Position numbers and translations under genes: made by a program. The notes under the pieces were generated by a model that saw only the letters and a program-made list of their open reading frames with translations, was not told the DNA's origin and searched no databases. A stretch of 64,000 nt of DNA from Leeia aquatica (GTDB lineage Bacteria > Pseudomonadota > Gammaproteobacteria > Burkholderiales > Leeiaceae): contig NZ_JABAIM010000001.1 in the NCBI RefSeq assembly GCF_012641365.1, positions 806,001-870,000 on the forward strand, read 5' to 3'. This document shows positions 1-64,000 of this stretch, one piece after another. The stretch's first letter is position 1. The number at the start of each line of letters is the position of its first letter.

Positions 1-558
1 ATGCTCAGGGTTGCACAGGATAATAGCTTGGAGTCCCATATTGATCGGGCGCTAGAGAATTCTTTCTCAAAAATCATGAATCACATGCAGAAAACGCTTC
101 CGAATTCTATTTCAACCTACCAAAGCTCCTACCCCGATTATGACATTGCTGCGGTATCCAATGACATTAAGAGATTTGGTGGCCTACTTCACCAAGGGCA
201 AGTACTTTTCCATGGTGGGTATTGTCGTCATGAGGTAGGCGAGACGCTCTCTATTGATAGACCGCTTTCCACCAGCTTCTGTCCGCAAATTGCGTTACGC
301 AACGCAGAGTGGCGTGAAAAAGCTTATGATGCCGACGAAGTTAACATTTTTGTTTTGACGGTTTCTTCGACAACCGTTAAGGCCTACGTCCTCCCGTTAA
401 CCGGGAAGTTTGGACACGAAAAAGAAGTTCTTATTTCGCCAGGCATAACACTGACAGTAAAAAAGAAAACATTGGTTCGTAATGATTACGCTGTACGCAA
501 GTCTAATTATCCCGAAAAGAGTGTTTCCGCATATATTATTGAAATTGACCTTGAGTAA
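1..558 (+). CDS. ADP-ribosyltransferase-like protein, possibly 5'-truncated
   Basis: The 185 residues carry the layout of an R-S-E class mono-ADP-ribosyltransferase: a first-strand motif LFHGGY at 69-74, an S-T-S triad at 90-92, and an E-x-E motif (GHEKEVLIS, Glu140 and Glu142) before a final beta strand. Such domains move ADP-ribose from NAD onto proteins or other targets and are common as C-terminal domains of polymorphic toxins. Oddity: the usual first-strand Arg is replaced by His71. The ORF opens on the first base of the window, so the ATG may be internal and the protein longer, perhaps with a delivery domain upstream. It is lower in GC than its right-hand neighbours. The fold call is good; toxin activity is inference. 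Confidence 0.6.
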   Translation: MLRVAQDNSLESHIDRALENSFSKIMNHMQKTLPNSISTYQSSYPDYDIAAVSNDIKRFGGLLHQGQVLFHGGYCRHEVGETLSIDRPLSTSFCPQIALRNAEWREKAYDADEVNIFVLTVSSTTVKAYVLPLTGKFGHEKEVLISPGITLTVKKKTLVRNDYAVRKSNYPEKSVSAYIIEIDLE

Positions 559-581
559 AGCCAACGTTTGTAATTTACAAT

Positions 582-1043
582 TTACTGCACCACTGAAAAT
601 TCTTGAACAATTCCTTTAGGCGAACTCTTTAGCTTTATCATAAGCACTGTCTCTCTTTTTTTATAATCAACCCCCACGCCAAGGCTAACAATTTTAATTA
701 CCCCGTTCCTTTCACACAAATTAAAGCCCCGCACCCCAGGGTATACGTATTGTGCTTTAATTAAATAAAAACTGCCTTCGCCCTTTAGGGTCCCCGCTCT
801 GCTAAAGAAAAAACGCTCATCCCCTTTTGGCATTTTATAGTACGCACTCGCCCCAAGATAAAATTTGGCCGCATCCAATGTTGAATAAGGCACTTCAACC
901 CATGCATTATCGGGAATAAGGTTGAATTTTTTAGCAGGGTTTGTTTCCTCCGTCTGGTTCAGGCAATCGTTATTATCAAACTCTGCTTTTACATAGAGCG
1001 GGAAAGATACGGCAGCCAGAACCAGCAACCATCGCACGTACAT
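582..1043 (-). CDS. small secreted protein, unknown function
   Basis: I do not recognise this 153-residue protein. The chosen start at 1043 follows a strong GGAGG ribosome site and begins with a signal peptide (MYVRWLLVLAAVSFPLYVKA), so it should be periplasmic or secreted. A longer in-frame start at 1106 would bury the signal peptide. The mature part has two cysteines (in DCLNQ and NLCERNG) that could form a disulphide. It is convergent with the ADP-ribosyltransferase-like ORF, AT-rich like it, and may belong to the same acquired segment. Whether it protects against the neighbouring protein cannot be told; its export and opposite strand argue mildly against a classic immunity role. Confidence 0.6.
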   Translation of the reverse strand: MYVRWLLVLAAVSFPLYVKAEFDNNDCLNQTEETNPAKKFNLIPDNAWVEVPYSTLDAAKFYLGASAYYKMPKGDERFFFSRAGTLKGEGSFYLIKAQYVYPGVRGFNLCERNGVIKIVSLGVGVDYKKRETVLMIKLKSSPKGIVQEFSVVQ

Positions 1044-1112
1044 TAAATTTCCTCCAACTGTGTTCAGCCATCCCTGACAAGGCATTACTTTACCCCAGCG
1101 GACCATCTCCCC

Positions 1113-1697
1113 TCACCCCTCCAGCATCCGTTCCGCCGTCTCCACCATCGCCTGCACCACCGGGTGTTGCGGGGTGTAGGTCTGGCTGGCGGCGTAGGCG
1201 CCTTCGATGAGCAGGGCCAGCGCGTCGGCGCGGGCGGGGGGGAGCTGGGCTTGCTGGCAGAGCTGGTGCAGGCGGGCGAGCAGGCGGGCTTTGCTGTCTG
1301 CCACCATTTTGCGAGCCGGGTGCTGCGGGTCGGTGAATTCGCTGGCGATGTTGACGAAGGGGCAGCCGCGAAAGCCGGGCTTGGCGGCGCGGCCCGCGAG
1401 GTCGACAAAGAATTGCCGTATCTGTAGCCGGGGCTGGCCGGGGTGGGCGGCTTCGGCGGCGGCAAAGTAGGCCCAGAACACCTCATCCATGCGCTGCAGG
1501 TAGCGCAGCAGCAGCTCATCCTTGTTGGCGAACTGGCGGTAGACCGCCATCTTGTTCACCCCGGCCCGGCTGGCCACTTCATCCACACTCACGGCGCGCG
1601 CGCCTTCCTGATAGAACAGCGCATCCACCGCTTCCAGGATGCGCTGCTGGGCGTCCTGCGCTTTGGTCACCGTCCGGCGTGGGGTTTTGTCACTCAT
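1113..1697 (-). CDS. TetR family transcriptional regulator
   Basis: The 194-residue protein has a TetR N-terminal DNA-binding domain at about 15-63, with the helix-turn-helix VDEVASRAGVNKMAVYRQF. The C-terminal ligand domain contains a CPFVNIASEF stretch seen in TetR proteins of the YcdC/AcrR type. It is divergent from the DUF2000/LysE pair at 1779-2815. The 81-bp gap between them holds two similar dyads (see 1713-1763). The likely role is autorepression plus control of that pair. The ligand is unknown. Confidence 0.85.
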   Translation of the reverse strand: MSDKTPRRTVTKAQDAQQRILEAVDALFYQEGARAVSVDEVASRAGVNKMAVYRQFANKDELLLRYLQRMDEVFWAYFAAAEAAHPGQPRLQIRQFFVDLAGRAAKPGFRGCPFVNIASEFTDPQHPARKMVADSKARLLARLHQLCQQAQLPPARADALALLIEGAYAASQTYTPQHPVVQAMVETAERMLEG

Positions 1698-1712
1698 GCT
1701 GTTGCTCTTGAC

Positions 1713-1763
1713 TTGTTACTGACCAGTATCATAACATCGAATCATGTTACCGATTAGTAACAA
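1713..1763. promoter_or_regulatory. Inverted-repeat operator between TetR gene and DUF2000 gene
   Basis: Two 12-bp near-palindromes of the form TACYGAYYAGTA lie at 1717-1728 and 1748-1759, centres 31 bp (three helical turns) apart. The outer arms TTGTTACT (1713-1720) and AGTAACAA (1756-1763) also pair. The location between divergent TetR and target genes is that expected of a TetR operator. Seen directly; function inferred. Confidence 0.6.
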
Positions 1764-1778
1764 AACAGGAGAGCGAAG

Positions 1779-2192
1779 ATGTCGGAGCAGAAGTGTGTGA
1801 TCGTGATTGACCCGGAGCTGCCGCTGGGGGTGATTGCCAATGCCGCAGCGGTGCTGGCGGTGAGCCTGGGCAAAGCGGTGCCGGAGCTGGTGGGGCATGA
1901 CCTGCAGGATGCCGATGGCCTGCCGCACCGGGGCATCACCACCGCCGCCATTCCCATCCTGAAAGGCAGTGCCGATGGCCTGCAGCAGATGCGCAGCGCG
2001 CTGAGCGCGCATGAGCCCGAGCTCACGGTGGTGGACCTGACCGATGCCACCCGCAGCACCCGCAGCTATGCCGAATACGCGGCACATCTGGCGGCCACGC
2101 CGAGCAGCGAGGTGCGCTATCTGGGGCTGGCCGTGCATGGCAGCAGCAAGCTGGTCAACAAATTCACCGGCAGCCTCGGGCTGCTGCGCTGA
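1779..2192 (+). CDS. DUF2000 family protein
   Basis: The 137-residue protein matches the DUF2000 family: it opens MSEQKCVIVIDPELPLGVIANAAAVL, has the internal GHDLQDADG..GI segment, and ends AVHGSSKLVNKFTGSLGLLR. The family has a peptidyl-tRNA-hydrolase-II-like fold but no established reaction. It is first in a two-gene unit with the LysE-type exporter 20 bp downstream, and is divergent from a TetR regulator. A ribosome site (caggag) precedes the ATG. Pairing with an exporter under TetR control suggests handling of a small amino compound, which is inference. Confidence 0.75.
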   Translation: MSEQKCVIVIDPELPLGVIANAAAVLAVSLGKAVPELVGHDLQDADGLPHRGITTAAIPILKGSADGLQQMRSALSAHEPELTVVDLTDATRSTRSYAEYAAHLAATPSSEVRYLGLAVHGSSKLVNKFTGSLGLLR

Positions 2193-2212
2193 TCCTTACC
2201 TGCCTGGAGTCG

Positions 2213-2815
2213 ATGATGGACACCCTGCTCAGCTTTATTCTGGCCACTACCATAGTCAGCTTCATGCCCGGCCCCTCGATGGCGCTGATCATGATGCACG
2301 CGGTGGACCGCGGCTTTGCCACCAGTGTGCAGACCAGCCTGGGGGCGGTGCTGGCGGATGCCATTTTGCTGGTGCTGGCACTCTCCGGCGTGGGTGCCAT
2401 CCTCTACAGCTCGGCGCTGGCGTTCACGGCCCTGAAATGGGTGGGGGTGGTGTACCTGATCTGGCTGGGCATTGCGCAGCTGCGCAGCCCGGTGAACACG
2501 TCTGCAGATCAGCCCGCCAGCAAGCCGGGCAATGCTTTTCTGCAGGGGCTGGGGGTGACGCTGTTCAACCCCAAGATCATCGGCTTCCTGATCATGTATT
2601 TCCCGCAGTTTCTGGATGCCAAGCGCCCGGCCCTGCCGCAGCTGCTGGTGCTGGGGCCGCTGTTCCTGCTGGTGGTGTTTGTGGTGTTCCTGATCTGCGC
2701 CATGCTGGCGCACGCCATGCGCCGCCTGCTGCTCACCGAGCGCGGCCGCCTGTGGTTCCGCAATACCACCGGCGGCGCACTGATCGGCTGCGGCTTGCTC
2801 TCCATGCGGCTGTAG
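2213..2815 (+). CDS. LysE family translocator
   Basis: The 200-residue inner-membrane protein has the LysE/RhtB signature near its N-terminus (FMPGPSMALIMMHAVDRG) and about six hydrophobic segments. Members export amino acids or related metabolites by proton antiport. It lies 20 bp after the DUF2000 gene, so co-transcription under the TetR repressor at 1113-1697 is likely. The substrate cannot be deduced. It converges on the second TetR gene, ending 20 bp from its stop. Confidence 0.85.
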   Translation: MMDTLLSFILATTIVSFMPGPSMALIMMHAVDRGFATSVQTSLGAVLADAILLVLALSGVGAILYSSALAFTALKWVGVVYLIWLGIAQLRSPVNTSADQPASKPGNAFLQGLGVTLFNPKIIGFLIMYFPQFLDAKRPALPQLLVLGPLFLLVVFVVFLICAMLAHAMRRLLLTERGRLWFRNTTGGALIGCGLLSMRL

Positions 2816-2835
2816 TCCGCGCCGGCGGCAGCGTG

Positions 2836-3441
2836 TTACGCCACGCCATCCAGAAACAGTGTGCGCATGTATCGCACGATGTCGTCATCGCTGTAGCGGC
2901 TGTAGTCTTTCATATAGTCCACAGCCGGGTCGCAGGTGCGGGCGTAGTAGGCGTAGAGGATGGCATCGGTGGGTAAATCCTTGCGCATCTCTCCGGCGGC
3001 CTTGGCCTGTTCGACCATGCCTTGCAGTTGCTTGTGCAGCTTGTACACGCGGGTCATGTAGCGCAGGCTGCGGGTGAGCATCGCTTTCACGTTCTGGCTG
3101 GCGGAGGGCAAAAAGGGCAAGCCGCCCTGCAGGCGCACCCGCAGTGCCCACTCCAGCAGGCTGGCCAGCTGGGCCTTGCCGCCCTGCGCCGGGTCCAGCT
3201 GCTTCAGGTAATCCAGCGCACCATCGAGCAGCCGGATCATCACTTCCGTGGCCAGGTCTTCCTTGGATTTGAAATGCTTGTACAGGCTGGGCTTGGAGAT
3301 ACCGGCTTCGCTCGCCACATCATCCATGGTCATCAAGTCAAAGCCCTTGCTGGCCAGCAGGGTGGTGGTGGCGTCGAGCACGGCCTGTTCACGTAGCTTG
3401 AAGGCCTGATCCTTGAAGCTGAGTTTGCCAGAAATACTCAT
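2836..3441 (-). CDS. TetR family transcriptional regulator
   Basis: The 201-residue protein has a TetR DNA-binding domain at about 17-63 (MDDVASEAGISKPSLYKHFKSKEDL) and an alpha-helical C-terminal ligand domain. It is divergent from the lipid-modification operon at 3560 and has two TACTCATT(G/A)GTA dyads over and upstream of its own start codon. It is therefore probably autoregulated and may control the operon. This is notable because related lipid operons elsewhere are often run by an RpoE/ChrR pair rather than a TetR protein. The ligand is unknown. Confidence 0.85.
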   Translation of the reverse strand: MSISGKLSFKDQAFKLREQAVLDATTTLLASKGFDLMTMDDVASEAGISKPSLYKHFKSKEDLATEVMIRLLDGALDYLKQLDPAQGGKAQLASLLEWALRVRLQGGLPFLPSASQNVKAMLTRSLRYMTRVYKLHKQLQGMVEQAKAAGEMRKDLPTDAILYAYYARTCDPAVDYMKDYSRYSDDDIVRYMRTLFLDGVA

Positions 3442-3466
3442 TGGTATGATCTTTTACTCATTAGTA
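3435..3466. promoter_or_regulatory. Paired TetR-type operator dyads
   Basis: TACTCATTGGTA (3435-3446, covering the TetR start codon) and TACTCATTAGTA (3455-3466) are two copies of a 12-bp dyad with centres 20 bp, two helical turns, apart. The spacing and place fit autorepression by the TetR gene at 2836-3441. The same TAC(T/C)-N4-(A/G)GTA shape occurs at the other TetR gene (1717-1759). Confidence 0.55.
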
Positions 3467-3559
3467 GCTTTTTTTCCTTCGCGGTTATAAGATGACTATA
3501 AGCACTCTGTTGCAGGGTGCCAAGCAGTTTTATCGGAATGCGTCAGAACGGAAGCAAAG

Positions 3560-4858
3560 ATGAGCCCCTTACCCGTTGCACGCCAGCGTGTCGCCGTCAT
3601 TGGCTCCGGTATCTCCGGTCTGGCCAGCGCCTGGCTGCTGGCCCCGGCGCATGAGGTGACGCTGTTTGAAGCGGCGGACTATGTCGGCGGGCATACCCAT
3701 ACGGTAGACCTGTCGCTGGAGGGTCAGCAGTTTGCAGTGGATACCGGCTTTCTGGTGTTCAACGAGCGGACCTACCCCAATCTGATTGCCCTGTTTGCCG
3801 AGCTGGGCATACCCACTTGCAGCACCGACATGTCCTTCAGTGTGTCACTGGATCAGGGACAGGATGAGTGGGCCGGTCGCAATCTTGCCACCGTGTTTGC
3901 CCAGCGCCGCAAGCTGCTCTCTCCCCGCTTTCTGGGCATGCTGTATGACATTCTGCGGTTCAATGCCGCCGCCCCTCGCCTGCTGGATACAGCGCTTCAA
4001 GAAGCCTGTACGCTGGGCGAGCTGCTGGCACAGGAAGCCTATGGCGACGCCTTCCGCGACCGCTATTTGGTGCCGATGGCAGCCGCCATCTGGTCCAGCC
4101 CCAGTCGTGAAATCCTGGACTTTCCGGCGGCGACCTTCCTGCGTTTCTGCATGAACCACGGCCTGCTGCAGATCCGGCATCGCCCACGCTGGTTTACCGT
4201 GCCGGGTGGTGCACGCCAGTATGTAACACGCATGCTGGAACGCCTCACCGATGTACGCCTCTCCACACCGGTGCGCAGCGTGACACGGGGGCCGGATGGC
4301 GTCCGCATCGTCAGTGATGCCGGCACGGAACATTTCGATGCCGTGATCTTTGCCTGCCATGCGCCACAAACCTTGGCCCTGCTGCAAGATGCCAGCGAGG
4401 TGGAGCGCAGCGTGCTCGGTGCCGTTCGTTACCAGCGCAATACCGCAGTGCTGCACGGCGACCCGGCGCTGCTGCCGCAGCGCCAGCCGGTGTGGTCTGC
4501 CTGGAATTTCCTGGCTGAATCAACCCAATCAGACGGCCGTGCAGTATGCGTCAGCTACCTGCTCAACCAGTTGCAGCCGCTGCCGGTATCGTCGCCGGTG
4601 ATCGTGACCCTGAATCCGGTGCGCGAGCCCGACCCGTCCAAGGTGTACGGACAATTTGAATATGAGCACCCGCTGCTGGACCGGGCCGTCGTCCAGGCCC
4701 AGCAGGACCTGCCCATCTTGCAGGGCTTGCAGCGCTGCTGGTATGCCGGCGCCTGGACCGGCTACGGTTTCCATGAGGACGGTCTGAAGTCTGCCCTGAA
4801 TGTGGCCCGGCATTTTGTTCCACTGCCAGCCTGGGCGCAGGGGGTGTCTGATGCATGA
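3560..4858 (+). CDS. FAD-dependent oxidoreductase of cyclopropane fatty acid cluster
   Basis: The 432-residue flavoprotein opens with a Rossmann dinucleotide site (VAVIGSGISGLASAWLL, Gly15-x-Gly17-x-x-Gly20). An acidic end of strand two (LFEAADYVGGHTHTV) and an amine-oxidase-like C-terminal motif (GAWTGYGFHEDGLKSAL) follow. Proteins of this type head clusters with DUF1365 and CFA-synthase-like methyltransferases, as here. In such clusters they are thought to oxidise or desaturate modified membrane fatty acids. The next gene overlaps by 8 bp, so this is the first gene of a coupled operon. The exact reaction is not settled by sequence. Confidence 0.8.
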   Translation: MSPLPVARQRVAVIGSGISGLASAWLLAPAHEVTLFEAADYVGGHTHTVDLSLEGQQFAVDTGFLVFNERTYPNLIALFAELGIPTCSTDMSFSVSLDQGQDEWAGRNLATVFAQRRKLLSPRFLGMLYDILRFNAAAPRLLDTALQEACTLGELLAQEAYGDAFRDRYLVPMAAAIWSSPSREILDFPAATFLRFCMNHGLLQIRHRPRWFTVPGGARQYVTRMLERLTDVRLSTPVRSVTRGPDGVRIVSDAGTEHFDAVIFACHAPQTLALLQDASEVERSVLGAVRYQRNTAVLHGDPALLPQRQPVWSAWNFLAESTQSDGRAVCVSYLLNQLQPLPVSSPVIVTLNPVREPDPSKVYGQFEYEHPLLDRAVVQAQQDLPILQGLQRCWYAGAWTGYGFHEDGLKSALNVARHFVPLPAWAQGVSDA

Positions 4859-5624
4859 TGCCTACCTGATCCCGGGTCTGGTGATGCATCAGCGCTTGCG
4901 CCCGGTGCGGCATCGCTTCCGCTACCCGGCCTGTGCCATCCGCCTGCGGCTTGCCGCACTGGACAGGGTGAGCAACCGCTGGTTTGGCGTGGACTGCTGG
5001 CGGCCACTCTCCTTGCGCACCCGCGACTATGGGCCGCGCGATGGCTCGCCCTTGCTGCCCTGGATACAGCGGCAGCTGCGCGCCGCAGGCTTGCCCGCCG
5101 ATGGTGAGGTCTGGCTGCAGACGTTTCCCCGGGTGCTGGGCTATGCCTTCAGCCCGGTGAGCTTCTGGTACTGCCACGATCGCGCGGGCCAGCTGGTGGC
5201 GGTGCTGGCCGAGGTTAACAATACTTTCGGCGAACACCATGCCTATCTGCTGGCCCGGCCGGGTGGCGAGCCCATCACCACAGGTAGCGTGCTAACCTGC
5301 CGCAAACAGCTGCACGTCTCCCCCTTCTGCCAAGTGGCAGGCCATTACCAGTTCCGCCTGGCCGAAACCCCGGAACGCATGCTGATGCGTATCGACTATC
5401 ACGATCCCCACGGTGCGCTGCTCCAGACCAGCATCTCCGGCCCGCTGCAGCCACTGACCGCCGCAGCGGCACGCCGCATGGTATTGCGGCAACCGCTGGA
5501 TGCCCTGGCCATCATCAGCCGCATCCACTGGCAAGCCTTGCGGTTGTGGATCAAGCGAGTGCCCTGGTTTGGCAAACCGCGCCCCCCTGAACAACCCGTC
5601 AGTCATGGACAGGAGTACCCCTGA
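4851..5624 (+). CDS. DUF1365 domain protein
   Basis: The 257-residue protein is recognised as DUF1365 by its opening HDAYLIPGLVMHQRLRPVRHRFRY and internal GYAFSPVSFWYCHD and EVNNTFGEHHAYLL motifs. The family has no proven enzymatic role but almost always sits beside CFA-like methyltransferases. I take the ATG at 4851, overlapping the upstream stop by 8 bp; a longer start at 4800 would overlap by 59 bp. It overlaps the next gene by one base (TGATG), indicating translational coupling. Probable role: an accessory step in fatty acyl chain modification. Confidence 0.8.
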   Translation: MHDAYLIPGLVMHQRLRPVRHRFRYPACAIRLRLAALDRVSNRWFGVDCWRPLSLRTRDYGPRDGSPLLPWIQRQLRAAGLPADGEVWLQTFPRVLGYAFSPVSFWYCHDRAGQLVAVLAEVNNTFGEHHAYLLARPGGEPITTGSVLTCRKQLHVSPFCQVAGHYQFRLAETPERMLMRIDYHDPHGALLQTSISGPLQPLTAAAARRMVLRQPLDALAIISRIHWQALRLWIKRVPWFGKPRPPEQPVSHGQEYP

Positions 5625-6832
5625 TGCCCCTCTCCCGCGCCATCAACTTGCCTTATCGCATGCTGCCGCCCTTCGCCAGACTGCTACTCAATCGCCTGAA
5701 GCGGCTGCAGCACGGCAGCCTGCAGTTGCATACGCCGGAGGGGGACACCCTGCGGCTTGGCCAGCACGGTGCAGCCCCTGAGGCCGAACTCACGGTGCAC
5801 GACTGGTCGGCTTGCCGCAAACTGCTGCTGTCCGGCGACATTGGCTTTGCCGAAGCGTACCGCGACGGACTGGTAGACTCCCCCGACCTCACCGCCCTGC
5901 TGCGGCTGGCACTCCGCAATGAAGCCGCCTTGCGGACCACCCTCAGCGGCAGCCTGCCTGCCCGCTGGTGGTACGCGCTCAAGCACCGGCTGCGTCGCAA
6001 CAGCAAGTCCGGCAGCCGTCGCAACATCCACGCCCACTATGACCTCGGCAATACCTTCTATCAGCTGTGGCTGGACAGCAGCTGGACCTATTCCAGCGCC
6101 TGGTTCAATGGCGACTGCACGCAATCCTTGTCCCAGGCGCAAGCCGCCAAGTACCAGCGCATCTGCGATGTACTTCAGCTGCGCCCCGGCATGCGGGTGC
6201 TGGAAATCGGCTGTGGCTGGGGTGGCTTTGCCGAGCACGCGGCGCAGCAAGGCATCGCCGTTCATGGCATTACCCTTTCTGAGGCCCAGCTGGCTTTTGC
6301 CCGGCAGCGGCTGGCCGACTATCCGCAGGTGACACTGGCGCTACAGGATTATCGTGATCTGAGCGGCCAGTACGATGCCATTGTGTCCATCGAGATGTTT
6401 GAAGCCGTCGGCGAGGCCTACTGGCGTGACTACTTCCACACCCTGCAGCGTTTGCTCAAGCCGGGTGCCCAAGCGCTGGTGCAAAGCATTACCATCGACG
6501 ATCGACACTATGACCGCTACCGCAGCCGCAGTGACTTCATCCAGGAATTCATTTTCCCCGGCGGCATGCTACCCAGCTGCAAACGCTTTGAATCCACCGC
6601 CGCTCAGTGCGGGCTGCAGACACTGAACCGGCTGGACTTTGGCCCGGACTACGCCGAGACCTTGCGCCGCTGGCGCGAGGGGTTTGAGCATACATTGCTG
6701 GCAACCCGCCAGCTGGGCTTTGACGAGGCATTCATTCGCATCTGGCGACTGTATTACTGCTATTGCGAGGCGGGCTTCGACGAAGGCCGTACCGGTGTCT
6801 CCCAATTCCTGCTGCAGGCACAGCCAGCATGA
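5624..6832 (+). CDS. Cyclopropane-fatty-acyl-phospholipid synthase family methyltransferase
   Basis: The 402-residue SAM-dependent enzyme shows the CFA-synthase hallmarks. These are a substrate segment HAHYDLGNTFYQLWLD at about 135-150, SAM motif I VLEIGCGWGGF at about 192-202, QDYRD and SIEMFEAVG in the Rossmann core, and FIFPGGMLPS further on. It should methylenate or methylate unsaturated acyl chains of membrane phospholipids. The start overlaps the DUF1365 stop (TGATG). Its operon partners suggest the methylated acyl chain is further oxidised, for example toward a furan fatty acid, which is inference from similar clusters elsewhere. Confidence 0.85.
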   Translation: MPLSRAINLPYRMLPPFARLLLNRLKRLQHGSLQLHTPEGDTLRLGQHGAAPEAELTVHDWSACRKLLLSGDIGFAEAYRDGLVDSPDLTALLRLALRNEAALRTTLSGSLPARWWYALKHRLRRNSKSGSRRNIHAHYDLGNTFYQLWLDSSWTYSSAWFNGDCTQSLSQAQAAKYQRICDVLQLRPGMRVLEIGCGWGGFAEHAAQQGIAVHGITLSEAQLAFARQRLADYPQVTLALQDYRDLSGQYDAIVSIEMFEAVGEAYWRDYFHTLQRLLKPGAQALVQSITIDDRHYDRYRSRSDFIQEFIFPGGMLPSCKRFESTAAQCGLQTLNRLDFGPDYAETLRRWREGFEHTLLATRQLGFDEAFIRIWRLYYCYCEAGFDEGRTGVSQFLLQAQPA

Positions 6833-6885
6833 ACACGCGCCTTGTATCTCTGCCCGCCTGCCCGCACTGCGCGGCTTAAGCCATC

Positions 6886-7662
6886 ATGCTGCTGACGCCA
6901 CCCAACCCACCGATACGTGACTGGCGCAGCCAGCGGGTGTGGGTCATTGGCGCCTCCAGCGGCATCGGTGCGGCCCTGGCGAGAGCCCTGCTGGCACGGG
7001 GCGCCGAGGTGATTTTGTCTGCACGTCGCGAAACCGCACTGCAGCAGGTTGCGGGGGGCGCGCCCCGCAGCCTGATCCTGCCGCTGGATGTGCGTGATCC
7101 GCAGTCCTGGCAGCAAGCATGGTACCGCCTGCAACCACAGGTGCCGGACCTGCTGGTGTTCTGCGCGGCCGACTATCGCCCGCAGCGCTGCTGGGAGCTG
7201 CATCATGAGCAGGTCCGCCACACGCTGGAAACCAATCTGAGCAGTGTCTACTACGCGCTGGAGACGGTGCTGCCCGCGATGATGGCACGCCGCAGCGGCG
7301 GCATTGCGCTGGTCGCCAGCGTGGCGGGCTGTCTGGGGCTGCCCGGTGCCAGCGTCTATGGGCCCGGCAAGGCGGCGCTGATCAACCTGGCCGAGCTGCT
7401 GCATGTTGAACTGCACGACCATGGTCTGGGGGTTTACCTGATCAACCCCGGTTTTGTCGCCACCCGCCTGACGGCGCAGAACACCTTTGCCATGCCCGCC
7501 CTCCTGAGCCCGGAAGCCGCTGCCCAACGCATGCTGGCGGGGCTGGAGCGCGGCCAATTTGAAATCCACTTTCCCAAAAGGTTTACGCTATGGATCAAGC
7601 TGATCGCCCTGCTCCCCTACCGGTTGAGGCTGCCGCTACTCAGACACCTGATACGGACCTGA
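6886..7662 (+). CDS. SDR family oxidoreductase
   Basis: The 258-residue short-chain dehydrogenase has the NAD(P) motif WVIGASSGIGAALA near residue 20, an acidic LDVRD at about 66-70, a catalytic serine in VASVAG and the YxxxK pair in SVYGPGKAAL (Tyr about 157). Members interconvert alcohols and ketones. It follows the methyltransferase by 53 bp and its 3' end is overlapped by the next ORF by 73 bp, so it is part of the lipid-modification operon. SDRs recur in such clusters; the substrate is presumably an acyl derivative. Confidence 0.8.
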   Translation: MLLTPPNPPIRDWRSQRVWVIGASSGIGAALARALLARGAEVILSARRETALQQVAGGAPRSLILPLDVRDPQSWQQAWYRLQPQVPDLLVFCAADYRPQRCWELHHEQVRHTLETNLSSVYYALETVLPAMMARRSGGIALVASVAGCLGLPGASVYGPGKAALINLAELLHVELHDHGLGVYLINPGFVATRLTAQNTFAMPALLSPEAAAQRMLAGLERGQFEIHFPKRFTLWIKLIALLPYRLRLPLLRHLIRT

Positions 7663-8096
7663 GGGCATGTCTGCAGGCGCTGGTGGACTGGTATCAGCAG
7701 TTGACGCCAGACAGCCTGGAACACATCCATCGCTACTACCACAGCAGTGCCCGCTTCAAAGATCCGTTCAACACGGTACAGGGCCGCTGGGCCATTCTCG
7801 ACATTTTCCGGCATATGTTCCAGACACTGGAGGCGCCCCGCTTTGTCATCCTGCAGCAACTGCTCGACGCTGATCAGGCCTTCCTGACCTGGGATTTTCA
7901 CTTCCAGCGCGGCGGTAAAGCCTACAAGCTGCACGGCAGCAGCCACCTGCAGTTTGGACCGGACGGGTTGGTCACCCTTCACCGCGACTACTGGGATTCC
8001 GCCGAGGAGCTGCTGCACAAGCTGCCGCTGATTGGCCCGATCCTGCGGGCCTTGCGCCGCAAATTGTCGGTACACGATGAAGGCTGGACGCACTGA
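7590..8096 (+). CDS. SnoaL/NTF2-like domain protein
   Basis: The 168-residue protein looks like a nuclear-transport-factor-2-fold (SnoaL-like) member: YYHSSARFKDPFNTVQG, ILDIFRHMFQTLEAPRF, then FLTWDFHF and HGSSHLQF strands. These small cone-shaped domains act as isomerases, cyclases or binding proteins. The ATG used overlaps the SDR by 73 bp, more than usual. No closer start with a good ribosome site was seen, so translation may begin further in. It is the last gene of the operon that starts at 3560. A specific reaction cannot be given. Confidence 0.7.
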   Translation: MDQADRPAPLPVEAAATQTPDTDLRACLQALVDWYQQLTPDSLEHIHRYYHSSARFKDPFNTVQGRWAILDIFRHMFQTLEAPRFVILQQLLDADQAFLTWDFHFQRGGKAYKLHGSSHLQFGPDGLVTLHRDYWDSAEELLHKLPLIGPILRALRRKLSVHDEGWTH

Positions 8097-8188
8097 CGGC
8101 CAGCACCCGCAGCATCTCGGCACCGGAGGCCCTGCACGTCGCCCTGCGCCATGCTACAGTCCGCCCATCCACACACACCGAGACCCGC

Positions 8189-8545
8189 ATGACCACCCTG
8201 CAGCAGCTCATCTCCGATCTGGAGCGCTTTGCCACGGAACGCGACTGGCAGCCCTTCCACACCCCCAAGAATCTGGCGATGGCGCTGAGTGTGGAAGCCG
8301 CCGAGCTGGTGGAAATCTTCCAGTGGGAAGACGGCCAGCGCCCCTTCGCCGATTACGACCTCGCCCAGCAAACCGCCACCCGTCACGAGGTGGCCGACAT
8401 CCTGCTCTACCTGCTGCGCTTTTGCAGTGTCACCGGCATCGACCCGCTGGCAGCAGCGGTAGAGAAAATGCGGCTGAACGCGGAAAAATACCCGGTCGAG
8501 ACCGCCAAGGGGCGGGCCAAGCAGGTGGGTAACGTGGCCGATTAA
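8189..8545 (+). CDS. MazG-like nucleotide pyrophosphohydrolase
   Basis: The 118-residue all-alpha protein has the metal-binding EAAELVEIFQW motif at about 36-46 and a second acidic helix EVADILLYLLRF at about 67-78. This is the pattern of the MazG/dCTP pyrophosphatase-like NTP-PPase family. These enzymes hydrolyse non-canonical or excess (d)NTPs to NMP and pyrophosphate, guarding the nucleotide pool. The length is typical of single-domain members. It appears monocistronic, with its own short upstream gap of 92 bp. Confidence 0.85.
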   Translation: MTTLQQLISDLERFATERDWQPFHTPKNLAMALSVEAAELVEIFQWEDGQRPFADYDLAQQTATRHEVADILLYLLRFCSVTGIDPLAAAVEKMRLNAEKYPVETAKGRAKQVGNVAD

Positions 8546-8617
8546 GCAAGCTGGCCGGATTGCTGCCGGGTGATCGCGGCGCTATCATGCCATTGTCTTG
8601 AAGCGCCCGGTCACCCC

Positions 8618-9931
8618 ATGTCCACACCCCTTCTGCGTCGCTGCACAGCCTTGCTGCTCCTGCTGGGAGGGGCCTGTGCGGGCATGGTACAAGCCGCCCC
8701 TGCCACACCAGCAGCGAATACCTTGTCCACCCCGGCGGAATGCGGGCTGGATGACGATGAACCGCCCTACCCCGGCGCCACCGCCACCGGCTATAAGGGC
8801 GCACTGGAGTCGGACCCGGTCTGGCACCGCAATGTGCGCAGCCGTCGTGGCCGCGATGGGCAGATGCAATTCCGCCTGCGCTGGCAGCGAACATGGTACG
8901 CATCGATTGAGCCCGTACACCTGCGGGGGCAAGCCTGGGCGTATATGATCCGGCAGCATGGCTGCCATCGTCTGCTCGATCCTCAAGGCCGGGCCTACCC
9001 GCTGCCGCCGTTTCGCGCCTTGTCGTACCCGTCCTTAACCCCATCGCCGCTCAGCGGCCTGCTGCGGTTTGAGACAGGCCGCATCGGCCAGGCGGTCTAC
9101 CACTACGCCCGCTTTGACCGGCGAGGCCGCCTGGCCGCCGTCTCCCCCCACACCTACAGCATGAGCTACAGCAGCTCCAGCCTGCCCACCGACGGGCTTA
9201 GCCCCCCACTGCTGGATGTGGTGATCCCCGCGCCAGACCGCCACGGCCTCCTCAATCTGACCACTTTGCGCGAAGTGATCGAACCGCGCTGGCTGGGCGT
9301 AGGCGGGATATGGCTGAACGGCCCTGACCGCGAGCCCCGCTACCTGCTGACGGATGACGGCCAGACCCGCACCGTGTACAGCCGGGAGGGGCAAGTGCTG
9401 CTGCGGGATATTCACGGCATCACCCTGCTTCCCCACGGGCTGCCGCCACGACCCGACACCCCCGCCAACGATCAGGCCGCGATGGTCATCACCCGGCAAG
9501 GTGGTGCCCAGTGTGAAGTGTATGATCTGGACCTCAAGCCCCTGCTCAGCCAGCCACACCGCACACGACACGGCAGCTGCCTGACCGCGCCAGACCAGAC
9601 TGGTGGCCTGGGGCTGGCCGGCGAAACCCCGGATGGCATCCTGCACTTCTACACCCGCCAGCCCGACGGCAGCTTGCGGCAAACCGGGCAGGTGAACGGC
9701 AGCCTGGCCGCCCTCACCCGCACCGGCAACGCCGTCACCCGCATCGACACCCCAGCCGGGCCGCGCTACCGCGTGTACACCTTCACCGCCCAGCCAACCC
9801 ACCCGCAGGATTTTGACGACTTCCGCGACCTCGGCTGCGGTTTTCATGAAGTCCGGCTCGGCGAGCAATGGCTCACCCTGCTACCCGACGGCAGCACTCG
9901 CACGGAACGGTATTTTCCGTTTAGTTGTTGA
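8618..9931 (+). CDS. exported protein of unknown function
   Basis: I do not recognise this 437-residue protein. The start at 8618 gives a clean signal peptide (residues 1 to about 27, ending GMVQAA), whereas an upstream in-frame ATG at 8570 would not. The mature part is rich in Pro, Arg and Asp, with repeated short beta-like units of the kind DGQTRTVYSREGQ and PDGSLRQTGQ. This suggests a beta-propeller or repeat beta fold similar to periplasmic WG-repeat-like proteins. Cysteines occur as isolated residues (AECG, GCHR, CEVYD, GSCL, LGCGF, FSC) that could form disulphides. No operon partners. Confidence 0.65.
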   Translation: MSTPLLRRCTALLLLLGGACAGMVQAAPATPAANTLSTPAECGLDDDEPPYPGATATGYKGALESDPVWHRNVRSRRGRDGQMQFRLRWQRTWYASIEPVHLRGQAWAYMIRQHGCHRLLDPQGRAYPLPPFRALSYPSLTPSPLSGLLRFETGRIGQAVYHYARFDRRGRLAAVSPHTYSMSYSSSSLPTDGLSPPLLDVVIPAPDRHGLLNLTTLREVIEPRWLGVGGIWLNGPDREPRYLLTDDGQTRTVYSREGQVLLRDIHGITLLPHGLPPRPDTPANDQAAMVITRQGGAQCEVYDLDLKPLLSQPHRTRHGSCLTAPDQTGGLGLAGETPDGILHFYTRQPDGSLRQTGQVNGSLAALTRTGNAVTRIDTPAGPRYRVYTFTAQPTHPQDFDDFRDLGCGFHEVRLGEQWLTLLPDGSTRTERYFPFSC

Positions 9932-10018
9932 GCGACATGAAGTCTCTTTAGGCTGACACCATAGTAAAAATGAGCCTGAGCCCTGCTTTTACACGCAGAT
10001 CCGACTTGTTTAGTCTCG

Positions 10019-11638
10019 CTATGCAGCCGGGGTCAGTCTGGGTGGCAGGGTCAGGGTAAAGGTTGTACAGCCAGGCTGGCTGTGAACGCGAATCTTGCCC
10101 CCCAAGGTCTGGGTGACGTTGTTGTAAACGATGTGCAGGCCGAGGCCTGAGCCTCCCTGACCAAAACGGGTGGTGAAGAATGGGTCGAAGATGCGGGGCA
10201 AGGCATCCTCCGGAATGCCATAGCCATCGTCGGTCACGCTGAGCTGGACCATGCCATCGCTCAGAACCTGTGCCTGGATGCGAACCTCGCCATGGTCGCG
10301 CTGCTGGAAGCCATGAATGACTGCGTTACTGACCAGATTGGTGATCACCTGTGACAACGGCCCCGGGTAGCTGTAGAGGCTGATCGTGTCCGGCACATCC
10401 TGCACAAAGCGGTAGGGCGACTTCTTGAAACCTGGCGTCAGGGTCAGCATGGTCTCCCGCACCAGCTCGTGCAGACTGAACGCTCGGAGCTGGATGCTGC
10501 TGCAATCCACCGCGACCTGTTTGAAGCTGGCCACCAGATCCCCGGCCCGCAGCAGATTGCGTTCCAGAATATCGGCCCCCTCCTGCATCTCCTGCAGGAA
10601 TTGCCCCAGCTCGCTGCGCTTGAGGTGGCCTTGCTGGAACTGCTCCAGAAACTTCAGGGTCAAGTCCTTCATGGTACTGGCGGCGATGACACCGTTGCCT
10701 ACCGGCGTATTGAGCTCATGCGCCACCCCAGCCACCAGCGCACCGAGAGCCGCCATTTTTTCACGTTCGACCAGCTCCTGCTGCGTCTGGTGCAGGGCTT
10801 CGATGGTGGTGCCCAGTTCCATATTGGCCTGCTCCAGCAGATCGCCCCGCGCGTTCAGGCGATGGCGCATCAGATCCATCACTGCCAGCAGGCTGTGCTG
10901 ATCGCCGGGGCGTAATTCAATATCCCGGTGCACGTCGCCCTCGGCAATCTGTCTTGCGACTTGCATGGCATAGCTGGGCTCTCCTCCCAGTTGCCGCAGC
11001 AGGGATCGGGCCAGTCGTACCGTCAGGTACAAGCCGGCCAGCAAGGCCAGCACCGTCAACGCCAGCATGACGGTGTTCACCCGGTAGTAAGTACTGTCTA
11101 ATGCCTTGCTGCGTGCCAGCATCAGCTGCCGGTGGTGCTGCTTGAGCCGGTTCAGCAAGGCAAAGTATTGCAACTGGTAGGGATGCACATCGACCAGTAG
11201 CAAATTACGCGCTTCACTGAGGGGAGATTCTCGGATCAGGCGGATGAAATCATCCTGGTTGACGCGATACGCGGAATCGACGATGTCGATCTCGCGCAGG
11301 ATGGCCTGCTCTTCGGCATCACGAAAAGATTCATGCAGTTGCTTGAGCGATGTGAGCAGCCGGGCATTGGCCGCAGCGATGGTGTCCAGCTCGTTCTGTA
11401 CCGCCCCACCCTCGCGCAGAAACAGGGTATTGCGCATGCTGAGTGCAATGGTATTGAGGTGGCCCAGCGTATCGTCTACCAGCTGAGACTTGGGGTAGTC
11501 TTCCTCGACCAGCCGATCCGTATTCTGGCGGAACTGCTCAAAGCCGAGCATGCCCACCACGACCACCGCCATCAGCAAACCCAGAATCGCCCCGAAACAC
11601 AGGCCCAGCCGGTAGCGCAGGCTGACCACCCGCGGCAT
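10019..11638 (-). CDS. Membrane sensor histidine kinase
   Basis: The 539-residue kinase has a TM segment at about 11-33, a periplasmic four-helix-type sensor region to about 185, a second TM at about 190-210, and a HAMP-like linker. A dimerisation helix follows with the phospho-acceptor His307 in GVAHELNTPVGN. The ATPase has an N box NLVSNAVIHGF, G1 DDGYGIP and G2 GGSGLGLHIVYN. No receiver domain and no adjacent response regulator were seen. Its gene starts just after the binding-protein gene at 11668-12657; an alternative TTG start at 11671 would overlap that gene's stop (TTGA). The pairing suggests the binding protein presents its ligand to this sensor, LuxP-LuxQ style, which is inference. 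Confidence 0.85.
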   Translation of the reverse strand: MPRVVSLRYRLGLCFGAILGLLMAVVVVGMLGFEQFRQNTDRLVEEDYPKSQLVDDTLGHLNTIALSMRNTLFLREGGAVQNELDTIAAANARLLTSLKQLHESFRDAEEQAILREIDIVDSAYRVNQDDFIRLIRESPLSEARNLLLVDVHPYQLQYFALLNRLKQHHRQLMLARSKALDSTYYRVNTVMLALTVLALLAGLYLTVRLARSLLRQLGGEPSYAMQVARQIAEGDVHRDIELRPGDQHSLLAVMDLMRHRLNARGDLLEQANMELGTTIEALHQTQQELVEREKMAALGALVAGVAHELNTPVGNGVIAASTMKDLTLKFLEQFQQGHLKRSELGQFLQEMQEGADILERNLLRAGDLVASFKQVAVDCSSIQLRAFSLHELVRETMLTLTPGFKKSPYRFVQDVPDTISLYSYPGPLSQVITNLVSNAVIHGFQQRDHGEVRIQAQVLSDGMVQLSVTDDGYGIPEDALPRIFDPFFTTRFGQGGSGLGLHIVYNNVTQTLGGKIRVHSQPGCTTFTLTLPPRLTPAA

Positions 11639-11667
11639 GCGGGTCAGCTCACGCACCTGGTGCCGTA

Positions 11668-12657
11668 TCAAGGGGCAGCCTTTTCCGCGCCGAACACCGT
11701 CCGTTTGGCCACCGGCAGCCATTCATTCACATTCATGCTGGTTGCGTTCAGAACAGGCACCAGAATCTGCTTGGCCGCCGGTTTACCCTGGATCGCATCC
11801 AGCAGCGCAGCGGCAGACTGGGTTCCCATCAGGTAAGGCTGCTGCATGCCCACCGCCACCAGATTACCTTGCTTCAGTTGGTCCACAAATTCTGGAATGC
11901 CATCGTAAGACCCAACCACCACTTGCTTGAGTTTGCCACTTCTCGACAGCACCTTCAGTGCCCCCAGTGTGGGTTTGTCCACTTCCACAAACAGCGCACT
12001 CAAGCCAGGATGCGCCTTGAGGATGTCCTCGACAAACTGCTCGGTTTCCTCAATGGTGTAGCTCTTCATCTGCCGCAGCGCCACCTGATTGGTGAATCCG
12101 GCTTCCTTCATGGCGTCAACAAAGCCATTGGTACGGTCCTGCCCGTTCTTGCGCGTGAGCTCAATGGTACACAGCGCAAATTCCGGGTTACTGACATTAC
12201 GCGCCTTCAAGGCCGCCGCCACCGCCTGCCCCACGTTGTACGCCCCCCGATAATTGTCGGATTTGACGTAGGACACGTACTCGCCGCCGTTGGTCCCGAT
12301 GTCGGCAATCACCACCGGAATGCGTGCCTTGCTGGTGAGGGCCAGCATGCGCTGTGCCGAAAGGCTGTCGATAGGCGACAGCACAATGCCACTGGCCTGT
12401 GCACGAATGGCCGCCTGGATATGCTCAGTCTGCTTCGCCTCACTGTTCTGGCTATCCAGCACCTGATACTGGAAACCCCGCTGCGCTGCACCGGTCTTGA
12501 CCCCCAAGCCCAGCGTTCGCCAGAACGGCAAATCCAGCCCCGGCGTAATGTAATAGATCACCTTGCCCGCCGCCCATGCTGCCCCCGGCAACATCAGCAA
12601 CAAGGCCAGGCACAGCAACACCCGCCGAACCGGGCTGACGCTCCACCGTAGCAGCAT
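11668..12657 (-). CDS. Periplasmic sugar-binding-type solute-binding protein
   Basis: The 329-residue protein has a signal peptide (about 1-29, ending PGAAWAAG). It then follows the LacI/ribose-binding-protein fold (Peripla_BP_4): two Rossmann-like lobes with VIYYITPGLDLPFWRTLG, ASGIVLSPID, IPVVIADIG, LSALFVEVDKPTLGAL and VVVGSYDG motifs. The start at 12657 follows GAGGTGG; a start at 12702 would lengthen the N-region. No permease or ATPase is near. The downstream gene is a histidine kinase, so it is likely a sensing accessory rather than a transport component. It could alternatively serve a transporter coded elsewhere. The ligand is unknown, probably a sugar or AI-2-like molecule. Confidence 0.8.
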   Translation of the reverse strand: MLLRWSVSPVRRVLLCLALLLMLPGAAWAAGKVIYYITPGLDLPFWRTLGLGVKTGAAQRGFQYQVLDSQNSEAKQTEHIQAAIRAQASGIVLSPIDSLSAQRMLALTSKARIPVVIADIGTNGGEYVSYVKSDNYRGAYNVGQAVAAALKARNVSNPEFALCTIELTRKNGQDRTNGFVDAMKEAGFTNQVALRQMKSYTIEETEQFVEDILKAHPGLSALFVEVDKPTLGALKVLSRSGKLKQVVVGSYDGIPEFVDQLKQGNLVAVGMQQPYLMGTQSAAALLDAIQGKPAAKQILVPVLNATSMNVNEWLPVAKRTVFGAEKAAP

Positions 12658-12736
12658 GATCCACCTCGCCTGAACACCATACACCCCGCCGCCTTCCACC
12701 ATCCAGGCAGGCCCTGCAGGGATCGGGACAGCACAT

Positions 12737-12762
12737 CTTGCCTGTACTCTAGTACAAGCAAG
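12737..12762. promoter_or_regulatory. 12-bp inverted repeat upstream of binding-protein/kinase operon
   Basis: CTTGCCTGTACT (12737-12748) and AGTACAAGCAAG (12751-12762) pair at 11 of 12 positions across a 2-bp gap, about 80 bp before the binding-protein start. The compact symmetry suggests an operator for a dimeric regulator. No other gene candidate lies in this 240-bp gap (12658-12897), so it probably controls the minus-strand operon or the exonuclease on the plus strand. Confidence 0.45.
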
Positions 12763-12897
12763 GTGCTTGCGCGACAGTAAGCGACTGAAGGTTCATATGA
12801 CTGGCGGCTCATGCGCTACCGGGGGAAATGAGCCAGACTGTGGGAACCCCCTGCCGGGCAGTGAGGTCTTAGCCTGCCCGTTACCCCGTCAGACCAC

Positions 12898-13476
12898 ATG
12901 CGCATGGATCACCCTTACACCCCCACCCACTATCTGCTGGTCGATTTTGAAGCCACCTGTTGCGACCAGGGCAGCGTGCCACGGCAGGAGATGGAGATCA
13001 TCGAGGTGGGCGCGGTGATGGTGGACTCAGCCTCGCTGGGGATGGTGGGGGAGTTTCAATCCTTTGTGCGACCGCAGCGCCACCCACGGCTGACCGCCTT
13101 TTGTAGCAGGCTGACCCATATCACGCAGGCGGAGGTGGACGCCGCGCCGACCTTCCCCGAAGTCTGCGCACGCTGGAAAACCTGGCTGGGCGGGTTTCCG
13201 GATTACCTGTTTTGCTCGTGGGGCGACTATGACCGCACGCAGCTGGAGCAGGATTGCGCCTTGCACCGGGTGCCTTACCCGATGCGCTCCGGCCATCTGA
13301 ACGTGAAACGGCAGTTTGCCCGCCAGCAGCACCTTCCCCGCCCACTGGGGCTGGGTCAGGCGGTCGCGCTGGCCGGGCTGACCTTCATTGGCACCCACCA
13401 CCGCGGCATCGACGATGCCCGCAACATCGCCCAGCTGCTGCCGTTTATCTTTGGTGAGGCGCGGGTGCCACGGTAA
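12898..13476 (+). CDS. DEDDh 3'-5' exonuclease
   Basis: The 192-residue nuclease begins with the Exo I motif YLLVDFEATC (Asp16 and Glu18), then EIIEVGAVMVD. A central SWGDYDRTQLEQD is the Exo II region, and HRGIDDARNIAQLL carries the His and Asp of the DEDDh active site. This is the pattern of the KapD/ERI-1-like exonuclease subfamily, which trims 3' ends of RNA or DNA. Start alternatives ATG 12898 and ATG 12904 are equally placed. Single gene; it shares a bidirectional terminator with the phosphatase gene that converges on it. Confidence 0.85.
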   Translation: MRMDHPYTPTHYLLVDFEATCCDQGSVPRQEMEIIEVGAVMVDSASLGMVGEFQSFVRPQRHPRLTAFCSRLTHITQAEVDAAPTFPEVCARWKTWLGGFPDYLFCSWGDYDRTQLEQDCALHRVPYPMRSGHLNVKRQFARQQHLPRPLGLGQAVALAGLTFIGTHHRGIDDARNIAQLLPFIFGEARVPR

Positions 13477-13490
13477 GGTCGTCATCGTAA

Positions 13491-13520
13491 TAAAAAAGGC
13501 GGGCCGCAGCCCGCCGTTTT
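13491..13520. terminator. Bidirectional rho-independent terminator
   Basis: GGCGGGC (13498-13504), loop CGCA, GCCCGCC (13509-13515), flanked by an A-run on the left and TTTT on the right. It can end transcription from both the exonuclease (plus) and the phosphatase (minus). Confidence 0.8.
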
Positions 13521-13540
13521 ACCTTGACTGCCACACCGGC

Positions 13541-14608
13541 TTACTGAATCTCTTCCGGTTTCACCACGACCCAGTTCTTGTCTGCCGTCACGGCCTGGCC
13601 CAGGGCCTGCTGGCGTTTGGCGGATTCTTCCCACCATTTCTGCATTTGCGGCATGTATTTGGCCTTGCGGTTCACCCACACGCGCATGCCGCCCTTTTCC
13701 ACGTCCACGCCGTTGAGCAGCATGTAGCCGTCGGAGATGGGGGTATCACCGCCCACCAGGATCGGCTTCTTCCATTGATCGATCCAGCCGAGGATGGTGC
13801 CCATCTTGCCTTCGTACCAGGTCATCGGGTTCATCAGGTAGGGGGTCAGGGTCAGGTCGAGGTTACGCGTCTGATCGTACTTGCCTTTCTTGATCTGCAG
13901 GCGGGAGGTGGTGAGCTCGCCGGTCTTGTTGTCCTTTAGCAGCAGGTTCACGCCGATCACGTTTTGCGGCTTGGCGTTGTAACCGTACTTCGGATCGGCT
14001 GCCACCATGCGCACCAGCTCTTCGCTGGCGGCGGTCATCACATAGACCTCAATGCCGTTTTCCTGCAGCTTGTTGTACAGCTCCTGCATGCCGCTGTAGA
14101 TTTTGGGCGGGTTGACCGTACCTTCCACCACCTTGCCTTCGCTGTAGTACTTGATGGGGATGGGCTTGTTGTAGGCCATCAGCTCATCCACATAGCCTTT
14201 GAGCTCTTTCAGCGTCAGGCCGGAGAACACTTGCGCCACCCAGGGGTAGCACACCAGATCGTCCACCTCGCACATGCGGTAGTAGTAGGAATTGAGGCTT
14301 TCCTTGAATTCCGGCGTGTCCTTGAAGGGCAGCAGCTTCAGCGAGGGGTCCAGCTTGTCGCGGGTGAGCACGCCCTTCATCTCCAGAAAGGGCAGTAGCG
14401 ATTCTTCCAGGTCGTAGCGGTAGCTGGTGTTGTCCATGTCGAACACCGCATAGGCCCCTTTGTTGGCATTGCTCGCAATCAGGGCATTCAGCTTGGCCGC
14501 GGCTTCCGGTGGCCAGTGTTTCAGTTCAGTGGCTCCAGCCAGGCCGGTGGCTCCGGTGGTGAGCGCGGCCAGTACGGCAGCCTGCATCCAGCGTTTGATC
14601 CCCTTCAT
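13541..14608 (-). CDS. pchP: Phosphorylcholine phosphatase (PchP-like HAD phosphatase)
   Basis: The 355-residue periplasmic enzyme has a signal peptide (about 1-26) followed by HAD motif I FDMDNTSYRYDLEES (Asp57 nucleophile, Asp59), motif II YVMTAASEELV, and motif IV GGDTPISDGYML. The text around motif I and SYYYRMCEVDDLVCYPWVAQVFSG closely recalls the Pseudomonas phosphorylcholine phosphatase PchP. PchP frees choline from phosphocholine after phospholipase C attack on host lipids. The start at 14608 is preferred because it begins the signal peptide; longer starts at 14719 or 14671 precede it. Divergent from a DeoR regulator. It fits the sarcosine catabolic genes at 27-32 kb. Confidence 0.85.
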   Translation of the reverse strand: MKGIKRWMQAAVLAALTTGATGLAGATELKHWPPEAAAKLNALIASNANKGAYAVFDMDNTSYRYDLEESLLPFLEMKGVLTRDKLDPSLKLLPFKDTPEFKESLNSYYYRMCEVDDLVCYPWVAQVFSGLTLKELKGYVDELMAYNKPIPIKYYSEGKVVEGTVNPPKIYSGMQELYNKLQENGIEVYVMTAASEELVRMVAADPKYGYNAKPQNVIGVNLLLKDNKTGELTTSRLQIKKGKYDQTRNLDLTLTPYLMNPMTWYEGKMGTILGWIDQWKKPILVGGDTPISDGYMLLNGVDVEKGGMRVWVNRKAKYMPQMQKWWEESAKRQQALGQAVTADKNWVVVKPEEIQ

Positions 14609-14663
14609 TGCGGCACTCCTTGTAGTGTCGACCTTTACACAGGTCGGTTCAGCGGCGGTGTCC

Positions 14664-14726
14664 TTGTGCATTTGCACTTCACAAAATGCACAAAAGTACA
14701 ATATTGCACATATAAGCACAAAAACA
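14664..14726. promoter_or_regulatory. Cluster of GCACAA/TTGTGC half-sites
   Basis: Within this AT-rich 63 bp between the phosphatase and the DeoR gene, half-sites recur on both strands: TTGTGCA (14664-14670), TTGCAC, TGCACAAAA (14688-14696), TTGCACA (14704-14710) and GCACAAAA. Repeated half-sites in a divergent promoter are consistent with binding by the adjacent DeoR-type repressor. Site identity is inferred. Confidence 0.4.
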
Positions 14727-14860
14727 ACACCAAAGCGACGCTTACCCTATCCAAACCCGACCTCGCTTGCACCGCGATACCGCCCGCCCCACAATGGGTC
14801 TGCACACCTGCCACGCCCAAGGGGGCACACACAGAACACCGCAGGCACGAGGAGAGGCTT

Positions 14861-15628
14861 ATGTGGCATCAGGAACGGCACCAGCGCATCCGCGCCCTGC
14901 TGGCAACCCAGCAGCGGGTGAGTACCGACCGTATCGTGGCGGAGCTGGGGGTCTCGCGTGAAACCGTGCGGCGCGATCTGCTGGAGATGGAGGCGGCAGG
15001 CAGCTTGAAACGGGTGCACGGTGGTGCCATCCGGGTAGAGGACGAAGCACCGATTGCCGAGCGCGCACAGAGCAAGGTGCAAGCCAAGCGGGCGCTGGCG
15101 CGCGCTGCCGTCGGCCTGCTCAGCGAGGGACAAACTGTGTTCATCGACGCGGGCACCACCACCGCGCTGCTGGCAGAAGAGCTGGCACGGCTGGCCAACC
15201 TCACCATCATCACCAATGCCATCGACGTGGCATTGGCGCTACGGGGCAGTGAAGGCCAGCCGCCCCGCCATGAGGTGATCCTGCTCGGCGGCCAGCCCAA
15301 CCCGCGCGCCCCGGCCACCATTGGTGCGCAGACGGTGGCTGAGATCGCCCGCTACCGTGCCGACCTCGCCCTGCTCTCCCCGGTGGGTATCGAAGTCGAA
15401 TTCGGTGCCAGCAGCTATGACGCACAAGAGGCCGCCGTCGCCCGCGCCATGGCCGAGCACGCCCAGCAGCGCATCCTGCTCGCCGACTACAGCAAGATCG
15501 GCCTGCGCAGCCGCATCAGCTGGTGCCGCAGTGCCGACATCCACTGCCTGATCACCAACCAGCGCGCCGAGCTGGAAACCAGCTTCAGCCAGCTGCAGCA
15601 GGCGGTACAGCGGGTGATCCGGGTCTAG
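14861..15628 (+). CDS. DeoR family transcriptional regulator
   Basis: The 255-residue repressor has the DeoR helix-turn-helix at about 6-56 (RIVAELGVSRETVRRDLLEME, then LKRVHGGA). The sugar-phosphate-sensing DeoRC domain follows, with VFIDAGTTTALLAEEL, LTIITNA and DYSKIG motifs. The ATG at 14861 follows GGAGAGG; the reading frame is open 345 bases further upstream but without comparable signals. It is divergent from the phosphorylcholine phosphatase and is the likely regulator of that gene, although DeoR proteins usually respond to phosphorylated sugars or glycerol-3-phosphate. A glycerol or lipid-headgroup metabolite would be a fitting ligand (inference). Confidence 0.85.
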   Translation: MWHQERHQRIRALLATQQRVSTDRIVAELGVSRETVRRDLLEMEAAGSLKRVHGGAIRVEDEAPIAERAQSKVQAKRALARAAVGLLSEGQTVFIDAGTTTALLAEELARLANLTIITNAIDVALALRGSEGQPPRHEVILLGGQPNPRAPATIGAQTVAEIARYRADLALLSPVGIEVEFGASSYDAQEAAVARAMAEHAQQRILLADYSKIGLRSRISWCRSADIHCLITNQRAELETSFSQLQQAVQRVIRV

Positions 15629-15792
15629 CGACAGCGTGCCTTTCGTGTAGAGTGGAAGGCAATATAAACCGCCCCGATTACATCATGTCGCACGGATGGC
15701 CTCACAAGAGCGGGTCGCCCCCCCTCTACCCCAGCACACCCTGCCTTAGTCCCTTCCTTCGCATGGGTTATCCAGAGCGCTATTCACATGTA

Positions 15793-15830
15793 ACAGCGTG
15801 ACCTATCACGCTGTCTTTTGTCTTGTTTTT
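15793..15830 (+). terminator. Rho-independent terminator (probable)
   Basis: ACAGCGTGA (15793-15801) and TCACGCTGT (15806-15814) form a 9-bp perfect stem with a CCTA loop, followed by the T-rich run CTTTTGTCTTGTTTTT. It lies 165 bp after the DeoR gene and isolates the RiPP-like locus from it. Confidence 0.7.
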
Positions 15831-15890
15831 ACCACAGCAAAAAGAATGTGGGCATGCCTTTATTGCCGCATCAATACACGATTTCATAAA

Positions 15891-15919
15891 TTGATATCTT
15901 TTGTTTAACAAATTTTAAT
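15891..15919 (+). promoter_or_regulatory. Candidate sigma-70 promoter of RiPP-like locus
   Basis: TTGATA (15891-15896), a 17-bp spacer, then TTTAAT (15914-15919) in an AT-rich stretch. This would give a leader of roughly 130 nt before the precursor gene at 16057. By eye only. Confidence 0.4.
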
Positions 15920-16056
15920 AATTTAGTCAGTGAAATTGCTTGAATAGCAAAGGCGCGCGCATGACGATAGACACGGGCCCACCCGGCTGAGGCTATCCAA
16001 AGCAGGATGTGGTCCTGTCGTACAAAGCCCATCATTACAAAACCTGGAGGCAACAC

Positions 16057-16296
16057 ATGACTGCATCAACAAGCCGTACGCTGGCCCATCAACTCGCACA
16101 GAACCTGAGCGCGCAAGAACTGGAACAAGTCGCAGGAGGCTTCAATCCCAACGGAAATTATGCCTCGCCGGGCTGGAACGAACGCACGCTGACCAATCCA
16201 TTTGAGTTCAGCTGGCAGTGGAATGAATCCACCCACAGCTATCAGTCGCAGCTCACCATCGTCCACAGCAGCATCGACAACATCGTGCATGGCTGA
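16057..16296 (+). CDS. Putative graspetide-like RiPP precursor with Gly-Gly leader
   Basis: The 79-residue peptide has an excellent ribosome site (CTGGAGG, 7 nt before ATG). Residues 1-28 resemble a double-glycine leader: LSAQELEQVAGG at 17-28, the signature cut by C39-type peptidases. The remainder (29-79) is hydrophilic and rich in Ser/Thr (37, 44, 46, 52, 58, 59, 61, 64, 67, 71, 72) plus acidic residues Glu42, Glu50, Glu57 and Asp74. These are the side chains that ATP-grasp ligases join as esters or amides in graspetides. It has no Cys and no canonical microviridin core. The very next gene, 50 bp on, is an ATP-grasp ligase. No protease or transporter gene is beside it. Precursor identity is inferred from context and architecture. 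Confidence 0.65.
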   Translation: MTASTSRTLAHQLAQNLSAQELEQVAGGFNPNGNYASPGWNERTLTNPFEFSWQWNESTHSYQSQLTIVHSSIDNIVHG

Positions 16297-16304
16297 AGCA
16301 CGCT

Positions 16305-16324
16305 GCCCCCTCTTTGGAGGGGGC
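16305..16324 (+). other. Strong stem-loop between precursor and ligase genes
   Basis: GCCCCCTC (16305-16312), loop TTTG, GAGGGGGC (16317-16324): eight G-C-rich pairs directly after the precursor stop. No U-tract follows, so it is more likely a processing or mRNA-stability hairpin than a full terminator. Such a structure would keep the precursor more abundant than the enzyme. Confidence 0.55.
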
Positions 16325-16346
16325 CCCCGGACACAGGACACCAGAT

Positions 16347-17498
16347 ATGGGTTTACTCATCATCGCCCCGCTGCGCGACGACCATGCCCTTGCCGTGATG
16401 TGGTCGCTACGCCGGGCCGGGCTGGATAGCTGGTTGTGGGATCCCACAGCCTTCCCCAGCCAGGGCACCATCAGCCTCAACCCCACCGAGCTGCAGACAC
16501 ACCGGCTGGAAGTCCACACCCTGAAAGGGGAGCGTGTGGATTTGCCGCTGCAGCACGTCAAGGCCGTCTGGTGTCGCCGCATGATGCGCGCCGCCCCGTA
16601 TCTGGACTTCAGCCACATCCACCCTGCCGACCTGGGATTTGTGATCGAGCAAGCCAGCGGCATGATCCGCAATGTCTGGGACTGGCTGGCAACCGTACTG
16701 GCCGATGTCCCCTGGGTGAACCCGCTGAATGCACACGTCGAGAGCAACAGCAAAGGCAAACAGCTGCTGATGGCACAGCGTGCCGGGTTTGCCATCCCGC
16801 CGACCCTGATCAGCAATCATCCGCAGCAGGTGCGTGCTTTCTGCGAACAGCATCAGGACGGCCTGATCTACAAGACCTTCACCCCCGCCAGCTGGCAGGA
16901 CGAGCCCGGCCGCAGCCTGCCCACCAGCCGGGTCTGCCTCAAGGACCTGCAGGACGATCAAGCCATCCAGTCCAGCCCCGGCATCTATCAGGCACGCATC
17001 GAGAAAGCGCATGAGCTGCGGGTGCTGGTCTGCGGCACCCATCTCCTGGCGGCCCGCATCCACTCGCAAGAGCAAGCAGCCTCCAGCACGGACTGGCGAA
17101 CCCAGCAGGGCCAGTTAAGGATGGAGCCCTGCGAGCTCAAGGCGGATGATCGCGCCCGCATCCGCAGCTTCATGCAAGGCATGGGGCTGGCTTTTGGCAG
17201 CCTGGATCTGGTGGTCACCCCGCAGGGCGAGCTGGTTTTTCTTGAAGTCAACGAGCAAGGCCAGTTCCTGTTTCTGGAAAGCCACTGCCCAGCGCTACCG
17301 GCACTGGCCACCGTCAGCAGCTTCTTTGCCGAGCAGCTCGGCCTGCATCGGCCACACCCCTGGCCGGATTTCGCCAGCTGCAAAGCCGATAGCCAACTGG
17401 CCGAGTGGCGCAACCAGCACCACCGGCACCGCCCAACCCCGACACGCCGCATCGCCTACCGCTTTATCGAACCACCCCAGCCATCGGGTCAGGGCTGA
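16347..17498 (+). CDS. MvdD/RimK-like ATP-grasp ligase (graspetide maturase-like)
   Basis: The 383-residue protein has an N-terminal pre-ATP-grasp domain with VKAVWCRRMMRAAPY at about 70-84, matching the VWxRR motif of MvdC/MvdD-type macrocyclases. A SNSKGKQLLMAQRAGFAIPPTLIS segment follows, where a substrate-dependent ATP-grasp fold begins. Then come a lysine-bearing strand LIYKTFTPASW, the YQARIEKAHELRVLVCG strand pair, and the metal-binding end LVFLEVNEQGQFLFLE (E and N). These enzymes activate Asp/Glu side chains with ATP and link them to Ser/Thr or Lys of a precursor. It is preceded by the 79-residue precursor. The start at 16347 is set by conservation of the MGLLIIAP strand. An exact product cannot be predicted. 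Confidence 0.75.
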   Translation: MGLLIIAPLRDDHALAVMWSLRRAGLDSWLWDPTAFPSQGTISLNPTELQTHRLEVHTLKGERVDLPLQHVKAVWCRRMMRAAPYLDFSHIHPADLGFVIEQASGMIRNVWDWLATVLADVPWVNPLNAHVESNSKGKQLLMAQRAGFAIPPTLISNHPQQVRAFCEQHQDGLIYKTFTPASWQDEPGRSLPTSRVCLKDLQDDQAIQSSPGIYQARIEKAHELRVLVCGTHLLAARIHSQEQAASSTDWRTQQGQLRMEPCELKADDRARIRSFMQGMGLAFGSLDLVVTPQGELVFLEVNEQGQFLFLESHCPALPALATVSSFFAEQLGLHRPHPWPDFASCKADSQLAEWRNQHHRHRPTPTRRIAYRFIEPPQPSGQG

Positions 17499-17541
17499 AG
17501 CCATCCACCAGCGCGGAGCGCAGCAAGCATGCCCGCGCTGG

Positions 17542-18753
17542 TTAGCCCGCCCCGCCCTGCAAGAGCGGCAGAGCCGCAGCCAGGTCCCGGCACAAATCGT
17601 CCGGCGATTCCAGCCCGATATGCAAGCGCAGCAGCCGCCCGGCATCCGGCTGCACCGGCAATCCGCGCAGGTGGTGCGGGATGGCAGGCATGACCAGGCT
17701 CTCGAAGCCGCCCCAGCTGGTGCCGAGGCCAAACCACTGCAGCGACTCGATGAAGCGGGTAAACGCCGGTTCGCTGCAGGGGGCCAGCTCCACAGTAAAC
17801 GGCCCCGGCGCGCCGGTGAAATAACGCTGCCACAGGGCATGACCAGGATCGGTGGGCAGCGCCGGGAACAGCACCCGCTCAATCTGCGGTTGTAGCGACA
17901 GCCACTGCGCCACTTGCAAGGCGCTGGTATGGTGGCGCGGCATGCGCAGATGCAGGGTGCGCAGACCGCGCAGGGCCAGCCAGCAGGCATCTGCAGACAC
18001 GTGGCTGCCCGTGCGGTCACACCCGCTGCGAGTCGCTTCCAGCGCGGCATACGACCCGGTGGTCAAGCCGAGCATCACGTCCGAGTGTCCGTTAAGGTAT
18101 TTGGTGGCGGCATGAATGGCGATATCGACACCATGTCGGTGGGCGTCAAAGAACAGTGGTGTACCCCAGGTGGCATCACAGGCCACCGGCACCCCTTGCG
18201 CCGCTGCCAGCGCGCACACCGCGCCCACATCGACCATCTGCATGGTGAGCGAACCGGGCACTTCGATGAACACCAGGAAGCTGGCGGCCGTCAGCTTGCC
18301 TGCCAGGTCTTCCGCACTGCAGAAGGTTTCCACCCGGCACTGCAACGGCGCCAGCACCTGCTCGCACAAGGCACGGGTAGGCCCATATACCCCTTCTTGC
18401 AGCAGAATCAACCCGCCGGGCCGCGCATGCGCGCCGAGTACGGCGGCAATGGCGCTCAAACCGGAAGGGGTGGCGATGCAGCTTTCCGCCCCGCTCAACC
18501 GGGCCATTGCCTGCTGCAATTCAAACTGGGTGCTGGTGCCGGAGCGGCCATAGCGGGGCGACTCAAACACACAGCCGCCGTTGCTGGCCTTGAAATCAGC
18601 CAACGTCGGGAACAATAAAGTCGAGGCGCGCACCAGCGGGGGATTCACCGCGTGACTGGCGGCTGCCGAGTCTCGGCCCAGGTGAACGAGCGCGGTTTCC
18701 AGCGAGGCGGGCAGATCAGGTCGGGAGGTCAGGGTGCAGGCAGGTGTCTTCAT
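17542..18753 (-). CDS. Cys/Met metabolism PLP-dependent enzyme (cystathionine lyase-like)
   Basis: The 403-residue fold-type I PLP enzyme shows the Cys/Met family features. The N-terminal VNPPLVRASTLLFPTL leads to RYGRSGTSTQFELQQAMARL, the cofactor-binding SGLSAIAAVLGA, VACDATWGTPL, and the Schiff-base lysine in AATKYLNGHSDVMLG. It ends with LGTSWGGFESL and RLHIGLES. The family cleaves or replaces sulfur bonds (cystathionine beta-lyase, MetC type). The start at 18753 lies 6 bp from a perfect operator-like dyad; an ATG at 18771 lies within it. Divergent from an AraC regulator and convergent with the ATP-grasp gene. A second paralogue is at 61654-62793. Confidence 0.85.
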   Translation of the reverse strand: MKTPACTLTSRPDLPASLETALVHLGRDSAAASHAVNPPLVRASTLLFPTLADFKASNGGCVFESPRYGRSGTSTQFELQQAMARLSGAESCIATPSGLSAIAAVLGAHARPGGLILLQEGVYGPTRALCEQVLAPLQCRVETFCSAEDLAGKLTAASFLVFIEVPGSLTMQMVDVGAVCALAAAQGVPVACDATWGTPLFFDAHRHGVDIAIHAATKYLNGHSDVMLGLTTGSYAALEATRSGCDRTGSHVSADACWLALRGLRTLHLRMPRHHTSALQVAQWLSLQPQIERVLFPALPTDPGHALWQRYFTGAPGPFTVELAPCSEPAFTRFIESLQWFGLGTSWGGFESLVMPAIPHHLRGLPVQPDAGRLLRLHIGLESPDDLCRDLAAALPLLQGGAG

Positions 18754-18758
18754 GCCAC

Positions 18759-18781
18759 CCAGTGTAGGCATGCTACACTGG
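18759..18781. promoter_or_regulatory. Perfect 9-bp dyad between MetC-like and AraC genes
   Basis: CCAGTGTAG (18759-18767), spacer GCATG, CTACACTGG (18773-18781). The symmetry is exact and the site lies in the divergent promoter region, so it is a good operator candidate for the AraC-type regulator or another dimer. Confidence 0.6.
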
Positions 18782-18823
18782 TCTGTATCACGTCAATCAG
18801 ACAGAATATGTCGCCAATCGGCC

Positions 18824-19603
18824 ATGCCTACCGCTACCCCACGCAAACGGCTGGACTTCCAGCACCTCACCTCGCCACTGATTGCGCTGGACAACCACTG
18901 GCCCAGTGGCAGCAGCACCGGGTGGCACACCCATCCACGCGGGCAGCTGCTCTACGCCATCCACGGGGTAATGAAAGTGGAAACCGAAGCCGGCAGCTAT
19001 GTCATTCCCCCCAGCCGGGCGCTGTGGATGCAGCCTGGATTGCGGCATAACGTCACCATGGCGGGTGCCGTCGAGATGCGCACAGTCTATCTGGACACCA
19101 CGCTGATGCCCGAGCTGCCCGCCCACAGTGGGGTGGTACATGTCTCCCCCTTACTGCGTGAATTGCTGCTGGCTACGGTGCACCTGCCGCACGCGGCCCC
19201 GGAGACCGACCGCGCACACTGCATCCGGCAACTGCTGGTCGACGAACTGCGCAGCGCCAGCACTCTGCCCTTGCACCTGCCCCTGCCACATCACCCCGTC
19301 TTGCAGCGGCTATGCCAGACGCTGTGCGACCACCCCGCCGACCCACGCAGCGCCACCGCCTGGGCCCGCGAACTGGGCATGAGCGAACGCAGCCTGCATC
19401 GCCTGTTCACGCGGGAGACCGGTCTACCTTTCACCCGCTGGCGGGACCAGGCCCGCCTGTTCGCGGCACTAACCGCCCTGGCCGAAGGCCGCAAAGGTCT
19501 GGATGCCGCGTTTCATTGCGGCTTCAGCAGCCAGAGCGCCTTCGTCGCCTGGTTCCACCGCCAGACCGGCGACACCCCCGCAGCATACTATCGGGAAGGT
19601 TGA
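18824..19603 (+). CDS. AraC family transcriptional regulator (cupin sensor)
   Basis: The 259-residue regulator has an N-terminal cupin sensor (TGWHTHPRGQLLYAIHG, then VIPPSRALWMQPG). The C-terminal AraC double helix-turn-helix reads ATAWARELGMSERSLHRLFTRETG and LDAAFHCGFSSQSAFVAWFHRQTGDTP. Members of this kind regulate an adjacent gene in response to a small ligand. It is divergent from the MetC-like enzyme, its probable target. The ATG at 18824 is taken because the cupin domain begins soon after; an ORF start at 18734 would run through the operator. Confidence 0.85.
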   Translation: MPTATPRKRLDFQHLTSPLIALDNHWPSGSSTGWHTHPRGQLLYAIHGVMKVETEAGSYVIPPSRALWMQPGLRHNVTMAGAVEMRTVYLDTTLMPELPAHSGVVHVSPLLRELLLATVHLPHAAPETDRAHCIRQLLVDELRSASTLPLHLPLPHHPVLQRLCQTLCDHPADPRSATAWARELGMSERSLHRLFTRETGLPFTRWRDQARLFAALTALAEGRKGLDAAFHCGFSSQSAFVAWFHRQTGDTPAAYYREG

Positions 19604-19686
19604 GGGGTTCGGGGCGGCGCAGGTTGTTACCCCTAAGCTGCTCAGTCGCTAAGACCGCCCCCCGGGGCGATTAGTCAATTGAATGC

Positions 19687-20265
19687 TTATAAAACATCCC
19701 AAACGCTGCAAAGTGATGCTTTACTCAGTGGAACCTTCTCTTGCATGGTAACCCCCAATGGGCCTTCGCTGATCTTGAGCACCAGGAACTCACAGCTTGA
19801 TCCATTTAGTCGAAACAAGGCCTCATAATTAGCATCACGCTCAGGAAGGAAGGATTGATGTACAAAGCACTGATAGCGACCACCACTCGACAAGTAATCC
19901 AGCGTCATGGGTTTCCCGGCCGGAATATACACTTCTGCTTCCTCGAATCTTCCAGCACTCCGGAACTGCTTTGTGGTAGCTGAGGGCGCAGGCATCGGAA
20001 TAGGTGAGCGCTTGGGATCCGCAAAGCCTCCCATCGTGATGGCAATCACCCCAGACTCCGGCACGCCCCAGTCTATGCAATCCTTTCCGGGTACACCACG
20101 GACCATTCCGCCTTGGACCGATACGCGTAGTTGTGCTCGGTCACCCTCAGTAGGCTCCTGGTAGTTGCGATTGAAGGCTCGGACATTACTGATGTTGCCA
20201 CATGCCGTCAGGACAGTAGCCAGTATGAACGCCAGCAATATAGAAACCGTACGCTGTGAAGGCAT
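19687..20265 (-). CDS. Lipoprotein of unknown function
   Basis: The 192-residue protein starts at 20265 after GGAGGGAATA and has a lipoprotein signal peptide with lipobox LTAC (Cys22), so it should be anchored to a periplasmic membrane face. After the anchor come SVQGGMVRGVPGKDC and GVPESGVIAITMGG, and later IPAGKPMTLDYLSSGG. This suggests a small beta-sandwich. Four further cysteines could pair. I do not recognise a family. It appears monocistronic. Confidence 0.65.
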   Translation of the reverse strand: MPSQRTVSILLAFILATVLTACGNISNVRAFNRNYQEPTEGDRAQLRVSVQGGMVRGVPGKDCIDWGVPESGVIAITMGGFADPKRSPIPMPAPSATTKQFRSAGRFEEAEVYIPAGKPMTLDYLSSGGRYQCFVHQSFLPERDANYEALFRLNGSSCEFLVLKISEGPLGVTMQEKVPLSKASLCSVWDVL

Positions 20266-20335
20266 TATTCCCTCCAAAATCAATCAGCATATATCATAAG
20301 CATGGAACGTATCACTGTACCGAGGTACAACCCCA

Positions 20336-21070
20336 CTACCCCCAAGCCCGCCACAAGGTCAGCCCGCCTGCGGCGATGACCAGCAGCAGCACGATGGACT
20401 GGAACTGCTGCTCGGTAAGGATGCCGACGATTTTCTTGCCAAGCCAGGTGCCGACGACGCTCACCCCCAGCAGCAGCGGGATCAGGTAGAGGTCGTCGTG
20501 ATGTACGAAGCCGCTGGCGGCGTACACCACGCTGCGGCTGGCGTCGATGCCGAAGTCGATGATGGCAGAAGTCGCGATGAACACCTGCGCAGGCAAGCCA
20601 TACGCCGCCAGCACCACCCCGCGCACCGCGCCGCCGGTGCCGAGCAGGCCAGAGAGGAAGCCGGACGCGAGCCCGCCCAGCACCGCATTGGCGGCAACCG
20701 GGCGCAGGCGGAACTGACGAAACAGCAGCAACAGCCCACCCAGCCCGATCAAGAACCCCGCCAGCAGCAAGGTCAGCAGCGCAGACGGCAGCAGCCCGCT
20801 CATCAGCGCCCCGGTGATGGCCGCCAGCACCGAAGGCAGCCCCATCTGCAGGATCAGCCTGCGGTCAAACCCCGCGCGGAAGAAATAGATTTTGGCGGCA
20901 TTGCTGCTCAGGTGATACAGCGCCGCCACCCCCAGCACCGAGTGATAATCCAGAAAATACCCGGCCAGCGGCACAAACAGCAAGGATGAGCCAAAGCCGC
21001 CCACAGTACCGACCACCTCGGCCAGCAAGGCCAGCAGCATGAAGTACAGCAGCAGGTCGGGCGGGAGCAT
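20336..21070 (-). CDS. TSUP (TauE/SafE) family permease
   Basis: The 244-residue membrane protein has about eight hydrophobic segments and the two TSUP repeats: an N-terminal VVGTVGGFGSSLLFVPLAGY and a central GLASGFLSGLLGTGGAVRG. The family moves sulfite, sulfoacetate or other organosulfur anions across the inner membrane. The neighbouring MetC-like enzyme and AraC regulator hint at sulfur metabolism, but they are separated by an unrelated lipoprotein, so linkage is weak. Length is normal. Confidence 0.85.
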   Translation of the reverse strand: MLPPDLLLYFMLLALLAEVVGTVGGFGSSLLFVPLAGYFLDYHSVLGVAALYHLSSNAAKIYFFRAGFDRRLILQMGLPSVLAAITGALMSGLLPSALLTLLLAGFLIGLGGLLLLFRQFRLRPVAANAVLGGLASGFLSGLLGTGGAVRGVVLAAYGLPAQVFIATSAIIDFGIDASRSVVYAASGFVHHDDLYLIPLLLGVSVVGTWLGKKIVGILTEQQFQSIVLLLVIAAGGLTLWRAWG

Positions 21071-21105
21071 GGTTTAGTCGCCTGCCTCAGCCAAGGCGGG
21101 CATGC

Positions 21106-21534
21106 TCAATCAAAAAGCTGCTGGATGTTGGCATTCCAGAAGAAGGTGTTGAGCACCCAGCCATTTGGCGACTTGTAGAAGATAAAGCGCCAGGGCAAGG
21201 CATGCTCCTCGGTTTTCTCGATGTACATATACTGCATCACCGATTCGCCCGCCTTTTTGAGGCTGACGAATTCAAAACCGACCGGTTTGCCATACCGTCC
21301 ACCAACTTGATCACGCAGGGCCTTGGTTCGCAACTCCAGACTCTGCAGCTCCGCAACCGGAACCACCGCGTAGGGTTTCATACTGGCAAAAGCACCAGAC
21401 AAGTCCCCCTTGCCGACTTGCGCCATCACCTTGTCCGTGAACGCCCGCACTTCCACCTCGGACTTCAAGGTCGCGGCCGTGGCAACTGTTGCGAGGAACA
21501 ATATCAGCAGTGAGGCACACAGTTTTTGCTGCAT
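21106..21534 (-). CDS. small exported protein
   Basis: The 142-residue protein has a signal peptide (about 1-20, ending ATVATA). The mature part reads like an NTF2/DUF4019-like domain: EVRAFTDKVMAQVGKGDLSGAFASMKPY, then GYGKPVGFEFVSLKKAGESVMQYMYIEK-like strands and ALPWRFIFYKSPNGWVLNTFFW. Family assignment is tentative. It stands between the TSUP permease and the serine hydrolase on the same strand, with gaps of 35 bp and 112 bp, and may be co-transcribed with the permease. Confidence 0.65.
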   Translation of the reverse strand: MQQKLCASLLILFLATVATAATLKSEVEVRAFTDKVMAQVGKGDLSGAFASMKPYAVVPVAELQSLELRTKALRDQVGGRYGKPVGFEFVSLKKAGESVMQYMYIEKTEEHALPWRFIFYKSPNGWVLNTFFWNANIQQLFD

Positions 21535-21646
21535 AGAGAGGCAGGCTCCAGTGATTGGTCAGAGAAGATCATTGTGCCACACGCTGGCCGCATATGACCT
21601 CAGCCCTGTGCAATCACTGCGCCGGTGCAGCCCTACTGCACTGAAG

Positions 21647-23350
21647 TCACGGTGCCACGACGGCTGCCGAGAGGTTCACCTTGTTGAACTGCACATTGCT
21701 GGCGCGGTCTTCATTGATGGTAAAGCCGCTGCAGCCCTTGCCGGGGGTGCAGGCAAACTGGACCATCCCGAATGGCCACGGGCCGACCAGGCGGTCCCCT
21801 TCCAGCGGTACCAAGGCCACTTCTCCGCGTGGGTGGCGCAGCAGTGGCTGGCCATCCTGGATGCGAACGGTGTAGAGCACCTGCAGCTCCTTGCTGTAAT
21901 ACTCGCCCGCCAAGCGGCTCAACTCCTGCTCTGGCACGGTGGCCATGCGCTTGCCGCGCACCGAGCGTGTATTGCGCAGCCAGGTGCCACTCTCCACCAC
22001 GCCCGCAGCATTGGGTGGATCAAAGCGGAAGCTGGCGTTGACCAGCTTGGAGAAGAACTCGCGCTCGCTCTTGGGGTAAAACGGCATTGGGTCATCGCCC
22101 ACCGTCCAGCCCACCAGATGGCCGTTTTCCTTGCGGAAGATAATGGCCGAGCCATTTTCCAGCCGGTAGCTGCCCTGCAGGGCATCCAGCCGCGCCGGGT
22201 CCAGCGCTACACGGGTACTGCCGGAGTAATCCGGCACCGGCTGTGGCAAGGGCTTGAGCTGGCCCTCCAGCACAATATCGGCAATCCGCTGGCCCAGCCG
22301 CGCCGCCTGCACGTCCGCACCATTGCCCAGCACGATGATGCTCAGCTTCTGCTCCGGAAAGCGCGCGATATTGCTGCGGAAACCCGCATCCGAGCCGCTA
22401 TGGCCGATCTTGCGCACCCCACGGTACGCATCCAGCTCCAGGCCACCGCCATAATCGGTGGCATTGCCGTCGTTCAAAGTCGCCGAAGTCTGCATCTGGA
22501 CAATCAGCGCCTTGCCGCCCACGCGGGCATCGTCGAAATTACGGCTCCACAAGGCCAGGTCGTCAATGGTGGTCAGCAGATTGGTCGGGCCCACCGTGGA
22601 AAACGACAGCGGCACCCCCTCATAACCCTGATCCGGCGCAGGCTGGTAAGACAGCGCACGCCCGGCCACCAAGGCGCTGTATTGCTCGCGGAAGGACGTA
22701 TTGCGCATGCCAAGCGGATCGAAAATGCGCGCCTTGGCAAACGCGGCCAGCGATTGGCCGGAGACCTTCTGCACAATTTCCGCCAGCAGCAGATAGCCGG
22801 TATTGTTGTAGGCAAAATCACTGCCCGGCGCGAAATTCAGCGCCTGCTGGTGCCGCACCAGCTGCATCACGTCGTTCGCCGTGATGACATCTTCCATGCG
22901 CCAGCCCGCCAGCGCCAGCAGGTTCAGGTCATCACGCAGGCCGCTGCTATGGGTCAGCAGATGGCGGATGCGAATGGGCTGGCCAAAGTGGGGCACCTCA
23001 GGCAGATACTGCCGCACATCATCATCCAGCGACAGCTTGCCCTCCTGCGCCAGCAGCAAGATTGAAAACGCGGTGAACTGCTTGGCCAGCGAGGCCACGT
23101 GGAAGCGGGTGGTCGGCGTAATGGCCCGCCCCTGCTCAATATCCGCCATGCCGAAGGCTTTGCGGTAGACCACCTGCCCGTCTCTCAGCACCGCCACCGC
23201 CGCACCGGGCGTATCCGCATGGTTCCAGGCCGCAAACAGACCATCCAGCTGTTGCTCAGTTGCCGCAGGCAGTGCCGCGCCATCCTGCGCGAAGGAAGCC
23301 AAGGGGAACGCCGCCAGCATCAGTGCCAGCACAAAGGAAGGTGTACGCAT
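21647..23350 (-). CDS. Beta-lactamase-family (class C-like) serine hydrolase
   Basis: The 567-residue periplasmic hydrolase has a signal peptide (1-21) and the SxxK catalytic motif ASLAK (Ser87, Lys90). HLLTHSSGL and the YxN motif FAYNNTGY (Tyr181, Asn183) follow. After about residue 360 comes a long beta-rich C-terminal region (YSGSTRVALDPARLDALQG onward) typical of penicillin-binding-protein-like esterases and D-aminopeptidases. This argues for peptide or ester hydrolysis rather than antibiotic resistance. The start at 23350 gives the signal peptide; an ATG at 23392 lies upstream. A fragment of its 5' end is duplicated at 25041-25179. Confidence 0.85.
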   Translation of the reverse strand: MRTPSFVLALMLAAFPLASFAQDGAALPAATEQQLDGLFAAWNHADTPGAAVAVLRDGQVVYRKAFGMADIEQGRAITPTTRFHVASLAKQFTAFSILLLAQEGKLSLDDDVRQYLPEVPHFGQPIRIRHLLTHSSGLRDDLNLLALAGWRMEDVITANDVMQLVRHQQALNFAPGSDFAYNNTGYLLLAEIVQKVSGQSLAAFAKARIFDPLGMRNTSFREQYSALVAGRALSYQPAPDQGYEGVPLSFSTVGPTNLLTTIDDLALWSRNFDDARVGGKALIVQMQTSATLNDGNATDYGGGLELDAYRGVRKIGHSGSDAGFRSNIARFPEQKLSIIVLGNGADVQAARLGQRIADIVLEGQLKPLPQPVPDYSGSTRVALDPARLDALQGSYRLENGSAIIFRKENGHLVGWTVGDDPMPFYPKSEREFFSKLVNASFRFDPPNAAGVVESGTWLRNTRSVRGKRMATVPEQELSRLAGEYYSKELQVLYTVRIQDGQPLLRHPRGEVALVPLEGDRLVGPWPFGMVQFACTPGKGCSGFTINEDRASNVQFNKVNLSAAVVAP

Positions 23351-23494
23351 GCGGGTCAGCCTCTCCAGTAGATGAAAGGCATGCGGCCCCAAGCCCCATT
23401 ACGCCCGAAGTGCATGGTAGGCGGATGCCGTGCATCGTGACAAGTGGCCAAGTAGTCAGTTTTTGGCTTCGACCGGCACCGTCGGGTAGCAACA

Positions 23495-23652
23495 CGTAGG
23501 GCGCAATAACCGCAGGGCATTGCGCCACACTCACGATCACACCGTCACGTATTCTCATGTCACCATGCACGGATGGTTACTGCATGGCAGAGTATGCAGG
23601 GAAAGCGGCTCGAGTAGTACGGCGCAATGCCCTGCGGTTATTGCGCCCTACG
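23495..23652. mobile_element. MITE-like element, copy 1
   Basis: About 158 bp bounded by inverted repeats that start CGTAGGGCGCAATAACCGCA on the left and match its complement on the right, extending to CATTGCGCC (about 31 bp per arm). The internal sequence has no credible gene. It is one of three related copies within 1.9 kb. Its right end abuts the transposase remnant at 23654. Outer flanks (GTAGC at left, GCGGGCT at right) suggest the repeat may once have been a few bases longer. Confidence 0.8.
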
Positions 23653-23653
23653 C

Positions 23654-23806
23654 GGGCTGCACCACTATGTATGGCTGTATAACCAGCACTTGCCACAGAA
23701 AGCCTTGGGTCATGAAACACTGATACAGGCGTTGAAACGATGGCAACATTTCCATCCGCATCTATTCTTGAGAGCGGTGCGTAATCATGCGGGACCTGAC
23801 AGCTAG
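23654..23806 (+). pseudogene. IS481-like transposase, C-terminal remnant
   Basis: Directly after MITE copy 1 an open frame of 50 codons plus stop reads GLHHYVWLYNQHLPQKALGH, then ALKRWQHFHPHLF and VRNHAGPDS. This resembles the tail of integrase-core transposases of the IS481/IS3 type, where the chain runs into a PxxAL-W pattern. No catalytic DDE residues remain and no start or terminal repeat is visible. It is a fragment, apparently cut off at its 5' side by the MITE. Confidence 0.65.
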
Positions 23807-24180
23807 ATGGAAATAATGGCCAAAATACTTTTCTCTTTTATAAATACAATCCATTTCCTAAGACACTCCTCAAAGACATTTGTTTCTATTACTGCGCTAT
23901 AATTTTCATCATGACTTGAAAATATTTTCACGGTGTCAAAAGAAATTAAACCAATCCAGCCTTCACGTCCCCACTCCATGGTATCTGCATTATTTTTTCG
24001 AATATAATCAATACGTCGCACCCCTTCATCTAGCCAGCATATAGATTCATCGATGCCTACGCCACCATCATCCATAAGAATACATGACAATAGACTAACA
24101 TCTCCATGCATCGCCAAGTCTGAGGTGCAAACTGGGTGGTGACCCGTGACATCTGTGCTCCAGTAGAATTTCGTGGCCAT
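23803..24180 (-). CDS. small protein of unknown function, accessory patch gene A
   Basis: This 125-residue acidic protein (start MATKFYWSTDVTGHHPVCTS) is not recognised. It has no signal peptide or membrane segment. A conserved-looking core is MEWGREGWIGLISFDTVKIF. The GC content is well below that of the window. It lies between MITE copies 1 and 2 and its stop overlaps the transposase remnant by 4 bp, convergently. Size, charge and company resemble orphan immunity genes of polymorphic toxin systems, but that is inference only. The ribosome site is weak, so the start is uncertain. Confidence 0.55.
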   Translation of the reverse strand: MATKFYWSTDVTGHHPVCTSDLAMHGDVSLLSCILMDDGGVGIDESICWLDEGVRRIDYIRKNNADTMEWGREGWIGLISFDTVKIFSSHDENYSAVIETNVFEECLRKWIVFIKEKSILAIISI

Positions 24181-24232
24181 TTTATTATCTCGATTCAATA
24201 TGCCGGATAAACAGTGATTTTTGGTTGTAGCA

Positions 24233-24388
24233 CGTAGGGCGCAATAACCGCAGGGCATTGCGCCACATTTACCATCACGCCATCACGCATCCCCATGCCA
24301 CCATGCACGGATGGTTACAGCATGACAGTGCACGCAAGGAAAGCGGCTCAGGGGGCGGCGCAATGCCCTGCGGTTATTGCACCCTACG
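24233..24388. mobile_element. MITE-like element, copy 2
   Basis: About 156 bp with the same ~31-bp terminal inverted repeats as copy 1. One mismatch in the right arm (TTGCACCCTACG instead of TTGCGCCCTACG). The interior shares CACCATGCACGGATGGTTAC and AAAGCGGCTC with copy 1. No gene inside. Confidence 0.8.
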
Positions 24389-24462
24389 TGGGCTACTTCT
24401 CAGCGGGCTGGTTTTGGGGAGGATTACCGGGGCTTCTGCAATTTAATCGACCACCCTCAGAG

Positions 24463-24942
24463 TCAGAAAATAACAAGCCGCCCTTTTGGGAAATTACCAT
24501 CCCAGCCACAAGGGAAATGGCCTTTAGCGTACCAATAGGCTTGACTTGCAAAAAATCCAGGAGGGTAAACATCGGAAAACTCTGCTTCCAAGCAAAGATG
24601 CAATACATCCCACTGAACAATATCCACAAAAATTGTAGGAAGGTTATTATCTTTAACAACCTTCGCTGTTTTTTTTATAACAAAAGGAATTGCCACCTTC
24701 TTCACTTCTTTAGCTATTGCATTCCAATACAAAAATCTATCTTTATTTCTCTCGGCGAGCCTTGAAGCGTATTGATTCGCAGCTTCTTGACATAGCCCCT
24801 CCCAACCCTCACTGGAACAACTCTCCACTGCACCATCCCATGTCTCAAGAATCAATGGGTAGTCAGAGTCTTTTTTTCCTACATTGCAAAACCATTCGAC
24901 TGCATCAAGTTCTTGCAATGTTATTATCGATCTACTTAACAT
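24463..24942 (-). CDS. small protein of unknown function, accessory patch gene B
   Basis: The 159-residue soluble protein is not recognised. Visible features are an N-terminal half rich in Trp and acidic residues (LDAVEWFC, ILETWDGAVE, EGWEGLCQEAANQYA), a basic KEVKKVAIPFVIKKTAKVVK stretch, and an aromatic C-terminus (FASQAYWYAKGHFPCGWDG). It is AT-rich, lies between MITE copy 2 and the duplicated hydrolase fragment, and is on the same strand as genes A and C. An immunity role is possible but unproven. Confidence 0.55.
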   Translation of the reverse strand: MLSRSIITLQELDAVEWFCNVGKKDSDYPLILETWDGAVESCSSEGWEGLCQEAANQYASRLAERNKDRFLYWNAIAKEVKKVAIPFVIKKTAKVVKDNNLPTIFVDIVQWDVLHLCLEAEFSDVYPPGFFASQAYWYAKGHFPCGWDGNFPKGRLVIF

Positions 24943-25040
24943 TATTCCTGACCCGCCTGGTAAATTCTACGAGAAGTTCTAGCCCACGTAGGCACCCGCA
25001 ACACCACCGGAGGGCACACTCATCCAGATGATGGATTCAG

Positions 25041-25179
25041 TAGCCCCCTGCCCGCCCCTCAGCACCGGGCGTATCCGTATGGTTCCAGGCCGCAAACAAA
25101 CCATCCAGCTGCTGCTCGGTTGCCGCAGGCAGTGCCGCACCATCCTGCGCGAAGGAAGCCAAGGGGAACGCCGCCAGCA
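25041..25179 (-). pseudogene. Duplicated 5' fragment of the serine hydrolase gene
   Basis: Bases 25061-25179 match 23201-23319 over 119 bp with five differences by eye. Homology with a 12-bp deletion continues left to about 25041. It encodes the signal-peptide end and first mature residues (LAAFPLASFAQDGAALPA...) of the hydrolase at 21647-23350. It stops abruptly 2 bp before MITE copy 3, so a second copy of the gene was probably broken there. Confidence 0.85.
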
Positions 25180-25181
25180 CA

Positions 25182-25336
25182 GTAGGGCGCAATAACCGCA
25201 GGGCATTGCGCCCCATTCACCATCACGCATCCCCATGTCAGCATATCACCATGCACGGGTCGCTACAGCATGGCTGAGCATGCATGCAAAGTGGCTCAGG
25301 GGGCGGCGCAATGCCCTGCGGTTATTGCGCCCTACG
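25182..25336. mobile_element. MITE-like element, copy 3
   Basis: About 155 bp, GTAGGGCGCAATAACCGCAG at the left end and its complement at the right. The interior is related to copies 1 and 2 (CACCATGCACGGGTCGCTAC, GTGGCTCAGGGGGC). The left end abuts the duplicated hydrolase fragment; the right end supplies the stop codon of gene C. Confidence 0.8.
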
Positions 25337-25691
25337 CGGGCTCAGGGGTCCAATTCCAACCGGTAACTTCAGTTATGTAATCTTCGAAATCGCAAGACGC
25401 CACAACAAAGTCACATTTCAAGCGCAGCCAAATCACTAATTCCACCAAGGCTCGATTGAAATTATCTTCGTTATCCATGTTAGAGACAGAATCAATCTCA
25501 ACGTAATAACGAGATCTATCCACTGGGTAAGTAGATGAAGTAATGCTCGCTCCTTCAACACGGCTATCATTTACAAACAGCGAGTACTCTGCCATGGAAA
25601 TGCAAATGCATTCTTTGAAACCCAGAGCAAAAACACCCTCCATCTCGTCAAGGTCGAAGTTCGCATCAATATAGAGTTTGCAGTAGCTCAT
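25332..25691 (-). CDS. small protein of unknown function, accessory patch gene C
   Basis: The 119-residue acidic protein (MSYCKLYIDANFDLDEMEGVF) is not recognised, and has no signal peptide. Its last codons and stop (PEPA, TAG) lie in the end of MITE copy 3, so the native C-terminus may have been lost. The start ATG comes 3 nt after the stop of a fragment that looks like the end of a polymorphic toxin (25695-25790). This toxin-then-small-gene order is typical of toxin-immunity pairs. That reading is inference; the protein matches no immunity family I can name. Confidence 0.55.
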   Translation of the reverse strand: MSYCKLYIDANFDLDEMEGVFALGFKECICISMAEYSLFVNDSRVEGASITSSTYPVDRSRYYVEIDSVSNMDNEDNFNRALVELVIWLRLKCDFVVASCDFEDYITEVTGWNWTPEPA

Positions 25692-25694
25692 TGT

Positions 25695-25790
25695 TTACAG
25701 TCCAAATGTATATGCCAGCGCCGATCGAAGTCCATTATCGAAAATACCTCCCGCACGAATGATAGAAATCTGAACCTTGTTTGTCGGGAA
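25695..25790 (-). pseudogene. Possible polymorphic-toxin C-terminal remnant
   Basis: About 31 codons ending in IIRAGGIFDNGLRSALAYTF resemble the GGxFxNGxxxAAxxYxF endings common in haemagglutinin/Rhs-type toxins and their relatives. The frame stays open to 25976 but that upstream part shows no recognisable domain. The stop is 3 nt before gene C. The match is short, so this is tentative. Confidence 0.35.
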
Positions 25791-25978
25791 ACTCAAGTCC
25801 TTAGGGAGCTCTGAAAAAGCCCTCAACAGTCGCAGCGAAAAACGCCCCAAACGCAGTACATTATGTGTCAGGTAACGGACGAAGGTTTGGCTTTCTGACA
25901 AACCGTTCCGGGTACGACGGATAGTAACCCTTCGACGCCAGCCGTGCGCTACATCCTCACATGCCAAGCCCCCCACAA

Positions 25979-26007
25979 CAAAAAACCGCCCATTCGGGCG
26001 GTTTTTT
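25979..26007. terminator. Rho-independent terminator after dipeptidase gene
   Basis: AAAAAACCGCCC, loop ATTC, GGGCGGTTTTTT: a 6-bp GC stem with A and T runs on either side. It serves the minus-strand sarcosine/dipeptidase operon and could also stop plus-strand transcription. Confidence 0.85.
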
Positions 26008-26036
26008 CACATGTAGACGCGCTCATCAGCAGCCGA

Positions 26037-27008
26037 TCAACTCCCCCACACGTCCTTGAACACGCGCAGCCAGTTGTCACCCAGCACTTTGCGGATGCGG
26101 CTCTCGGACCAGCCGGCTTTTTCCATGGCGGCGGTGAGGTTGGGGGTTTCGCCGATGGTGCGGATGCCCAGCGGGTTGAGCACGGTGCCGAAGTTAGTGA
26201 GGCGGCGGTGGCGGCCTTTGTCGTGGGTGATCCAGTCGAAGAAGCCTTTGTCGTAGCCTTGGGTGAAGTCGGTGCCGAAGCCCACGCAGTCTTCACCGGC
26301 GATGTTGATCACGTAGTCGATGGCTTCCACGTAGTCGTCCACCGTGGCTTCGATGCCGCGCTTGAGGAAGGGCGGGAACATGGTCACGCCGATGAAGCCG
26401 CCGTGGTCGGCGATGAATTTCAGTTCTTCGTCGCTCTTGTTGCGCGGGTGTTCCTTGAGGCCGGAGGGCAGGCAATGCGAGTAGCACACCGGCTTTTTCG
26501 ATTCGAGGATGGCTTCCATCGAGGTGTTACCGCCCACGTGGGAGAGGTCCACCATGATGCCGACGCGATTCATCTCGTTGATCACTTCGCGGCCAAAGCC
26601 GGAGAGGCCGCCATCGCGCTCGTAACAGCCGGTGCCAATCAGGTTTTGCGTGTTGTAGCAGAGCTGCACCACGCGCACGCCCATGTCCCAGAAGGCTTCA
26701 ATGTAGCCGAGGTTGTCTTCAAAGGCGTGGGCGTTCTGGAAGCCGAGGATGATGCCGGTTTTGTTGCTGTGCTTGGATTCGCGGATGTCGTCGGTACTGC
26801 GCACCAGGGTGAGCAGGTCGGCGTTGTCGCGGATCAGTTTTTTCATGTCGGCGATATTGGCCACGGTGTCCTGGAAGCCTTCCCAGACCGACACGGTACA
26901 GTTGGCCGCAGTGAGGCCGCCTTTGCGCATGTCTTCAAATACGGCGCGTTCCCACTTGGCGATGATGAGACCGTCGATGACGATCGAGCTTTCATGAATT
27001 CCGGACAT
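26037..27008 (-). CDS. Membrane-dipeptidase family (M19) hydrolase
   Basis: The 323-residue zinc peptidase homologue shows VIDGLIIAKWER near the N-terminus (an altered form of the usual HxD metal site), GFQNAHAFEDNL, MVDLSHVGG and YSHCLPSGLKEHPRN (metal His), and VGFGTDFTQGYD. Renal-dipeptidase-like enzymes cleave dipeptides. In Pseudomonas a homologue travels with the glycine betaine/sarcosine genes. Here it follows soxG by about 60 bp on the same strand, implying a role in the same operon, possibly on a small N-methyl amide or dipeptide. The first metal motif reads DGLI rather than DGHND and deserves checking. Confidence 0.8.
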   Translation of the reverse strand: MSGIHESSIVIDGLIIAKWERAVFEDMRKGGLTAANCTVSVWEGFQDTVANIADMKKLIRDNADLLTLVRSTDDIRESKHSNKTGIILGFQNAHAFEDNLGYIEAFWDMGVRVVQLCYNTQNLIGTGCYERDGGLSGFGREVINEMNRVGIMVDLSHVGGNTSMEAILESKKPVCYSHCLPSGLKEHPRNKSDEELKFIADHGGFIGVTMFPPFLKRGIEATVDDYVEAIDYVINIAGEDCVGFGTDFTQGYDKGFFDWITHDKGRHRRLTNFGTVLNPLGIRTIGETPNLTAAMEKAGWSESRIRKVLGDNWLRVFKDVWGS

Positions 27009-27067
27009 GCTGTTTCCCCTGTGCGGCAGCGGCGCCCGCCGCTGCGGATATCAACGTGATGATGTGC

Positions 27068-27703
27068 TCAACCGGCAAGGCCAAACCCGGCGGGCAGGCT
27101 GCAGATGCCCAAGCCGTAAGGTGTGGCGGCGCGTTCGATCAGTCGCCACACGTAGTCGGCAAAGCTGCGGCGGAATACCAGGTGCAAGCCGCCCTCTTCC
27201 AGCCGGTAGACGGTGACATTGGCCTTGGTCAGCATGGTGCTCACCGCGCGGCCTACTGTCACCTGCTCAAAGTCGTATACGCCGAGGTGGCGCAGCAGCG
27301 TCACTGCGTGGCGACCGGTGAGGTAGACCTGGGTATAGCCACCGGAATTGTCCACCACCTGAACGTGCTGGCCCTTGAGCGCGCTCTCCAGCGCCGGGAT
27401 CAGCGATTTGACGGTGCTGCGCTCGCCGCTGAGCAGCCATTCGTCCGGCGAGATCCACAGCAGGGTGCCGCTGGGGCCGTGGCTGTAGCTGCTGGGCTGG
27501 GTGGGCAGCGGCTGGCCGAGTACGTTGGCCACCGCATCGCGGAAGGCGGCATCGCTGCCCTGCCCGCGCAGGGTGAGGTAGCCGCGCAGCGGCAGCTCAT
27601 TGGTCCAGACCCCGTGGCGATCATCCTGCGCGACCGCCCGCGAGGGCAGGTCGAACGCGTGCAGCGGGGACTGCATATAAGGCTGGAAGCGGAGATCAGA
27701 CAC
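27068..27703 (-). CDS. soxG: Sarcosine oxidase gamma subunit
   Basis: The 211-residue protein begins GTG (VSDLRFQPYMQSPLHAFDL), 12 nt after AAGGAG, and overlaps the end of soxA by 8 bp. Its GcvT-like fold carries LWISPDEWLLSG, VVDNSGGYTQVYLTGRHAVTLL and a final FRRSFADYVWRLIERAATPYGLG. It is the small gamma subunit of heterotetrameric sarcosine oxidase. An ATG further upstream (27916) would overlap soxA by 220 bp and is rejected. Confidence 0.88.
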   Translation of the reverse strand: MSDLRFQPYMQSPLHAFDLPSRAVAQDDRHGVWTNELPLRGYLTLRGQGSDAAFRDAVANVLGQPLPTQPSSYSHGPSGTLLWISPDEWLLSGERSTVKSLIPALESALKGQHVQVVDNSGGYTQVYLTGRHAVTLLRHLGVYDFEQVTVGRAVSTMLTKANVTVYRLEEGGLHLVFRRSFADYVWRLIERAATPYGLGICSLPAGFGLAG

Positions 27704-30700
27704 TTTGACGTTCTCCTTGCGGATCAACAAACACGCTGGATGCAATCTTGGCGGCGTGAACCTTGCCCCCGGCCCAGACATGAACGGTATCGCCCTCGCG
27801 GTGCGCTCCGCCCTTGACCAGGGCCATGGCAATGGAGCGGCCCATGAAGGCGCTGTGGTAGCTGGAGGTGACATGGCCCAGCATCGGCACCGGCGGCATG
27901 CCCTCGCCCGGCGCACTGGCGGGCTGGTTCAGCACTTGCGCGCCTTCCACCAGCACCACGCTCGGGTCTTCGGTGAGCAGGCCCACCAGCTGCTTGCGGT
28001 CCTTGCGCGCGGTGTCGCTGCGGGTGAGCGAGCGGCGGCCAAGGAAGCTGAACGGCTTTTTCATGCCCACGGCCCAGCCCATGCCGAGGTCGATGGGGCT
28101 GACCGAGCCGTCGGTATCCTGCCCGACGATGATGAAGCCTTTTTCGGCCCGCAGCACGTGCATGGTTTCCGTACCGTAGGGGGTGATGTCGAATTCGGCA
28201 CCCGCCTTCATCACCTCTTCCCACAGGTAGTGGCCGTAGCTGGCGTCCACGTTGATTTCAAAGGCCAGCTCGCCGGAGAAGCTGATGCGAAACACCCGCG
28301 CCGGCAGCCCGGCCACGTTGCCTTCGCGGCCATCCATGAACTTGAAGGCGTCCTTGTCGAAGTCGATGTCGCCACACAGCTTTTGCAGTACCTTGCGGCT
28401 GTTGGGGCCGACTACGGCAACGGTGCTCCAGTGGTCGGTGACCGAGCTGAACCAGACTTTCAGCTCCGGCCATTCGGTCTGGTGCCAGCGTTCCAGCCAG
28501 TTCATCACCCGTGCCGCACCACCGGTGGTGGTGGTCATGTGGAAGTGATCATCGGCCAGGCAGGCGGTCACGCCGTCGTCCATCACCATGCCGTTTTCGT
28601 CCAGCATCAGGCCGTAGCGGCACTTGCCGGGGTCGAGCTTGCTCCAGGCATTGGAGTAGACGCGGTTGAGGAATTCGCGCGCATCCGGGCCGCGCACGTC
28701 GATCTTGCCCAGCGTCGAGGCGTCCATCACCCCCACACTGAGGCGGGTGGCCTTGTCCTCGCGGTTCACCGCCGCGTGGATGTCCTCGCCGCCCTTGGGG
28801 AAGTACCACGGCCGCATCCACTGCCCCACCACTTCAAACTCGGCACCGCGTGCCACGTGGGCGCTGTGGATCGGCGTATAGCGGCGTGGCTCCCAGGTAT
28901 CGCCCTGCACATGGCCCGCCAGCGCGCCGAAGGTCACCGGGGTGTAGGCCGGGCGGTAGGTGGTGGTGCCAACCTCAGCCACCGATTTGCCCAGCGCCTC
29001 AGCGGCGATGGCAAAACCGTTGACGTTGGAGAGCTTGCCCTGGTCGGTACCGAAGCCCAGCGCGGTGTAGCGCTTGATGTGCTCGATATTGCGGTAATTT
29101 TCCTTCACCGCGGTGTAGATCGACGCTGAATCGACGTCGTTCTGGAAGTCGATGAAGGCCTTGGCACTCTTGCCTTCCGGCTTGCCATCCGGCACGCGGA
29201 AGATACGGCGCGAGCGCACCAGCTCCGGGTCGTCCACCTGCGGCAGCTCGCTGCTCACGCTGCGGTCAAACGCAGCCAGCACGCCCGCCATCGCGGTCTG
29301 CGTCTGGGCCAGCGCGGCCCCCAGCTGGAATTGCCCGGTAATGGCGCCGACGCAGGCAATGCCGCTGCGCCCGGTTTCCGGCACCACAAAGGCCAGCCGC
29401 GATTCGTCCCACAGCGGGCGGCCGCCGTTATGGCAGAACAGGTGCACAGTCGGCGACAGGCCGCCGCTGGACAGCAGCGCGTCGCACGACAAGGTGGGGC
29501 CGCTGCCGTTCACCTGATTGCTGTGTGCATCCAGCCGCACCAGCCGTGCGCCAGTGACCTGACGGCCCCCCAGTGCCTTGGCAATGCCATAGCCCTTGTA
29601 CAGCTGCACCCCAGCGGCTTCCACCGCCTGCTGGCGATGGCGCACCGCACCCTGGGCACGGGTGTCGATCAGGTGGACACGCGCCCCGGCTTCGGCCAGG
29701 TCTCGCGCGGCATCGTAGCTGTAGTCGTTGTTGGTCATCAGCGCCACCTCGTGCCCCACGCGCACGGCGTAGCGGTTGAGGTAGCTGTGGCCTGCGGCGG
29801 CGGTCAGCGTGCCCGGCAGGTCGTTGTAGCCAAACACCAGCGGGCGCTCGATGGCACCACAGGCCAGCACCAGCTGGTGCGCGCGAATCTTGTGCAGACG
29901 CTGGCGCGGCTGAGTGGCGATGCGGGCGGCAATCGGCATATGGTCTTGTTGCTGTTCCAGCGCCTGCACCAGATTACCATCGTGTACAGCAAAGGCGGTA
30001 GTACGCGGCAGCAGCTGCACATTCGGCAGGCTGACCAGCTCGGCCTGTACCGACTGCAGCCAGGCAGCAGCGGCCTGACCGCCAATCTGCTGCGCCGGAT
30101 CGGACAGCAACCAGCCACCCAGTTCCGGCTGTTCATCCACCAGCATGGTCTTCAGTCCGGCGCGCCCCGCCAGCAGGGCGGACCACAGCCCGGCGGCACC
30201 ACCGCCGACCACCAGCACGTCCACGTGGTGGTGCAGGTGGTCGTAAAACTCCGGGTCGGCCTCGCGCGGGGCCTCGGCATAGCCCGCTGCATTGCGGATG
30301 ATGCGCTCGAACATCGGCCACAGGCTGGGGAAGCCCATGAAGGTCTTATAGTAGAAGCCTGGCGGCATGAAGCGGCCCAGCTTGCCCATCATGCCCTTGA
30401 GGTCAAAGCCCAGCGTCGGCCAGCCGGTGGCGCTGCCTGCAATCAGGCCCTGATACAGCTCGATCTGCGTGGCCTTGGCATCCGGCACGGTATACGCCCC
30501 GGTTTCCAGCTGGAACAGCGCATTCGGCTCTTCGGCACCCACGCCATAGATGCCACGCGGACGGCCCAGCTTGAAGCTGCGGCCAATCATGCGCACGCCA
30601 TTGGCCAGCAGGGCGGAGGCCAGCGTATCGCCGGCGTAGCCGTGCATCTGCTGACCGTCAAAACGGAATTCGAGCGGCTGCGACCGGTCAATGCGGGCGC

Positions 30701-30740
30701 TGCTGCGTTCGACGCGATGGGTATTACGAACCGTACTCAC
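27696..30740 (-). CDS. soxA: Sarcosine oxidase alpha subunit
   Basis: The 1014-residue alpha subunit has three parts. An N-terminal 2Fe-2S-ferredoxin-like segment reads FRFDGQQMHGYAGDTLASALLANG. A dinucleotide-binding flavoprotein core has VDVLVVGGGAAGLWSALLAG at about 170-190. The C-terminal half (from about 600) is a GcvT/folate-binding aminomethyltransferase domain with DVRGPDAREFLNRV. The enzyme oxidises sarcosine to glycine, passing the one-carbon unit to tetrahydrofolate and making hydrogen peroxide. It overlaps soxD by 4 bp at the start and soxG at the end. The length is normal for the family. Confidence 0.93.
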   Translation of the reverse strand: MSTVRNTHRVERSSARIDRSQPLEFRFDGQQMHGYAGDTLASALLANGVRMIGRSFKLGRPRGIYGVGAEEPNALFQLETGAYTVPDAKATQIELYQGLIAGSATGWPTLGFDLKGMMGKLGRFMPPGFYYKTFMGFPSLWPMFERIIRNAAGYAEAPREADPEFYDHLHHHVDVLVVGGGAAGLWSALLAGRAGLKTMLVDEQPELGGWLLSDPAQQIGGQAAAAWLQSVQAELVSLPNVQLLPRTTAFAVHDGNLVQALEQQQDHMPIAARIATQPRQRLHKIRAHQLVLACGAIERPLVFGYNDLPGTLTAAAGHSYLNRYAVRVGHEVALMTNNDYSYDAARDLAEAGARVHLIDTRAQGAVRHRQQAVEAAGVQLYKGYGIAKALGGRQVTGARLVRLDAHSNQVNGSGPTLSCDALLSSGGLSPTVHLFCHNGGRPLWDESRLAFVVPETGRSGIACVGAITGQFQLGAALAQTQTAMAGVLAAFDRSVSSELPQVDDPELVRSRRIFRVPDGKPEGKSAKAFIDFQNDVDSASIYTAVKENYRNIEHIKRYTALGFGTDQGKLSNVNGFAIAAEALGKSVAEVGTTTYRPAYTPVTFGALAGHVQGDTWEPRRYTPIHSAHVARGAEFEVVGQWMRPWYFPKGGEDIHAAVNREDKATRLSVGVMDASTLGKIDVRGPDAREFLNRVYSNAWSKLDPGKCRYGLMLDENGMVMDDGVTACLADDHFHMTTTTGGAARVMNWLERWHQTEWPELKVWFSSVTDHWSTVAVVGPNSRKVLQKLCGDIDFDKDAFKFMDGREGNVAGLPARVFRISFSGELAFEINVDASYGHYLWEEVMKAGAEFDITPYGTETMHVLRAEKGFIIVGQDTDGSVSPIDLGMGWAVGMKKPFSFLGRRSLTRSDTARKDRKQLVGLLTEDPSVVLVEGAQVLNQPASAPGEGMPPVPMLGHVTSSYHSAFMGRSIAMALVKGGAHREGDTVHVWAGGKVHAAKIASSVFVDPQGERQSV

Positions 30741-31033
30741 GCCTCATTCTCCTGCAGGTAAAGCGGCTTGGCTTCCGCGAGGGTCCAGCAACCGGCGATT
30801 TCATGGGTGATGGTGCTGCGCTTGACGGCAAACACCTTGCGGCAGCCGCCGGTGTGCTGCCACTGCTCCCAGTGCCAGCCTTTCGGGTTCTTGCGCATGA
30901 ACACGTAATCGCCCCAGGTGGCATCGTCCACCGCTTCCGGTTCGGCCGGGCGCACGATGTAGGCTTCGCCGGCGTAGCTGAACTCTTCTTCCTCGCGCAC
31001 TTCTTCGCAGAACGGACAACGAAATTGCAGCAT
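30737..31033 (-). CDS. soxD: Sarcosine oxidase delta subunit
   Basis: The 98-residue zinc-binding delta subunit starts MLQFRCPFCEEVREEEEFSY, with the Cys-x2-Cys pair. Later it has WHWEQWQHTGGCRKVFAVKR, giving the remaining His and Cys ligands. It lies between soxB (11 bp upstream) and soxA (4-bp overlap), the canonical soxBDA order. Confidence 0.93.
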   Translation of the reverse strand: MLQFRCPFCEEVREEEEFSYAGEAYIVRPAEPEAVDDATWGDYVFMRKNPKGWHWEQWQHTGGCRKVFAVKRSTITHEIAGCWTLAEAKPLYLQENEA

Positions 31034-31044
31034 GGGTCTGCTCC

Positions 31045-32304
31045 TCAGTGGGCCACGGCAGCGGCGCCGTGCTCGTCAATCAGGTGGCCGCTGTGGAAGC
31101 GGTCCAGCGCGAAGGCGGCGTTCAGCGGGTGCGGTGCGTCGTAGGCGATGGTATGGGCAAACACATGGCCGGAACCCGGCGTGGCCTTGAAGCCACCGGT
31201 ACCCCAGCCACAGTTGAAATACAGGCCCTTGACCGGCGTTTTCGAGATGATCGGGCAGGCGTCGGGCGACACATCCACAATCCCGCCCCACTGCCGGTTC
31301 AGCCGCACGCGGGAGAACATCGGGAACAGCTCGATGATGGCGGCGGCGGTATGCTCGATCACATGCGGGCTGCCGCGCTGGGCATAGCTCAGGTAACTGT
31401 CGATCCCGGCACCGATCACCAGCTCGCCCTTGTCGGACTGGCTGACGTAACCGTGCACCGCTCCAGACATCACCACCGTGTCCAGACAGGGCTTCATGGA
31501 TTCGGACACAAACGCCTGCAGCGGGTGGCTCTCCAGCGGCAGGCGGATACCGGCCAGCTTGGCCAGCACCGAGCTGTGACCGGCGGCCACGCAGCCCACC
31601 CGCTCGGTACGGATATAGCCTTGCGAGGTCTGCAGACCTTTGATGCGGCCATTGTCGATGTCCATGCCGGTGACTTCGCACTGCTGGATGATGTCCACGC
31701 CAAGATCACTGGCGGCACGGGCAAAGCCCCAGGCCACCGCATCGTGCCGCGCCACCCCGCCACGCGGCTGGAAGCTGGCCCCCAGCACCGGGTAACGGGC
31801 GCGCTTGCTGCAATCCAGCAGCGGGATGCGGGCCTGCACTTCGTCGGCGGTGAGCACCATGGCGTCCACCCCGTTCAGCACGTTGGCGTTCACCCGGCGC
31901 TCGATGTCGCGCATGTCCTGCAGGGTGTGACCGAGGTTGAACACCCCGCGCTGGCTAAACATGGTGTTGTAGTTCAGGTCCTGCGACAGCCCTTCCCACA
32001 GCTTGAGCGCGTGCTCATACAGCTGGGCGGCTTCGTCCCACAGGTAGTTGGAGCGCACGATGGTGGTGTTGCGCGCGGTATTGCCGCCGCCCAGATAGCC
32101 CCGCTCCAGCACGGCGATATTCTTCACACCGTGGTTCTTGGCCAGGTAATAGGCGGTGGCCAGCCCGTGGCCGCCACCACCGACGATCACCACATCGTAA
32201 GAAGACTTCAGCTGCGGGCTACGCCACGCCGGGTCCCACTGCTGATTGTGCTTGAGCCCGTGCTTGAACAGGCTCCACAGCGAATAACGGTTGGATGGCA
32301 TCAT
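31045..32304 (-). CDS. soxB: Sarcosine oxidase beta subunit
   Basis: The 419-residue flavoprotein of the DadA/GlyOX fold opens with [23 protein letters not shown] and the FAD-binding [19 protein letters not shown]. Then come [16 protein letters not shown] and the C-terminal [15 protein letters not shown]. The beta subunit holds covalent FMN and the sarcosine-oxidising site. It is the first gene of the minus-strand soxBDAG-dipeptidase operon. The ATG at 32304 is followed by a second ATG; AGGATAG serves as ribosome site. Regulation is unreadable here, though homologous operons elsewhere are driven by betaine/sarcosine-sensing AraC activators. Confidence 0.92.
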
Positions 32305-32755
32305 CTATCCTGTCTGGTGCGCTGCGCGAACATGGAAAAGCCCTGAAAACGAGGCTTCCCGGATGGCGTTCATTGTTCAAATTCGCCACTCTGTGCGATT
32401 GACCGGATCGGACGATGATTTGTTGATTTACGACAAGCCCCCTACCCGGCCTTTATGCCAGCCCGGCTTGACGCCCCCGGCCAGCCCGCACACAGTAGCA
32501 CAGACTCCTCACCCGCAACGGCGACCAGCACCTCCTCCTGCGCCGCCGGACCACCCCCGGTCAGCCGGTGGGGAGTCGCCAGTGGCGGGCTACAGCGGGT
32601 AGACTCGCGGTATAATCTGCCGCAACGTCACCTTGTGTTCATACCGGACAACCCGGCCCCGCACTGTACAGTAGCGGCGCTGTGCATGCACAATGGGTAC
32701 AACCCTTAGCGTACCTCACCACCTGACAACCGAACCTTACCGGTTCCAGCCAACC
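32305..32755. promoter_or_regulatory. Promoter region between soxB and divergent gene
   Basis: 451 bp without a supported gene. TATAAT at 32611-32616 facing the plus strand is the best promoter-like feature, but no good -35 lies at proper spacing. It should contain the sox operon promoter. No riboswitch recognised. Confidence 0.4.
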
Positions 32756-33268
32756 ATGCAACTCTTGCACCGCCATTACGCCCTGTACTTCACTGCTGAG
32801 GAGAATGAACACGGCGCCGTGCTGACCTGCCACGCCCAGCACTTCCTGAGCAAAGCTCATCAGCACATCACGCTGAGTGCCACCATCAGCCTGCCAGCGG
32901 CCATGGCTGCCTTGACTCGTCAGATGGAGGCAATAGAAGTCACCCAGTCCATCAGCATCAGGCAAAGCATTGCCTGGCACTATGAGGTCAATGCCAATGT
33001 CTGCTATGGCTATACGGCAGATTGCGACTTTGCCCATACCACGTGGACTCAGGGCATGGCAAAAGCCTACAGCACCCGCTTCAACACCGAGATGCTGGCC
33101 TTGCTGGACGCCCTGCCGCCTGAGGACCAGCATTTTATCCTGCACTTTTCCGAGCAGGACTGTAGCGACCCATTCTACGACTGTTACTACAGCGAGCTTA
33201 GCCACGCCCGCGACGGCTACCAGACTTTTCGGGCCCTGCGTGCACAGTGGCAAACGTACCACCATTAG
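32756..33268 (+). CDS. hypothetical protein
   Basis: This protein is not recognised. From ATG 32756 it is 170 residues (MQLLHRHYALYFTAEENEH...); an in-frame ATG at 32693 would add 21 residues and neither start has a strong ribosome site. There is no signal peptide or membrane segment. It is rich in His, Gln and Tyr, with YSTRFNTEMLALLDALPPED and DPFYDCYYSELSHARDGYQTF near the end. Single gene facing the same way as the solute-binding protein that follows. Confidence 0.55.
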   Translation: MQLLHRHYALYFTAEENEHGAVLTCHAQHFLSKAHQHITLSATISLPAAMAALTRQMEAIEVTQSISIRQSIAWHYEVNANVCYGYTADCDFAHTTWTQGMAKAYSTRFNTEMLALLDALPPEDQHFILHFSEQDCSDPFYDCYYSELSHARDGYQTFRALRAQWQTYHH

Positions 33269-33348
33269 CTGCCAGACTCCCGCTTGAATTGGGGGGTGGG
33301 TTTGCTATACCGAAGTCAGGCCATAACACACTGAACAAGGGTAAGCGG

Positions 33349-34104
33349 ATGCGGACCGTGCTGCTGTTGGCGTGCCTGCTGCTTTCGGCCCTTCAGGCCT
33401 GGGCGGGCGAGACGTTGAAAATCGCCGCTGGGCTGTGGCTGGAGCCTTACGTGATTCAGGGTAAGCCGCCCCGAGGCATGGAGCTGGATATCGTGCGGGA
33501 GGCCCTGCAGCATGCAGGCTATCAGGTGACATTCATCCTGCAGCCTTTCCACCGGAGCAAGCTGCTGTTTACCACGGGTGAGGTGGATGGCGTGATGACC
33601 ATTCAGGAAAGCTTCCCGGAGGCCAAGGCGGCCTATCTTTCCGAGCGGTATATCGCTTACCGGAATCAGGCCATTTCCTTGCAAACCCGACAGCTCCAGA
33701 TCTACAGCATGGCAGACTTGCAGGGGTTTTCTGTTGAGGCCTTCCAGCAGGCCCAGTTTGCACTGGGAGAGGAATTTGCGGCAGTAGTACGCAAGCATCC
33801 GTCTTACAGTGAGACTGCGGATCAGCGTACGCAGGTCTTGAAACTGCTGGCAGGCCGGACGGATGTGGCGGTGATGGATGAACGGATTTTCCGCTATCAG
33901 CAGGCCCGCCTGCAAAAACAGCCCCCTGCCAACGTGCCTCCTTACCTGCTGCGGGGTGCGGTTGAGATGCATAACCTGTTTCCCGCCACCTGGTATCGCA
34001 TCGCGTTCAGGAAGCCCGCGCTGCGTGATGCATTCGACCGGGGCCTGGCCTTCCTGCGTACCAGCCACCGCTATCAGCAGATCGTGGATCAATACCTGCA
34101 ATAA
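33349..34104 (+). CDS. Family 3 extracellular solute-binding protein
   Basis: The 251-residue protein has a signal peptide (about 1-18, ending ALQAWA) and the SBP_bac_3 fold: AAGLWLEPYVIQGKPPRGMELDIVREAL, VDGVMTIQES, YIAYRNQAISL and GRTDVAVMDERI. Such proteins bind polar amino acids or act as enzymatically inactive sensors. No ABC permease is near. The gene converges on an HD-GYP regulator two bases away, and the next gene is a large hybrid kinase, so a sensory role is possible. The start at 33349 is set by the signal peptide. Confidence 0.8.
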   Translation: MRTVLLLACLLLSALQAWAGETLKIAAGLWLEPYVIQGKPPRGMELDIVREALQHAGYQVTFILQPFHRSKLLFTTGEVDGVMTIQESFPEAKAAYLSERYIAYRNQAISLQTRQLQIYSMADLQGFSVEAFQQAQFALGEEFAAVVRKHPSYSETADQRTQVLKLLAGRTDVAVMDERIFRYQQARLQKQPPANVPPYLLRGAVEMHNLFPATWYRIAFRKPALRDAFDRGLAFLRTSHRYQQIVDQYLQ

Positions 34105-34106
34105 GC

Positions 34107-35216
34107 CTAATCCTCATCCCGGTAGCGTTCGGCGATCTCGCGGAATTCGGTTTCGATCTGCAGGAAAGCATCGAGGATATCCGGGTCGAAGTGGCGGGCA
34201 CGGCCTTCGCGCAGGATGCGCACCGCTTCTTCGTGCGGGAAGGGTGGCTTGTAGACGCGGCGGGAGATGAGGGCGTCGTAGACGTCGGCCACCGCCATCA
34301 GCCGGGCGGAGAGCGGAATGGCGTCGCCCGCCAGCCCTTCCGGGTAGCCGCTGCCGTCCCATTTTTCCTGATGGTAGTGCGCAATCTCGCGGGCAAAGGT
34401 GAGGAAGCTGTTGCTGCCACCCAGCTCGCGCTCGACACTGAGGATGGTGTCCCGTCCGTAGAGGGTGTGCTTTTTCATTTCTTCGAATTCTTCCGCATCC
34501 AGCCGCCCCGGCTTGAGCAGAATGCGATCGGGCACCCCCACCTTGCCGATGTCGTGCAGCGGGGCGGATTTGTACAGCAGGGTAATGTTTTCCTCGGTGA
34601 GGGTGTCGGCAAAACGCGGGTGCTCGCGCAGGGTGCGGGCGAGCGCGGCGACGTAGTGCTGGGTGCGGCGGATGTGGTTGCCGGTTTCGTTGTCGCGGGT
34701 TTCTGCCATCGAAGCCATGGCGGTGATCAGCGCATCCTGCAGGCGGCTGAGTTCGGCGGTGCGCTGCTGCACCAGGTGTTCCAGCAGCTGATTCTCCCCC
34801 TTCAGCCAGCGGCTGGCCTGACGTAGCCTTAAATGGGTAGCAACGCGAGCGTAGAGTATGGGCGGGCTGATGGGCTTGGTCAGATAATCCACCGCGCCAA
34901 GGTTGAGACCATACTCTTCGTCTTCATCCTGGCTGCGGGCGGTGAGGAAAATCACAGGTATGTCGGCGGTCTCCGGATTCGCCTTGAGCTGGCGGCAGAC
35001 GCTGTAGCCATCCATCTCCGGCATCATCACGTCGAGCAGGATCAGGTCGCAGCTGGGGGCCAGTTGCAGGGCCAGCGCGCCATTAACAGCGAGCTTGATC
35101 CGGTAATGGTCTTTCAGCAACCCGGCCATCAGGCTGAGGTTGTCCGGGGTGTCATCCACCACCAGCAGGGTTAACGGGCTGTTGCTCAGCGGCTCGGCCA
35201 TGGGTGTGCTCCGCAA
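34107..35216 (-). CDS. HD-GYP response regulator (c-di-GMP phosphodiesterase type)
   Basis: The 369-residue protein has an N-terminal receiver at about 17-130, with acidic VVDDTPDN, the phospho-acceptor Asp in DLILLDVMMPEMDGY, and the conserved Lys in DYLTKPIS. A coiled-coil linker leads to an HD-GYP domain (about 165-355) with LYKSAPLHDIGKVGVPDRIL and HYHQEKWDGSGYPEGL. This domain hydrolyses cyclic di-GMP. It lies 13 bp after the hybrid kinase gene, so it is the likely phosphorelay partner. Either ATG 35216 or 35201 could start it. Confidence 0.9.
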   Translation of the reverse strand: MRSTPMAEPLSNSPLTLLVVDDTPDNLSLMAGLLKDHYRIKLAVNGALALQLAPSCDLILLDVMMPEMDGYSVCRQLKANPETADIPVIFLTARSQDEDEEYGLNLGAVDYLTKPISPPILYARVATHLRLRQASRWLKGENQLLEHLVQQRTAELSRLQDALITAMASMAETRDNETGNHIRRTQHYVAALARTLREHPRFADTLTEENITLLYKSAPLHDIGKVGVPDRILLKPGRLDAEEFEEMKKHTLYGRDTILSVERELGGSNSFLTFAREIAHYHQEKWDGSGYPEGLAGDAIPLSARLMAVADVYDALISRRVYKPPFPHEEAVRILREGRARHFDPDILDAFLQIETEFREIAERYRDED

Positions 35217-35229
35217 TGATCCGACGGAT

Positions 35230-39426
<4,197 letters not shown>

Positions 39427-39545
39427 ACCGACTCCATCCAGTCAGTTCACATTGATTATATGTCGGGGATGGTGGCTTTGCTGGCACGCGGGGAACCCAT
39501 GACAAAGGAATGCGTCTGAGCAGCATCGCTTGTGGAGAAACCGCC

Positions 39546-40037
39546 ATGTACCCACGCTGGCTGGCAGCGCTTTGCGCATTGCTGCTCTGCCTCCCGCTCG
39601 CCGCAGCGCCGCTGCAAGCCGACCGGGTGGTGGTGGACAAATCTGCCCGGCAGTTGACCCTCTACCGGCAGGGAAAAATCCTGTTGCAGCTACCCATGGT
39701 GCTGGGCGGTGTTCCCCGTGGCCACAAGCAGCAGCAGGGTGACCGGCGAACGCCGGAAGGGCGCTATCTGCTGGACTGGAAAAACCCGAACAGCCGCTAC
39801 TTCCGTTCCATCCGCATCAGCTATCCCAATGCAGAGGATCGCGCCCAGGCCGCCGCTCGTGGCGTGAATCCCGGTGGCGACATTTTCATCCACGGGCAGC
39901 CTAACCAGAGCCGCTGGCCGGAAAGTGTGCTGCAGGAAGTCGACTGGACCGATGGCTGCATCGCACTACGCAATGCGGACATGCAAGCGGTGTGGGATCG
40001 GATCACCGTGCCGGTGAGTATCGAGATCCGCCCGTAG
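39546..40037 (+). CDS. L,D-transpeptidase family (YkuD) protein
   Basis: The 163-residue protein has a signal peptide (about 1-21) and a YkuD fold: ADRVVVDKSARQLTLYRQGK, GDRRTPEGRYLLDW, then the catalytic block DIFIHGQPN and DWTDGCIALRNADM with the active Cys. Such enzymes cross-link peptidoglycan stem peptides or attach proteins to them. The catalytic motif reads TDGC rather than SHGC, a variant known in the YafK-like branch. It is divergent from the hybrid kinase. The start at 39546 is chosen for the signal peptide. Confidence 0.85.
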   Translation: MYPRWLAALCALLLCLPLAAAPLQADRVVVDKSARQLTLYRQGKILLQLPMVLGGVPRGHKQQQGDRRTPEGRYLLDWKNPNSRYFRSIRISYPNAEDRAQAAARGVNPGGDIFIHGQPNQSRWPESVLQEVDWTDGCIALRNADMQAVWDRITVPVSIEIRP

Positions 40038-40050
40038 CCAAGAGGCAAGA

Positions 40051-41202
40051 TCAGGCGGCGACCGCCAGTGCAGGTACACTGCGACCGGCACTGAGCGCCT
40101 GCTTGCAGCGTCGCATCAAGGCCTTGTCCCCTTTGGCCTTCAGCCAGTCGCGGATGGCGGACAAATGCTGCTTGGCCAGCTTGCGCTCGCCCAGCGCCAG
40201 CAAGGCCAGCGCATAATGCGCCCGCATATCCAGCAGCAGCCCGCACATGGGGGGCGAGTCCAGCTGGTGGCAGGCCTGCTGCATGGCCAGCTCCAGGTGC
40301 GGCAAGGCCAGCCTCGGATGCCCCGTATTGAGGGCAATCAGACCACGGCTGTAATGCAGGCACAGGCTGGCCATGCCCTCCAGCCGGGACTCATCCACCT
40401 CGTCCAGCAACTTGCGCGCCGCCTGCGGGTTCTGTCCCCAGCGGACCTGCACCAGTGCCAGATCCAGCCGGCTGTGCGAGGTGGGGGCCAGAATATGGGC
40501 CTCATGCAGGCGCAGCAGCATGCCACGGTAGTCTCCCGCAGCATGATGAATGGTCGCCACCCGCGCCAGATATCGGGCCGGGCCCAGCGCTGCATCACGG
40601 GCATAGTGGTCGATCTGGTCCAGCGCCTGTTGCAGTCGCCCCTGCCCGGCTTCCGCCATCGCCAGCCGGAAATCCAGTTCCTGCCGGGGCAATGGGGTAC
40701 TCAGCCAGCCGCGCGGCAGACGCATCAGCCGTCGCAGCCAGCGACCCGATGCGGCCCAGTCGCCCCACTCCGCCGAGAACAAGGCCAGACGATACAGCGC
40801 TTCTGGCAAGGACGACCACAGAAACCACACCACATAGCCCAGCAAGGCGATGGCGGGTACGCCATGCGCCCAATCCAGTGGATGGCGAAACAGCAAGGCC
40901 AACAGCAGCCACCCTGCCAGCGGCCCCCACCAGGCCACCTGCCGCAGGCTCACCCGGCCCAGCTGCATCCACAGGCCGGAGGCGGGGTGCAAGCGGGCCT
41001 CTTCGGTAGCGGTCAGGTTAAACTGCGGGCGGCTGAAACGCTCGTGCACCACAGGGGCCGTATCGGTGGACTCATGCAGCTCAATCTCCAGATAACCACG
41101 CTGTGCCAGCGTCGCCCGTGCCGCCGCATCGTCACTGGCGGTCACTTGACCGCTCAATGCACGCCCTTGCGGCGTCCGCGCCCGATAGGTGAAATGAAAC
41201 AC
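40051..41202 (-). CDS. TPR-like membrane protein with PilC-type N-terminus
   Basis: The 383-residue protein starts FTYRARTPQGRALSGQVTASDDAAARATLAQRGYLEIEL, which resembles the N-terminus of PilC/GspF secretion inner-membrane proteins. Two adjacent hydrophobic segments (about 88-108 and 115-133) follow, then alpha-helical TPR-like repeats to the end. The transport-specific PilC helices are absent, so this is not a secretion protein. Function unknown. It converges on the L,D-transpeptidase, 13 bp apart. Confidence 0.65.
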   Translation of the reverse strand: MFHFTYRARTPQGRALSGQVTASDDAAARATLAQRGYLEIELHESTDTAPVVHERFSRPQFNLTATEEARLHPASGLWMQLGRVSLRQVAWWGPLAGWLLLALLFRHPLDWAHGVPAIALLGYVVWFLWSSLPEALYRLALFSAEWGDWAASGRWLRRLMRLPRGWLSTPLPRQELDFRLAMAEAGQGRLQQALDQIDHYARDAALGPARYLARVATIHHAAGDYRGMLLRLHEAHILAPTSHSRLDLALVQVRWGQNPQAARKLLDEVDESRLEGMASLCLHYSRGLIALNTGHPRLALPHLELAMQQACHQLDSPPMCGLLLDMRAHYALALLALGERKLAKQHLSAIRDWLKAKGDKALMRRCKQALSAGRSVPALAVAA

Positions 41203-41336
41203 CGCCCGCTACCCACCCCATGATGAATGTCAGGAGCATGCGCGGGCCGGGCCAGGCTGGTCAAGCCACGGCGGCGTGGACGGCAGCACGGGCCGGATGA
41301 GCGGTGCAACATGATGCTGCGCGCAGAGCAGGACTG

Positions 41337-42257
41337 CTACAGGTCCAGCTGCAATGCCGGGCCTGTGGCCCAGGATACGCAAGGGCACATGCCTTTGGCG
41401 CGCTGCGCCGGGGTCAGGCACACGTCGCGGTGGTCGACCTCGCCGCCGGTCACTTCGGCGTAGCAGGCACCACACTCGCCCCGCAGGCATTCATACGATG
41501 CCCAGGCTCCCGCCCGTTGTGCCACATCCAGCAGCGTCTCACCCGGTTGCGCCAGCACGGTGACGCCGGTACGGGTCAAGGTCAGCGCTACGGGCTGGTC
41601 CTGCGGGCGACGTGCTGCACCGAAGCTTTCCATATGCAACACCACAGCAGGCAAGCCCAGTTGCGCGGCTCGGGCCTTCACCGCCTCCAGCATGCGGTGG
41701 GGGCCGCATACATAAAAGGCGCTCCCTGCCGGCGCTTGCTGTAGCAGCGACTCCAAATCCAGCCGTTCGCCGTGCGCTTTGACATAGGTGTGCCGATGCG
41801 GCCCCAGCTGATCTGGCAGCAGCAATCGGTCGACAGACTGTACGGCGTAATGCACCTCAAATGAGCGTCCGGCCTGGCTGAGCGCATCCACCATGCCGAA
41901 GAACGGCGTCACCCCGATGCCGCCCGCCAGCAAGACGGTATGGGGCGCATCCGGTTGCAAGGGGAAGGCGTTGTAGGGGCCGCTGGCAGTGACCTCATCG
42001 CCCACCTGCAGGTGGGTGTGTATCCAGTCCGAGCCGCCCCGGCCCGGCTGGGCACGCTGGACACAAATCTGGTAGTGCTCGCGTGTTGTCGGCAAGGAAG
42101 TCAGGCTGTAGCGGCGCTCGCCAACCGGCGAGTGCAGGGTCAGGTGTGCCCCGGCGGTAAAGCCGGGCAAGGGGCTGGCATCCGCAGCCACCAGGGTCAG
42201 CTGCACCACATCGGTGGCGAGTAGGGTTTTACGCTGTACGATGAGTTTCATGATCAA
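41337..42257 (-). CDS. PDR/VanB-type oxidoreductase with 2Fe-2S domain
   Basis: The 306-residue reductase has three modules. These are a flavin-binding barrel (HSPVGERRYSLTSLP), an NAD-binding domain (HTVLLAGGIGVTPFFGMVDAL, YVCGPHRMLEAV), and a C-terminal plant-type ferredoxin with YECLRGECGACYAEV and a last Cys in MCPCVS. Such proteins pass electrons from NAD(P)H through FMN to an iron-sulfur centre and an oxygenase partner. Its start overlaps the flavoprotein gene upstream by 4 bp (ATGA), so the two work together. Third gene of the TetR-controlled DsrE operon. No oxygenase component is next to it. Confidence 0.88.
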   Translation of the reverse strand: MIMKLIVQRKTLLATDVVQLTLVAADASPLPGFTAGAHLTLHSPVGERRYSLTSLPTTREHYQICVQRAQPGRGGSDWIHTHLQVGDEVTASGPYNAFPLQPDAPHTVLLAGGIGVTPFFGMVDALSQAGRSFEVHYAVQSVDRLLLPDQLGPHRHTYVKAHGERLDLESLLQQAPAGSAFYVCGPHRMLEAVKARAAQLGLPAVVLHMESFGAARRPQDQPVALTLTRTGVTVLAQPGETLLDVAQRAGAWASYECLRGECGACYAEVTGGEVDHRDVCLTPAQRAKGMCPCVSWATGPALQLDL

Positions 42258-43147
42258 GGATTAAACGGTGAGTAATCAACAAAGTCCCAGTTAACGCGGC
42301 TATCCAGCGGGGCAATGCGCCACTGCTCGGGCTGCACCCGCCACCAGCGATTGGTACCCCCGGTGGCCTGCTCGGTACCCGGCACCGCCAGCTCGATCGC
42401 GGCGGGGCCGCTCAACAGCAGCTGCTGGTGGCGGCTAAAACTGAGCAAACACAAGCCCGCCTGCGGATACACCTGGATATTGCCCAGGGTGCCAAACATG
42501 GCATTGCCGGCATAGTCCGGTATGCGCAAGGTGTCCCCCTCGCGCAGCACAAAGCCTGCGGGTCCGCCCCGATGCGAGCAGTCCAGCCCATGCGAGGGGT
42601 GAACACTGGCGACAAACAGCGTATCCGTTTCCGCCAGCCACACATCCAGGGTGTCCGGCACGCCCTGCCCCGCCATGACATCGGGCGTTGGCGCAGGCGC
42701 GGCCTCCCCCCATTGCGGAATACGGCGCTGGATGTACTTCGGGCAATTGGGGTAGGCCTGCTCTACCGCCACCCGCAACAGCGCTCCCTCCTGCTGGCTG
42801 ACCCGGCCATTCACCCGCAAGCGGCGACGGCTGCTGAGCTCAATGAACAGCAGACCCAGCGCTTGCCCCAGCTGCAGGTCTACGGGCGCATCTTCCGGTA
42901 AACGAAGCTCGACTTCGTCGCCGCCTGATGAGACCTGGGCCAAGCCCGCCTGCCCCTCCAGCCAGCGCACCCAGGGCTTCCCGGCGAGGTCTTGCCAGGC
43001 CAGCGCAAACCCCGTTTGCAATGCGACGAAGGGTCGCGCCGGCATCGGTACCAGCCGGGTGATGGCGTGGCCATTCAGCAGCGCCTTGTGTCGCTCGCCG
43101 GTGGCTTCCTGGATGGCCACTTCACCTTCATGAAACAGATCGTCCAT
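42254..43147 (-). CDS. Pyridoxamine 5'-phosphate oxidase-related FMN-binding protein
   Basis: The 297-residue protein is a split-barrel flavoprotein of the PPOX-like family. It shows TLFVASVHPSHGLDCSHRGGPAGFV, LRIPDYAGNAMFGTLGNI and RRRLRVNGRVS, with EQAYPNCPKYIQRR as a family tag. It probably binds FMN and acts on a small redox substrate with the adjacent reductase. It lies between the DsrE gene (45 bp) and the reductase (4-bp overlap). The exact reaction is unknown. Confidence 0.8.
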   Translation of the reverse strand: MDDLFHEGEVAIQEATGERHKALLNGHAITRLVPMPARPFVALQTGFALAWQDLAGKPWVRWLEGQAGLAQVSSGGDEVELRLPEDAPVDLQLGQALGLLFIELSSRRRLRVNGRVSQQEGALLRVAVEQAYPNCPKYIQRRIPQWGEAAPAPTPDVMAGQGVPDTLDVWLAETDTLFVASVHPSHGLDCSHRGGPAGFVLREGDTLRIPDYAGNAMFGTLGNIQVYPQAGLCLLSFSRHQQLLLSGPAAIELAVPGTEQATGGTNRWWRVQPEQWRIAPLDSRVNWDFVDYSPFNP

Positions 43148-43192
43148 GCGGATTCTCCGGTCAGGCAGCCCGTTGCCGGGCTGCCAGCATGA

Positions 43193-43570
43193 TCAGAACG
43201 TCAACAGGCGGTAACCGTCGTCCAGATACTTGGACAGGTCGATGATGCCGGAGGTACCCGGGATGGCCTTCTCGCGGATCAGCTTGGCACCGGCCTCGGT
43301 CGCTTCTTCAGTGGCGCCGAACACATCGGCACAACCACCGCAGACCCCGACCACGCTGGGCAGGATGGCCTTGTACAGGGTGTTGGCCGGATGCTCGGGC
43401 TTGATCAGCTCGCTAGCCCAGCGCACGCCTGCGCCCTGAAAGATCACCGCGACAGTCTGCTTCTTTTCCTGCAATTCGTAGGCGACGAACAGCGCGTTGA
43501 ACAAGCGACCCAGCGCTTCTTCCGAACCCGATTTGGCATCTGCAAAAATCACAATGGCGGTCTTGGACAT
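43193..43570 (-). CDS. DsrE family protein
   Basis: The 125-residue protein has the DsrE/F-like fold of small sulfur-relay or redox proteins. It starts KTAIVIFADAKSGSEEALGRLFNALFVAYEL, continues VAVIFQGAGVRWASEL, and has VVGVCGGCADVFGAT, where the CGGC cysteines may be active. It is first in an operon with the PPOX-like flavoprotein and 2Fe-2S reductase. Its promoter carries two TetR-type dyads, so it is probably repressed by the divergent TetR protein. GAACTCCTGAGG upstream offers only a weak ribosome site. Confidence 0.8.
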   Translation of the reverse strand: MSKTAIVIFADAKSGSEEALGRLFNALFVAYELQEKKQTVAVIFQGAGVRWASELIKPEHPANTLYKAILPSVVGVCGGCADVFGATEEATEAGAKLIREKAIPGTSGIIDLSKYLDDGYRLLTF

Positions 43571-43608
43571 GTTGAACTCCTGAGGGTGTTGGTATGGGTT
43601 AAAATTTA

Positions 43609-43626
43609 TTACCGATCGTTCGGTAA
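43609..43626. promoter_or_regulatory. TetR operator dyad 1
   Basis: TTACCGATCGTTCGGTAA, a near-perfect palindrome, lies 39 bp before the DsrE start. A second related copy is 60 bp away. Confidence 0.7.
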
Positions 43627-43666
43627 ATAAATGCTACAGATGAAAGCGCTGCCGTGTCAATAGATA

Positions 43667-43686
43667 TTTTACTGATCGTTCGGTAT
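43667..43686. promoter_or_regulatory. TetR operator dyad 2
   Basis: TTTACTGATCGTTCGGTATA is a close relative of dyad 1 and lies 36 bp before the TetR start codon, where it could mediate autorepression. Confidence 0.6.
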
Positions 43687-43721
43687 ACTATCCGGACTGT
43701 AACAATGCCAATGAGTACACC

Positions 43722-44291
43722 GTGGGAAGAAAAAGCACCGTGCAGGATGCTGACCTGCTCCAGCGCATCTGTGATGCCTTTCGCGCCGCAGGCTATGAAG
43801 GCGCTACGCTCGCCACCCTGTCACTGGCCACCGGCCTGCAGAAGGCCAGCCTTTACCACCGTTTTCCGGGTGGCAAAGAACAAATGGCCGCCGAAGTACT
43901 GAACATGACCGGAGAATGGCTGGGCAAGGAAGTGCTGCAGCCGCTGCAAGGCAGTGGTACGCCACGCGCCCGGCTGGAGGGCATGGTGGCCCGGCTGGAC
44001 CAGTTCTATGAGGGTGGCCGCAAGGCGTGTCTGTTGAACCTGATGTCACTGGGCCAGCCTTGTGAAGGCCCGTTTGATGCCACCATCCACAGCCTGATGA
44101 CCGCCTGGGTAGATGCCCTCTCCCGGCTGCTGCATGAAGCGGGCATCGACATGCCCCTCGCCCGCAATCGGGCAGAACAAGCCTTGATCAGCCTGCAGGG
44201 CAGCCTGATTGTGTCACGCGGCATGGGCACGCAGCGACCGTTTCAGGACTTTCTGACCAATCTGCCGGATACTTTGCTCGGCTCGTCTTAA
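43722..44291 (+). CDS. TetR family transcriptional regulator
   Basis: The 189-residue regulator starts at GTG (GRKSTVQDADLLQRICDAF) and has a TetR DNA-binding domain at about 9-57 (LATLSLATGLQKASLYHRFPGGKEQM). The C-terminal domain includes KACLLNLMSL, with a Cys that could sense electrophiles as in NemR/AcuR-like proteins. Divergent from the DsrE redox operon, with two operator dyads between. It converges, with a 4-bp overlap, on the GlxA-type regulator. The in-frame ORF has no ATG near this start. Confidence 0.85.
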   Translation: MGRKSTVQDADLLQRICDAFRAAGYEGATLATLSLATGLQKASLYHRFPGGKEQMAAEVLNMTGEWLGKEVLQPLQGSGTPRARLEGMVARLDQFYEGGRKACLLNLMSLGQPCEGPFDATIHSLMTAWVDALSRLLHEAGIDMPLARNRAEQALISLQGSLIVSRGMGTQRPFQDFLTNLPDTLLGSS

Positions 44292-45268
44292 CCCTCGTCA
44301 CGCAGGGAAACGGGGCGGTACAGCTTGCGCCAGGCGGCGGGGGTGATGCCGAGGTGGCGCTGGAAGTGCTGCCGCAGCGAGAGCGCCGTCGCAAAACCCA
44401 CCGCCTGGGCCACCCGCTCCACCGGCCAGTCGCCGCCTTCGAGCAGCTGGCAGGCCAACCGCACCCGTTCCTGCGCCAGCCATTGCTGCACGGTCTGGCC
44501 GGTAGCGTCGACAAAGCGGCGCTGGAAGGTGCGGCGGCTCATCAGGGCACGCGCCGCCAGTTGATCCACATCCAGCGGGCTGTCCAGCCGTTCACGCGCC
44601 CAGTCCAGCGTGGCGGCAATGCGCTCGTCGCCAGCCCGGACCGGTACCGGCTGCTCGATGTACTGCGCCTGCCCGCCTTGCCGCTGCGGCGGCATCACCA
44701 GCCGCCGCGCCACCCGGTTGGCCGCCTGTACGCCTTGCTGCTGTCGCAACAGGTGCAGGCAGCCGTCGATGGCGGCCACCGTTCCGGCGGAGGTCATTAC
44801 CGCGCCGTCATCCAGATACAGCACATCGGCGTGCACTCGCGCCTGCGGGAAGCGCCCGGCCAGCTGCGCGCACCAGCCCCAGTGGGTGGTGACATCGCGG
44901 CCATCCAGCAGACCGGCATCGCCCAGCACAAACGCCCCCAGGCATAGCCCCACCATGCGCGCGCCCCGCTGCGCGGCCTGCTGCAAAGCCGCCACCAGCA
45001 CCGGGCTGGCGGGTATGGCCGGATCCCCCCAGGACGGGATGATGATCAGTTCAGCTTCTGCCAGCACCGCAAGATCATGCGCGACCTGCACAGGCAGGCC
45101 ATTGGCGGTGGGCAGCAGGCCCGGCTGCTCGGCGCAGACCTGATAGTGCAAACGGGGCAGGCCAAGTCGGCTCCAGTCCTCGCCAAACAGCAGGTCCGGC
45201 ACCGAGAGGTGGAACAGGCTGATGCCGGGAAAGGCCAGCACCGCGACACGGGGATGGGAAGACGACAT
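44288..45268 (-). CDS. GlxA family regulator (DJ-1/PfpI + AraC HTH)
   Basis: The 326-residue protein joins an N-terminal DJ-1/PfpI-like domain (VAVLAFPGISLFHLSVPDLLFG, AELIIIPSWGDP, VGLCLGAFVLGDAGLLDG) to a C-terminal AraC double helix-turn-helix (VDQLAARALMSRRTFQRRFVDATGQ and VERVAQAVGFATALSLRQHFQRHLG). Members activate or repress genes for carnitine, betaine and other metabolism. Divergent from the isochorismatase-like gene (133 bp apart), its likely target. The start at 45268 is taken because the flavodoxin-like strand follows; 45310 is a less likely start. Confidence 0.85.
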   Translation of the reverse strand: MSSSHPRVAVLAFPGISLFHLSVPDLLFGEDWSRLGLPRLHYQVCAEQPGLLPTANGLPVQVAHDLAVLAEAELIIIPSWGDPAIPASPVLVAALQQAAQRGARMVGLCLGAFVLGDAGLLDGRDVTTHWGWCAQLAGRFPQARVHADVLYLDDGAVMTSAGTVAAIDGCLHLLRQQQGVQAANRVARRLVMPPQRQGGQAQYIEQPVPVRAGDERIAATLDWARERLDSPLDVDQLAARALMSRRTFQRRFVDATGQTVQQWLAQERVRLACQLLEGGDWPVERVAQAVGFATALSLRQHFQRHLGITPAAWRKLYRPVSLRDEG

Positions 45269-45401
45269 GGGGCAGCGCCAAGCCAATGCGGTTGGCACAA
45301 TTATAATCATTTATGTCATTCATGCCAATGTTGGCGATGCGCCCTGCCCGGCACAATGCCGACATGCCTGTACGACAGGTGTCTATTTCAAGGAGAACCG
45401 C

Positions 45402-46025
45402 ATGTCCCGCCGCGCCCTGTTGGTCATCGACGTCCAGAACGACTATATCGACGGCCCTTTCCGCATCACGTACCCCGCCGTCAATGATTCGCTGCCGAAG
45501 ATCGCCGCCGCGATGGATGCCGCCACCGCGCACGGTATCCCGGTGGTGGTGGTACAACACAGCAGCACGATGGATTCGCCAATTTTTCGCCCAGGCAGCC
45601 ACGGCTGGGAGAACCACCCGACGGTGGCGTCACGCCCCGCCCAGTTGCAGATCGAGAAGAAGCTGGCCAGCGCGCTGGCCGGTACCGGACTGGATGACTG
45701 GCTGCGTGAACGCGAGATCGACACGCTGACCTTAGTCGGCTACATGACGCACAACTGCATCGACAGCACCGCCCGCGACGCGGCCCACCGTGGCTATCAG
45801 GTGGAAGTGCTGAGCGATGCCACCGGCTCGCTGCCCTACGCGCATGAGCGGGGTCAGGCCGATGGCCAAACCCTGCACCAGACCACGCTGACCGTGCTGC
45901 ACACCGCTTTTGCGCTGGTGCTGCCACAGGCCGAGTGGCAAGCGGCGCTGGAAGGTGCGCCGCTGCCGGCCCGCAGCAATGTGTTCAGCGCCAACCAAGC
46001 GGCGCTGGCGCTGCAGCTGGCCTGA
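45402..46025 (+). CDS. Isochorismatase-like cysteine hydrolase
   Basis: The 207-residue enzyme has a strong AAGGAG ribosome site and the family's Asp-Lys-Cys triad. The Asp is in ALLVIDVQNDYIDG, the Lys is near QLQIEKKL, and the Cys is in GYMTHNCIDSTARDA. Members hydrolyse amides such as nicotinamide or N-carbamoylsarcosine. The presence of a sarcosine oxidase operon in the window makes N-carbamoylsarcosine tempting, but sequence alone does not decide. It is divergent from the GlxA-type regulator. Confidence 0.85.
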   Translation: MSRRALLVIDVQNDYIDGPFRITYPAVNDSLPKIAAAMDAATAHGIPVVVVQHSSTMDSPIFRPGSHGWENHPTVASRPAQLQIEKKLASALAGTGLDDWLREREIDTLTLVGYMTHNCIDSTARDAAHRGYQVEVLSDATGSLPYAHERGQADGQTLHQTTLTVLHTAFALVLPQAEWQAALEGAPLPARSNVFSANQAALALQLA

Positions 46026-46177
46026 TAACCTGTTTATAGCCTGCTGCGCGACGGCGATACGGCGTTGAAAACCACTTCGGAATGCTCATTCACACCCAGT
46101 AAACTCCGCTTCCTCAGTCGTTTTCGCCTTGTCTCCCCCTCGCTCGCGAGACCCTAAACAGGTTCTGAGGCTCAAGA

Positions 46178-46981
46178 TCAGAAGGTGTAAGCCGCACCAA
46201 AGAAGGCGCTGACACTGCGGGATTTCTGGGTGATCGGACTGCGCGCTGCATCACCGCGCAGCTTCGATACCCCGACCCGCCCCAGCAGGGACCAGTGCTT
46301 GTCCAGCTGGTGCTTGCCTTCGATGAACAGCTCCACGTCACGCAACCCGCCCTTGGCTTCAAAGCTGCGCAAGCCGGACTGGCTGGCCTGCCGGGCATTC
46401 ACGCCAAAGAAGGTTTCGGCGTAAGCCTTGTTCATGTGGGTGGCCGACAGCCCCACGCTGACTTCGGTCTGCTGAGTCTGCACCACGGCGTAGCTGCCTT
46501 CGATGCTGGTGAGCATGCCGCCCTTGCGCCCGGTTTGCCCTGGCAAATCATCCTTGCCCATGCGGCGGCTCAGCGACACCCCCAGCTTCCAGCGGTCTTT
46601 TTCCCATTCGGCCCCCAGATTGAAAGTGGCACGCGCCTTGATGTCACCCAGCCCTTTGAGGCGGTTATCGTCCTTCTCCTTGCGTTCATCCCCGGCGGCG
46701 ATCGACGCATATGCACTCCAATGCTCACTCACCGGATACTGCACGCCCAGCCCGCGCATGCTGTCCAGAAAAAACATATCCCGATACGTCACGTTCACGA
46801 TCGGCATCAAGCCAGATTCCCGCTTGCTGGCGCCCGGATACTTGGGCCCACTCACCACGCCCGCCCCCAGGGTGACCGACCAGTTGTTGTCTTTGTTATC
46901 CGGGGCTGCCGCTTCCTCGGCACGCACCTGCGCCCCGGCTGCCAGCAACATCATCCCGACCCACCATCCCAGCTGTTTCAT
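46178..46981 (-). CDS. MipA/OmpV family outer membrane protein
   Basis: The 267-residue protein has a signal peptide (about 1-21) and a beta-barrel pattern. It shows the family's VTLGAGVVSGPKYPGASKRESGLMPIVNVTYRDMFFLD, LGVQYPVSEHWSAYASIAAG and the Phe-terminal FGAAYTF expected of an outer membrane barrel. MipA/OmpV proteins link murein-related complexes or act as small-molecule channels. The start at 46981 opens the signal peptide (a longer ATG is at 47005). Confidence 0.85.
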   Translation of the reverse strand: MKQLGWWVGMMLLAAGAQVRAEEAAAPDNKDNNWSVTLGAGVVSGPKYPGASKRESGLMPIVNVTYRDMFFLDSMRGLGVQYPVSEHWSAYASIAAGDERKEKDDNRLKGLGDIKARATFNLGAEWEKDRWKLGVSLSRRMGKDDLPGQTGRKGGMLTSIEGSYAVVQTQQTEVSVGLSATHMNKAYAETFFGVNARQASQSGLRSFEAKGGLRDVELFIEGKHQLDKHWSLLGRVGVSKLRGDAARSPITQKSRSVSAFFGAAYTF

Positions 46982-47155
46982 GACTTCACTCCTGCGATTG
47001 CACAAGCCGCACGGGGCGGCGACCGGTGCACTGTAAAGTCGGCGACCCTCAGGTACGCCAAAGGCGGGGCCACTGAAACCTAATACTGGCCGAAGTCCAA
47101 TGCGGGCGCGGCTCGCAGCGGTGTGCTGGCATCAATGCGGACCCGCACACGGCAT

Positions 47156-47186
47156 GAAAAACGGGGGCGCCAGGCCCCCGTTTTTC
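47156..47186. terminator. Rho-independent terminator
   Basis: AAAAACGGGGGC, loop, GCCCCCGTTTTT: a long GC stem bracketed by A and T runs between the MipA gene start and the PhnD-like gene end. It terminates the minus-strand PhnD-like gene. Confidence 0.85.
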
Positions 47187-47222
47187 ATGCTACCCGGTGA
47201 CACCGGGTGTGATCTGCAACGC

Positions 47223-48071
47223 TTACGCGCCGCCGTAGCGGTTGTAGGTGTCCAGATAGGGTTTGGCATCAATCTCGCGGATATTGGTCACCCGCAAGCC
47301 TTGCCACAGGGCTTTCTGCTCCGGGTTGGACATCATGGCCAGCAGTGCCTGGCGCAGTTGTGCCAGCTTTTCCGGCCCCAGCTGCTTGCTGCCCAGAATC
47401 ACCCACGGCGGCAACGCCTCGCTCTCCAGCACCGGCACCATGGCCGCGTTGCCCTTCATCTTGGCAAACACCGAGGCATCGCTCTTTACCGCGGCCAGGT
47501 CGGCCATCTTGTTTTCCAGCGCGAACGGCATGGCACCTTGCTGACGTACCGAGTACACCGTGACCTCGTCCAGATTCACGCGCTGTGCCTTGAGCATGCT
47601 GGTGGCCACCTGATAGGTTTCACCGCCGGTAATCGGCAAGGCCAGCTTCAGGCCGCGCAGGCCGGCCTGGGTCTTCAGCCGTTCACGCATGGCCGGGCTG
47701 CCCATCAGCACCACCTTGCGCGGAGCCGGGCCATTGTCCAGTGCCACCAGCGGGGTGTAATCCAGCTTCTGGATCGCCCAACCTGCCACCGTGCCCGGGC
47801 GTACCAGCACCACCTGATAGCGCTTGAAGCTTTCAGCATCAAACTGCCGATACGGCGACAAGCCATTTGCATTGACAGGCTGCTTCAGCACCTCGCTGAG
47901 CGCAGCCGCCAGCGGCTGATACTTGTTGCTGCTGTAATCGGCTTCCCCGCTGCTGCCGGAGCCTTCCTGAATACCGAAGGTCAGCGCCTGTGCTGGCATC
48001 GCCAGCCATGCCAGCCCGGCCACCACGCCGGAAACCAGGGAACGCCACCGTTTGATCTGCTGCATATCCAT
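47223..48071 (-). CDS. PhnD-like phosphate/phosphonate-type substrate-binding protein
   Basis: The protein of about 282 residues has a signal peptide (ending AMPAQA) and the PhnD/SsuA fold: LTFGIQEGSGSSGEADYSSNKYQPLAAAL, YQVVLVRPGTVAGWAIQ, KLALPITGGETYQVATSML and LAAVKSDASVFAK. Such proteins bind phosphonates, phosphite or other oxyanions for an ABC transporter; none is coded nearby. Start candidates GTG 48074, ATG 48071 and ATG 48065 lie within 10 bases. Its 5' region (48072-48306) is AT-rich and otherwise empty but for a terminator. Confidence 0.8.
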   Translation of the reverse strand: MDMQQIKRWRSLVSGVVAGLAWLAMPAQALTFGIQEGSGSSGEADYSSNKYQPLAAALSEVLKQPVNANGLSPYRQFDAESFKRYQVVLVRPGTVAGWAIQKLDYTPLVALDNGPAPRKVVLMGSPAMRERLKTQAGLRGLKLALPITGGETYQVATSMLKAQRVNLDEVTVYSVRQQGAMPFALENKMADLAAVKSDASVFAKMKGNAAMVPVLESEALPPWVILGSKQLGPEKLAQLRQALLAMMSNPEQKALWQGLRVTNIREIDAKPYLDTYNRYGGA

Positions 48072-48181
48072 CACCTAACTTAGTACACACAAATGAATGT
48101 GCTAATAATTTTTAACCGATTTGTAACAATCGAAACAAAATGACTCAATAGTCATGTCAATGTTTTATGACAATGAATCAG

Positions 48182-48207
48182 ACAAAAAAACAAGCCCAAA
48201 CGGGCTC
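48182..48207 (-). terminator. Terminator of tRNA-Thr
   Basis: On the minus strand AGCCC-GTTT-GGGCT is followed by TGTTTTTTTG: a short stem and T-run about 100 bp after the tRNA-Thr gene. Confidence 0.65.
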
Positions 48208-48306
48208 AAACATCCAGACTGCCAGAGAGAGAATACGGTCAACCACGCACACAGCGCAGAAAACAGACAGGCTGCCAAACAGCCTCATTCGACACAGCAG
48301 GGGATG

Positions 48307-48382
48307 TGGTGCCGGTAATAGGAGTCGAACCTACGACCTTCGCATTACGAATGCGCTGCTCTACCAACTGAGCTATACCGGC
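48307..48382 (-). tRNA. tRNA-Thr(CGT)
   Basis: 76 nt, with encoded CCA. The acceptor GCCGGTA pairs with TACCGGC. The D arm reads AGCTCAGTTGGTAGAGC, the anticodon loop is TTCGTAA (anticodon CGT, codon ACG) and the T arm contains GGTTCGACTCC. The cloverleaf is complete by eye. Confidence 0.95.
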
Positions 48383-48482
48383 GTCCACGATTGGCGGGTC
48401 TGCCAATCAGAGGGCGCGATTCTAGCAGCATTTGGCCGTTTGGGGAAGCCCGCAGCGACTTCCCCGCCCTGCCCTCACACCA

Positions 48483-49118
48483 TCAGGGCTTGATGGCGCT
48501 GCTGACCAGGCGCACACCTAGCGCCATCATCACGGTACCCGCTGCCCGATCCAGCGCCGTCTTGAAGCGCAGATAGGTGCGGCGCGGGGCCGGGGCGGAC
48601 AGCAGCAAGGCCACCGTGGCATACCAGCCAACTTCAATCATCCAGCCCCCCAGCAGCACCAGCAAGGCGAGCAGCAGGGACACCTTCCCGGGCAGGAAGG
48701 TGGCGAACACACTGGCGTAAACGATGGCGGTTTTGGGGTTGCTGATCTGGGTCGTAAACGCCATCCAGAAGGAACGGGATGCCGAGTGGGCCTGCCGGGC
48801 TCCGCCCCCGGCATCCGCCAATGCGGCAGAAGCACCGCGAAAGATACGGTAGCCCAGATAACACAGGTACAAGCCACCGATCACTTTCAGCACCAGATAC
48901 AGCAGCGGCACCGCCAGCAGCACCATTGTCAAACCCAGCATGGCCGCAGAGGACATGAGCAGCCCGCCCAAGCCCATCCCGAAGGCGGCGGCCAGACCAT
49001 TGCCGCGTGATACGGAGACAGACTCGCGTGCCACCATCACAAAGCTGGGGCCGGGGCTGACGGCACCAATCGCCAAAGCAGCCAGAATACCCGCCAATAC
49101 GTACAGGTCTTGCATCAT
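48483..49118 (-). CDS. LysE family translocator
   Basis: The 211-residue inner-membrane exporter has MMQDLYVLAGILAALAIGAVSPGPSFVMVARESV at the N-terminus (family PGPSF motif) and about six hydrophobic helices. Amino acid or amino-metabolite efflux is the usual role. The ORF stays open to 49337 but the start at 49118, after GGAG, places the first helix correctly. No regulator is adjacent. Confidence 0.85.
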   Translation of the reverse strand: MMQDLYVLAGILAALAIGAVSPGPSFVMVARESVSVSRGNGLAAAFGMGLGGLLMSSAAMLGLTMVLLAVPLLYLVLKVIGGLYLCYLGYRIFRGASAALADAGGGARQAHSASRSFWMAFTTQISNPKTAIVYASVFATFLPGKVSLLLALLVLLGGWMIEVGWYATVALLLSAPAPRRTYLRFKTALDRAAGTVMMALGVRLVSSAIKP

Positions 49119-49278
49119 GGAGACACTCCAGTCGGTCGAGGAAAGGATGCCGCATCGTGCACGCCATCCCGCCCCGTCGACAAGGGCCGATACGGACAGA
49201 TTCACGGACCGCCGATCAACGGTCAAAGCCTGAGGTAACGATCCCGCTGCAGCGGCGGTGCAGGTATCGGCAGCACGA

Positions 49279-50091
49279 TCAGCGCGCCGCAGCAAACCAC
49301 GCTGGGTGCTGCTGCATATAGCGGTCACTGAGCGCATTGTAGAGCTCGGCCTGCCAGATGCTGGGCGGGTACTGGCTGCTGATCATGAACCAGGCGAGGT
49401 CGTGCAGCCTTTGCCGCCGGCTACGCCAGCGCCACAGCATGGGGTTATGCACCATTTCCAGCCAGGCATGCTCGCCGTCCCGCGAAAAAGCCTGCGCCAT
49501 CTGCCGGGTCGACAGGTTGGCACACGCGTACACCACCAGCCGCAGGGCAACATCGTCTCCCTCCAGCAAGCGAGCCGCCAGCCGGGGAGACTGCGCCAGC
49601 GCCAACCTGCCCAAGGCCATCCGCACCGCTTGCCACGTCGAAAGCGTGCAATGGCCTGACGTTGCGGGCTCCAGTTGCTGATCGCCTGGCGGTAACCAGC
49701 GCTGCGCCACCTCCAGCGGCTGCGCCAGCGCGCTTCGCAGGGCAGGCAGCCGAGCGTAGAGGCGACTCAGTGCCGCCGCCGTGGTCGCGGACACCGTTAC
49801 CTGTGCAGCGAGCCCCCACACCGCCTTGAGCAGCGCGGGCTGATTCGCCGCATCGTCTGTTTGCAGCAGGGGGCTGGCCATCAGTGCCTGCAGCACGCTC
49901 GCCTGCTGTTCTACTGGCAAACCCGGGTGAACATGCACCGCTTGCAGGATGCGACAGAGCGCACGCCCCTCCAGCGCCGGGCAGGACAGCACCGCCAGCA
50001 TCTCTTCCTCACCCGCCTGGCTCAGCCAGTCCGGAATAGCCGCTGCGTGTCCTGCCAGCGCCTTCGCCATCTCTTCAGTGGTTAGGGTCAT
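49279..50091 (-). CDS. hypothetical protein
   Basis: This 270-residue, Leu/Ala-rich, mainly helical protein is not recognised. It has no signal peptide or convincing membrane span; the C-terminus is aromatic (WRWRSRRQRLHDLAWFMISSQYPPSIWQAELY). Its start ATG (50091) overlaps by 17 bp the end of an alpha/beta-hydrolase remnant, so the two were once an operon. A long helical-repeat (HEAT-like) shape is possible. Confidence 0.6.
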   Translation of the reverse strand: MTLTTEEMAKALAGHAAAIPDWLSQAGEEEMLAVLSCPALEGRALCRILQAVHVHPGLPVEQQASVLQALMASPLLQTDDAANQPALLKAVWGLAAQVTVSATTAAALSRLYARLPALRSALAQPLEVAQRWLPPGDQQLEPATSGHCTLSTWQAVRMALGRLALAQSPRLAARLLEGDDVALRLVVYACANLSTRQMAQAFSRDGEHAWLEMVHNPMLWRWRSRRQRLHDLAWFMISSQYPPSIWQAELYNALSDRYMQQHPAWFAAAR

Positions 50092-50311
50092 GTGTGTCCC
50101 TGGCAATTTCCATGTCATCCAACCATTGCCGGATCAGCCGCCCCAGCGCCTCCGGCTGCTCCAGTGGAATCAGGTGGCCGCTGTGTTCAATCACCGTCAG
50201 CCGGGCCTGCGGGATGCGCTCGACCAGCTCCTGTGCTTCCGTGAGAGAGCGGGTCTCGTCTTGTGCAGCCGCAATCACCAGCGTGGGGCAGCGGATCGGC
50301 GCGGTGCAAGC
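50075..50311 (-). pseudogene. Alpha/beta-hydrolase, C-terminal remnant
   Basis: An open frame of 78 codons has the last third of an alpha/beta-hydrolase: APIRCPTLVIAAAQDETRS with the acid residue, ARLTVIEHSGHLIPLEQPEAL with the catalytic His, then RLIRQWL. The nucleophile elbow and N-terminal core are missing. Immediately upstream in the same frame is the stop codon of the Abi-alpha-like gene, so the front of the gene was replaced. Confidence 0.8.
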
Positions 50312-51130
50312 TTATGACAACAAGCCAACAGCTGCTGCAAACCGCTTGCCCAATTCGGTACGCATCAGCCCTCCCCTTTGATACGTCACTTCTTCCTTGT
50401 CCACCAGTGAAGATCCGGCAAATCGAATGTACTCTGGTCGTAGCTCAACCCACGAATAACTAAAAGGTTCGTCCAACCATACGTCGTACCTAATTTCTAC
50501 CAAGCCAAGACGAATCCAGTTATCAATCATTGCTGAAGTCATTGGATTTTCCACGCGGATGCCAGCCGTATTTTTCAGATCAAAGATGTGTGGTACAAGG
50601 ATGCTAAAAGTACTGTTCGCATTTATGCGGCGTATCTGAACAATCGGAACCGCATCTTCAGATTGAAGAACATTCCGAACTAGCCTCGCGTCTTCACTGT
50701 CAAGCTGCTTGATGATCTCCACGAATGCCGGATGAGCCACTGATGCGGCCCTGCCGTCCATTGAGGTTGCCAGCAGGCTCAGGTACATCTCTTTGAGGTT
50801 CGGCTCCTCGTGCGTAAACGCGAGGCCTTGGAGTGTCGGGCCAGCGATGGATGCCTTTGGCTCTATGATGTGCTCTGGCGGGATGGCCGCTGTCTTCTCC
50901 GCAATGTCCTGTTGAAACTTGCCAGAGAAGTAGGTTCTGGCCTTGTTACAAGCAAAATTGATTGCTGCCAGGGGAAGCAGCGCGTTGTTGATGGCTTGCG
51001 TAAGCGTTACCGCCGTTTGCCCAAGATTACTTGCGGCCTCCTTTACCTGCGTACTCTCACCCGCTGCTTTGATAACCTCGGACACGAGTGAAACACTGTC
51101 TCTGGCGGCCTTAAGCGGATCATCTTGCAT
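50312..51130 (-). CDS. DUF4393 (Abi-alpha-like) protein
   Basis: The 272-residue protein resembles the DUF4393/Abi-alpha family. It has an N-terminal helical part ARDSVSLVSEVIKAAGESTQVKEAASNLGQTAVTLTQAINNALLPLAAINFACNKARTYF and a middle EPNLKEMYLSLLATSMDGRAASVAHPAFVEIIKQLD. The name derives from an abortive-infection protein, so phage defence is a plausible role but is not shown here. The ATG at 51130 follows GGGGGAG. Its GC content is below that of its neighbours, and it has displaced the 5' part of a hydrolase gene, both signs of recent acquisition. Confidence 0.75.
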   Translation of the reverse strand: MQDDPLKAARDSVSLVSEVIKAAGESTQVKEAASNLGQTAVTLTQAINNALLPLAAINFACNKARTYFSGKFQQDIAEKTAAIPPEHIIEPKASIAGPTLQGLAFTHEEPNLKEMYLSLLATSMDGRAASVAHPAFVEIIKQLDSEDARLVRNVLQSEDAVPIVQIRRINANSTFSILVPHIFDLKNTAGIRVENPMTSAMIDNWIRLGLVEIRYDVWLDEPFSYSWVELRPEYIRFAGSSLVDKEEVTYQRGGLMRTELGKRFAAAVGLLS

Positions 51131-51241
51131 GTGCTCCCCCAAGATTAATGGTGATGCCAGACATGAAACATGTACTTGGTCAGGTGCATTTTTAGTGCAG
51201 GCATGGCACATCAAACTTGGAGGCTCACACCTTGTAGCCCC

Positions 51242-51625
51242 TCAATGCAAAGTACGCGGTATGCTCAAGGTGAAGCTGGCGATTTCGGCTTCGAAGTGGG
51301 TGCCGTCGTCGGCGAGCATCTGGTAGCTGCCGTGCATGGTGCCGACCGGGGTGGCCAGTGCGCAGCCGCTGTTGTATTCAAAGCTCTGGCCGGGGTCGAG
51401 GTGGGGTTGCTCGCCGACCACGCCTGCGCCGCGTACTTCTTCCACCTTCATGTGGCCGTCGGTGATCACCCAGTGGCGGGAGATCAGCTTGGCGCCGACG
51501 CTGCCGACATTACGAATGGTGATGTAGTAGGCGAAAAGGTAGCGGTCCTGCGCGGGATCGGACTGGTCTTCCAGGTATTCCGGGCGGACTGTGACTTCGA
51601 TGGCGTAGCTGGAATCGTCGGCCAT
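51242..51625 (-). CDS. apaG: ApaG protein
   Basis: The 127-residue protein matches Apa[73 protein letters not shown], and [14 protein letters not shown]. ApaG has a fibronectin-III-like fold and is linked to Co2+/Mg2+ efflux phenotypes and Ap4A metabolism. It is divergent from rpe, a common arrangement. The start at 51625 gives the usual length; the ORF runs open to 51793. Confidence 0.93.
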
Positions 51626-51722
51626 GGACGGTTTCCTCGTGACGAAGCGGTCATTATGCCACAGCACCGCGGGACGGGATAAAATAGACTTCATTCCTGT
51701 TGACCGTCTGCCGAGTACAACC

Positions 51723-52406
51723 ATGACCGACTTCCGCATTGCCCCCAGCATCCTCTCTGCCAACCTGGCCCGTCTGGGCGAGGAAGTGGTCAACGTGGTG
51801 GAGGCAGGCGCCGACCTGATCCACTTCGACGTGATGGATCATCACTATGTGCCAAACCTGACCTTCGGCCCGGTGGTGTGTGAGGCCATCCGCCCGCTGA
51901 CCACGGCGCTGATCGATGTGCACCTGATGGTGAAGCCGGTGGATGCAATGATCCCGGCCTTTGCCAAGGCGGGTGCCAACATCATTACCTTCCACCCGGA
52001 AGCAAGCGAGCATATCGACCGCACGCTGGCGCTGATCCGCGATCACGGCTGTCAGGCCGGGCTGGTGTTCAACCCGGCCACCCCGCTGCACTATCTGGAC
52101 CATGTGATGGACCGGCTGGACATGGTGCTGCTGATGAGCGTGAACCCCGGCTTTGGCGGGCAATCTTTCATTCCGGAAACGCTGAACAAGCTGCGGCAGG
52201 CACGCACCCGCATCGACCGCTGGCGCGAGCAGACCGGCCGCAATATCTGGCTGGAGATCGACGGCGGCGTGAAGATCGACAATATTGCCGAGATTGCCGC
52301 CGCCGGGGCCGATACCTTTGTGGCCGGGTCAGCCATCTATGGCACCAGCGATTACCGCGCCACCATTGCCGCCATGCGGGCCGAGCTGGCCAAGGTGGCG
52401 GCATGA
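51723..52406 (+). CDS. rpe: Ribulose-phosphate 3-epimerase
   Basis: The 227-residue TIM-barrel enzyme interconverts ribulose-5-phosphate and xylulose-5-phosphate in the pentose phosphate and Calvin pathways. It shows [58 protein letters not shown], and [21 protein letters not shown], with the metal-binding Asp and His residues. It overlaps the next gene by 4 bp and heads an rpe-SDR-gph operon. Confidence 0.96.
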
Positions 52407-53152
52407 AGCGCTTTATCATCACCGGCCACAGCAGCGGGCTGGGCGAGGCGCTGGCCCGCCGCCTGCTGGCCCCGGAGCATGAGGTGATTGGCCTCGCCCG
52501 GCGGCGCAATGCGGCGCTGGACGATGTCTCCCGCGCGGCGGCGCTGCCCCTGCAGCAGCACGAGCTGGACCTGAGCGAGGTGAGCACGCTGGACGAGTGC
52601 TTTACCGACCTGCTGGCCGGGCTGGAGTGGGACGGCATCACCGATGTCTATCTGGTCAACAACGCCGGCACCGTACAGCCGATTGCCGTACCGGGACGCC
52701 AAGACCCGGATGAGGTGGTGGCCGCGCTGCAGCTGAACCTGATCGCCCCGGTGCTGCTGAGCAATGCCCTGCTGCGCCATACCGAAGCGCTGCCGGTACA
52801 GCGCCACATCCTGCACATCTCGTCTGGCGCCGGGCGCAAGCCCTACTCCGGCTGGAGTGTCTACTGCGCAGGCAAAAGCGGGCTGGACCACTACACCCGC
52901 AGCGTGGGGCAGGACCAGCCCGCGCGGCTGCAGATGGCCTCGCTCGCGCCTGGCATCATCGACACCGACATGCAGCAGCAGATTCGGGATAGCGACCCGG
53001 ACGACTTTCCGCTGCGCCCGCAATTCCTGCACTACTACCATCACGGCGAGCTGAGCAGTGCCGACAGCGTGGCGGTGCGCATTGCCGATTTTCTGCTCTC
53101 CGGCAGCATGGGCTGCGGCGACATCCTCGACCTGCGGGACATGGAGCCATGA
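52403..53152 (+). CDS. SDR family oxidoreductase (benzil/sepiapterin reductase-like)
   Basis: The 249-residue short-chain dehydrogenase has [56 protein letters not shown] (YxxxK) and [12 protein letters not shown]. This pattern is close to sepiapterin/benzil reductases. It overlaps rpe (4 bp) and gph (4 bp), so it is translationally coupled within that operon. Confidence 0.85.
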
Positions 53153-53829
53153 TACGTGCCGTAGCCTTTGATCTGGACGGCACGCTGATCGACTCGCTGC
53201 AAGACCTCGCTGCGGCTGCCAACCAGATGCGCAGCCAGCTGGGCCTGCCCGCCCTGCCCGCCGAGCGGGTAGGCAGCTATGTGGGCGACGGTGCCGCCGT
53301 GCTGGTGGCCCGCACCCTGCAGGACAACCCCGCAGCCCAGCCGGACGACAGCCCACAGCAAGCCACCGCCCGCGCCGCCTTTCACCAGGCCTATCTGACG
53401 GGGCTCAGCCAGCACACCCGTTGCTACCCCGGCATCCGCGCGCTGCTGGACCACCTGCAGCAACAAGGCCACCCGCTGGCACTGGTCACCAACAAACCAC
53501 TCGCCTTCACCACCCCGCTGCTGCATGGGCTGGACCTGCACCGCTACTTCACGCTGGTGCTGGGGGGCGACTCGCTGCCCGAGAAAAAGCCCTCCGCGCT
53601 GCCGCTGCTGCACGTCGCCCAGGCACTGGACTGCCCACCCGCCCAACTGCTGATGGTCGGCGACTCCCGCAACGACCTGCTGGCCGCCCGCGCCGCCAGC
53701 TGCCCCATGCTCTGGGTCGACTGGGGCTACGGCGACCCGGCAGACGCGGCAGAGGCCAGTGGCGTGGTGTCGACGGCGGAGGAGGTTGGGCTGTGGGTGG
53801 GAGAACAAGTTGGTTTGGATGTGCTGTAG
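53149..53829 (+). CDS. gph: Phosphoglycolate phosphatase
   Basis: The 226-residue HAD phosphatase has motif I AVAFDLDGTLIDSL, motif II PLALVTNKPLAF, and motif III/IV EKKPSALPLLH and MVGDSRNDLLAARAAS. It removes phosphate from 2-phosphoglycolate formed by DNA repair or oxygenation. Adjacent to rpe, the classic rpe-gph neighbourhood. Confidence 0.9.
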   Translation: MIRAVAFDLDGTLIDSLQDLAAAANQMRSQLGLPALPAERVGSYVGDGAAVLVARTLQDNPAAQPDDSPQQATARAAFHQAYLTGLSQHTRCYPGIRALLDHLQQQGHPLALVTNKPLAFTTPLLHGLDLHRYFTLVLGGDSLPEKKPSALPLLHVAQALDCPPAQLLMVGDSRNDLLAARAASCPMLWVDWGYGDPADAAEASGVVSTAEEVGLWVGEQVGLDVL

Positions 53830-53903
53830 ACTGAACCTCGCCTACCAGAAAACCTTTCTGCATTTGCCCTCTGTCGTTTATCCAGCCGTTGGGAGACACT
53901 GCT

Positions 53904-54359
53904 TTGCCTAACCCCAATCACAAGCGGCGGAAGCAACTTACGCAGACCCTGACCCAGCTGGAGAGGCAGGAATGGGGTCCGGCTCAGTCGAGTTCCAGTC
54001 TGACCGTCTCCTGCCATCAACTGCGCCACAAGCCATTGGGGCAGATGACGGTGGAAGACCTGCGGATATTGATCGGGCAGGACATCGGGCTGCCTTACCT
54101 GATGCCACTGGCGCTGGACACCCTCCAGAATGACCCACTGGCAAAAGGGCAGCACTACCCGGGCGACCTGCTGTGCGCTGTACTCCGTGCATCCTCTGCG
54201 TTTTACCAAAAATATCCGGCTTATCGCCTCGCGGTACGCGAGCTGGCAGCGCTGGCATGTCATGCGGTGCAATGGCTGGAGGAGTGGGAGCAATCCTCCA
54301 CGCAAAAAGTGCTGAACGAGGCGCTCAGGGCGTTTGATGCCTCCGGCCAAGCGATATGA
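53904..54359 (+). CDS. CdiI-type contact-dependent inhibition immunity protein (orphan)
   Basis: The 151-residue protein has the CdiI_3-like core KPLGQMTVEDLRILIGQDIG, followed by LPYLMPLALDTLQNDPLAKGQHYPGDLLCAVL. This matches immunity proteins of contact-dependent growth inhibition systems, which bind and neutralise a CdiA toxin tip. No cdiA or cdiB gene is in the window, so this is an orphan that could protect against neighbours' toxins. No ATG is suitable; TTG at 53904 follows GGGAG, while TTG at 53889 is an alternative. Confidence 0.75.
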   Translation: MPNPNHKRRKQLTQTLTQLERQEWGPAQSSSSLTVSCHQLRHKPLGQMTVEDLRILIGQDIGLPYLMPLALDTLQNDPLAKGQHYPGDLLCAVLRASSAFYQKYPAYRLAVRELAALACHAVQWLEEWEQSSTQKVLNEALRAFDASGQAI

Positions 54360-54504
54360 GGCGTTAACACAGGGGTGGTGCCAGCAGTTCACTTGAGCCC
54401 CCGGAAGACACCCTCACGCCTCCCCCTCCTTCTTCACATCACTTGCCGTTGCGATCCCCCCGCCGCTACAGTGCGCTATCTTCCTCCTGCTTCGGTGTAC
54501 CGCC

Positions 54505-54954
54505 ATGCGTGTGAACTTCTGCCTGCTGTCCTTGACCAGCCTGTTGCTCAGTCCGTTAGTCCATGCCGGGGAGTGTGCGGCGGGTGGCAAGCTGCTGTTT
54601 CAATGTACCACCAGCAAGGGCAAGCAGATTGTGCTGTGCGACAGCGGCAAGACCATTGATTACAGCTTTGGCCCGCGTGGCAAGCCGGAGATTGTGGTGC
54701 GGGCCAAGCGTGACGAGGCGTCCACCACGCAGTGGCATGGCATGGGCCGCTATATGAATTACTCGGTGGATGTGCCGAACCGTGATGTCAGCTACAGCGT
54801 ATATTGGGGAGTGGATAGGCTGGACGAGCAGCATCCGGTGGAGGCCGGGGTGTATGTCATGCAAGGGGAAACCGAGCTGGCCAATGTGAAGTGTGATGGC
54901 CGCAAGCCAATTGCGCAGCATATGGAAGGGGTGGCGCTGCGGGAAGTGGAATGA
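54505..54954 (+). CDS. small exported protein
   Basis: The 149-residue protein has a signal peptide (about 1-21) and then beta-rich sequence: GKLLFQCTTSKGKQIVLCDSGKTIDYSFGPRG, VELFAN-like strands and a final CDGRKPIAQHMEGVALREVE. No family recognised. Its stop overlaps the start of the next gene (ATGA), so it is probably translated with the membrane protein that follows. Confidence 0.65.
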   Translation: MRVNFCLLSLTSLLLSPLVHAGECAAGGKLLFQCTTSKGKQIVLCDSGKTIDYSFGPRGKPEIVVRAKRDEASTTQWHGMGRYMNYSVDVPNRDVSYSVYWGVDRLDEQHPVEAGVYVMQGETELANVKCDGRKPIAQHMEGVALREVE

Positions 54955-55421
54955 GTACGTTCCCCCCTCGTCTGGGACGCAGGCTGACGCTGCTTGCGCT
55001 GGGCTTGCTGCTGCACGTGGGCAGTGTACTGGCTCATGCCTGGCTGACGTTTGCGGATGTGCTGGCTTCTGGCGAATCGAGCTGGCCTGATGATCCCGCA
55101 CGGTCCGAAATCATGCTGGGTGGCGCGCTCTGTGCGCTGGTCACTGCGGTGATGTTTGCCCTGCTGATCTGGTCTGTCCGGCGCTGGCTCTCGCCCAGCT
55201 TGGCACGGTGGCTATTGCTGCCAGCCTATGCGCTGCTGTGGCTGCTCTCCGCCTATTGGGTAACGGATGCTTACGTGGTGTTGCTGGGCAATACCTGGCT
55301 GCCGGTTGAAGTGCTGGCACTGATACTCAGTACCGGCCATGCCACCCTGCCCGCACTGCTGATCAATGGCTTGCTGCTCTACCGCTGGCTGTCGCAGCCC
55401 AGGAGCGGGGGGCCGTGCTAA
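54951..55421 (+). CDS. Membrane protein of unknown function
   Basis: The 156-residue protein has about four hydrophobic segments (LTLLALGLLLHVGSVLAHAWLTF, LGGALCALVTAVMFALLIW, WLLLPAYALLWLLSAYWV, and EVLALILSTGHATLPALLI). It overlaps the upstream gene by 4 bp. No family recognised; a small inner-membrane partner of the exported protein upstream is possible. Confidence 0.65.
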   Translation: MSTFPPRLGRRLTLLALGLLLHVGSVLAHAWLTFADVLASGESSWPDDPARSEIMLGGALCALVTAVMFALLIWSVRRWLSPSLARWLLLPAYALLWLLSAYWVTDAYVVLLGNTWLPVEVLALILSTGHATLPALLINGLLLYRWLSQPRSGGPC

Positions 55422-55468
55422 CTTATTGCGTCCGACAGCTTCCAACCTATAAATTTAAAGTCCATCCG

Positions 55469-56005
55469 ATGTCCGATCAACTACCCCAATTCCGCTACCA
55501 TCCTGATCCAATTGCGTCAGGCGTCATCTCATTGAACAACGCGACATGTATCTGCTGCGGGTACGCTCGAGGCTATGTCTATGGTGGGCCACTCTACACG
55601 GCACAAGATGTCGAAGGGTCGGTATGCCCCTGGTGCATTGCAAATGGTGAGGCAGCCGCCCGGCTAAATGCATCATTTGTGGCTGACTACCCACTGCTGC
55701 AGTCAGGCCTTCCATCAGACATCGTTGAGGAAGTTTGCTCAAGAACACCGGGCTACTATTCATGGCAACAGGAGGAGTGGCTCTCGCATTGTGGTGATGC
55801 CTGCGAATTTCATGGGGATGCCAGCGTGGAGGATATTCGGTCAGCCTCTATTACCACTAAAGCACATTGGATGGCAAACTATCAGCTAAGTGAAGACGAC
55901 TGGGTGAGTGCTACTAAAGACTATCAGCCCGGTGGTCACTCAGCGTTCTACAAATTTGTTTGTCGCCACTGTGGTCAGGTGTCATTCGGTTGGGACTTGC
56001 CCTAG
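55469..56005 (+). CDS. CbrC/UPF0167 family protein
   Basis: The 178-residue protein fits CbrC: LPQFRYHPDPIASGVI, then zinc-type cysteine pairs CICCG and CPWC, and CRHCGQVSFGWDLP at the end. The E. coli homologue is named for a colicin E2 tolerance phenotype linked to a regulator; the molecular role is unclear. The start at 55469 fits the family N-terminus; the ORF begins at 55415. It is AT-richer than its neighbours and may be accessory. Confidence 0.8.
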   Translation: MSDQLPQFRYHPDPIASGVISLNNATCICCGYARGYVYGGPLYTAQDVEGSVCPWCIANGEAAARLNASFVADYPLLQSGLPSDIVEEVCSRTPGYYSWQQEEWLSHCGDACEFHGDASVEDIRSASITTKAHWMANYQLSEDDWVSATKDYQPGGHSAFYKFVCRHCGQVSFGWDLP

Positions 56006-56146
56006 AATTTGGGCACCGCTCTTTTGCCCGCCCTTGCCAGATCCCCTTGGGTTTCCATGAATTCGTACAGGGGATGGCCCAGCTGATGGGGAGCATGTAC
56101 TTCAACCAGTCGGCAAACTGATTACGCCGCCCGGCTGCAAGCCGCC

Positions 56147-56440
56147 CTACCGCTGCAGCTTGCGCCGCGCCACCTGAAACAAGCCAGTCAGTATGCACAG
56201 GTAGAGGCATTGCAGCGGGATATCCAGAAAGCGGTCGGCCAGCCATGTACCCCAAGGCGTCCAGGACAGCGCCAGTGGCGGGTAGAGCAGCAGCCCGATG
56301 GCCCGCTCCGGCATGGCGGAGGCCACCCCATAGCCCAGGGTATCCACCCCCAGCCGCAGCAACAGCGCCACCCCCAGCACCTGGATGGTGCGGGCAACCA
56401 CAGTGAGCAGTCGGGCATGTGCGTCTTCTTGAAGCGGCAT
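56147..56440 (-). CDS. Small membrane protein of unknown function
   Basis: The 97-residue protein has two to three hydrophobic segments (LLTVVARTIQVLGVALLLRLGVDTLGYGV, IGLLLYPPLALSW, and CLYLCILTGLFQVA). The start at 56440 (MPLQEDAHARLL) is chosen over 56467. It is divergent from an SDR gene. No family recognised. Confidence 0.5.
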   Translation of the reverse strand: MPLQEDAHARLLTVVARTIQVLGVALLLRLGVDTLGYGVASAMPERAIGLLLYPPLALSWTPWGTWLADRFLDIPLQCLYLCILTGLFQVARRKLQR

Positions 56441-56571
56441 AACGTTATCCTGGGGAAACCGGCCCATGGGGCCGGTATTCTGATATCTTGCAGTATCGCC
56501 CTTGCCACGCCCGGCAGCAAGCCGCTACGCTGGCAATCGCGAAATGCGAGTGGCTTGGCCACGCTTTGATC

Positions 56572-57354
56572 ATGAATGGACAGCATGCAATGACAGCAGT
56601 TCTGGCAGGAAAAGTGGCGGTGGTGATGGGTGGTACCTCCGGCATTGGCTTGGCTACCGCGCAGCGCTTGATCGCAGCCGGTGCGCAGGTGGTGATCACC
56701 GGGCGCGACGCTGCCAAGGGGGCACAAGCCCAGGCCGGGCTGGGGCCGATGGCCGCTTATTTGCCCTGCGATGTGTCGCAGGCGGAATCTGTGACCGCCT
56801 GTTTTCAGACACTGGCGTCGCGCTATGGTCGACTGGATTGTGCGGTGAATGTGGCGGCCATTCCGTTCAACCCTGCCCTGCTGCACCACACATCTGATGC
56901 AGATGCCCGCGCCCTGCTGGCCAGCGACGTGATGGGCCCCTACCTGTGCATGAAGCAGGAGATTGCGTTGATGCTGACTGGGGGTGGTGGCACCATTGTC
57001 AATGTGTCTTCTATTAACGGCATGTCTGGCGTGGCCTCTGCCGCGCTCTATAGCGCGGGGCGGCATGCGATTCTGGGGCTGACCCGCTCGGCGGCGCTGG
57101 AATACATCAGCCAGCAGATTCGCATCAACGCGGTCTGCCCCGGTGCGGTGGATACGCCGAGGCGGCAGCAACGGGTGGCGCACCTGTCGCCCGCCGCCCA
57201 GGCCGAGGCAGCAGCACAGACGGCGCAAGCCATCCCGATCGGGCGCGTGGCGGAGGCTGCCGAGGTGGCGGAGGCCATTTACTGGCTGTGCTCTCCCGCA
57301 TCATCCTATGTGGTGGGGCAAGCACTGGCCGTGGATGGTGGCTTGTCCGCCTGA
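56572..57354 (+). CDS. SDR family oxidoreductase with altered YxxxK motif
   Basis: The 260-residue protein has the SDR NAD(P) site GKVAVVMGGTSGIGLATAQRLI, the acidic motif YLPCDVSQ, VNVSSINGMSGV (catalytic Ser), and a family-like C-terminus PIGRVAEAAEVAEAIYWLCSPASSYVVGQALAVDGG. The Tyr is present but the usual Lys is Arg (LYSAGRHAI, Tyr160 and Arg164), and the NNAG motif reads VNVAA. This may lower or change activity. Starts at 56572 and 56590 are both possible. The YciI-like gene follows by 22 bp. Confidence 0.8.
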   Translation: MNGQHAMTAVLAGKVAVVMGGTSGIGLATAQRLIAAGAQVVITGRDAAKGAQAQAGLGPMAAYLPCDVSQAESVTACFQTLASRYGRLDCAVNVAAIPFNPALLHHTSDADARALLASDVMGPYLCMKQEIALMLTGGGGTIVNVSSINGMSGVASAALYSAGRHAILGLTRSAALEYISQQIRINAVCPGAVDTPRRQQRVAHLSPAAQAEAAAQTAQAIPIGRVAEAAEVAEAIYWLCSPASSYVVGQALAVDGGLSA

Positions 57355-57376
57355 GTTGGCGCAAGAAGGAGGCGAT

Positions 57377-57694
57377 ATGCCGCAATTTCTCTACCAAGTC
57401 CGCCCGACACGGCTGGCGATGCTGACCGAGGGGCCGACCGAGCAAGAGTCCGCCATTCTGGGGCGACACTTTGCTTATCTGGAACAGCTGCTGGCGCAAG
57501 GCGTGCTGCTGATGGCCGGGCGCACCCTCACCGAAGATGCACGCACCTTTGGCATCGCCATTCTGGAAGCCGAGTCCGAAGCCGCGGCCCTGCGCTGGAT
57601 GCAGGATGACCCTGCAGTGGCGGAGGGGGTGATGCGGGCGGAGCTGTTCCCTTATCGCGTAGCCCTGTGGGCTGATGCGGGGCCACCGCGCTGA
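57377..57694 (+). CDS. YciI family protein
   Basis: The 105-residue protein has an excellent AAGGAGG ribosome site and the YciI-like fold: FLYQVRPTRLAMLTEGPTEQE, GRHFAYLEQLLAQGVLLMAGRT, TFGIAILEAESEAAALRWMQDDPAVAEG. The family is linked to dehalogenation-like or ring-cleavage chemistry and often sits with other small enzymes. Here it is paired with an SDR. The exact role is unknown. Confidence 0.8.
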   Translation: MPQFLYQVRPTRLAMLTEGPTEQESAILGRHFAYLEQLLAQGVLLMAGRTLTEDARTFGIAILEAESEAAALRWMQDDPAVAEGVMRAELFPYRVALWADAGPPR

Positions 57695-57720
57695 CAGGAT
57701 GAAGTCGGCTGGTAATCCTC

Positions 57721-57750
57721 AAAAAAGTGCCGGCCCCGAGGGGTCGGCCA
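57721..57750 (-). terminator. Terminator of the porin gene
   Basis: On the minus strand GGCCGACCCC-TCG-GGGCCGGC is followed by ACTTTTTT: a GC-rich stem and T-run after the porin stop codon. Confidence 0.75.
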
Positions 57751-57783
57751 ACCATGAGGAGGACCTACTGCGAAATCAACACG

Positions 57784-58731
57784 TTAGAAGCTGTGCGACA
57801 GACCAATGAACAGGTCACGCGAGGCTTCGCTGTTGGTGTTGATCTTTTCACGCTTGTATTCGGCAAAGAAAGCCGTGCGCTTGGAGAGGTCATAGCTCAT
57901 GCCCAGCCCCCACACGCGGTTGTTCTTGCCATCCACATTGCTGTGGTTTTTGGTGCGGATCACCAGCCCGCGAAAGTGCAGGCGACCCGTTTGATAGTCG
58001 GCATACAGGCCAAAGCTCTTCTGCTTGACGCTGCTGCCCGCCAGGCGGCCCAGGTTGTACTCGGCCCCAATGGTGAAGTTGTCCACCGGGGTGATCTTGG
58101 CGGCGAGGTTGGTATTGCTGTTGCGGCCTGAGCTGGCGTTCTTCTGGGCGTTGTAGCCGAAATGCACGCCCCAGTTGCTGCCTGCATAGTTGGCGCTCAT
58201 GGCCCAGGCATCGGTGGCCCGCGCGGTGGTGGTCTTGTCCTCACCTGCCGCCCAGCTCAGGGCGGCGGTGAAGCCCCCCATCGCCGGAAACTCATACTTC
58301 ACTGCGCCCTTGTTGCTGCCGGAAGACACACTGTCGTAGTCCAGACCACGGTCGTACACATACCAGCCACCCTTGAAGTAACCGTCACCAAAGGCATTGA
58401 TGCCCTTGCCGATCTTCAGCGCGCCAAAGTTACCGGCCAGCCCGACGAAGGTATCCCCTGAGGCCAGGGTACCGGCGCCGGAGGAGCCATCAATGCGCAG
58501 GTCGCTGTTCACCTGCCAGATGGCCTTCATGCCATTACCGAGGTCTTCGCTGCCGCTGAAGTTGAGCTCGGAGCCGGCATCGTCGATCTTGTTCTGAGTA
58601 ACACCACCCACCGCGTGCTCAATGTGCAAGCCACCTTCTACCTTGCCGGAGATGGTGACATTGCCTGAGTCCGCCAGAGCGCCCACCGATGCCAGGCCCA
58701 TGATCACTGCACTGAGGTACGTTTTCTTCAT
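57784..58731 (-). CDS. Gram-negative porin
   Basis: The 315-residue protein has a signal peptide (MKKTYLSAVIMGLASVGALA) and the betaproteobacterial porin pattern. NVTISGKVEGGLHIEHAVGG opens the first strand. GSELNFSGSEDLGNGMKAIWQVNSDL is the characteristic block, with FVGLAGNFGALKIGKG after it. The C-terminal SHSF ends in Phe as needed for barrel insertion. It forms a trimeric outer-membrane channel for small solutes. The start at 58731 gives the signal peptide; the ORF runs open to 58824. Confidence 0.92.
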   Translation of the reverse strand: MKKTYLSAVIMGLASVGALADSGNVTISGKVEGGLHIEHAVGGVTQNKIDDAGSELNFSGSEDLGNGMKAIWQVNSDLRIDGSSGAGTLASGDTFVGLAGNFGALKIGKGINAFGDGYFKGGWYVYDRGLDYDSVSSGSNKGAVKYEFPAMGGFTAALSWAAGEDKTTTARATDAWAMSANYAGSNWGVHFGYNAQKNASSGRNSNTNLAAKITPVDNFTIGAEYNLGRLAGSSVKQKSFGLYADYQTGRLHFRGLVIRTKNHSNVDGKNNRVWGLGMSYDLSKRTAFFAEYKREKINTNSEASRDLFIGLSHSF

Positions 58732-59193
58732 GCTCTCTCTACCCTTTTTCCATTTGTTGTTTGCGTGTTGTTTGACCCCTTTGAGGTCAGGGCCTATTGA
58801 ACGCGCAAGGGCAGATGTAGCCAATTTGTTGCCAGGCTATTGCAGATAAATCATTGAAATCAATGTATTAACTACACCACAGCAACAAAACCGCCGTGCG
58901 GTGCAGCATGCTTGATTTTACCGTGTAAGGTATAAGAAAGTTTAATGTAAGCATTTGTAATGTTGATGTAATGCTGCAAGGCAGCATTGATGTGCCTGCC
59001 TAAAATGTAGTCAGTATGCTCCGAGCTGGTAGCATAATCTGCTAATACCTGTAGTAATTCCGCCCTCTCATGTAACTGCCCCCATTCCTGTGGCAGCCCC
59101 CGCCACGCAGGGCATCCCGCAAAAACACGGCTTCCCCTCGATACCATCGGGTGGCAGAATTCAGCCTCTGCCACAGACCACGGGAACGGCACC
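58732..59193. promoter_or_regulatory. Upstream region of porin and GNAT genes
   Basis: 462 bp without a supported gene. It is AT-richer near 58800-59050 and should hold the porin promoter and any porin-control sites. No dyad or riboswitch was recognised. A minus-strand ORF at 58872-59195 has no family likeness and is not accepted. Confidence 0.4.
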
Positions 59194-59616
59194 ATGCTGA
59201 CCTACCGCCTTGCCACTGAGGCTGACATCCCGGCCATGTCCCGCATTCGCCTGTCTGTGACCGAGAACGTGCTGTCGCGGCCTGACCGTATTACGCATGA
59301 CATGTATGTGGATCATCTGGAACGTCTGGGGCGCAGCTGGGTCTGCGAGCAGTCACAGCACATCATCGGCTTCGCCAGCGCCTGCGTGACGGACCACAGC
59401 ATCTGGGCCCTGTTTGTCCACCCGACGCAAGAGGGGCAAGGGGCGGGCCAGCACTTGCTGGCGCTGGCCTGTGACTGGCTGTTTACCCAGGGCGCGCCAG
59501 TGATCCGCCTCAGCACCACCCCAGGCACCCGCGCCGACCGTTTCTATCAGGCACAAGGCTGGCAACGGGATGGCACCACGGCAGACGGTGAAATCTGCTA
59601 CCTGCGCCTGCGCTGA
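59194..59616 (+). CDS. GNAT family N-acetyltransferase
   Basis: The 140-residue enzyme has the GNAT fold: MLTYRLATEADIPAMSRIRLSV, the acetyl-CoA pyrophosphate loop in LFVHPTQEGQGAGQHLLALACDW (Q-x-x-G-x-G/A form), and RLSTTPGTRADRFYQAQGWQRDG. It acetylates an unknown amine. It is a single gene whose start follows GGGAACGGCACC. Confidence 0.85.
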   Translation: MLTYRLATEADIPAMSRIRLSVTENVLSRPDRITHDMYVDHLERLGRSWVCEQSQHIIGFASACVTDHSIWALFVHPTQEGQGAGQHLLALACDWLFTQGAPVIRLSTTPGTRADRFYQAQGWQRDGTTADGEICYLRLR

Positions 59617-59705
59617 ACCCATATCACCCTGTAACAAGCTGCTTGGGCGCCCCCCCCCAACCCTTTGTTAGACTCGCCACACTGACCTGACTCCGAGCCC
59701 ATCCC

Positions 59706-60401
59706 ATGCTTGCACTGACCCGGCGCATCGTTACCGGCCTGACACTGACGCTACTCGCTCAACCGATACTGGCCACCCCCTACCCGGCGCACGACCTTAG
59801 CGCGTTACTGCAGGCCCCCAAGGCGGGTCAGCCCGCCCGCTTTGACCTTGCCCGCTTTGATGCCATCGTGTCGGACCTGTACCCCCACGCGCAGAACTAC
59901 CCGCCCAGCTTTGACAGCCCAGAGGATCTGGCCCGTGCCAGACGGGAATACCAGCAGCTGAGCCAGATGCTGGATACCTTGCTGCAACACCCTGCCCGCG
60001 ATTTACTGCAGCGTAGCGCCCTGTTGCACAATATGGGAGCCATCATGGATGTGCCCGGCGCGGCACAACGCGCCCTGCAGCGTTACCCGCAGTGGATCGC
60101 CGCAGATGCAGCCAATCCGCTGGCGCACTACAGTTATGGCCGCTTTCTGGCCGACATCGGGCAAGCGGATCAAGCCCGGCCCGTACTGGAGAAGGCCAAA
60201 ACACTGGGCAGCGAGCATGCCCCCTTCACCCTGGGGCTGGTCTACCAGCAACTGGGCAACACACCACAAGCGCTCGCCAACCTGAAAGCCTGGCAAGCCC
60301 GCCACCCGGATGACGCCCATGTGAAGAAAATCATCAACGCCATTGAGAAAGGCACCCTGACCTTTCACTTCAAGCCCAGCGCCTCAGCCACCACCCCCTA
60401 A
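59706..60401 (+). CDS. Exported TPR-like protein
   Basis: The 231-residue protein has a signal peptide (about 1-23) and then helical repeats of TPR type in the second half: LLHNMGAIMDVPGAAQRALQRYPQWIAADAANPLAHYSYGRFLADIGQADQARPVLEKAKTLG and APFTLGLVYQQLGNTPQALANLKAWQARHP. It is probably a periplasmic scaffold for protein contacts. It converges on the MepB-like gene, with stops overlapping by 4 bp. Confidence 0.7.
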   Translation: MLALTRRIVTGLTLTLLAQPILATPYPAHDLSALLQAPKAGQPARFDLARFDAIVSDLYPHAQNYPPSFDSPEDLARARREYQQLSQMLDTLLQHPARDLLQRSALLHNMGAIMDVPGAAQRALQRYPQWIAADAANPLAHYSYGRFLADIGQADQARPVLEKAKTLGSEHAPFTLGLVYQQLGNTPQALANLKAWQARHPDDAHVKKIINAIEKGTLTFHFKPSASATTP

Positions 60402-60916
60402 GGCAACGCCAGGCGTAAACGTGTCAGCACCGGTTCTGCTTGCCCATGCGCATCCAGCGGCAAGAAGTGCTGTAACTGCCAATGCTGGCTGCGCACTGCG
60501 GCCCGGGCCTGTGGCTGGCTCCACGGCGGGTACAGCCGGAAGGCCCGCTTGCCCTCCCGACCTGCGCCGGAGAGGATGCCGTGCGCCAGCAGGGTGACCT
60601 TGCTGAAAATGAAGTGCCCCTGCCGCCCACCTTCTGCAGCCAACACGATGGTCACATCCAGCGGATCATGCTCAGCAAAAGGCGCAATCTCCGCCCCCGG
60701 ATGCGGACGTTGCCAAAGGGTAACGAACTGCCCGATTTTGGTCGGCGTGGTTTTGGCCACCCGGTAATGAATAGCGAGGCCATTCAGCCCAAAACGACAT
60801 GCACCATACTCCTCCCCTTCGACCTCCGGCTGCAGCGGACTGCTCAGTACAAAACCGGCAGGTTCATAGACTTGCTGGAGTGCAGCTTCAAGGGCAACGC
60901 GATGGTGGGGTAGCAT
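60398..60916 (-). CDS. MepB family protein
   Basis: The 172-residue protein matches the MepB family: GACRFGLNGLAIHYRVAKTTPTKIGQFVTLWQR, PFAEHDPLDVTIVLA, GHFIFSKVTLLAHGILS and KRAFRLYPPW. In Staphylococcus mepB is in the mepRAB multidrug efflux operon but its function is unknown. Here it stands alone with no efflux pump. Confidence 0.85.
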   Translation of the reverse strand: MLPHHRVALEAALQQVYEPAGFVLSSPLQPEVEGEEYGACRFGLNGLAIHYRVAKTTPTKIGQFVTLWQRPHPGAEIAPFAEHDPLDVTIVLAAEGGRQGHFIFSKVTLLAHGILSGAGREGKRAFRLYPPWSQPQARAAVRSQHWQLQHFLPLDAHGQAEPVLTRLRLALP

Positions 60917-61136
60917 GGATCATCCGGTTGGCTGTGGGCGCAGTCTAACAACAGACCGCTTAAGCGCCCATGATCCAGCAGGGTGATGACAAGAGGTGTC
61001 AGCAGGATGCCAACACTCACGCCGCAGACATATGCACCTTGGGCCATTCGCCCAGGCAGGCGGTCACTATCGTGATAAGCGGCTGATCGCGGTTGGAACA
61101 ATTTTGCGGAGCACGACAATAATTGCGGAGCAACGC

Positions 61137-61162
61137 AAAACGGCCTGCATCGCTGCAGGCCG
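61137..61162 (-). terminator. Terminator of tRNA operon
   Basis: On the minus strand CGGCCTGCA-GCGA-TGCAGGCCG is followed by TTTTGCG, 11 bp after the tRNA-Cys CCA end. Confidence 0.8.
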
Positions 61163-61172
61163 CTTGTCGATT

Positions 61173-61246
61173 TGGAGGCGGGTACCGGAGTCGAACCGAT
61201 CTCAACGGATTTGCAATCCGCTGCATAACCGCTTTGCTAACCCGCC
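61173..61246 (-). tRNA. tRNA-Cys(GCA)
   Basis: 74 nt including encoded CCA. The acceptor GGCGGGT pairs with ACCCGCC, the anticodon loop is TTGCAAA (anticodon GCA) and the T arm contains GGTTCGACTCC. Last gene of a minus-strand Gly-Gly-Gly-Cys operon. Confidence 0.95.
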
Positions 61247-61297
61247 GTATCTGGTCCGGTGCCACCGGGGGTGCCGCTGTGCGACACCATCAAATTC

Positions 61298-61373
61298 TGG
61301 AGCGGGAAAAGAGTCTCGAACTCTCGACCTCAACCTTGGCAAGGTTGCGCTCTACCAACTGAGCTATTCCCGC
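61298..61373 (-). tRNA. tRNA-Gly(GCC), copy 3
   Basis: 76 nt including CCA. Acceptor GCGGGAA/TTCCCGC, D arm AGCTCAGTTGGTAGAGC, anticodon loop TTGCCAA. It differs from the two upstream copies by two acceptor base pairs. Confidence 0.95.
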
Positions 61374-61391
61374 ATTGTGATGCGCTGTATG

Positions 61392-61467
61392 TGGAGCGGG
61401 CGAAGAGTCTCGAACTCTCGACCTCAACCTTGGCAAGGTTGCGCTCTACCAACTGAGCTACGCCCGC
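61392..61467 (-). tRNA. tRNA-Gly(GCC), copy 2
   Basis: 76 nt including CCA. Acceptor GCGGGCG/CGCCCGC, anticodon GCC. Sequence identical to copy 1 by eye. Confidence 0.95.
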
Positions 61468-61494
61468 ATTCCGGCTTACAGCAGACCTTGTTAC

Positions 61495-61570
61495 TGGAGC
61501 GGGCGAAGAGTCTCGAACTCTCGACCTCAACCTTGGCAAGGTTGCGCTCTACCAACTGAGCTACGCCCGC
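61495..61570 (-). tRNA. tRNA-Gly(GCC), copy 1
   Basis: 76 nt including CCA, anticodon GCC. First gene of the operon, 20 bp after a consensus promoter. Confidence 0.95.
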
Positions 61571-61590
61571 GTCGTTCACAAGAGACGGCA

Positions 61591-61618
61591 ATTATAGGGG
61601 CTTCAGGATTTCTGTCAA
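61591..61618 (-). promoter_or_regulatory. Consensus sigma-70 promoter of tRNA operon
   Basis: On the minus strand TTGACA (61613-61618), a 16-bp spacer, and TATAAT (61591-61596): both hexamers are perfect. The first tRNA begins 20 bp downstream. Confidence 0.9.
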
Positions 61619-61653
61619 CTGCTTTTGCCGCTGTCTTGCCAAATTTCGGGGTT

Positions 61654-62793
61654 TTACAATCTGGCCAGCTCAAAGGCTTGAGCCAGATCCTGCCACAGGT
61701 CTTCGGCGTGCTCGAGGCCCACGTGAAGGCGTACCAGATTGGTGGGCACATCGAAGTCAATCAGGGCATTGGCCACGCTGGCGGCCTGGGCGAGGCTGAC
61801 GATGGAGGGGATGACCAGACTCTCGTAGCCGCCCCAGCTGACGCCAAGCTTGAACAGGCGCAAGGCATTGCAAAACTTGCGCGGGTCGATATGGGGCTGC
61901 AGGGCAATAGTAAAGGGGCTGCCACCTTCTTCTGCCGGGGTGCGGCTGTCACTGCCGAGCGTGGGGTGCAGCACGCTGGCCACAGCGGGGTGCTCACGCA
62001 GGCGGCGGCTGAGTACCCCCACCGAGCGACGCTGGGCAGAGAGGCGTTGCGGCAATGTGCGCATGCCCCGCAGCAGTAGCCAGGCTTCCCACGGTGACAG
62101 TTTGGCCCCCAGGTAGGGGTAGGTCAGGTCGTTGATGGCATCAATCCGGGCCTGACTGCCGACCACAATGCCAGCGACGGTATCGCTGTGGCCGGAGAGG
62201 TATTTGGAGGCCGAGTGCACCACCAGATCAATCCCGGCTTTCAGCGGTTGCTGATAGAGGGGCGTGGCCCAGCTGTTGTCACACAAGGTGACTACCCCGC
62301 GCTGGCGGGCGGCGGTGGCCAGCCGGTGCAGGTCCTGCGTGCGCATGGTCCAGCTGGTGGGGCTTTCCAGGTACAGTACGGCAGCCCCTTCCAGCCGCGC
62401 GATCACAGCATCGGTATCGCTGCCATCCACATACTCTACCGTCACATTGAGGCGGCTGAGCAGCTTTTGCATGAAGCGGTAAGCGTCGGGGTAGACATCG
62501 CGTACGCAGACCATGCGGTCGCCTGACTTGACCAGCGAGAGGATGGCAGCACTGATGGCCCCCATGCCGCTGGAGAAGGCGCGTGCTGCTTCGCCGCCTT
62601 CCAGCTCTGCCACTTTCTGTTCAAACAGCTGTACCGTCGGGTTGTCACCCCGGCTGTAGATGGGCTGGCTGCCATGACCGGCAAAGCGCTGCTCCATGTC
62701 CTCCACCGTGGCGAAGGTGAACAGCGAGGATTGAACAATGGGCGGCGTGACGGACATCCAGGGGTTCGGTTCGTCATGGGCCAGCAGGGTCAT
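61654..62793 (-). CDS. Cys/Met metabolism PLP-dependent enzyme (cystathionine beta-lyase-like)
   Basis: The protein of about 379 residues has SVTPPIVQSSLFTFATVEDMEQRF, IYSRGDNPTVQLFEQKVAELEG (PLP phosphate site), SSGMGAISAAILSL, CDNSWATPLYQQPLKAGIDLVVHSASKYLSGHSDTVAG (Schiff-base Lys) and LGVSWGGYESL. This is the MetC/MetB family, making or breaking cystathionine-type C-S bonds. The start is uncertain: 62793 fits family length, 62883 and 62928 are longer. It is divergent from a LysR regulator and is a paralogue of the enzyme at 17542-18753. Confidence 0.85.
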   Translation of the reverse strand: MTLLAHDEPNPWMSVTPPIVQSSLFTFATVEDMEQRFAGHGSQPIYSRGDNPTVQLFEQKVAELEGGEAARAFSSGMGAISAAILSLVKSGDRMVCVRDVYPDAYRFMQKLLSRLNVTVEYVDGSDTDAVIARLEGAAVLYLESPTSWTMRTQDLHRLATAARQRGVVTLCDNSWATPLYQQPLKAGIDLVVHSASKYLSGHSDTVAGIVVGSQARIDAINDLTYPYLGAKLSPWEAWLLLRGMRTLPQRLSAQRRSVGVLSRRLREHPAVASVLHPTLGSDSRTPAEEGGSPFTIALQPHIDPRKFCNALRLFKLGVSWGGYESLVIPSIVSLAQAASVANALIDFDVPTNLVRLHVGLEHAEDLWQDLAQAFELARL

Positions 62794-62944
62794 CGGGTGC
62801 AGGGTCACGGTGCAAGTACTCCGGTGGCTGGAGAGGAAGGTGCCGTCAACAGGCAAATCCGCCCTCTCGCGGCAGGTTGTCATTGGCTGGCATTTCACAT
62901 TGCCAGCCGCCCCCCCGGCAAGCGACAATATCTATCCATTGGCA

Positions 62945-62957
62945 TTAGTTTTTCTAA
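62945..62957. promoter_or_regulatory. LysR-type site TTAG-N5-CTAA
   Basis: TTAGTTTTTCTAA lies 11 bp before the LysR start codon in the divergent region. An identical 13-mer recurs at 63876-63888, just after the LysR gene. Confidence 0.55.
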
Positions 62958-62968
62958 ACGAGCCCCGC

Positions 62969-63874
62969 ATGCAAAACCGTCTGCCCCCGCTCAACGCCCT
63001 GCGCGCCTTTGAAGTGGCCGCCCGCCACCTCAGCTTTGCTGCCGCGGCACGCGAACTGCATGTCACCAATGCGGCGATCAGCCACCAGATCAAGTCGCTG
63101 GAAGAGGCACTGGGGGTGCAGCTGTTCATGCGGCAGAATAATCACATTCTGCTCACGGTCGCCGGTGAAACCTATCTGCCCAAGGTGCGGGAGGCCTTCC
63201 GTACCCTGCGCGAGAGCACCCATCAATTGCTGGGCATCCATTCGGTCACCTTGCGGCTGGCGGTACGCTCTGCGTTTTGCCTCATGTGGCTGCTGCCACG
63301 CCTGCCCCGCTTCTATGAGGCCTACCCCGGCATCCACCTTGATATCGAGAACGAGGTGGACCGCAATTACCTGCAATACGACCTGACCATCGACTACCGC
63401 CCGACCGGGGTGCCGGATTACAGCGTGCAGCAATTGCTTTCCACCCCGCTCTACCCGGTCTGCAGCCCGCAGTGGCGCGAGCAGTTGCAGCAGCCGGAAG
63501 ACCTGATGCGGGTACCGGTGCTGCACGATCGCCCCTTGCAGGGCATGCCGGAGTATCCGGACTGGCAGCGCTGGCTGGCCGCCGCTGGCTGCTCGACCAA
63601 CCTCAACCCGCAAGGGGTGACCTTTGCCACCGCCTTGATGTGCCAGCAAGCCGCAGTCGCGGGGCTGGGTGTGGCGCTGGGGCAACATGCACTGGTAGAG
63701 AGCGAGCTGGAAAGTGGGCGTCTGGTGCGAGCCTTGCCCGAATTGCAAGCCCCCATCCACCTGCCGTATTACCTGATTTCGCCGGTCACGGCAGATGAAA
63801 ACCCGGGCATGGCGCCCTTCATGCGCTGGCTGACCGCTGAGGCAGCGCGTAGCCAGACCAGCCTGCCGGGCTGA
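62969..63874 (+). CDS. LysR family transcriptional regulator (GcvA-like)
   Basis: The 301-residue regulator has the GcvA-type N-terminus RLPPLNALRAFEVAARHLSFAAAARELHVTNAAISHQIKSLEEALGVQLF (helix-turn-helix about 20-45). The type 2 periplasmic-binding-like effector domain follows. It is divergent from a MetC-like enzyme, the likely target together with its own gene. A second copy of the TTAG-N5-CTAA motif after its stop codon suggests that the next gene, beyond the window, is also a target. Confidence 0.88.
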   Translation: MQNRLPPLNALRAFEVAARHLSFAAAARELHVTNAAISHQIKSLEEALGVQLFMRQNNHILLTVAGETYLPKVREAFRTLRESTHQLLGIHSVTLRLAVRSAFCLMWLLPRLPRFYEAYPGIHLDIENEVDRNYLQYDLTIDYRPTGVPDYSVQQLLSTPLYPVCSPQWREQLQQPEDLMRVPVLHDRPLQGMPEYPDWQRWLAAAGCSTNLNPQGVTFATALMCQQAAVAGLGVALGQHALVESELESGRLVRALPELQAPIHLPYYLISPVTADENPGMAPFMRWLTAEAARSQTSLPG

Positions 63875-63875
63875 G

Positions 63876-63888
63876 TTAGTTTTTCTAA
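63876..63888. promoter_or_regulatory. Second TTAG-N5-CTAA site
   Basis: TTAGTTTTTCTAA repeats the site at 62945-62957 and here is embedded in the longer palindrome AGTTAG-N5-CTAACT (63874-63890). The remaining 110 bases of the window hold no recognised gene. Confidence 0.55.
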
Positions 63889-64000
63889 CTGATGGTATCT
63901 ATTTTTCTCGTTTGACGCCCCTCCCCCCTCTACGGTCTGATAGTCCCCAGCCAAACCAAGATTGGCCGCACCAGAGGCAGGTCAGCCGCTACAGCCGACG

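Follow-up and report, generated by a model that had tools for sequence, protein, structure and literature searches.

A two-gene graspetide-type locus with a conserved leader and an orphan core peptide in Leeia aquatica

The 64,000-nucleotide stretch of Leeia aquatica DNA analysed here (the window) contains a two-gene locus that we assign to the graspetide type. The full reading, which we consider probable, is that a precursor with a clade-wide leader and an orphan core is acted on by one ligase, carries up to four esters, and is exported in trans. The class assignment itself is strong, as family models, fold, tree, and the conserved upstream leader all agree with the compact graspetide locus proposed in a first-pass annotation made from the sequence. 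The kind of system is already known; new here are the core and the ligase cluster.

The locus and its core peptide

The precursor gene (16057..16296 including the stop codon, + strand, 79 aa) is an ORF with a GGAGG ribosome-binding site 6 bases ahead of its ATG. Its frame alone is codon-positive among the six (12.3 vs ≤ −13.3), and the core taken by itself gives a similar picture (13.2 vs ≤ −6.2 in the other frames). After a gap of 50 bases, it is followed on the same strand by the gene of an ATP-grasp ligase (16347..17498, + strand, 383 aa), which is of graspetide type according to TIGR04187, sequence, and fold. This ligase most likely starts at the ATG at 16347, the position at which most of 22 aligned homologues also begin, and not at the TTG at 16314. 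Gene order and coordinates, the double-glycine leader, the VWCRR motif (ligase residues 74–78), and the residues Glu42, Glu50, Glu57, and Asp74 were all found as described at first pass.

Between the two genes lies a perfect 8-bp hairpin without a T-run (GCCCCCTC-TTTG-GAGGGGGC; 16305..16324, + strand). It has no match in Rfam, and the fold of the whole region (16290–16350; −22.6 kcal/mol, z −0.95) is no better than that of shuffled sequences, 36 of 200 being equally good; a brake on ligase expression is suggested at most. A pattern scan furthermore placed a terminator-like hairpin behind the upstream DeoR gene (15793..15814, + strand), so that the pair may form a unit of its own, although the three such sites observed in the stretch, as compared to 1.3 expected by chance, are weak evidence by themselves. 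A scan for sigma-70 promoters found none. The flanking genes encode the DeoR regulator and, convergently, a PLP-dependent Cys/Met enzyme; their best matches in the two genomes of the same genus are 52–57 % and 39–41 % identical, respectively. Nine neighbouring genes (10–21 kb of the window) were compared with Pfam, which revealed no RiPP or acetyltransferase family (two of the nine match no family), in keeping with the earlier statement that an acetyltransferase is lacking. A second ligase was not found either, just as had been stated: the window contains one related ORF (E 1e-10), and the genome as a whole gives a single match. No C39 peptidase-transporter is encoded in the window; one of the nine neighbours is a TauE-type permease gene, 2.8 kb away on the opposite strand.

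Elsewhere in the window (23500–25331), three copies of a unit of about 150 bp, each with inverted GCCCTGCGGTTATTGCGCC repeats at its bounds, are separated by 0.6–0.8 kb. The GCCCTGCGGTTATTGCGCC end has 16 copies in the genome (at most one mismatch), 15 of them in clusters on contig C1 (673–685 kb and 829–831 kb). The unit resembles a mobile element or cassette; no standard attC core was seen in it by eye.

The core (residues 29–79; 16141..16293, + strand) contains 11 Ser/Thr, three Glu, one Asp, and no Lys, and thereby displays the class trait of Ser/Thr/Lys donors combined with Asp/Glu acceptors. With 51 residues it is the longest in the comparison (76 cores of relatives: median 29, maximum 39), and a predominance of Glu over Asp recurs in just one of the 76. 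The lack of Lys is shared with 43 of these cores and leaves side-chain amides from Lys unavailable, so that only esters come into question and the amide partners envisaged at first pass are not supported. The precursor had moreover been called unfamiliar, which is true of the core but not of the leader, a common element of the ligase clade. A query with the precursor against 5.8 billion proteins returned only the precursor itself. A profile search with seven precursors gave 20 proteins, namely the precursor again and 19 more of 49–64 aa, and none of the 18 of these that were inspected resembles the core; as such searches depend on shared five-residue words, they may overlook a distant core. 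The ORFs of homologues were to be aligned for conserved Ser/Thr–Asp/Glu spacing, but because no relative shares the core, no donor–acceptor spacing can be read from conservation.

A motif of the form S-x2-W-N-E-x-T can be read directly at residues 37–44 (16165..16188, + strand) and again at residues 52–59 (16210..16233, + strand). The corresponding self-match (WNERT/WNEST, offset 15) is not significant, its BLOSUM score being reached by 1525 of 20000 shuffled cores; counted as identities in eight residues, the repeat is reached by 49 of 5000 shuffles, a weak statistic for a motif chosen after the fact. The repeat is hence offered as a lead only. Its first Ser is encoded by TCG in one copy and by AGC in the other, and these different codon types speak against a recent duplication.

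In the mechanism that we propose, the ligase would likely bind the leader and phosphorylate Glu/Asp side chains, each of which would then be attacked by a Ser/Thr a few residues upstream. Candidate pairs are Ser37–Glu42, Thr44 or Thr46–Glu50, Ser52–Glu57, and Thr67 or Ser71–Asp74, and the joining of Ser/Thr hydroxyls to Glu42, Glu50, Glu57, and Asp74 is predicted to yield up to four esters. After cleavage behind Gly28, the cross-linked peptide would leave the cell by way of a transporter encoded in trans on contig C3 and of its HlyD partner. Ring formation as such is likely, and the ring pattern is likely to differ from those of the relatives found here, because the long core matches none of theirs. 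It might also be that the ligase modifies only part of the core, which departs from the relatives in length and acid type. A more detailed version of this proposal is tentative: a 51-residue, Lys-free, Glu-based core with two S-x2-W-N-E-x-T units that carries esters only, in an undescribed ring order, and whose export goes through a hub shared with another bacteriocin locus, namely the peptidase-transporter of the latter.

Alternatively, the core may be decayed or drifting, with a ligase that acts, if at all, near Asp74 only and leaves the long Glu-containing stretch unmodified. The core has a single Asp, where 75 of the 76 relatives have two or more, and keeps an Asp within its last six residues, as do 75 of the 76, both of which would suit such a residual function. 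However, the strong coding character of the core speaks against decay, as does the state of the ligase: none of the 27 columns invariant across 22 aligned homologues has changed in it, it retains 42 of the 43 columns conserved in at least 20 of them, and a database protein identical to it at 376 of 383 positions is full length. We therefore regard this reading as unlikely. The idea that a frameshift conceals a further Asp at the core end was also considered and rejected, as the one overlapping + strand ORF listed in another frame (16202–16429) has no DxxxD-like end.

The ligase and its relatives

Curated models rank the ligase in the order TIGR04187 (180 bits), MvdC (161), MvdD (143), grasp-with-SPASM (67), and RimK (30), all of these scores being below the strict cut-offs, which four relatives that were scanned likewise fail to reach. 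The HMM comparison that had been suggested thus does return the graspetide maturase models MvdC and MvdD. As to the original designation as an MvdD-type ligase, the VWxRR motif is indeed present (as VWCRR), but the assignment to MvdD in particular does not stand, since both TIGR04187 and MvdC outscore it. Among solved structures, AMdnB (1.8e-33) and MdnB/MdnC are closest in sequence. A structure model (pLDDT 87.4, built from 23 sequences) was compared with the PDB, and the first 32 chains comprise MdnB/MdnC, AMdnB, a Chryseobacterium RiPP ligase, PruB, and PsnB; RimK does not appear until rank 33. Models, fold, and tree hence jointly provide the maturase-family ATP-grasp ligase that characterises the class. 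RimK models and structures do match, if more weakly, and no product report was seen for any of the nine members of the ligase cluster, which could point to other chemistry, for example, RimK-like addition of an amino acid instead of ring closure. Nevertheless, four graspetide-type maturase models are placed ahead of RimK, and graspetide-type ligases occupy the first 32 places of the fold search, which makes this quite improbable.

The tree and the network were computed from 151 rows, from which ligase rows of less than 280 aa and proteins of less than 300 aa were excluded; the overlong ORFs L028 and L050 were trimmed to their last 400 residues. In the tree (a quick method, LG+G4, no mixture), the window ligase belongs to a nine-row clade (SH-aLRT 99) together with a Roseateles ligase (L007) and seven proteins (P0002–P0008), its position inside the clade not being fixed by the tree. 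Of these nine, the window and L007 are the ones whose neighbouring DNA was read. This clade sits within a 13-row set (SH-aLRT 95) that adds ligases from Oxalobacteraceae and Lysobacteraceae. At an alignment score of 70, which PMC13097080 gives as the cut-off for graspetide groups, the network component of the window consists of nine rows, none from Legionella, and the Legionella component of 97; the two are separate at a score of 60 and joined at 59, in a network that holds these 151 rows alone and from which linking sequences may be missing.

An order-wide search (399 genomes) gave five matches besides the window's own (best 105.7 bits), and a class-wide search (369 genomes) likewise five (best 164.8 bits; L089–L094, outside the tree), so that the nine-member clade appears to be rare in what was sampled. 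A scan of IMG/VR with the clade alignment found no relative, and the two same-genus genomes have no match to the ligase at E 1e-15. As judged from these comparisons, the nine-member cluster and the core appear to fit no described group that could be assigned here.

Leader, cleavage, and export

The leader (residues 1–28; 16057..16140, + strand) consists of RTLAHQLAQN, which is likely the part recognised by the ligase, and then LSAQELEQVAGG. In a profile of 58 leaders from related loci, from which the window ORF and its own copy were excluded, the precursor ranks first of the window's 714 ORFs (18.8 bits vs 5.1 for the next), and the conserved-leader precursor beside the ligase that is typical of graspetides is thus present. 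A leader-type ORF (at least 10 bits, ligase strand, at most 1.5 kb upstream) was found in 62 of 85 related loci, a proportion that arises partly by construction because the 58 leaders come from these same loci and the pattern was written after seeing them, the window's included; this does not apply to the opposite-strand control, in which 0 of 85 loci had such an ORF. At 10 bits, 23 of the 85 loci have none; these include L003–L006, four of the five loci that stem from other genomes in the order of the window. Two outcomes that would have told against the original reading, namely a ligase that clusters with enzymes lacking precursors and a 79-residue ORF that is not conserved beside homologues, were consequently not observed: precursor-type ORFs accompany 62 of 85 relatives, and it is the leader that is conserved.

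Weak matches of the precursor to a lantibiotic model (Pfam, E 0.023) and to bacteriocin leader models (NCBIfam, E 0.00043 and 0.036), all below cut-off, would also fit an unmodified double-glycine bacteriocin that lies beside an ATP-grasp gene by chance, but the leader contains an RxLAxxLA part that most loci of the clade have ahead of the ligase, and it reaches 18.8 bits in a profile from which it was left out, so that this is very improbable.

C39-type peptidase ORFs occur in at least 51 of the 85 related loci, in 50 cases on the same strand as the ligase, a lower bound given that 42 loci are shorter than 12 kb; 34 of the 85 show no C39 ORF. PMC8939145 describes the C39 peptidase as not typically lying within the graspetide locus. 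In the present genome, both C39 matches are on other contigs. The strong one (125.5 bits) lies on contig C3 and contains the expected catalytic Cys and His motifs, QTEAAECGLACLAM and HFVVLH. Next to it are a gene of HlyD type and three short ORFs, the leaders of which read LSMEEIAHVNGG, LSHEELNGVAGG, and LSLEEVALVSGG. Among NCBIfam models, this C39 gene is matched best by the NHLM exporter TIGR03796 (498 bits, under the cut-off), a transporter type that PMC13097080 reports with group 8 and others. The surrounding region (G000, contig C3, ~189018–194053; L095, 5019–10054) is a bacteriocin-like locus in its own right, with three double-glycine ORFs, an HlyD-type gene, and a C39 ABC transporter; one of the three ORFs has a Gly/Ser/Asn-rich core.

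The genome search for a C39 peptidase-transporter that had been recommended therefore produced one strong gene, unlinked to the locus, and the suggestion that this function is encoded elsewhere has gained a candidate, whose connection with the locus we infer from leader likeness and three genomes; the transporter has peptides of its own. With a double-glycine site in the precursor and this single strong C39 gene, export of the product via the contig C3 transporter is plausible. In the two genomes of the same genus, the C39-like matches are all weak: one of 24.8 bits slightly exceeds the cut-off of 22, and the others reach 15.5 and 15.2 bits. The C39-like gene on contig C2 was rejected as maturation enzyme (21.3 bits vs the cut-off of 22; no Pfam C39 domain, E 0.001). 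This weak C39-like N-terminus belongs to a type I secretion ABC and HlyD-type pair beside a 946-aa ORF (L096, 4151–7674).

Which enzyme cuts double-glycine graspetides from loci devoid of a peptidase is described as an open question in PMC8939145, and the unlinked transporter makes it testable. Moreover, should the ligase close the present core, it would accept substrates very unlike those of its relatives, which would be useful for peptide cyclisation.

Comparison with known systems

Leader and core are cleanly separated in these loci, one conserved leader being combined with cores of differing length, acid type, and spacing. According to PMC8939145, leaders follow the ligase tree whereas cores are variable, and about half of the precursors have a GG motif. 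Two or three tandem precursors, with one leader type and different cores, precede one ligase in L021, L025, L033, L039, L058, L063, L073, L074, and L023. The open-licence literature returned no match for graspetides with betaproteobacteria or for microviridin with ATP-grasp and Legionella.

With MdnB/MdnC of microviridin biosynthesis and Nostoc MvdC/MvdD, the window ligase shares the ATP-grasp macrocyclase fold and the VWxRR-type strand; in contrast to the present locus, these systems have two ligases beside an annotated microviridin/marinostatin precursor. The TxKYPSD block is a feature of microviridin cores. It is absent from the 79 residues, as had been pointed out at first pass, and together with the one ligase match in the genome this sets the locus apart from microviridins (group 1). 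The microviridin leader motif PFFARFL, as given in PMC8939145, is also missing from the window precursor. The fold is furthermore shared with the plesiocin ligase PsnB, which, however, is only 18–20 % identical (fold search). Plesiocin has ester-only rings onto Glu and TTxxxxEE repeats; the latter are absent here.

The Legionella loci compared here belong, to judge by their genus, to group 8. They resemble the window in their leader (RVLAYxLA...GG) and TIGR04187-like ligase (L008, 187.7 bits), and many have a C39 peptidase-transporter nearby. Their cores, however, are shorter and have several Asp towards the C-terminus, as opposed to one Asp in the window core, and the window ligase falls into a separate component at a score of 70 (151 rows). 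For the L. pneumophila graspetide Gra-7 (group 8), PMC9576775 reports three dehydrations, localised to the core for precursor A.

The nearest named relative among the matches listed is Roseateles subflavus (L007), the ligase of which is 41 % identical and a member of the same nine-member cluster. Its leader-type precursor lies about 94 bases ahead of the ligase, and the leader (RILAYVASRVLTETEMEQVAGG) shares the EQVAGG end. Unlike in the window, its core is 25 residues long and contains Asp but no Glu, and a C39 transporter is encoded within the locus on the same strand.
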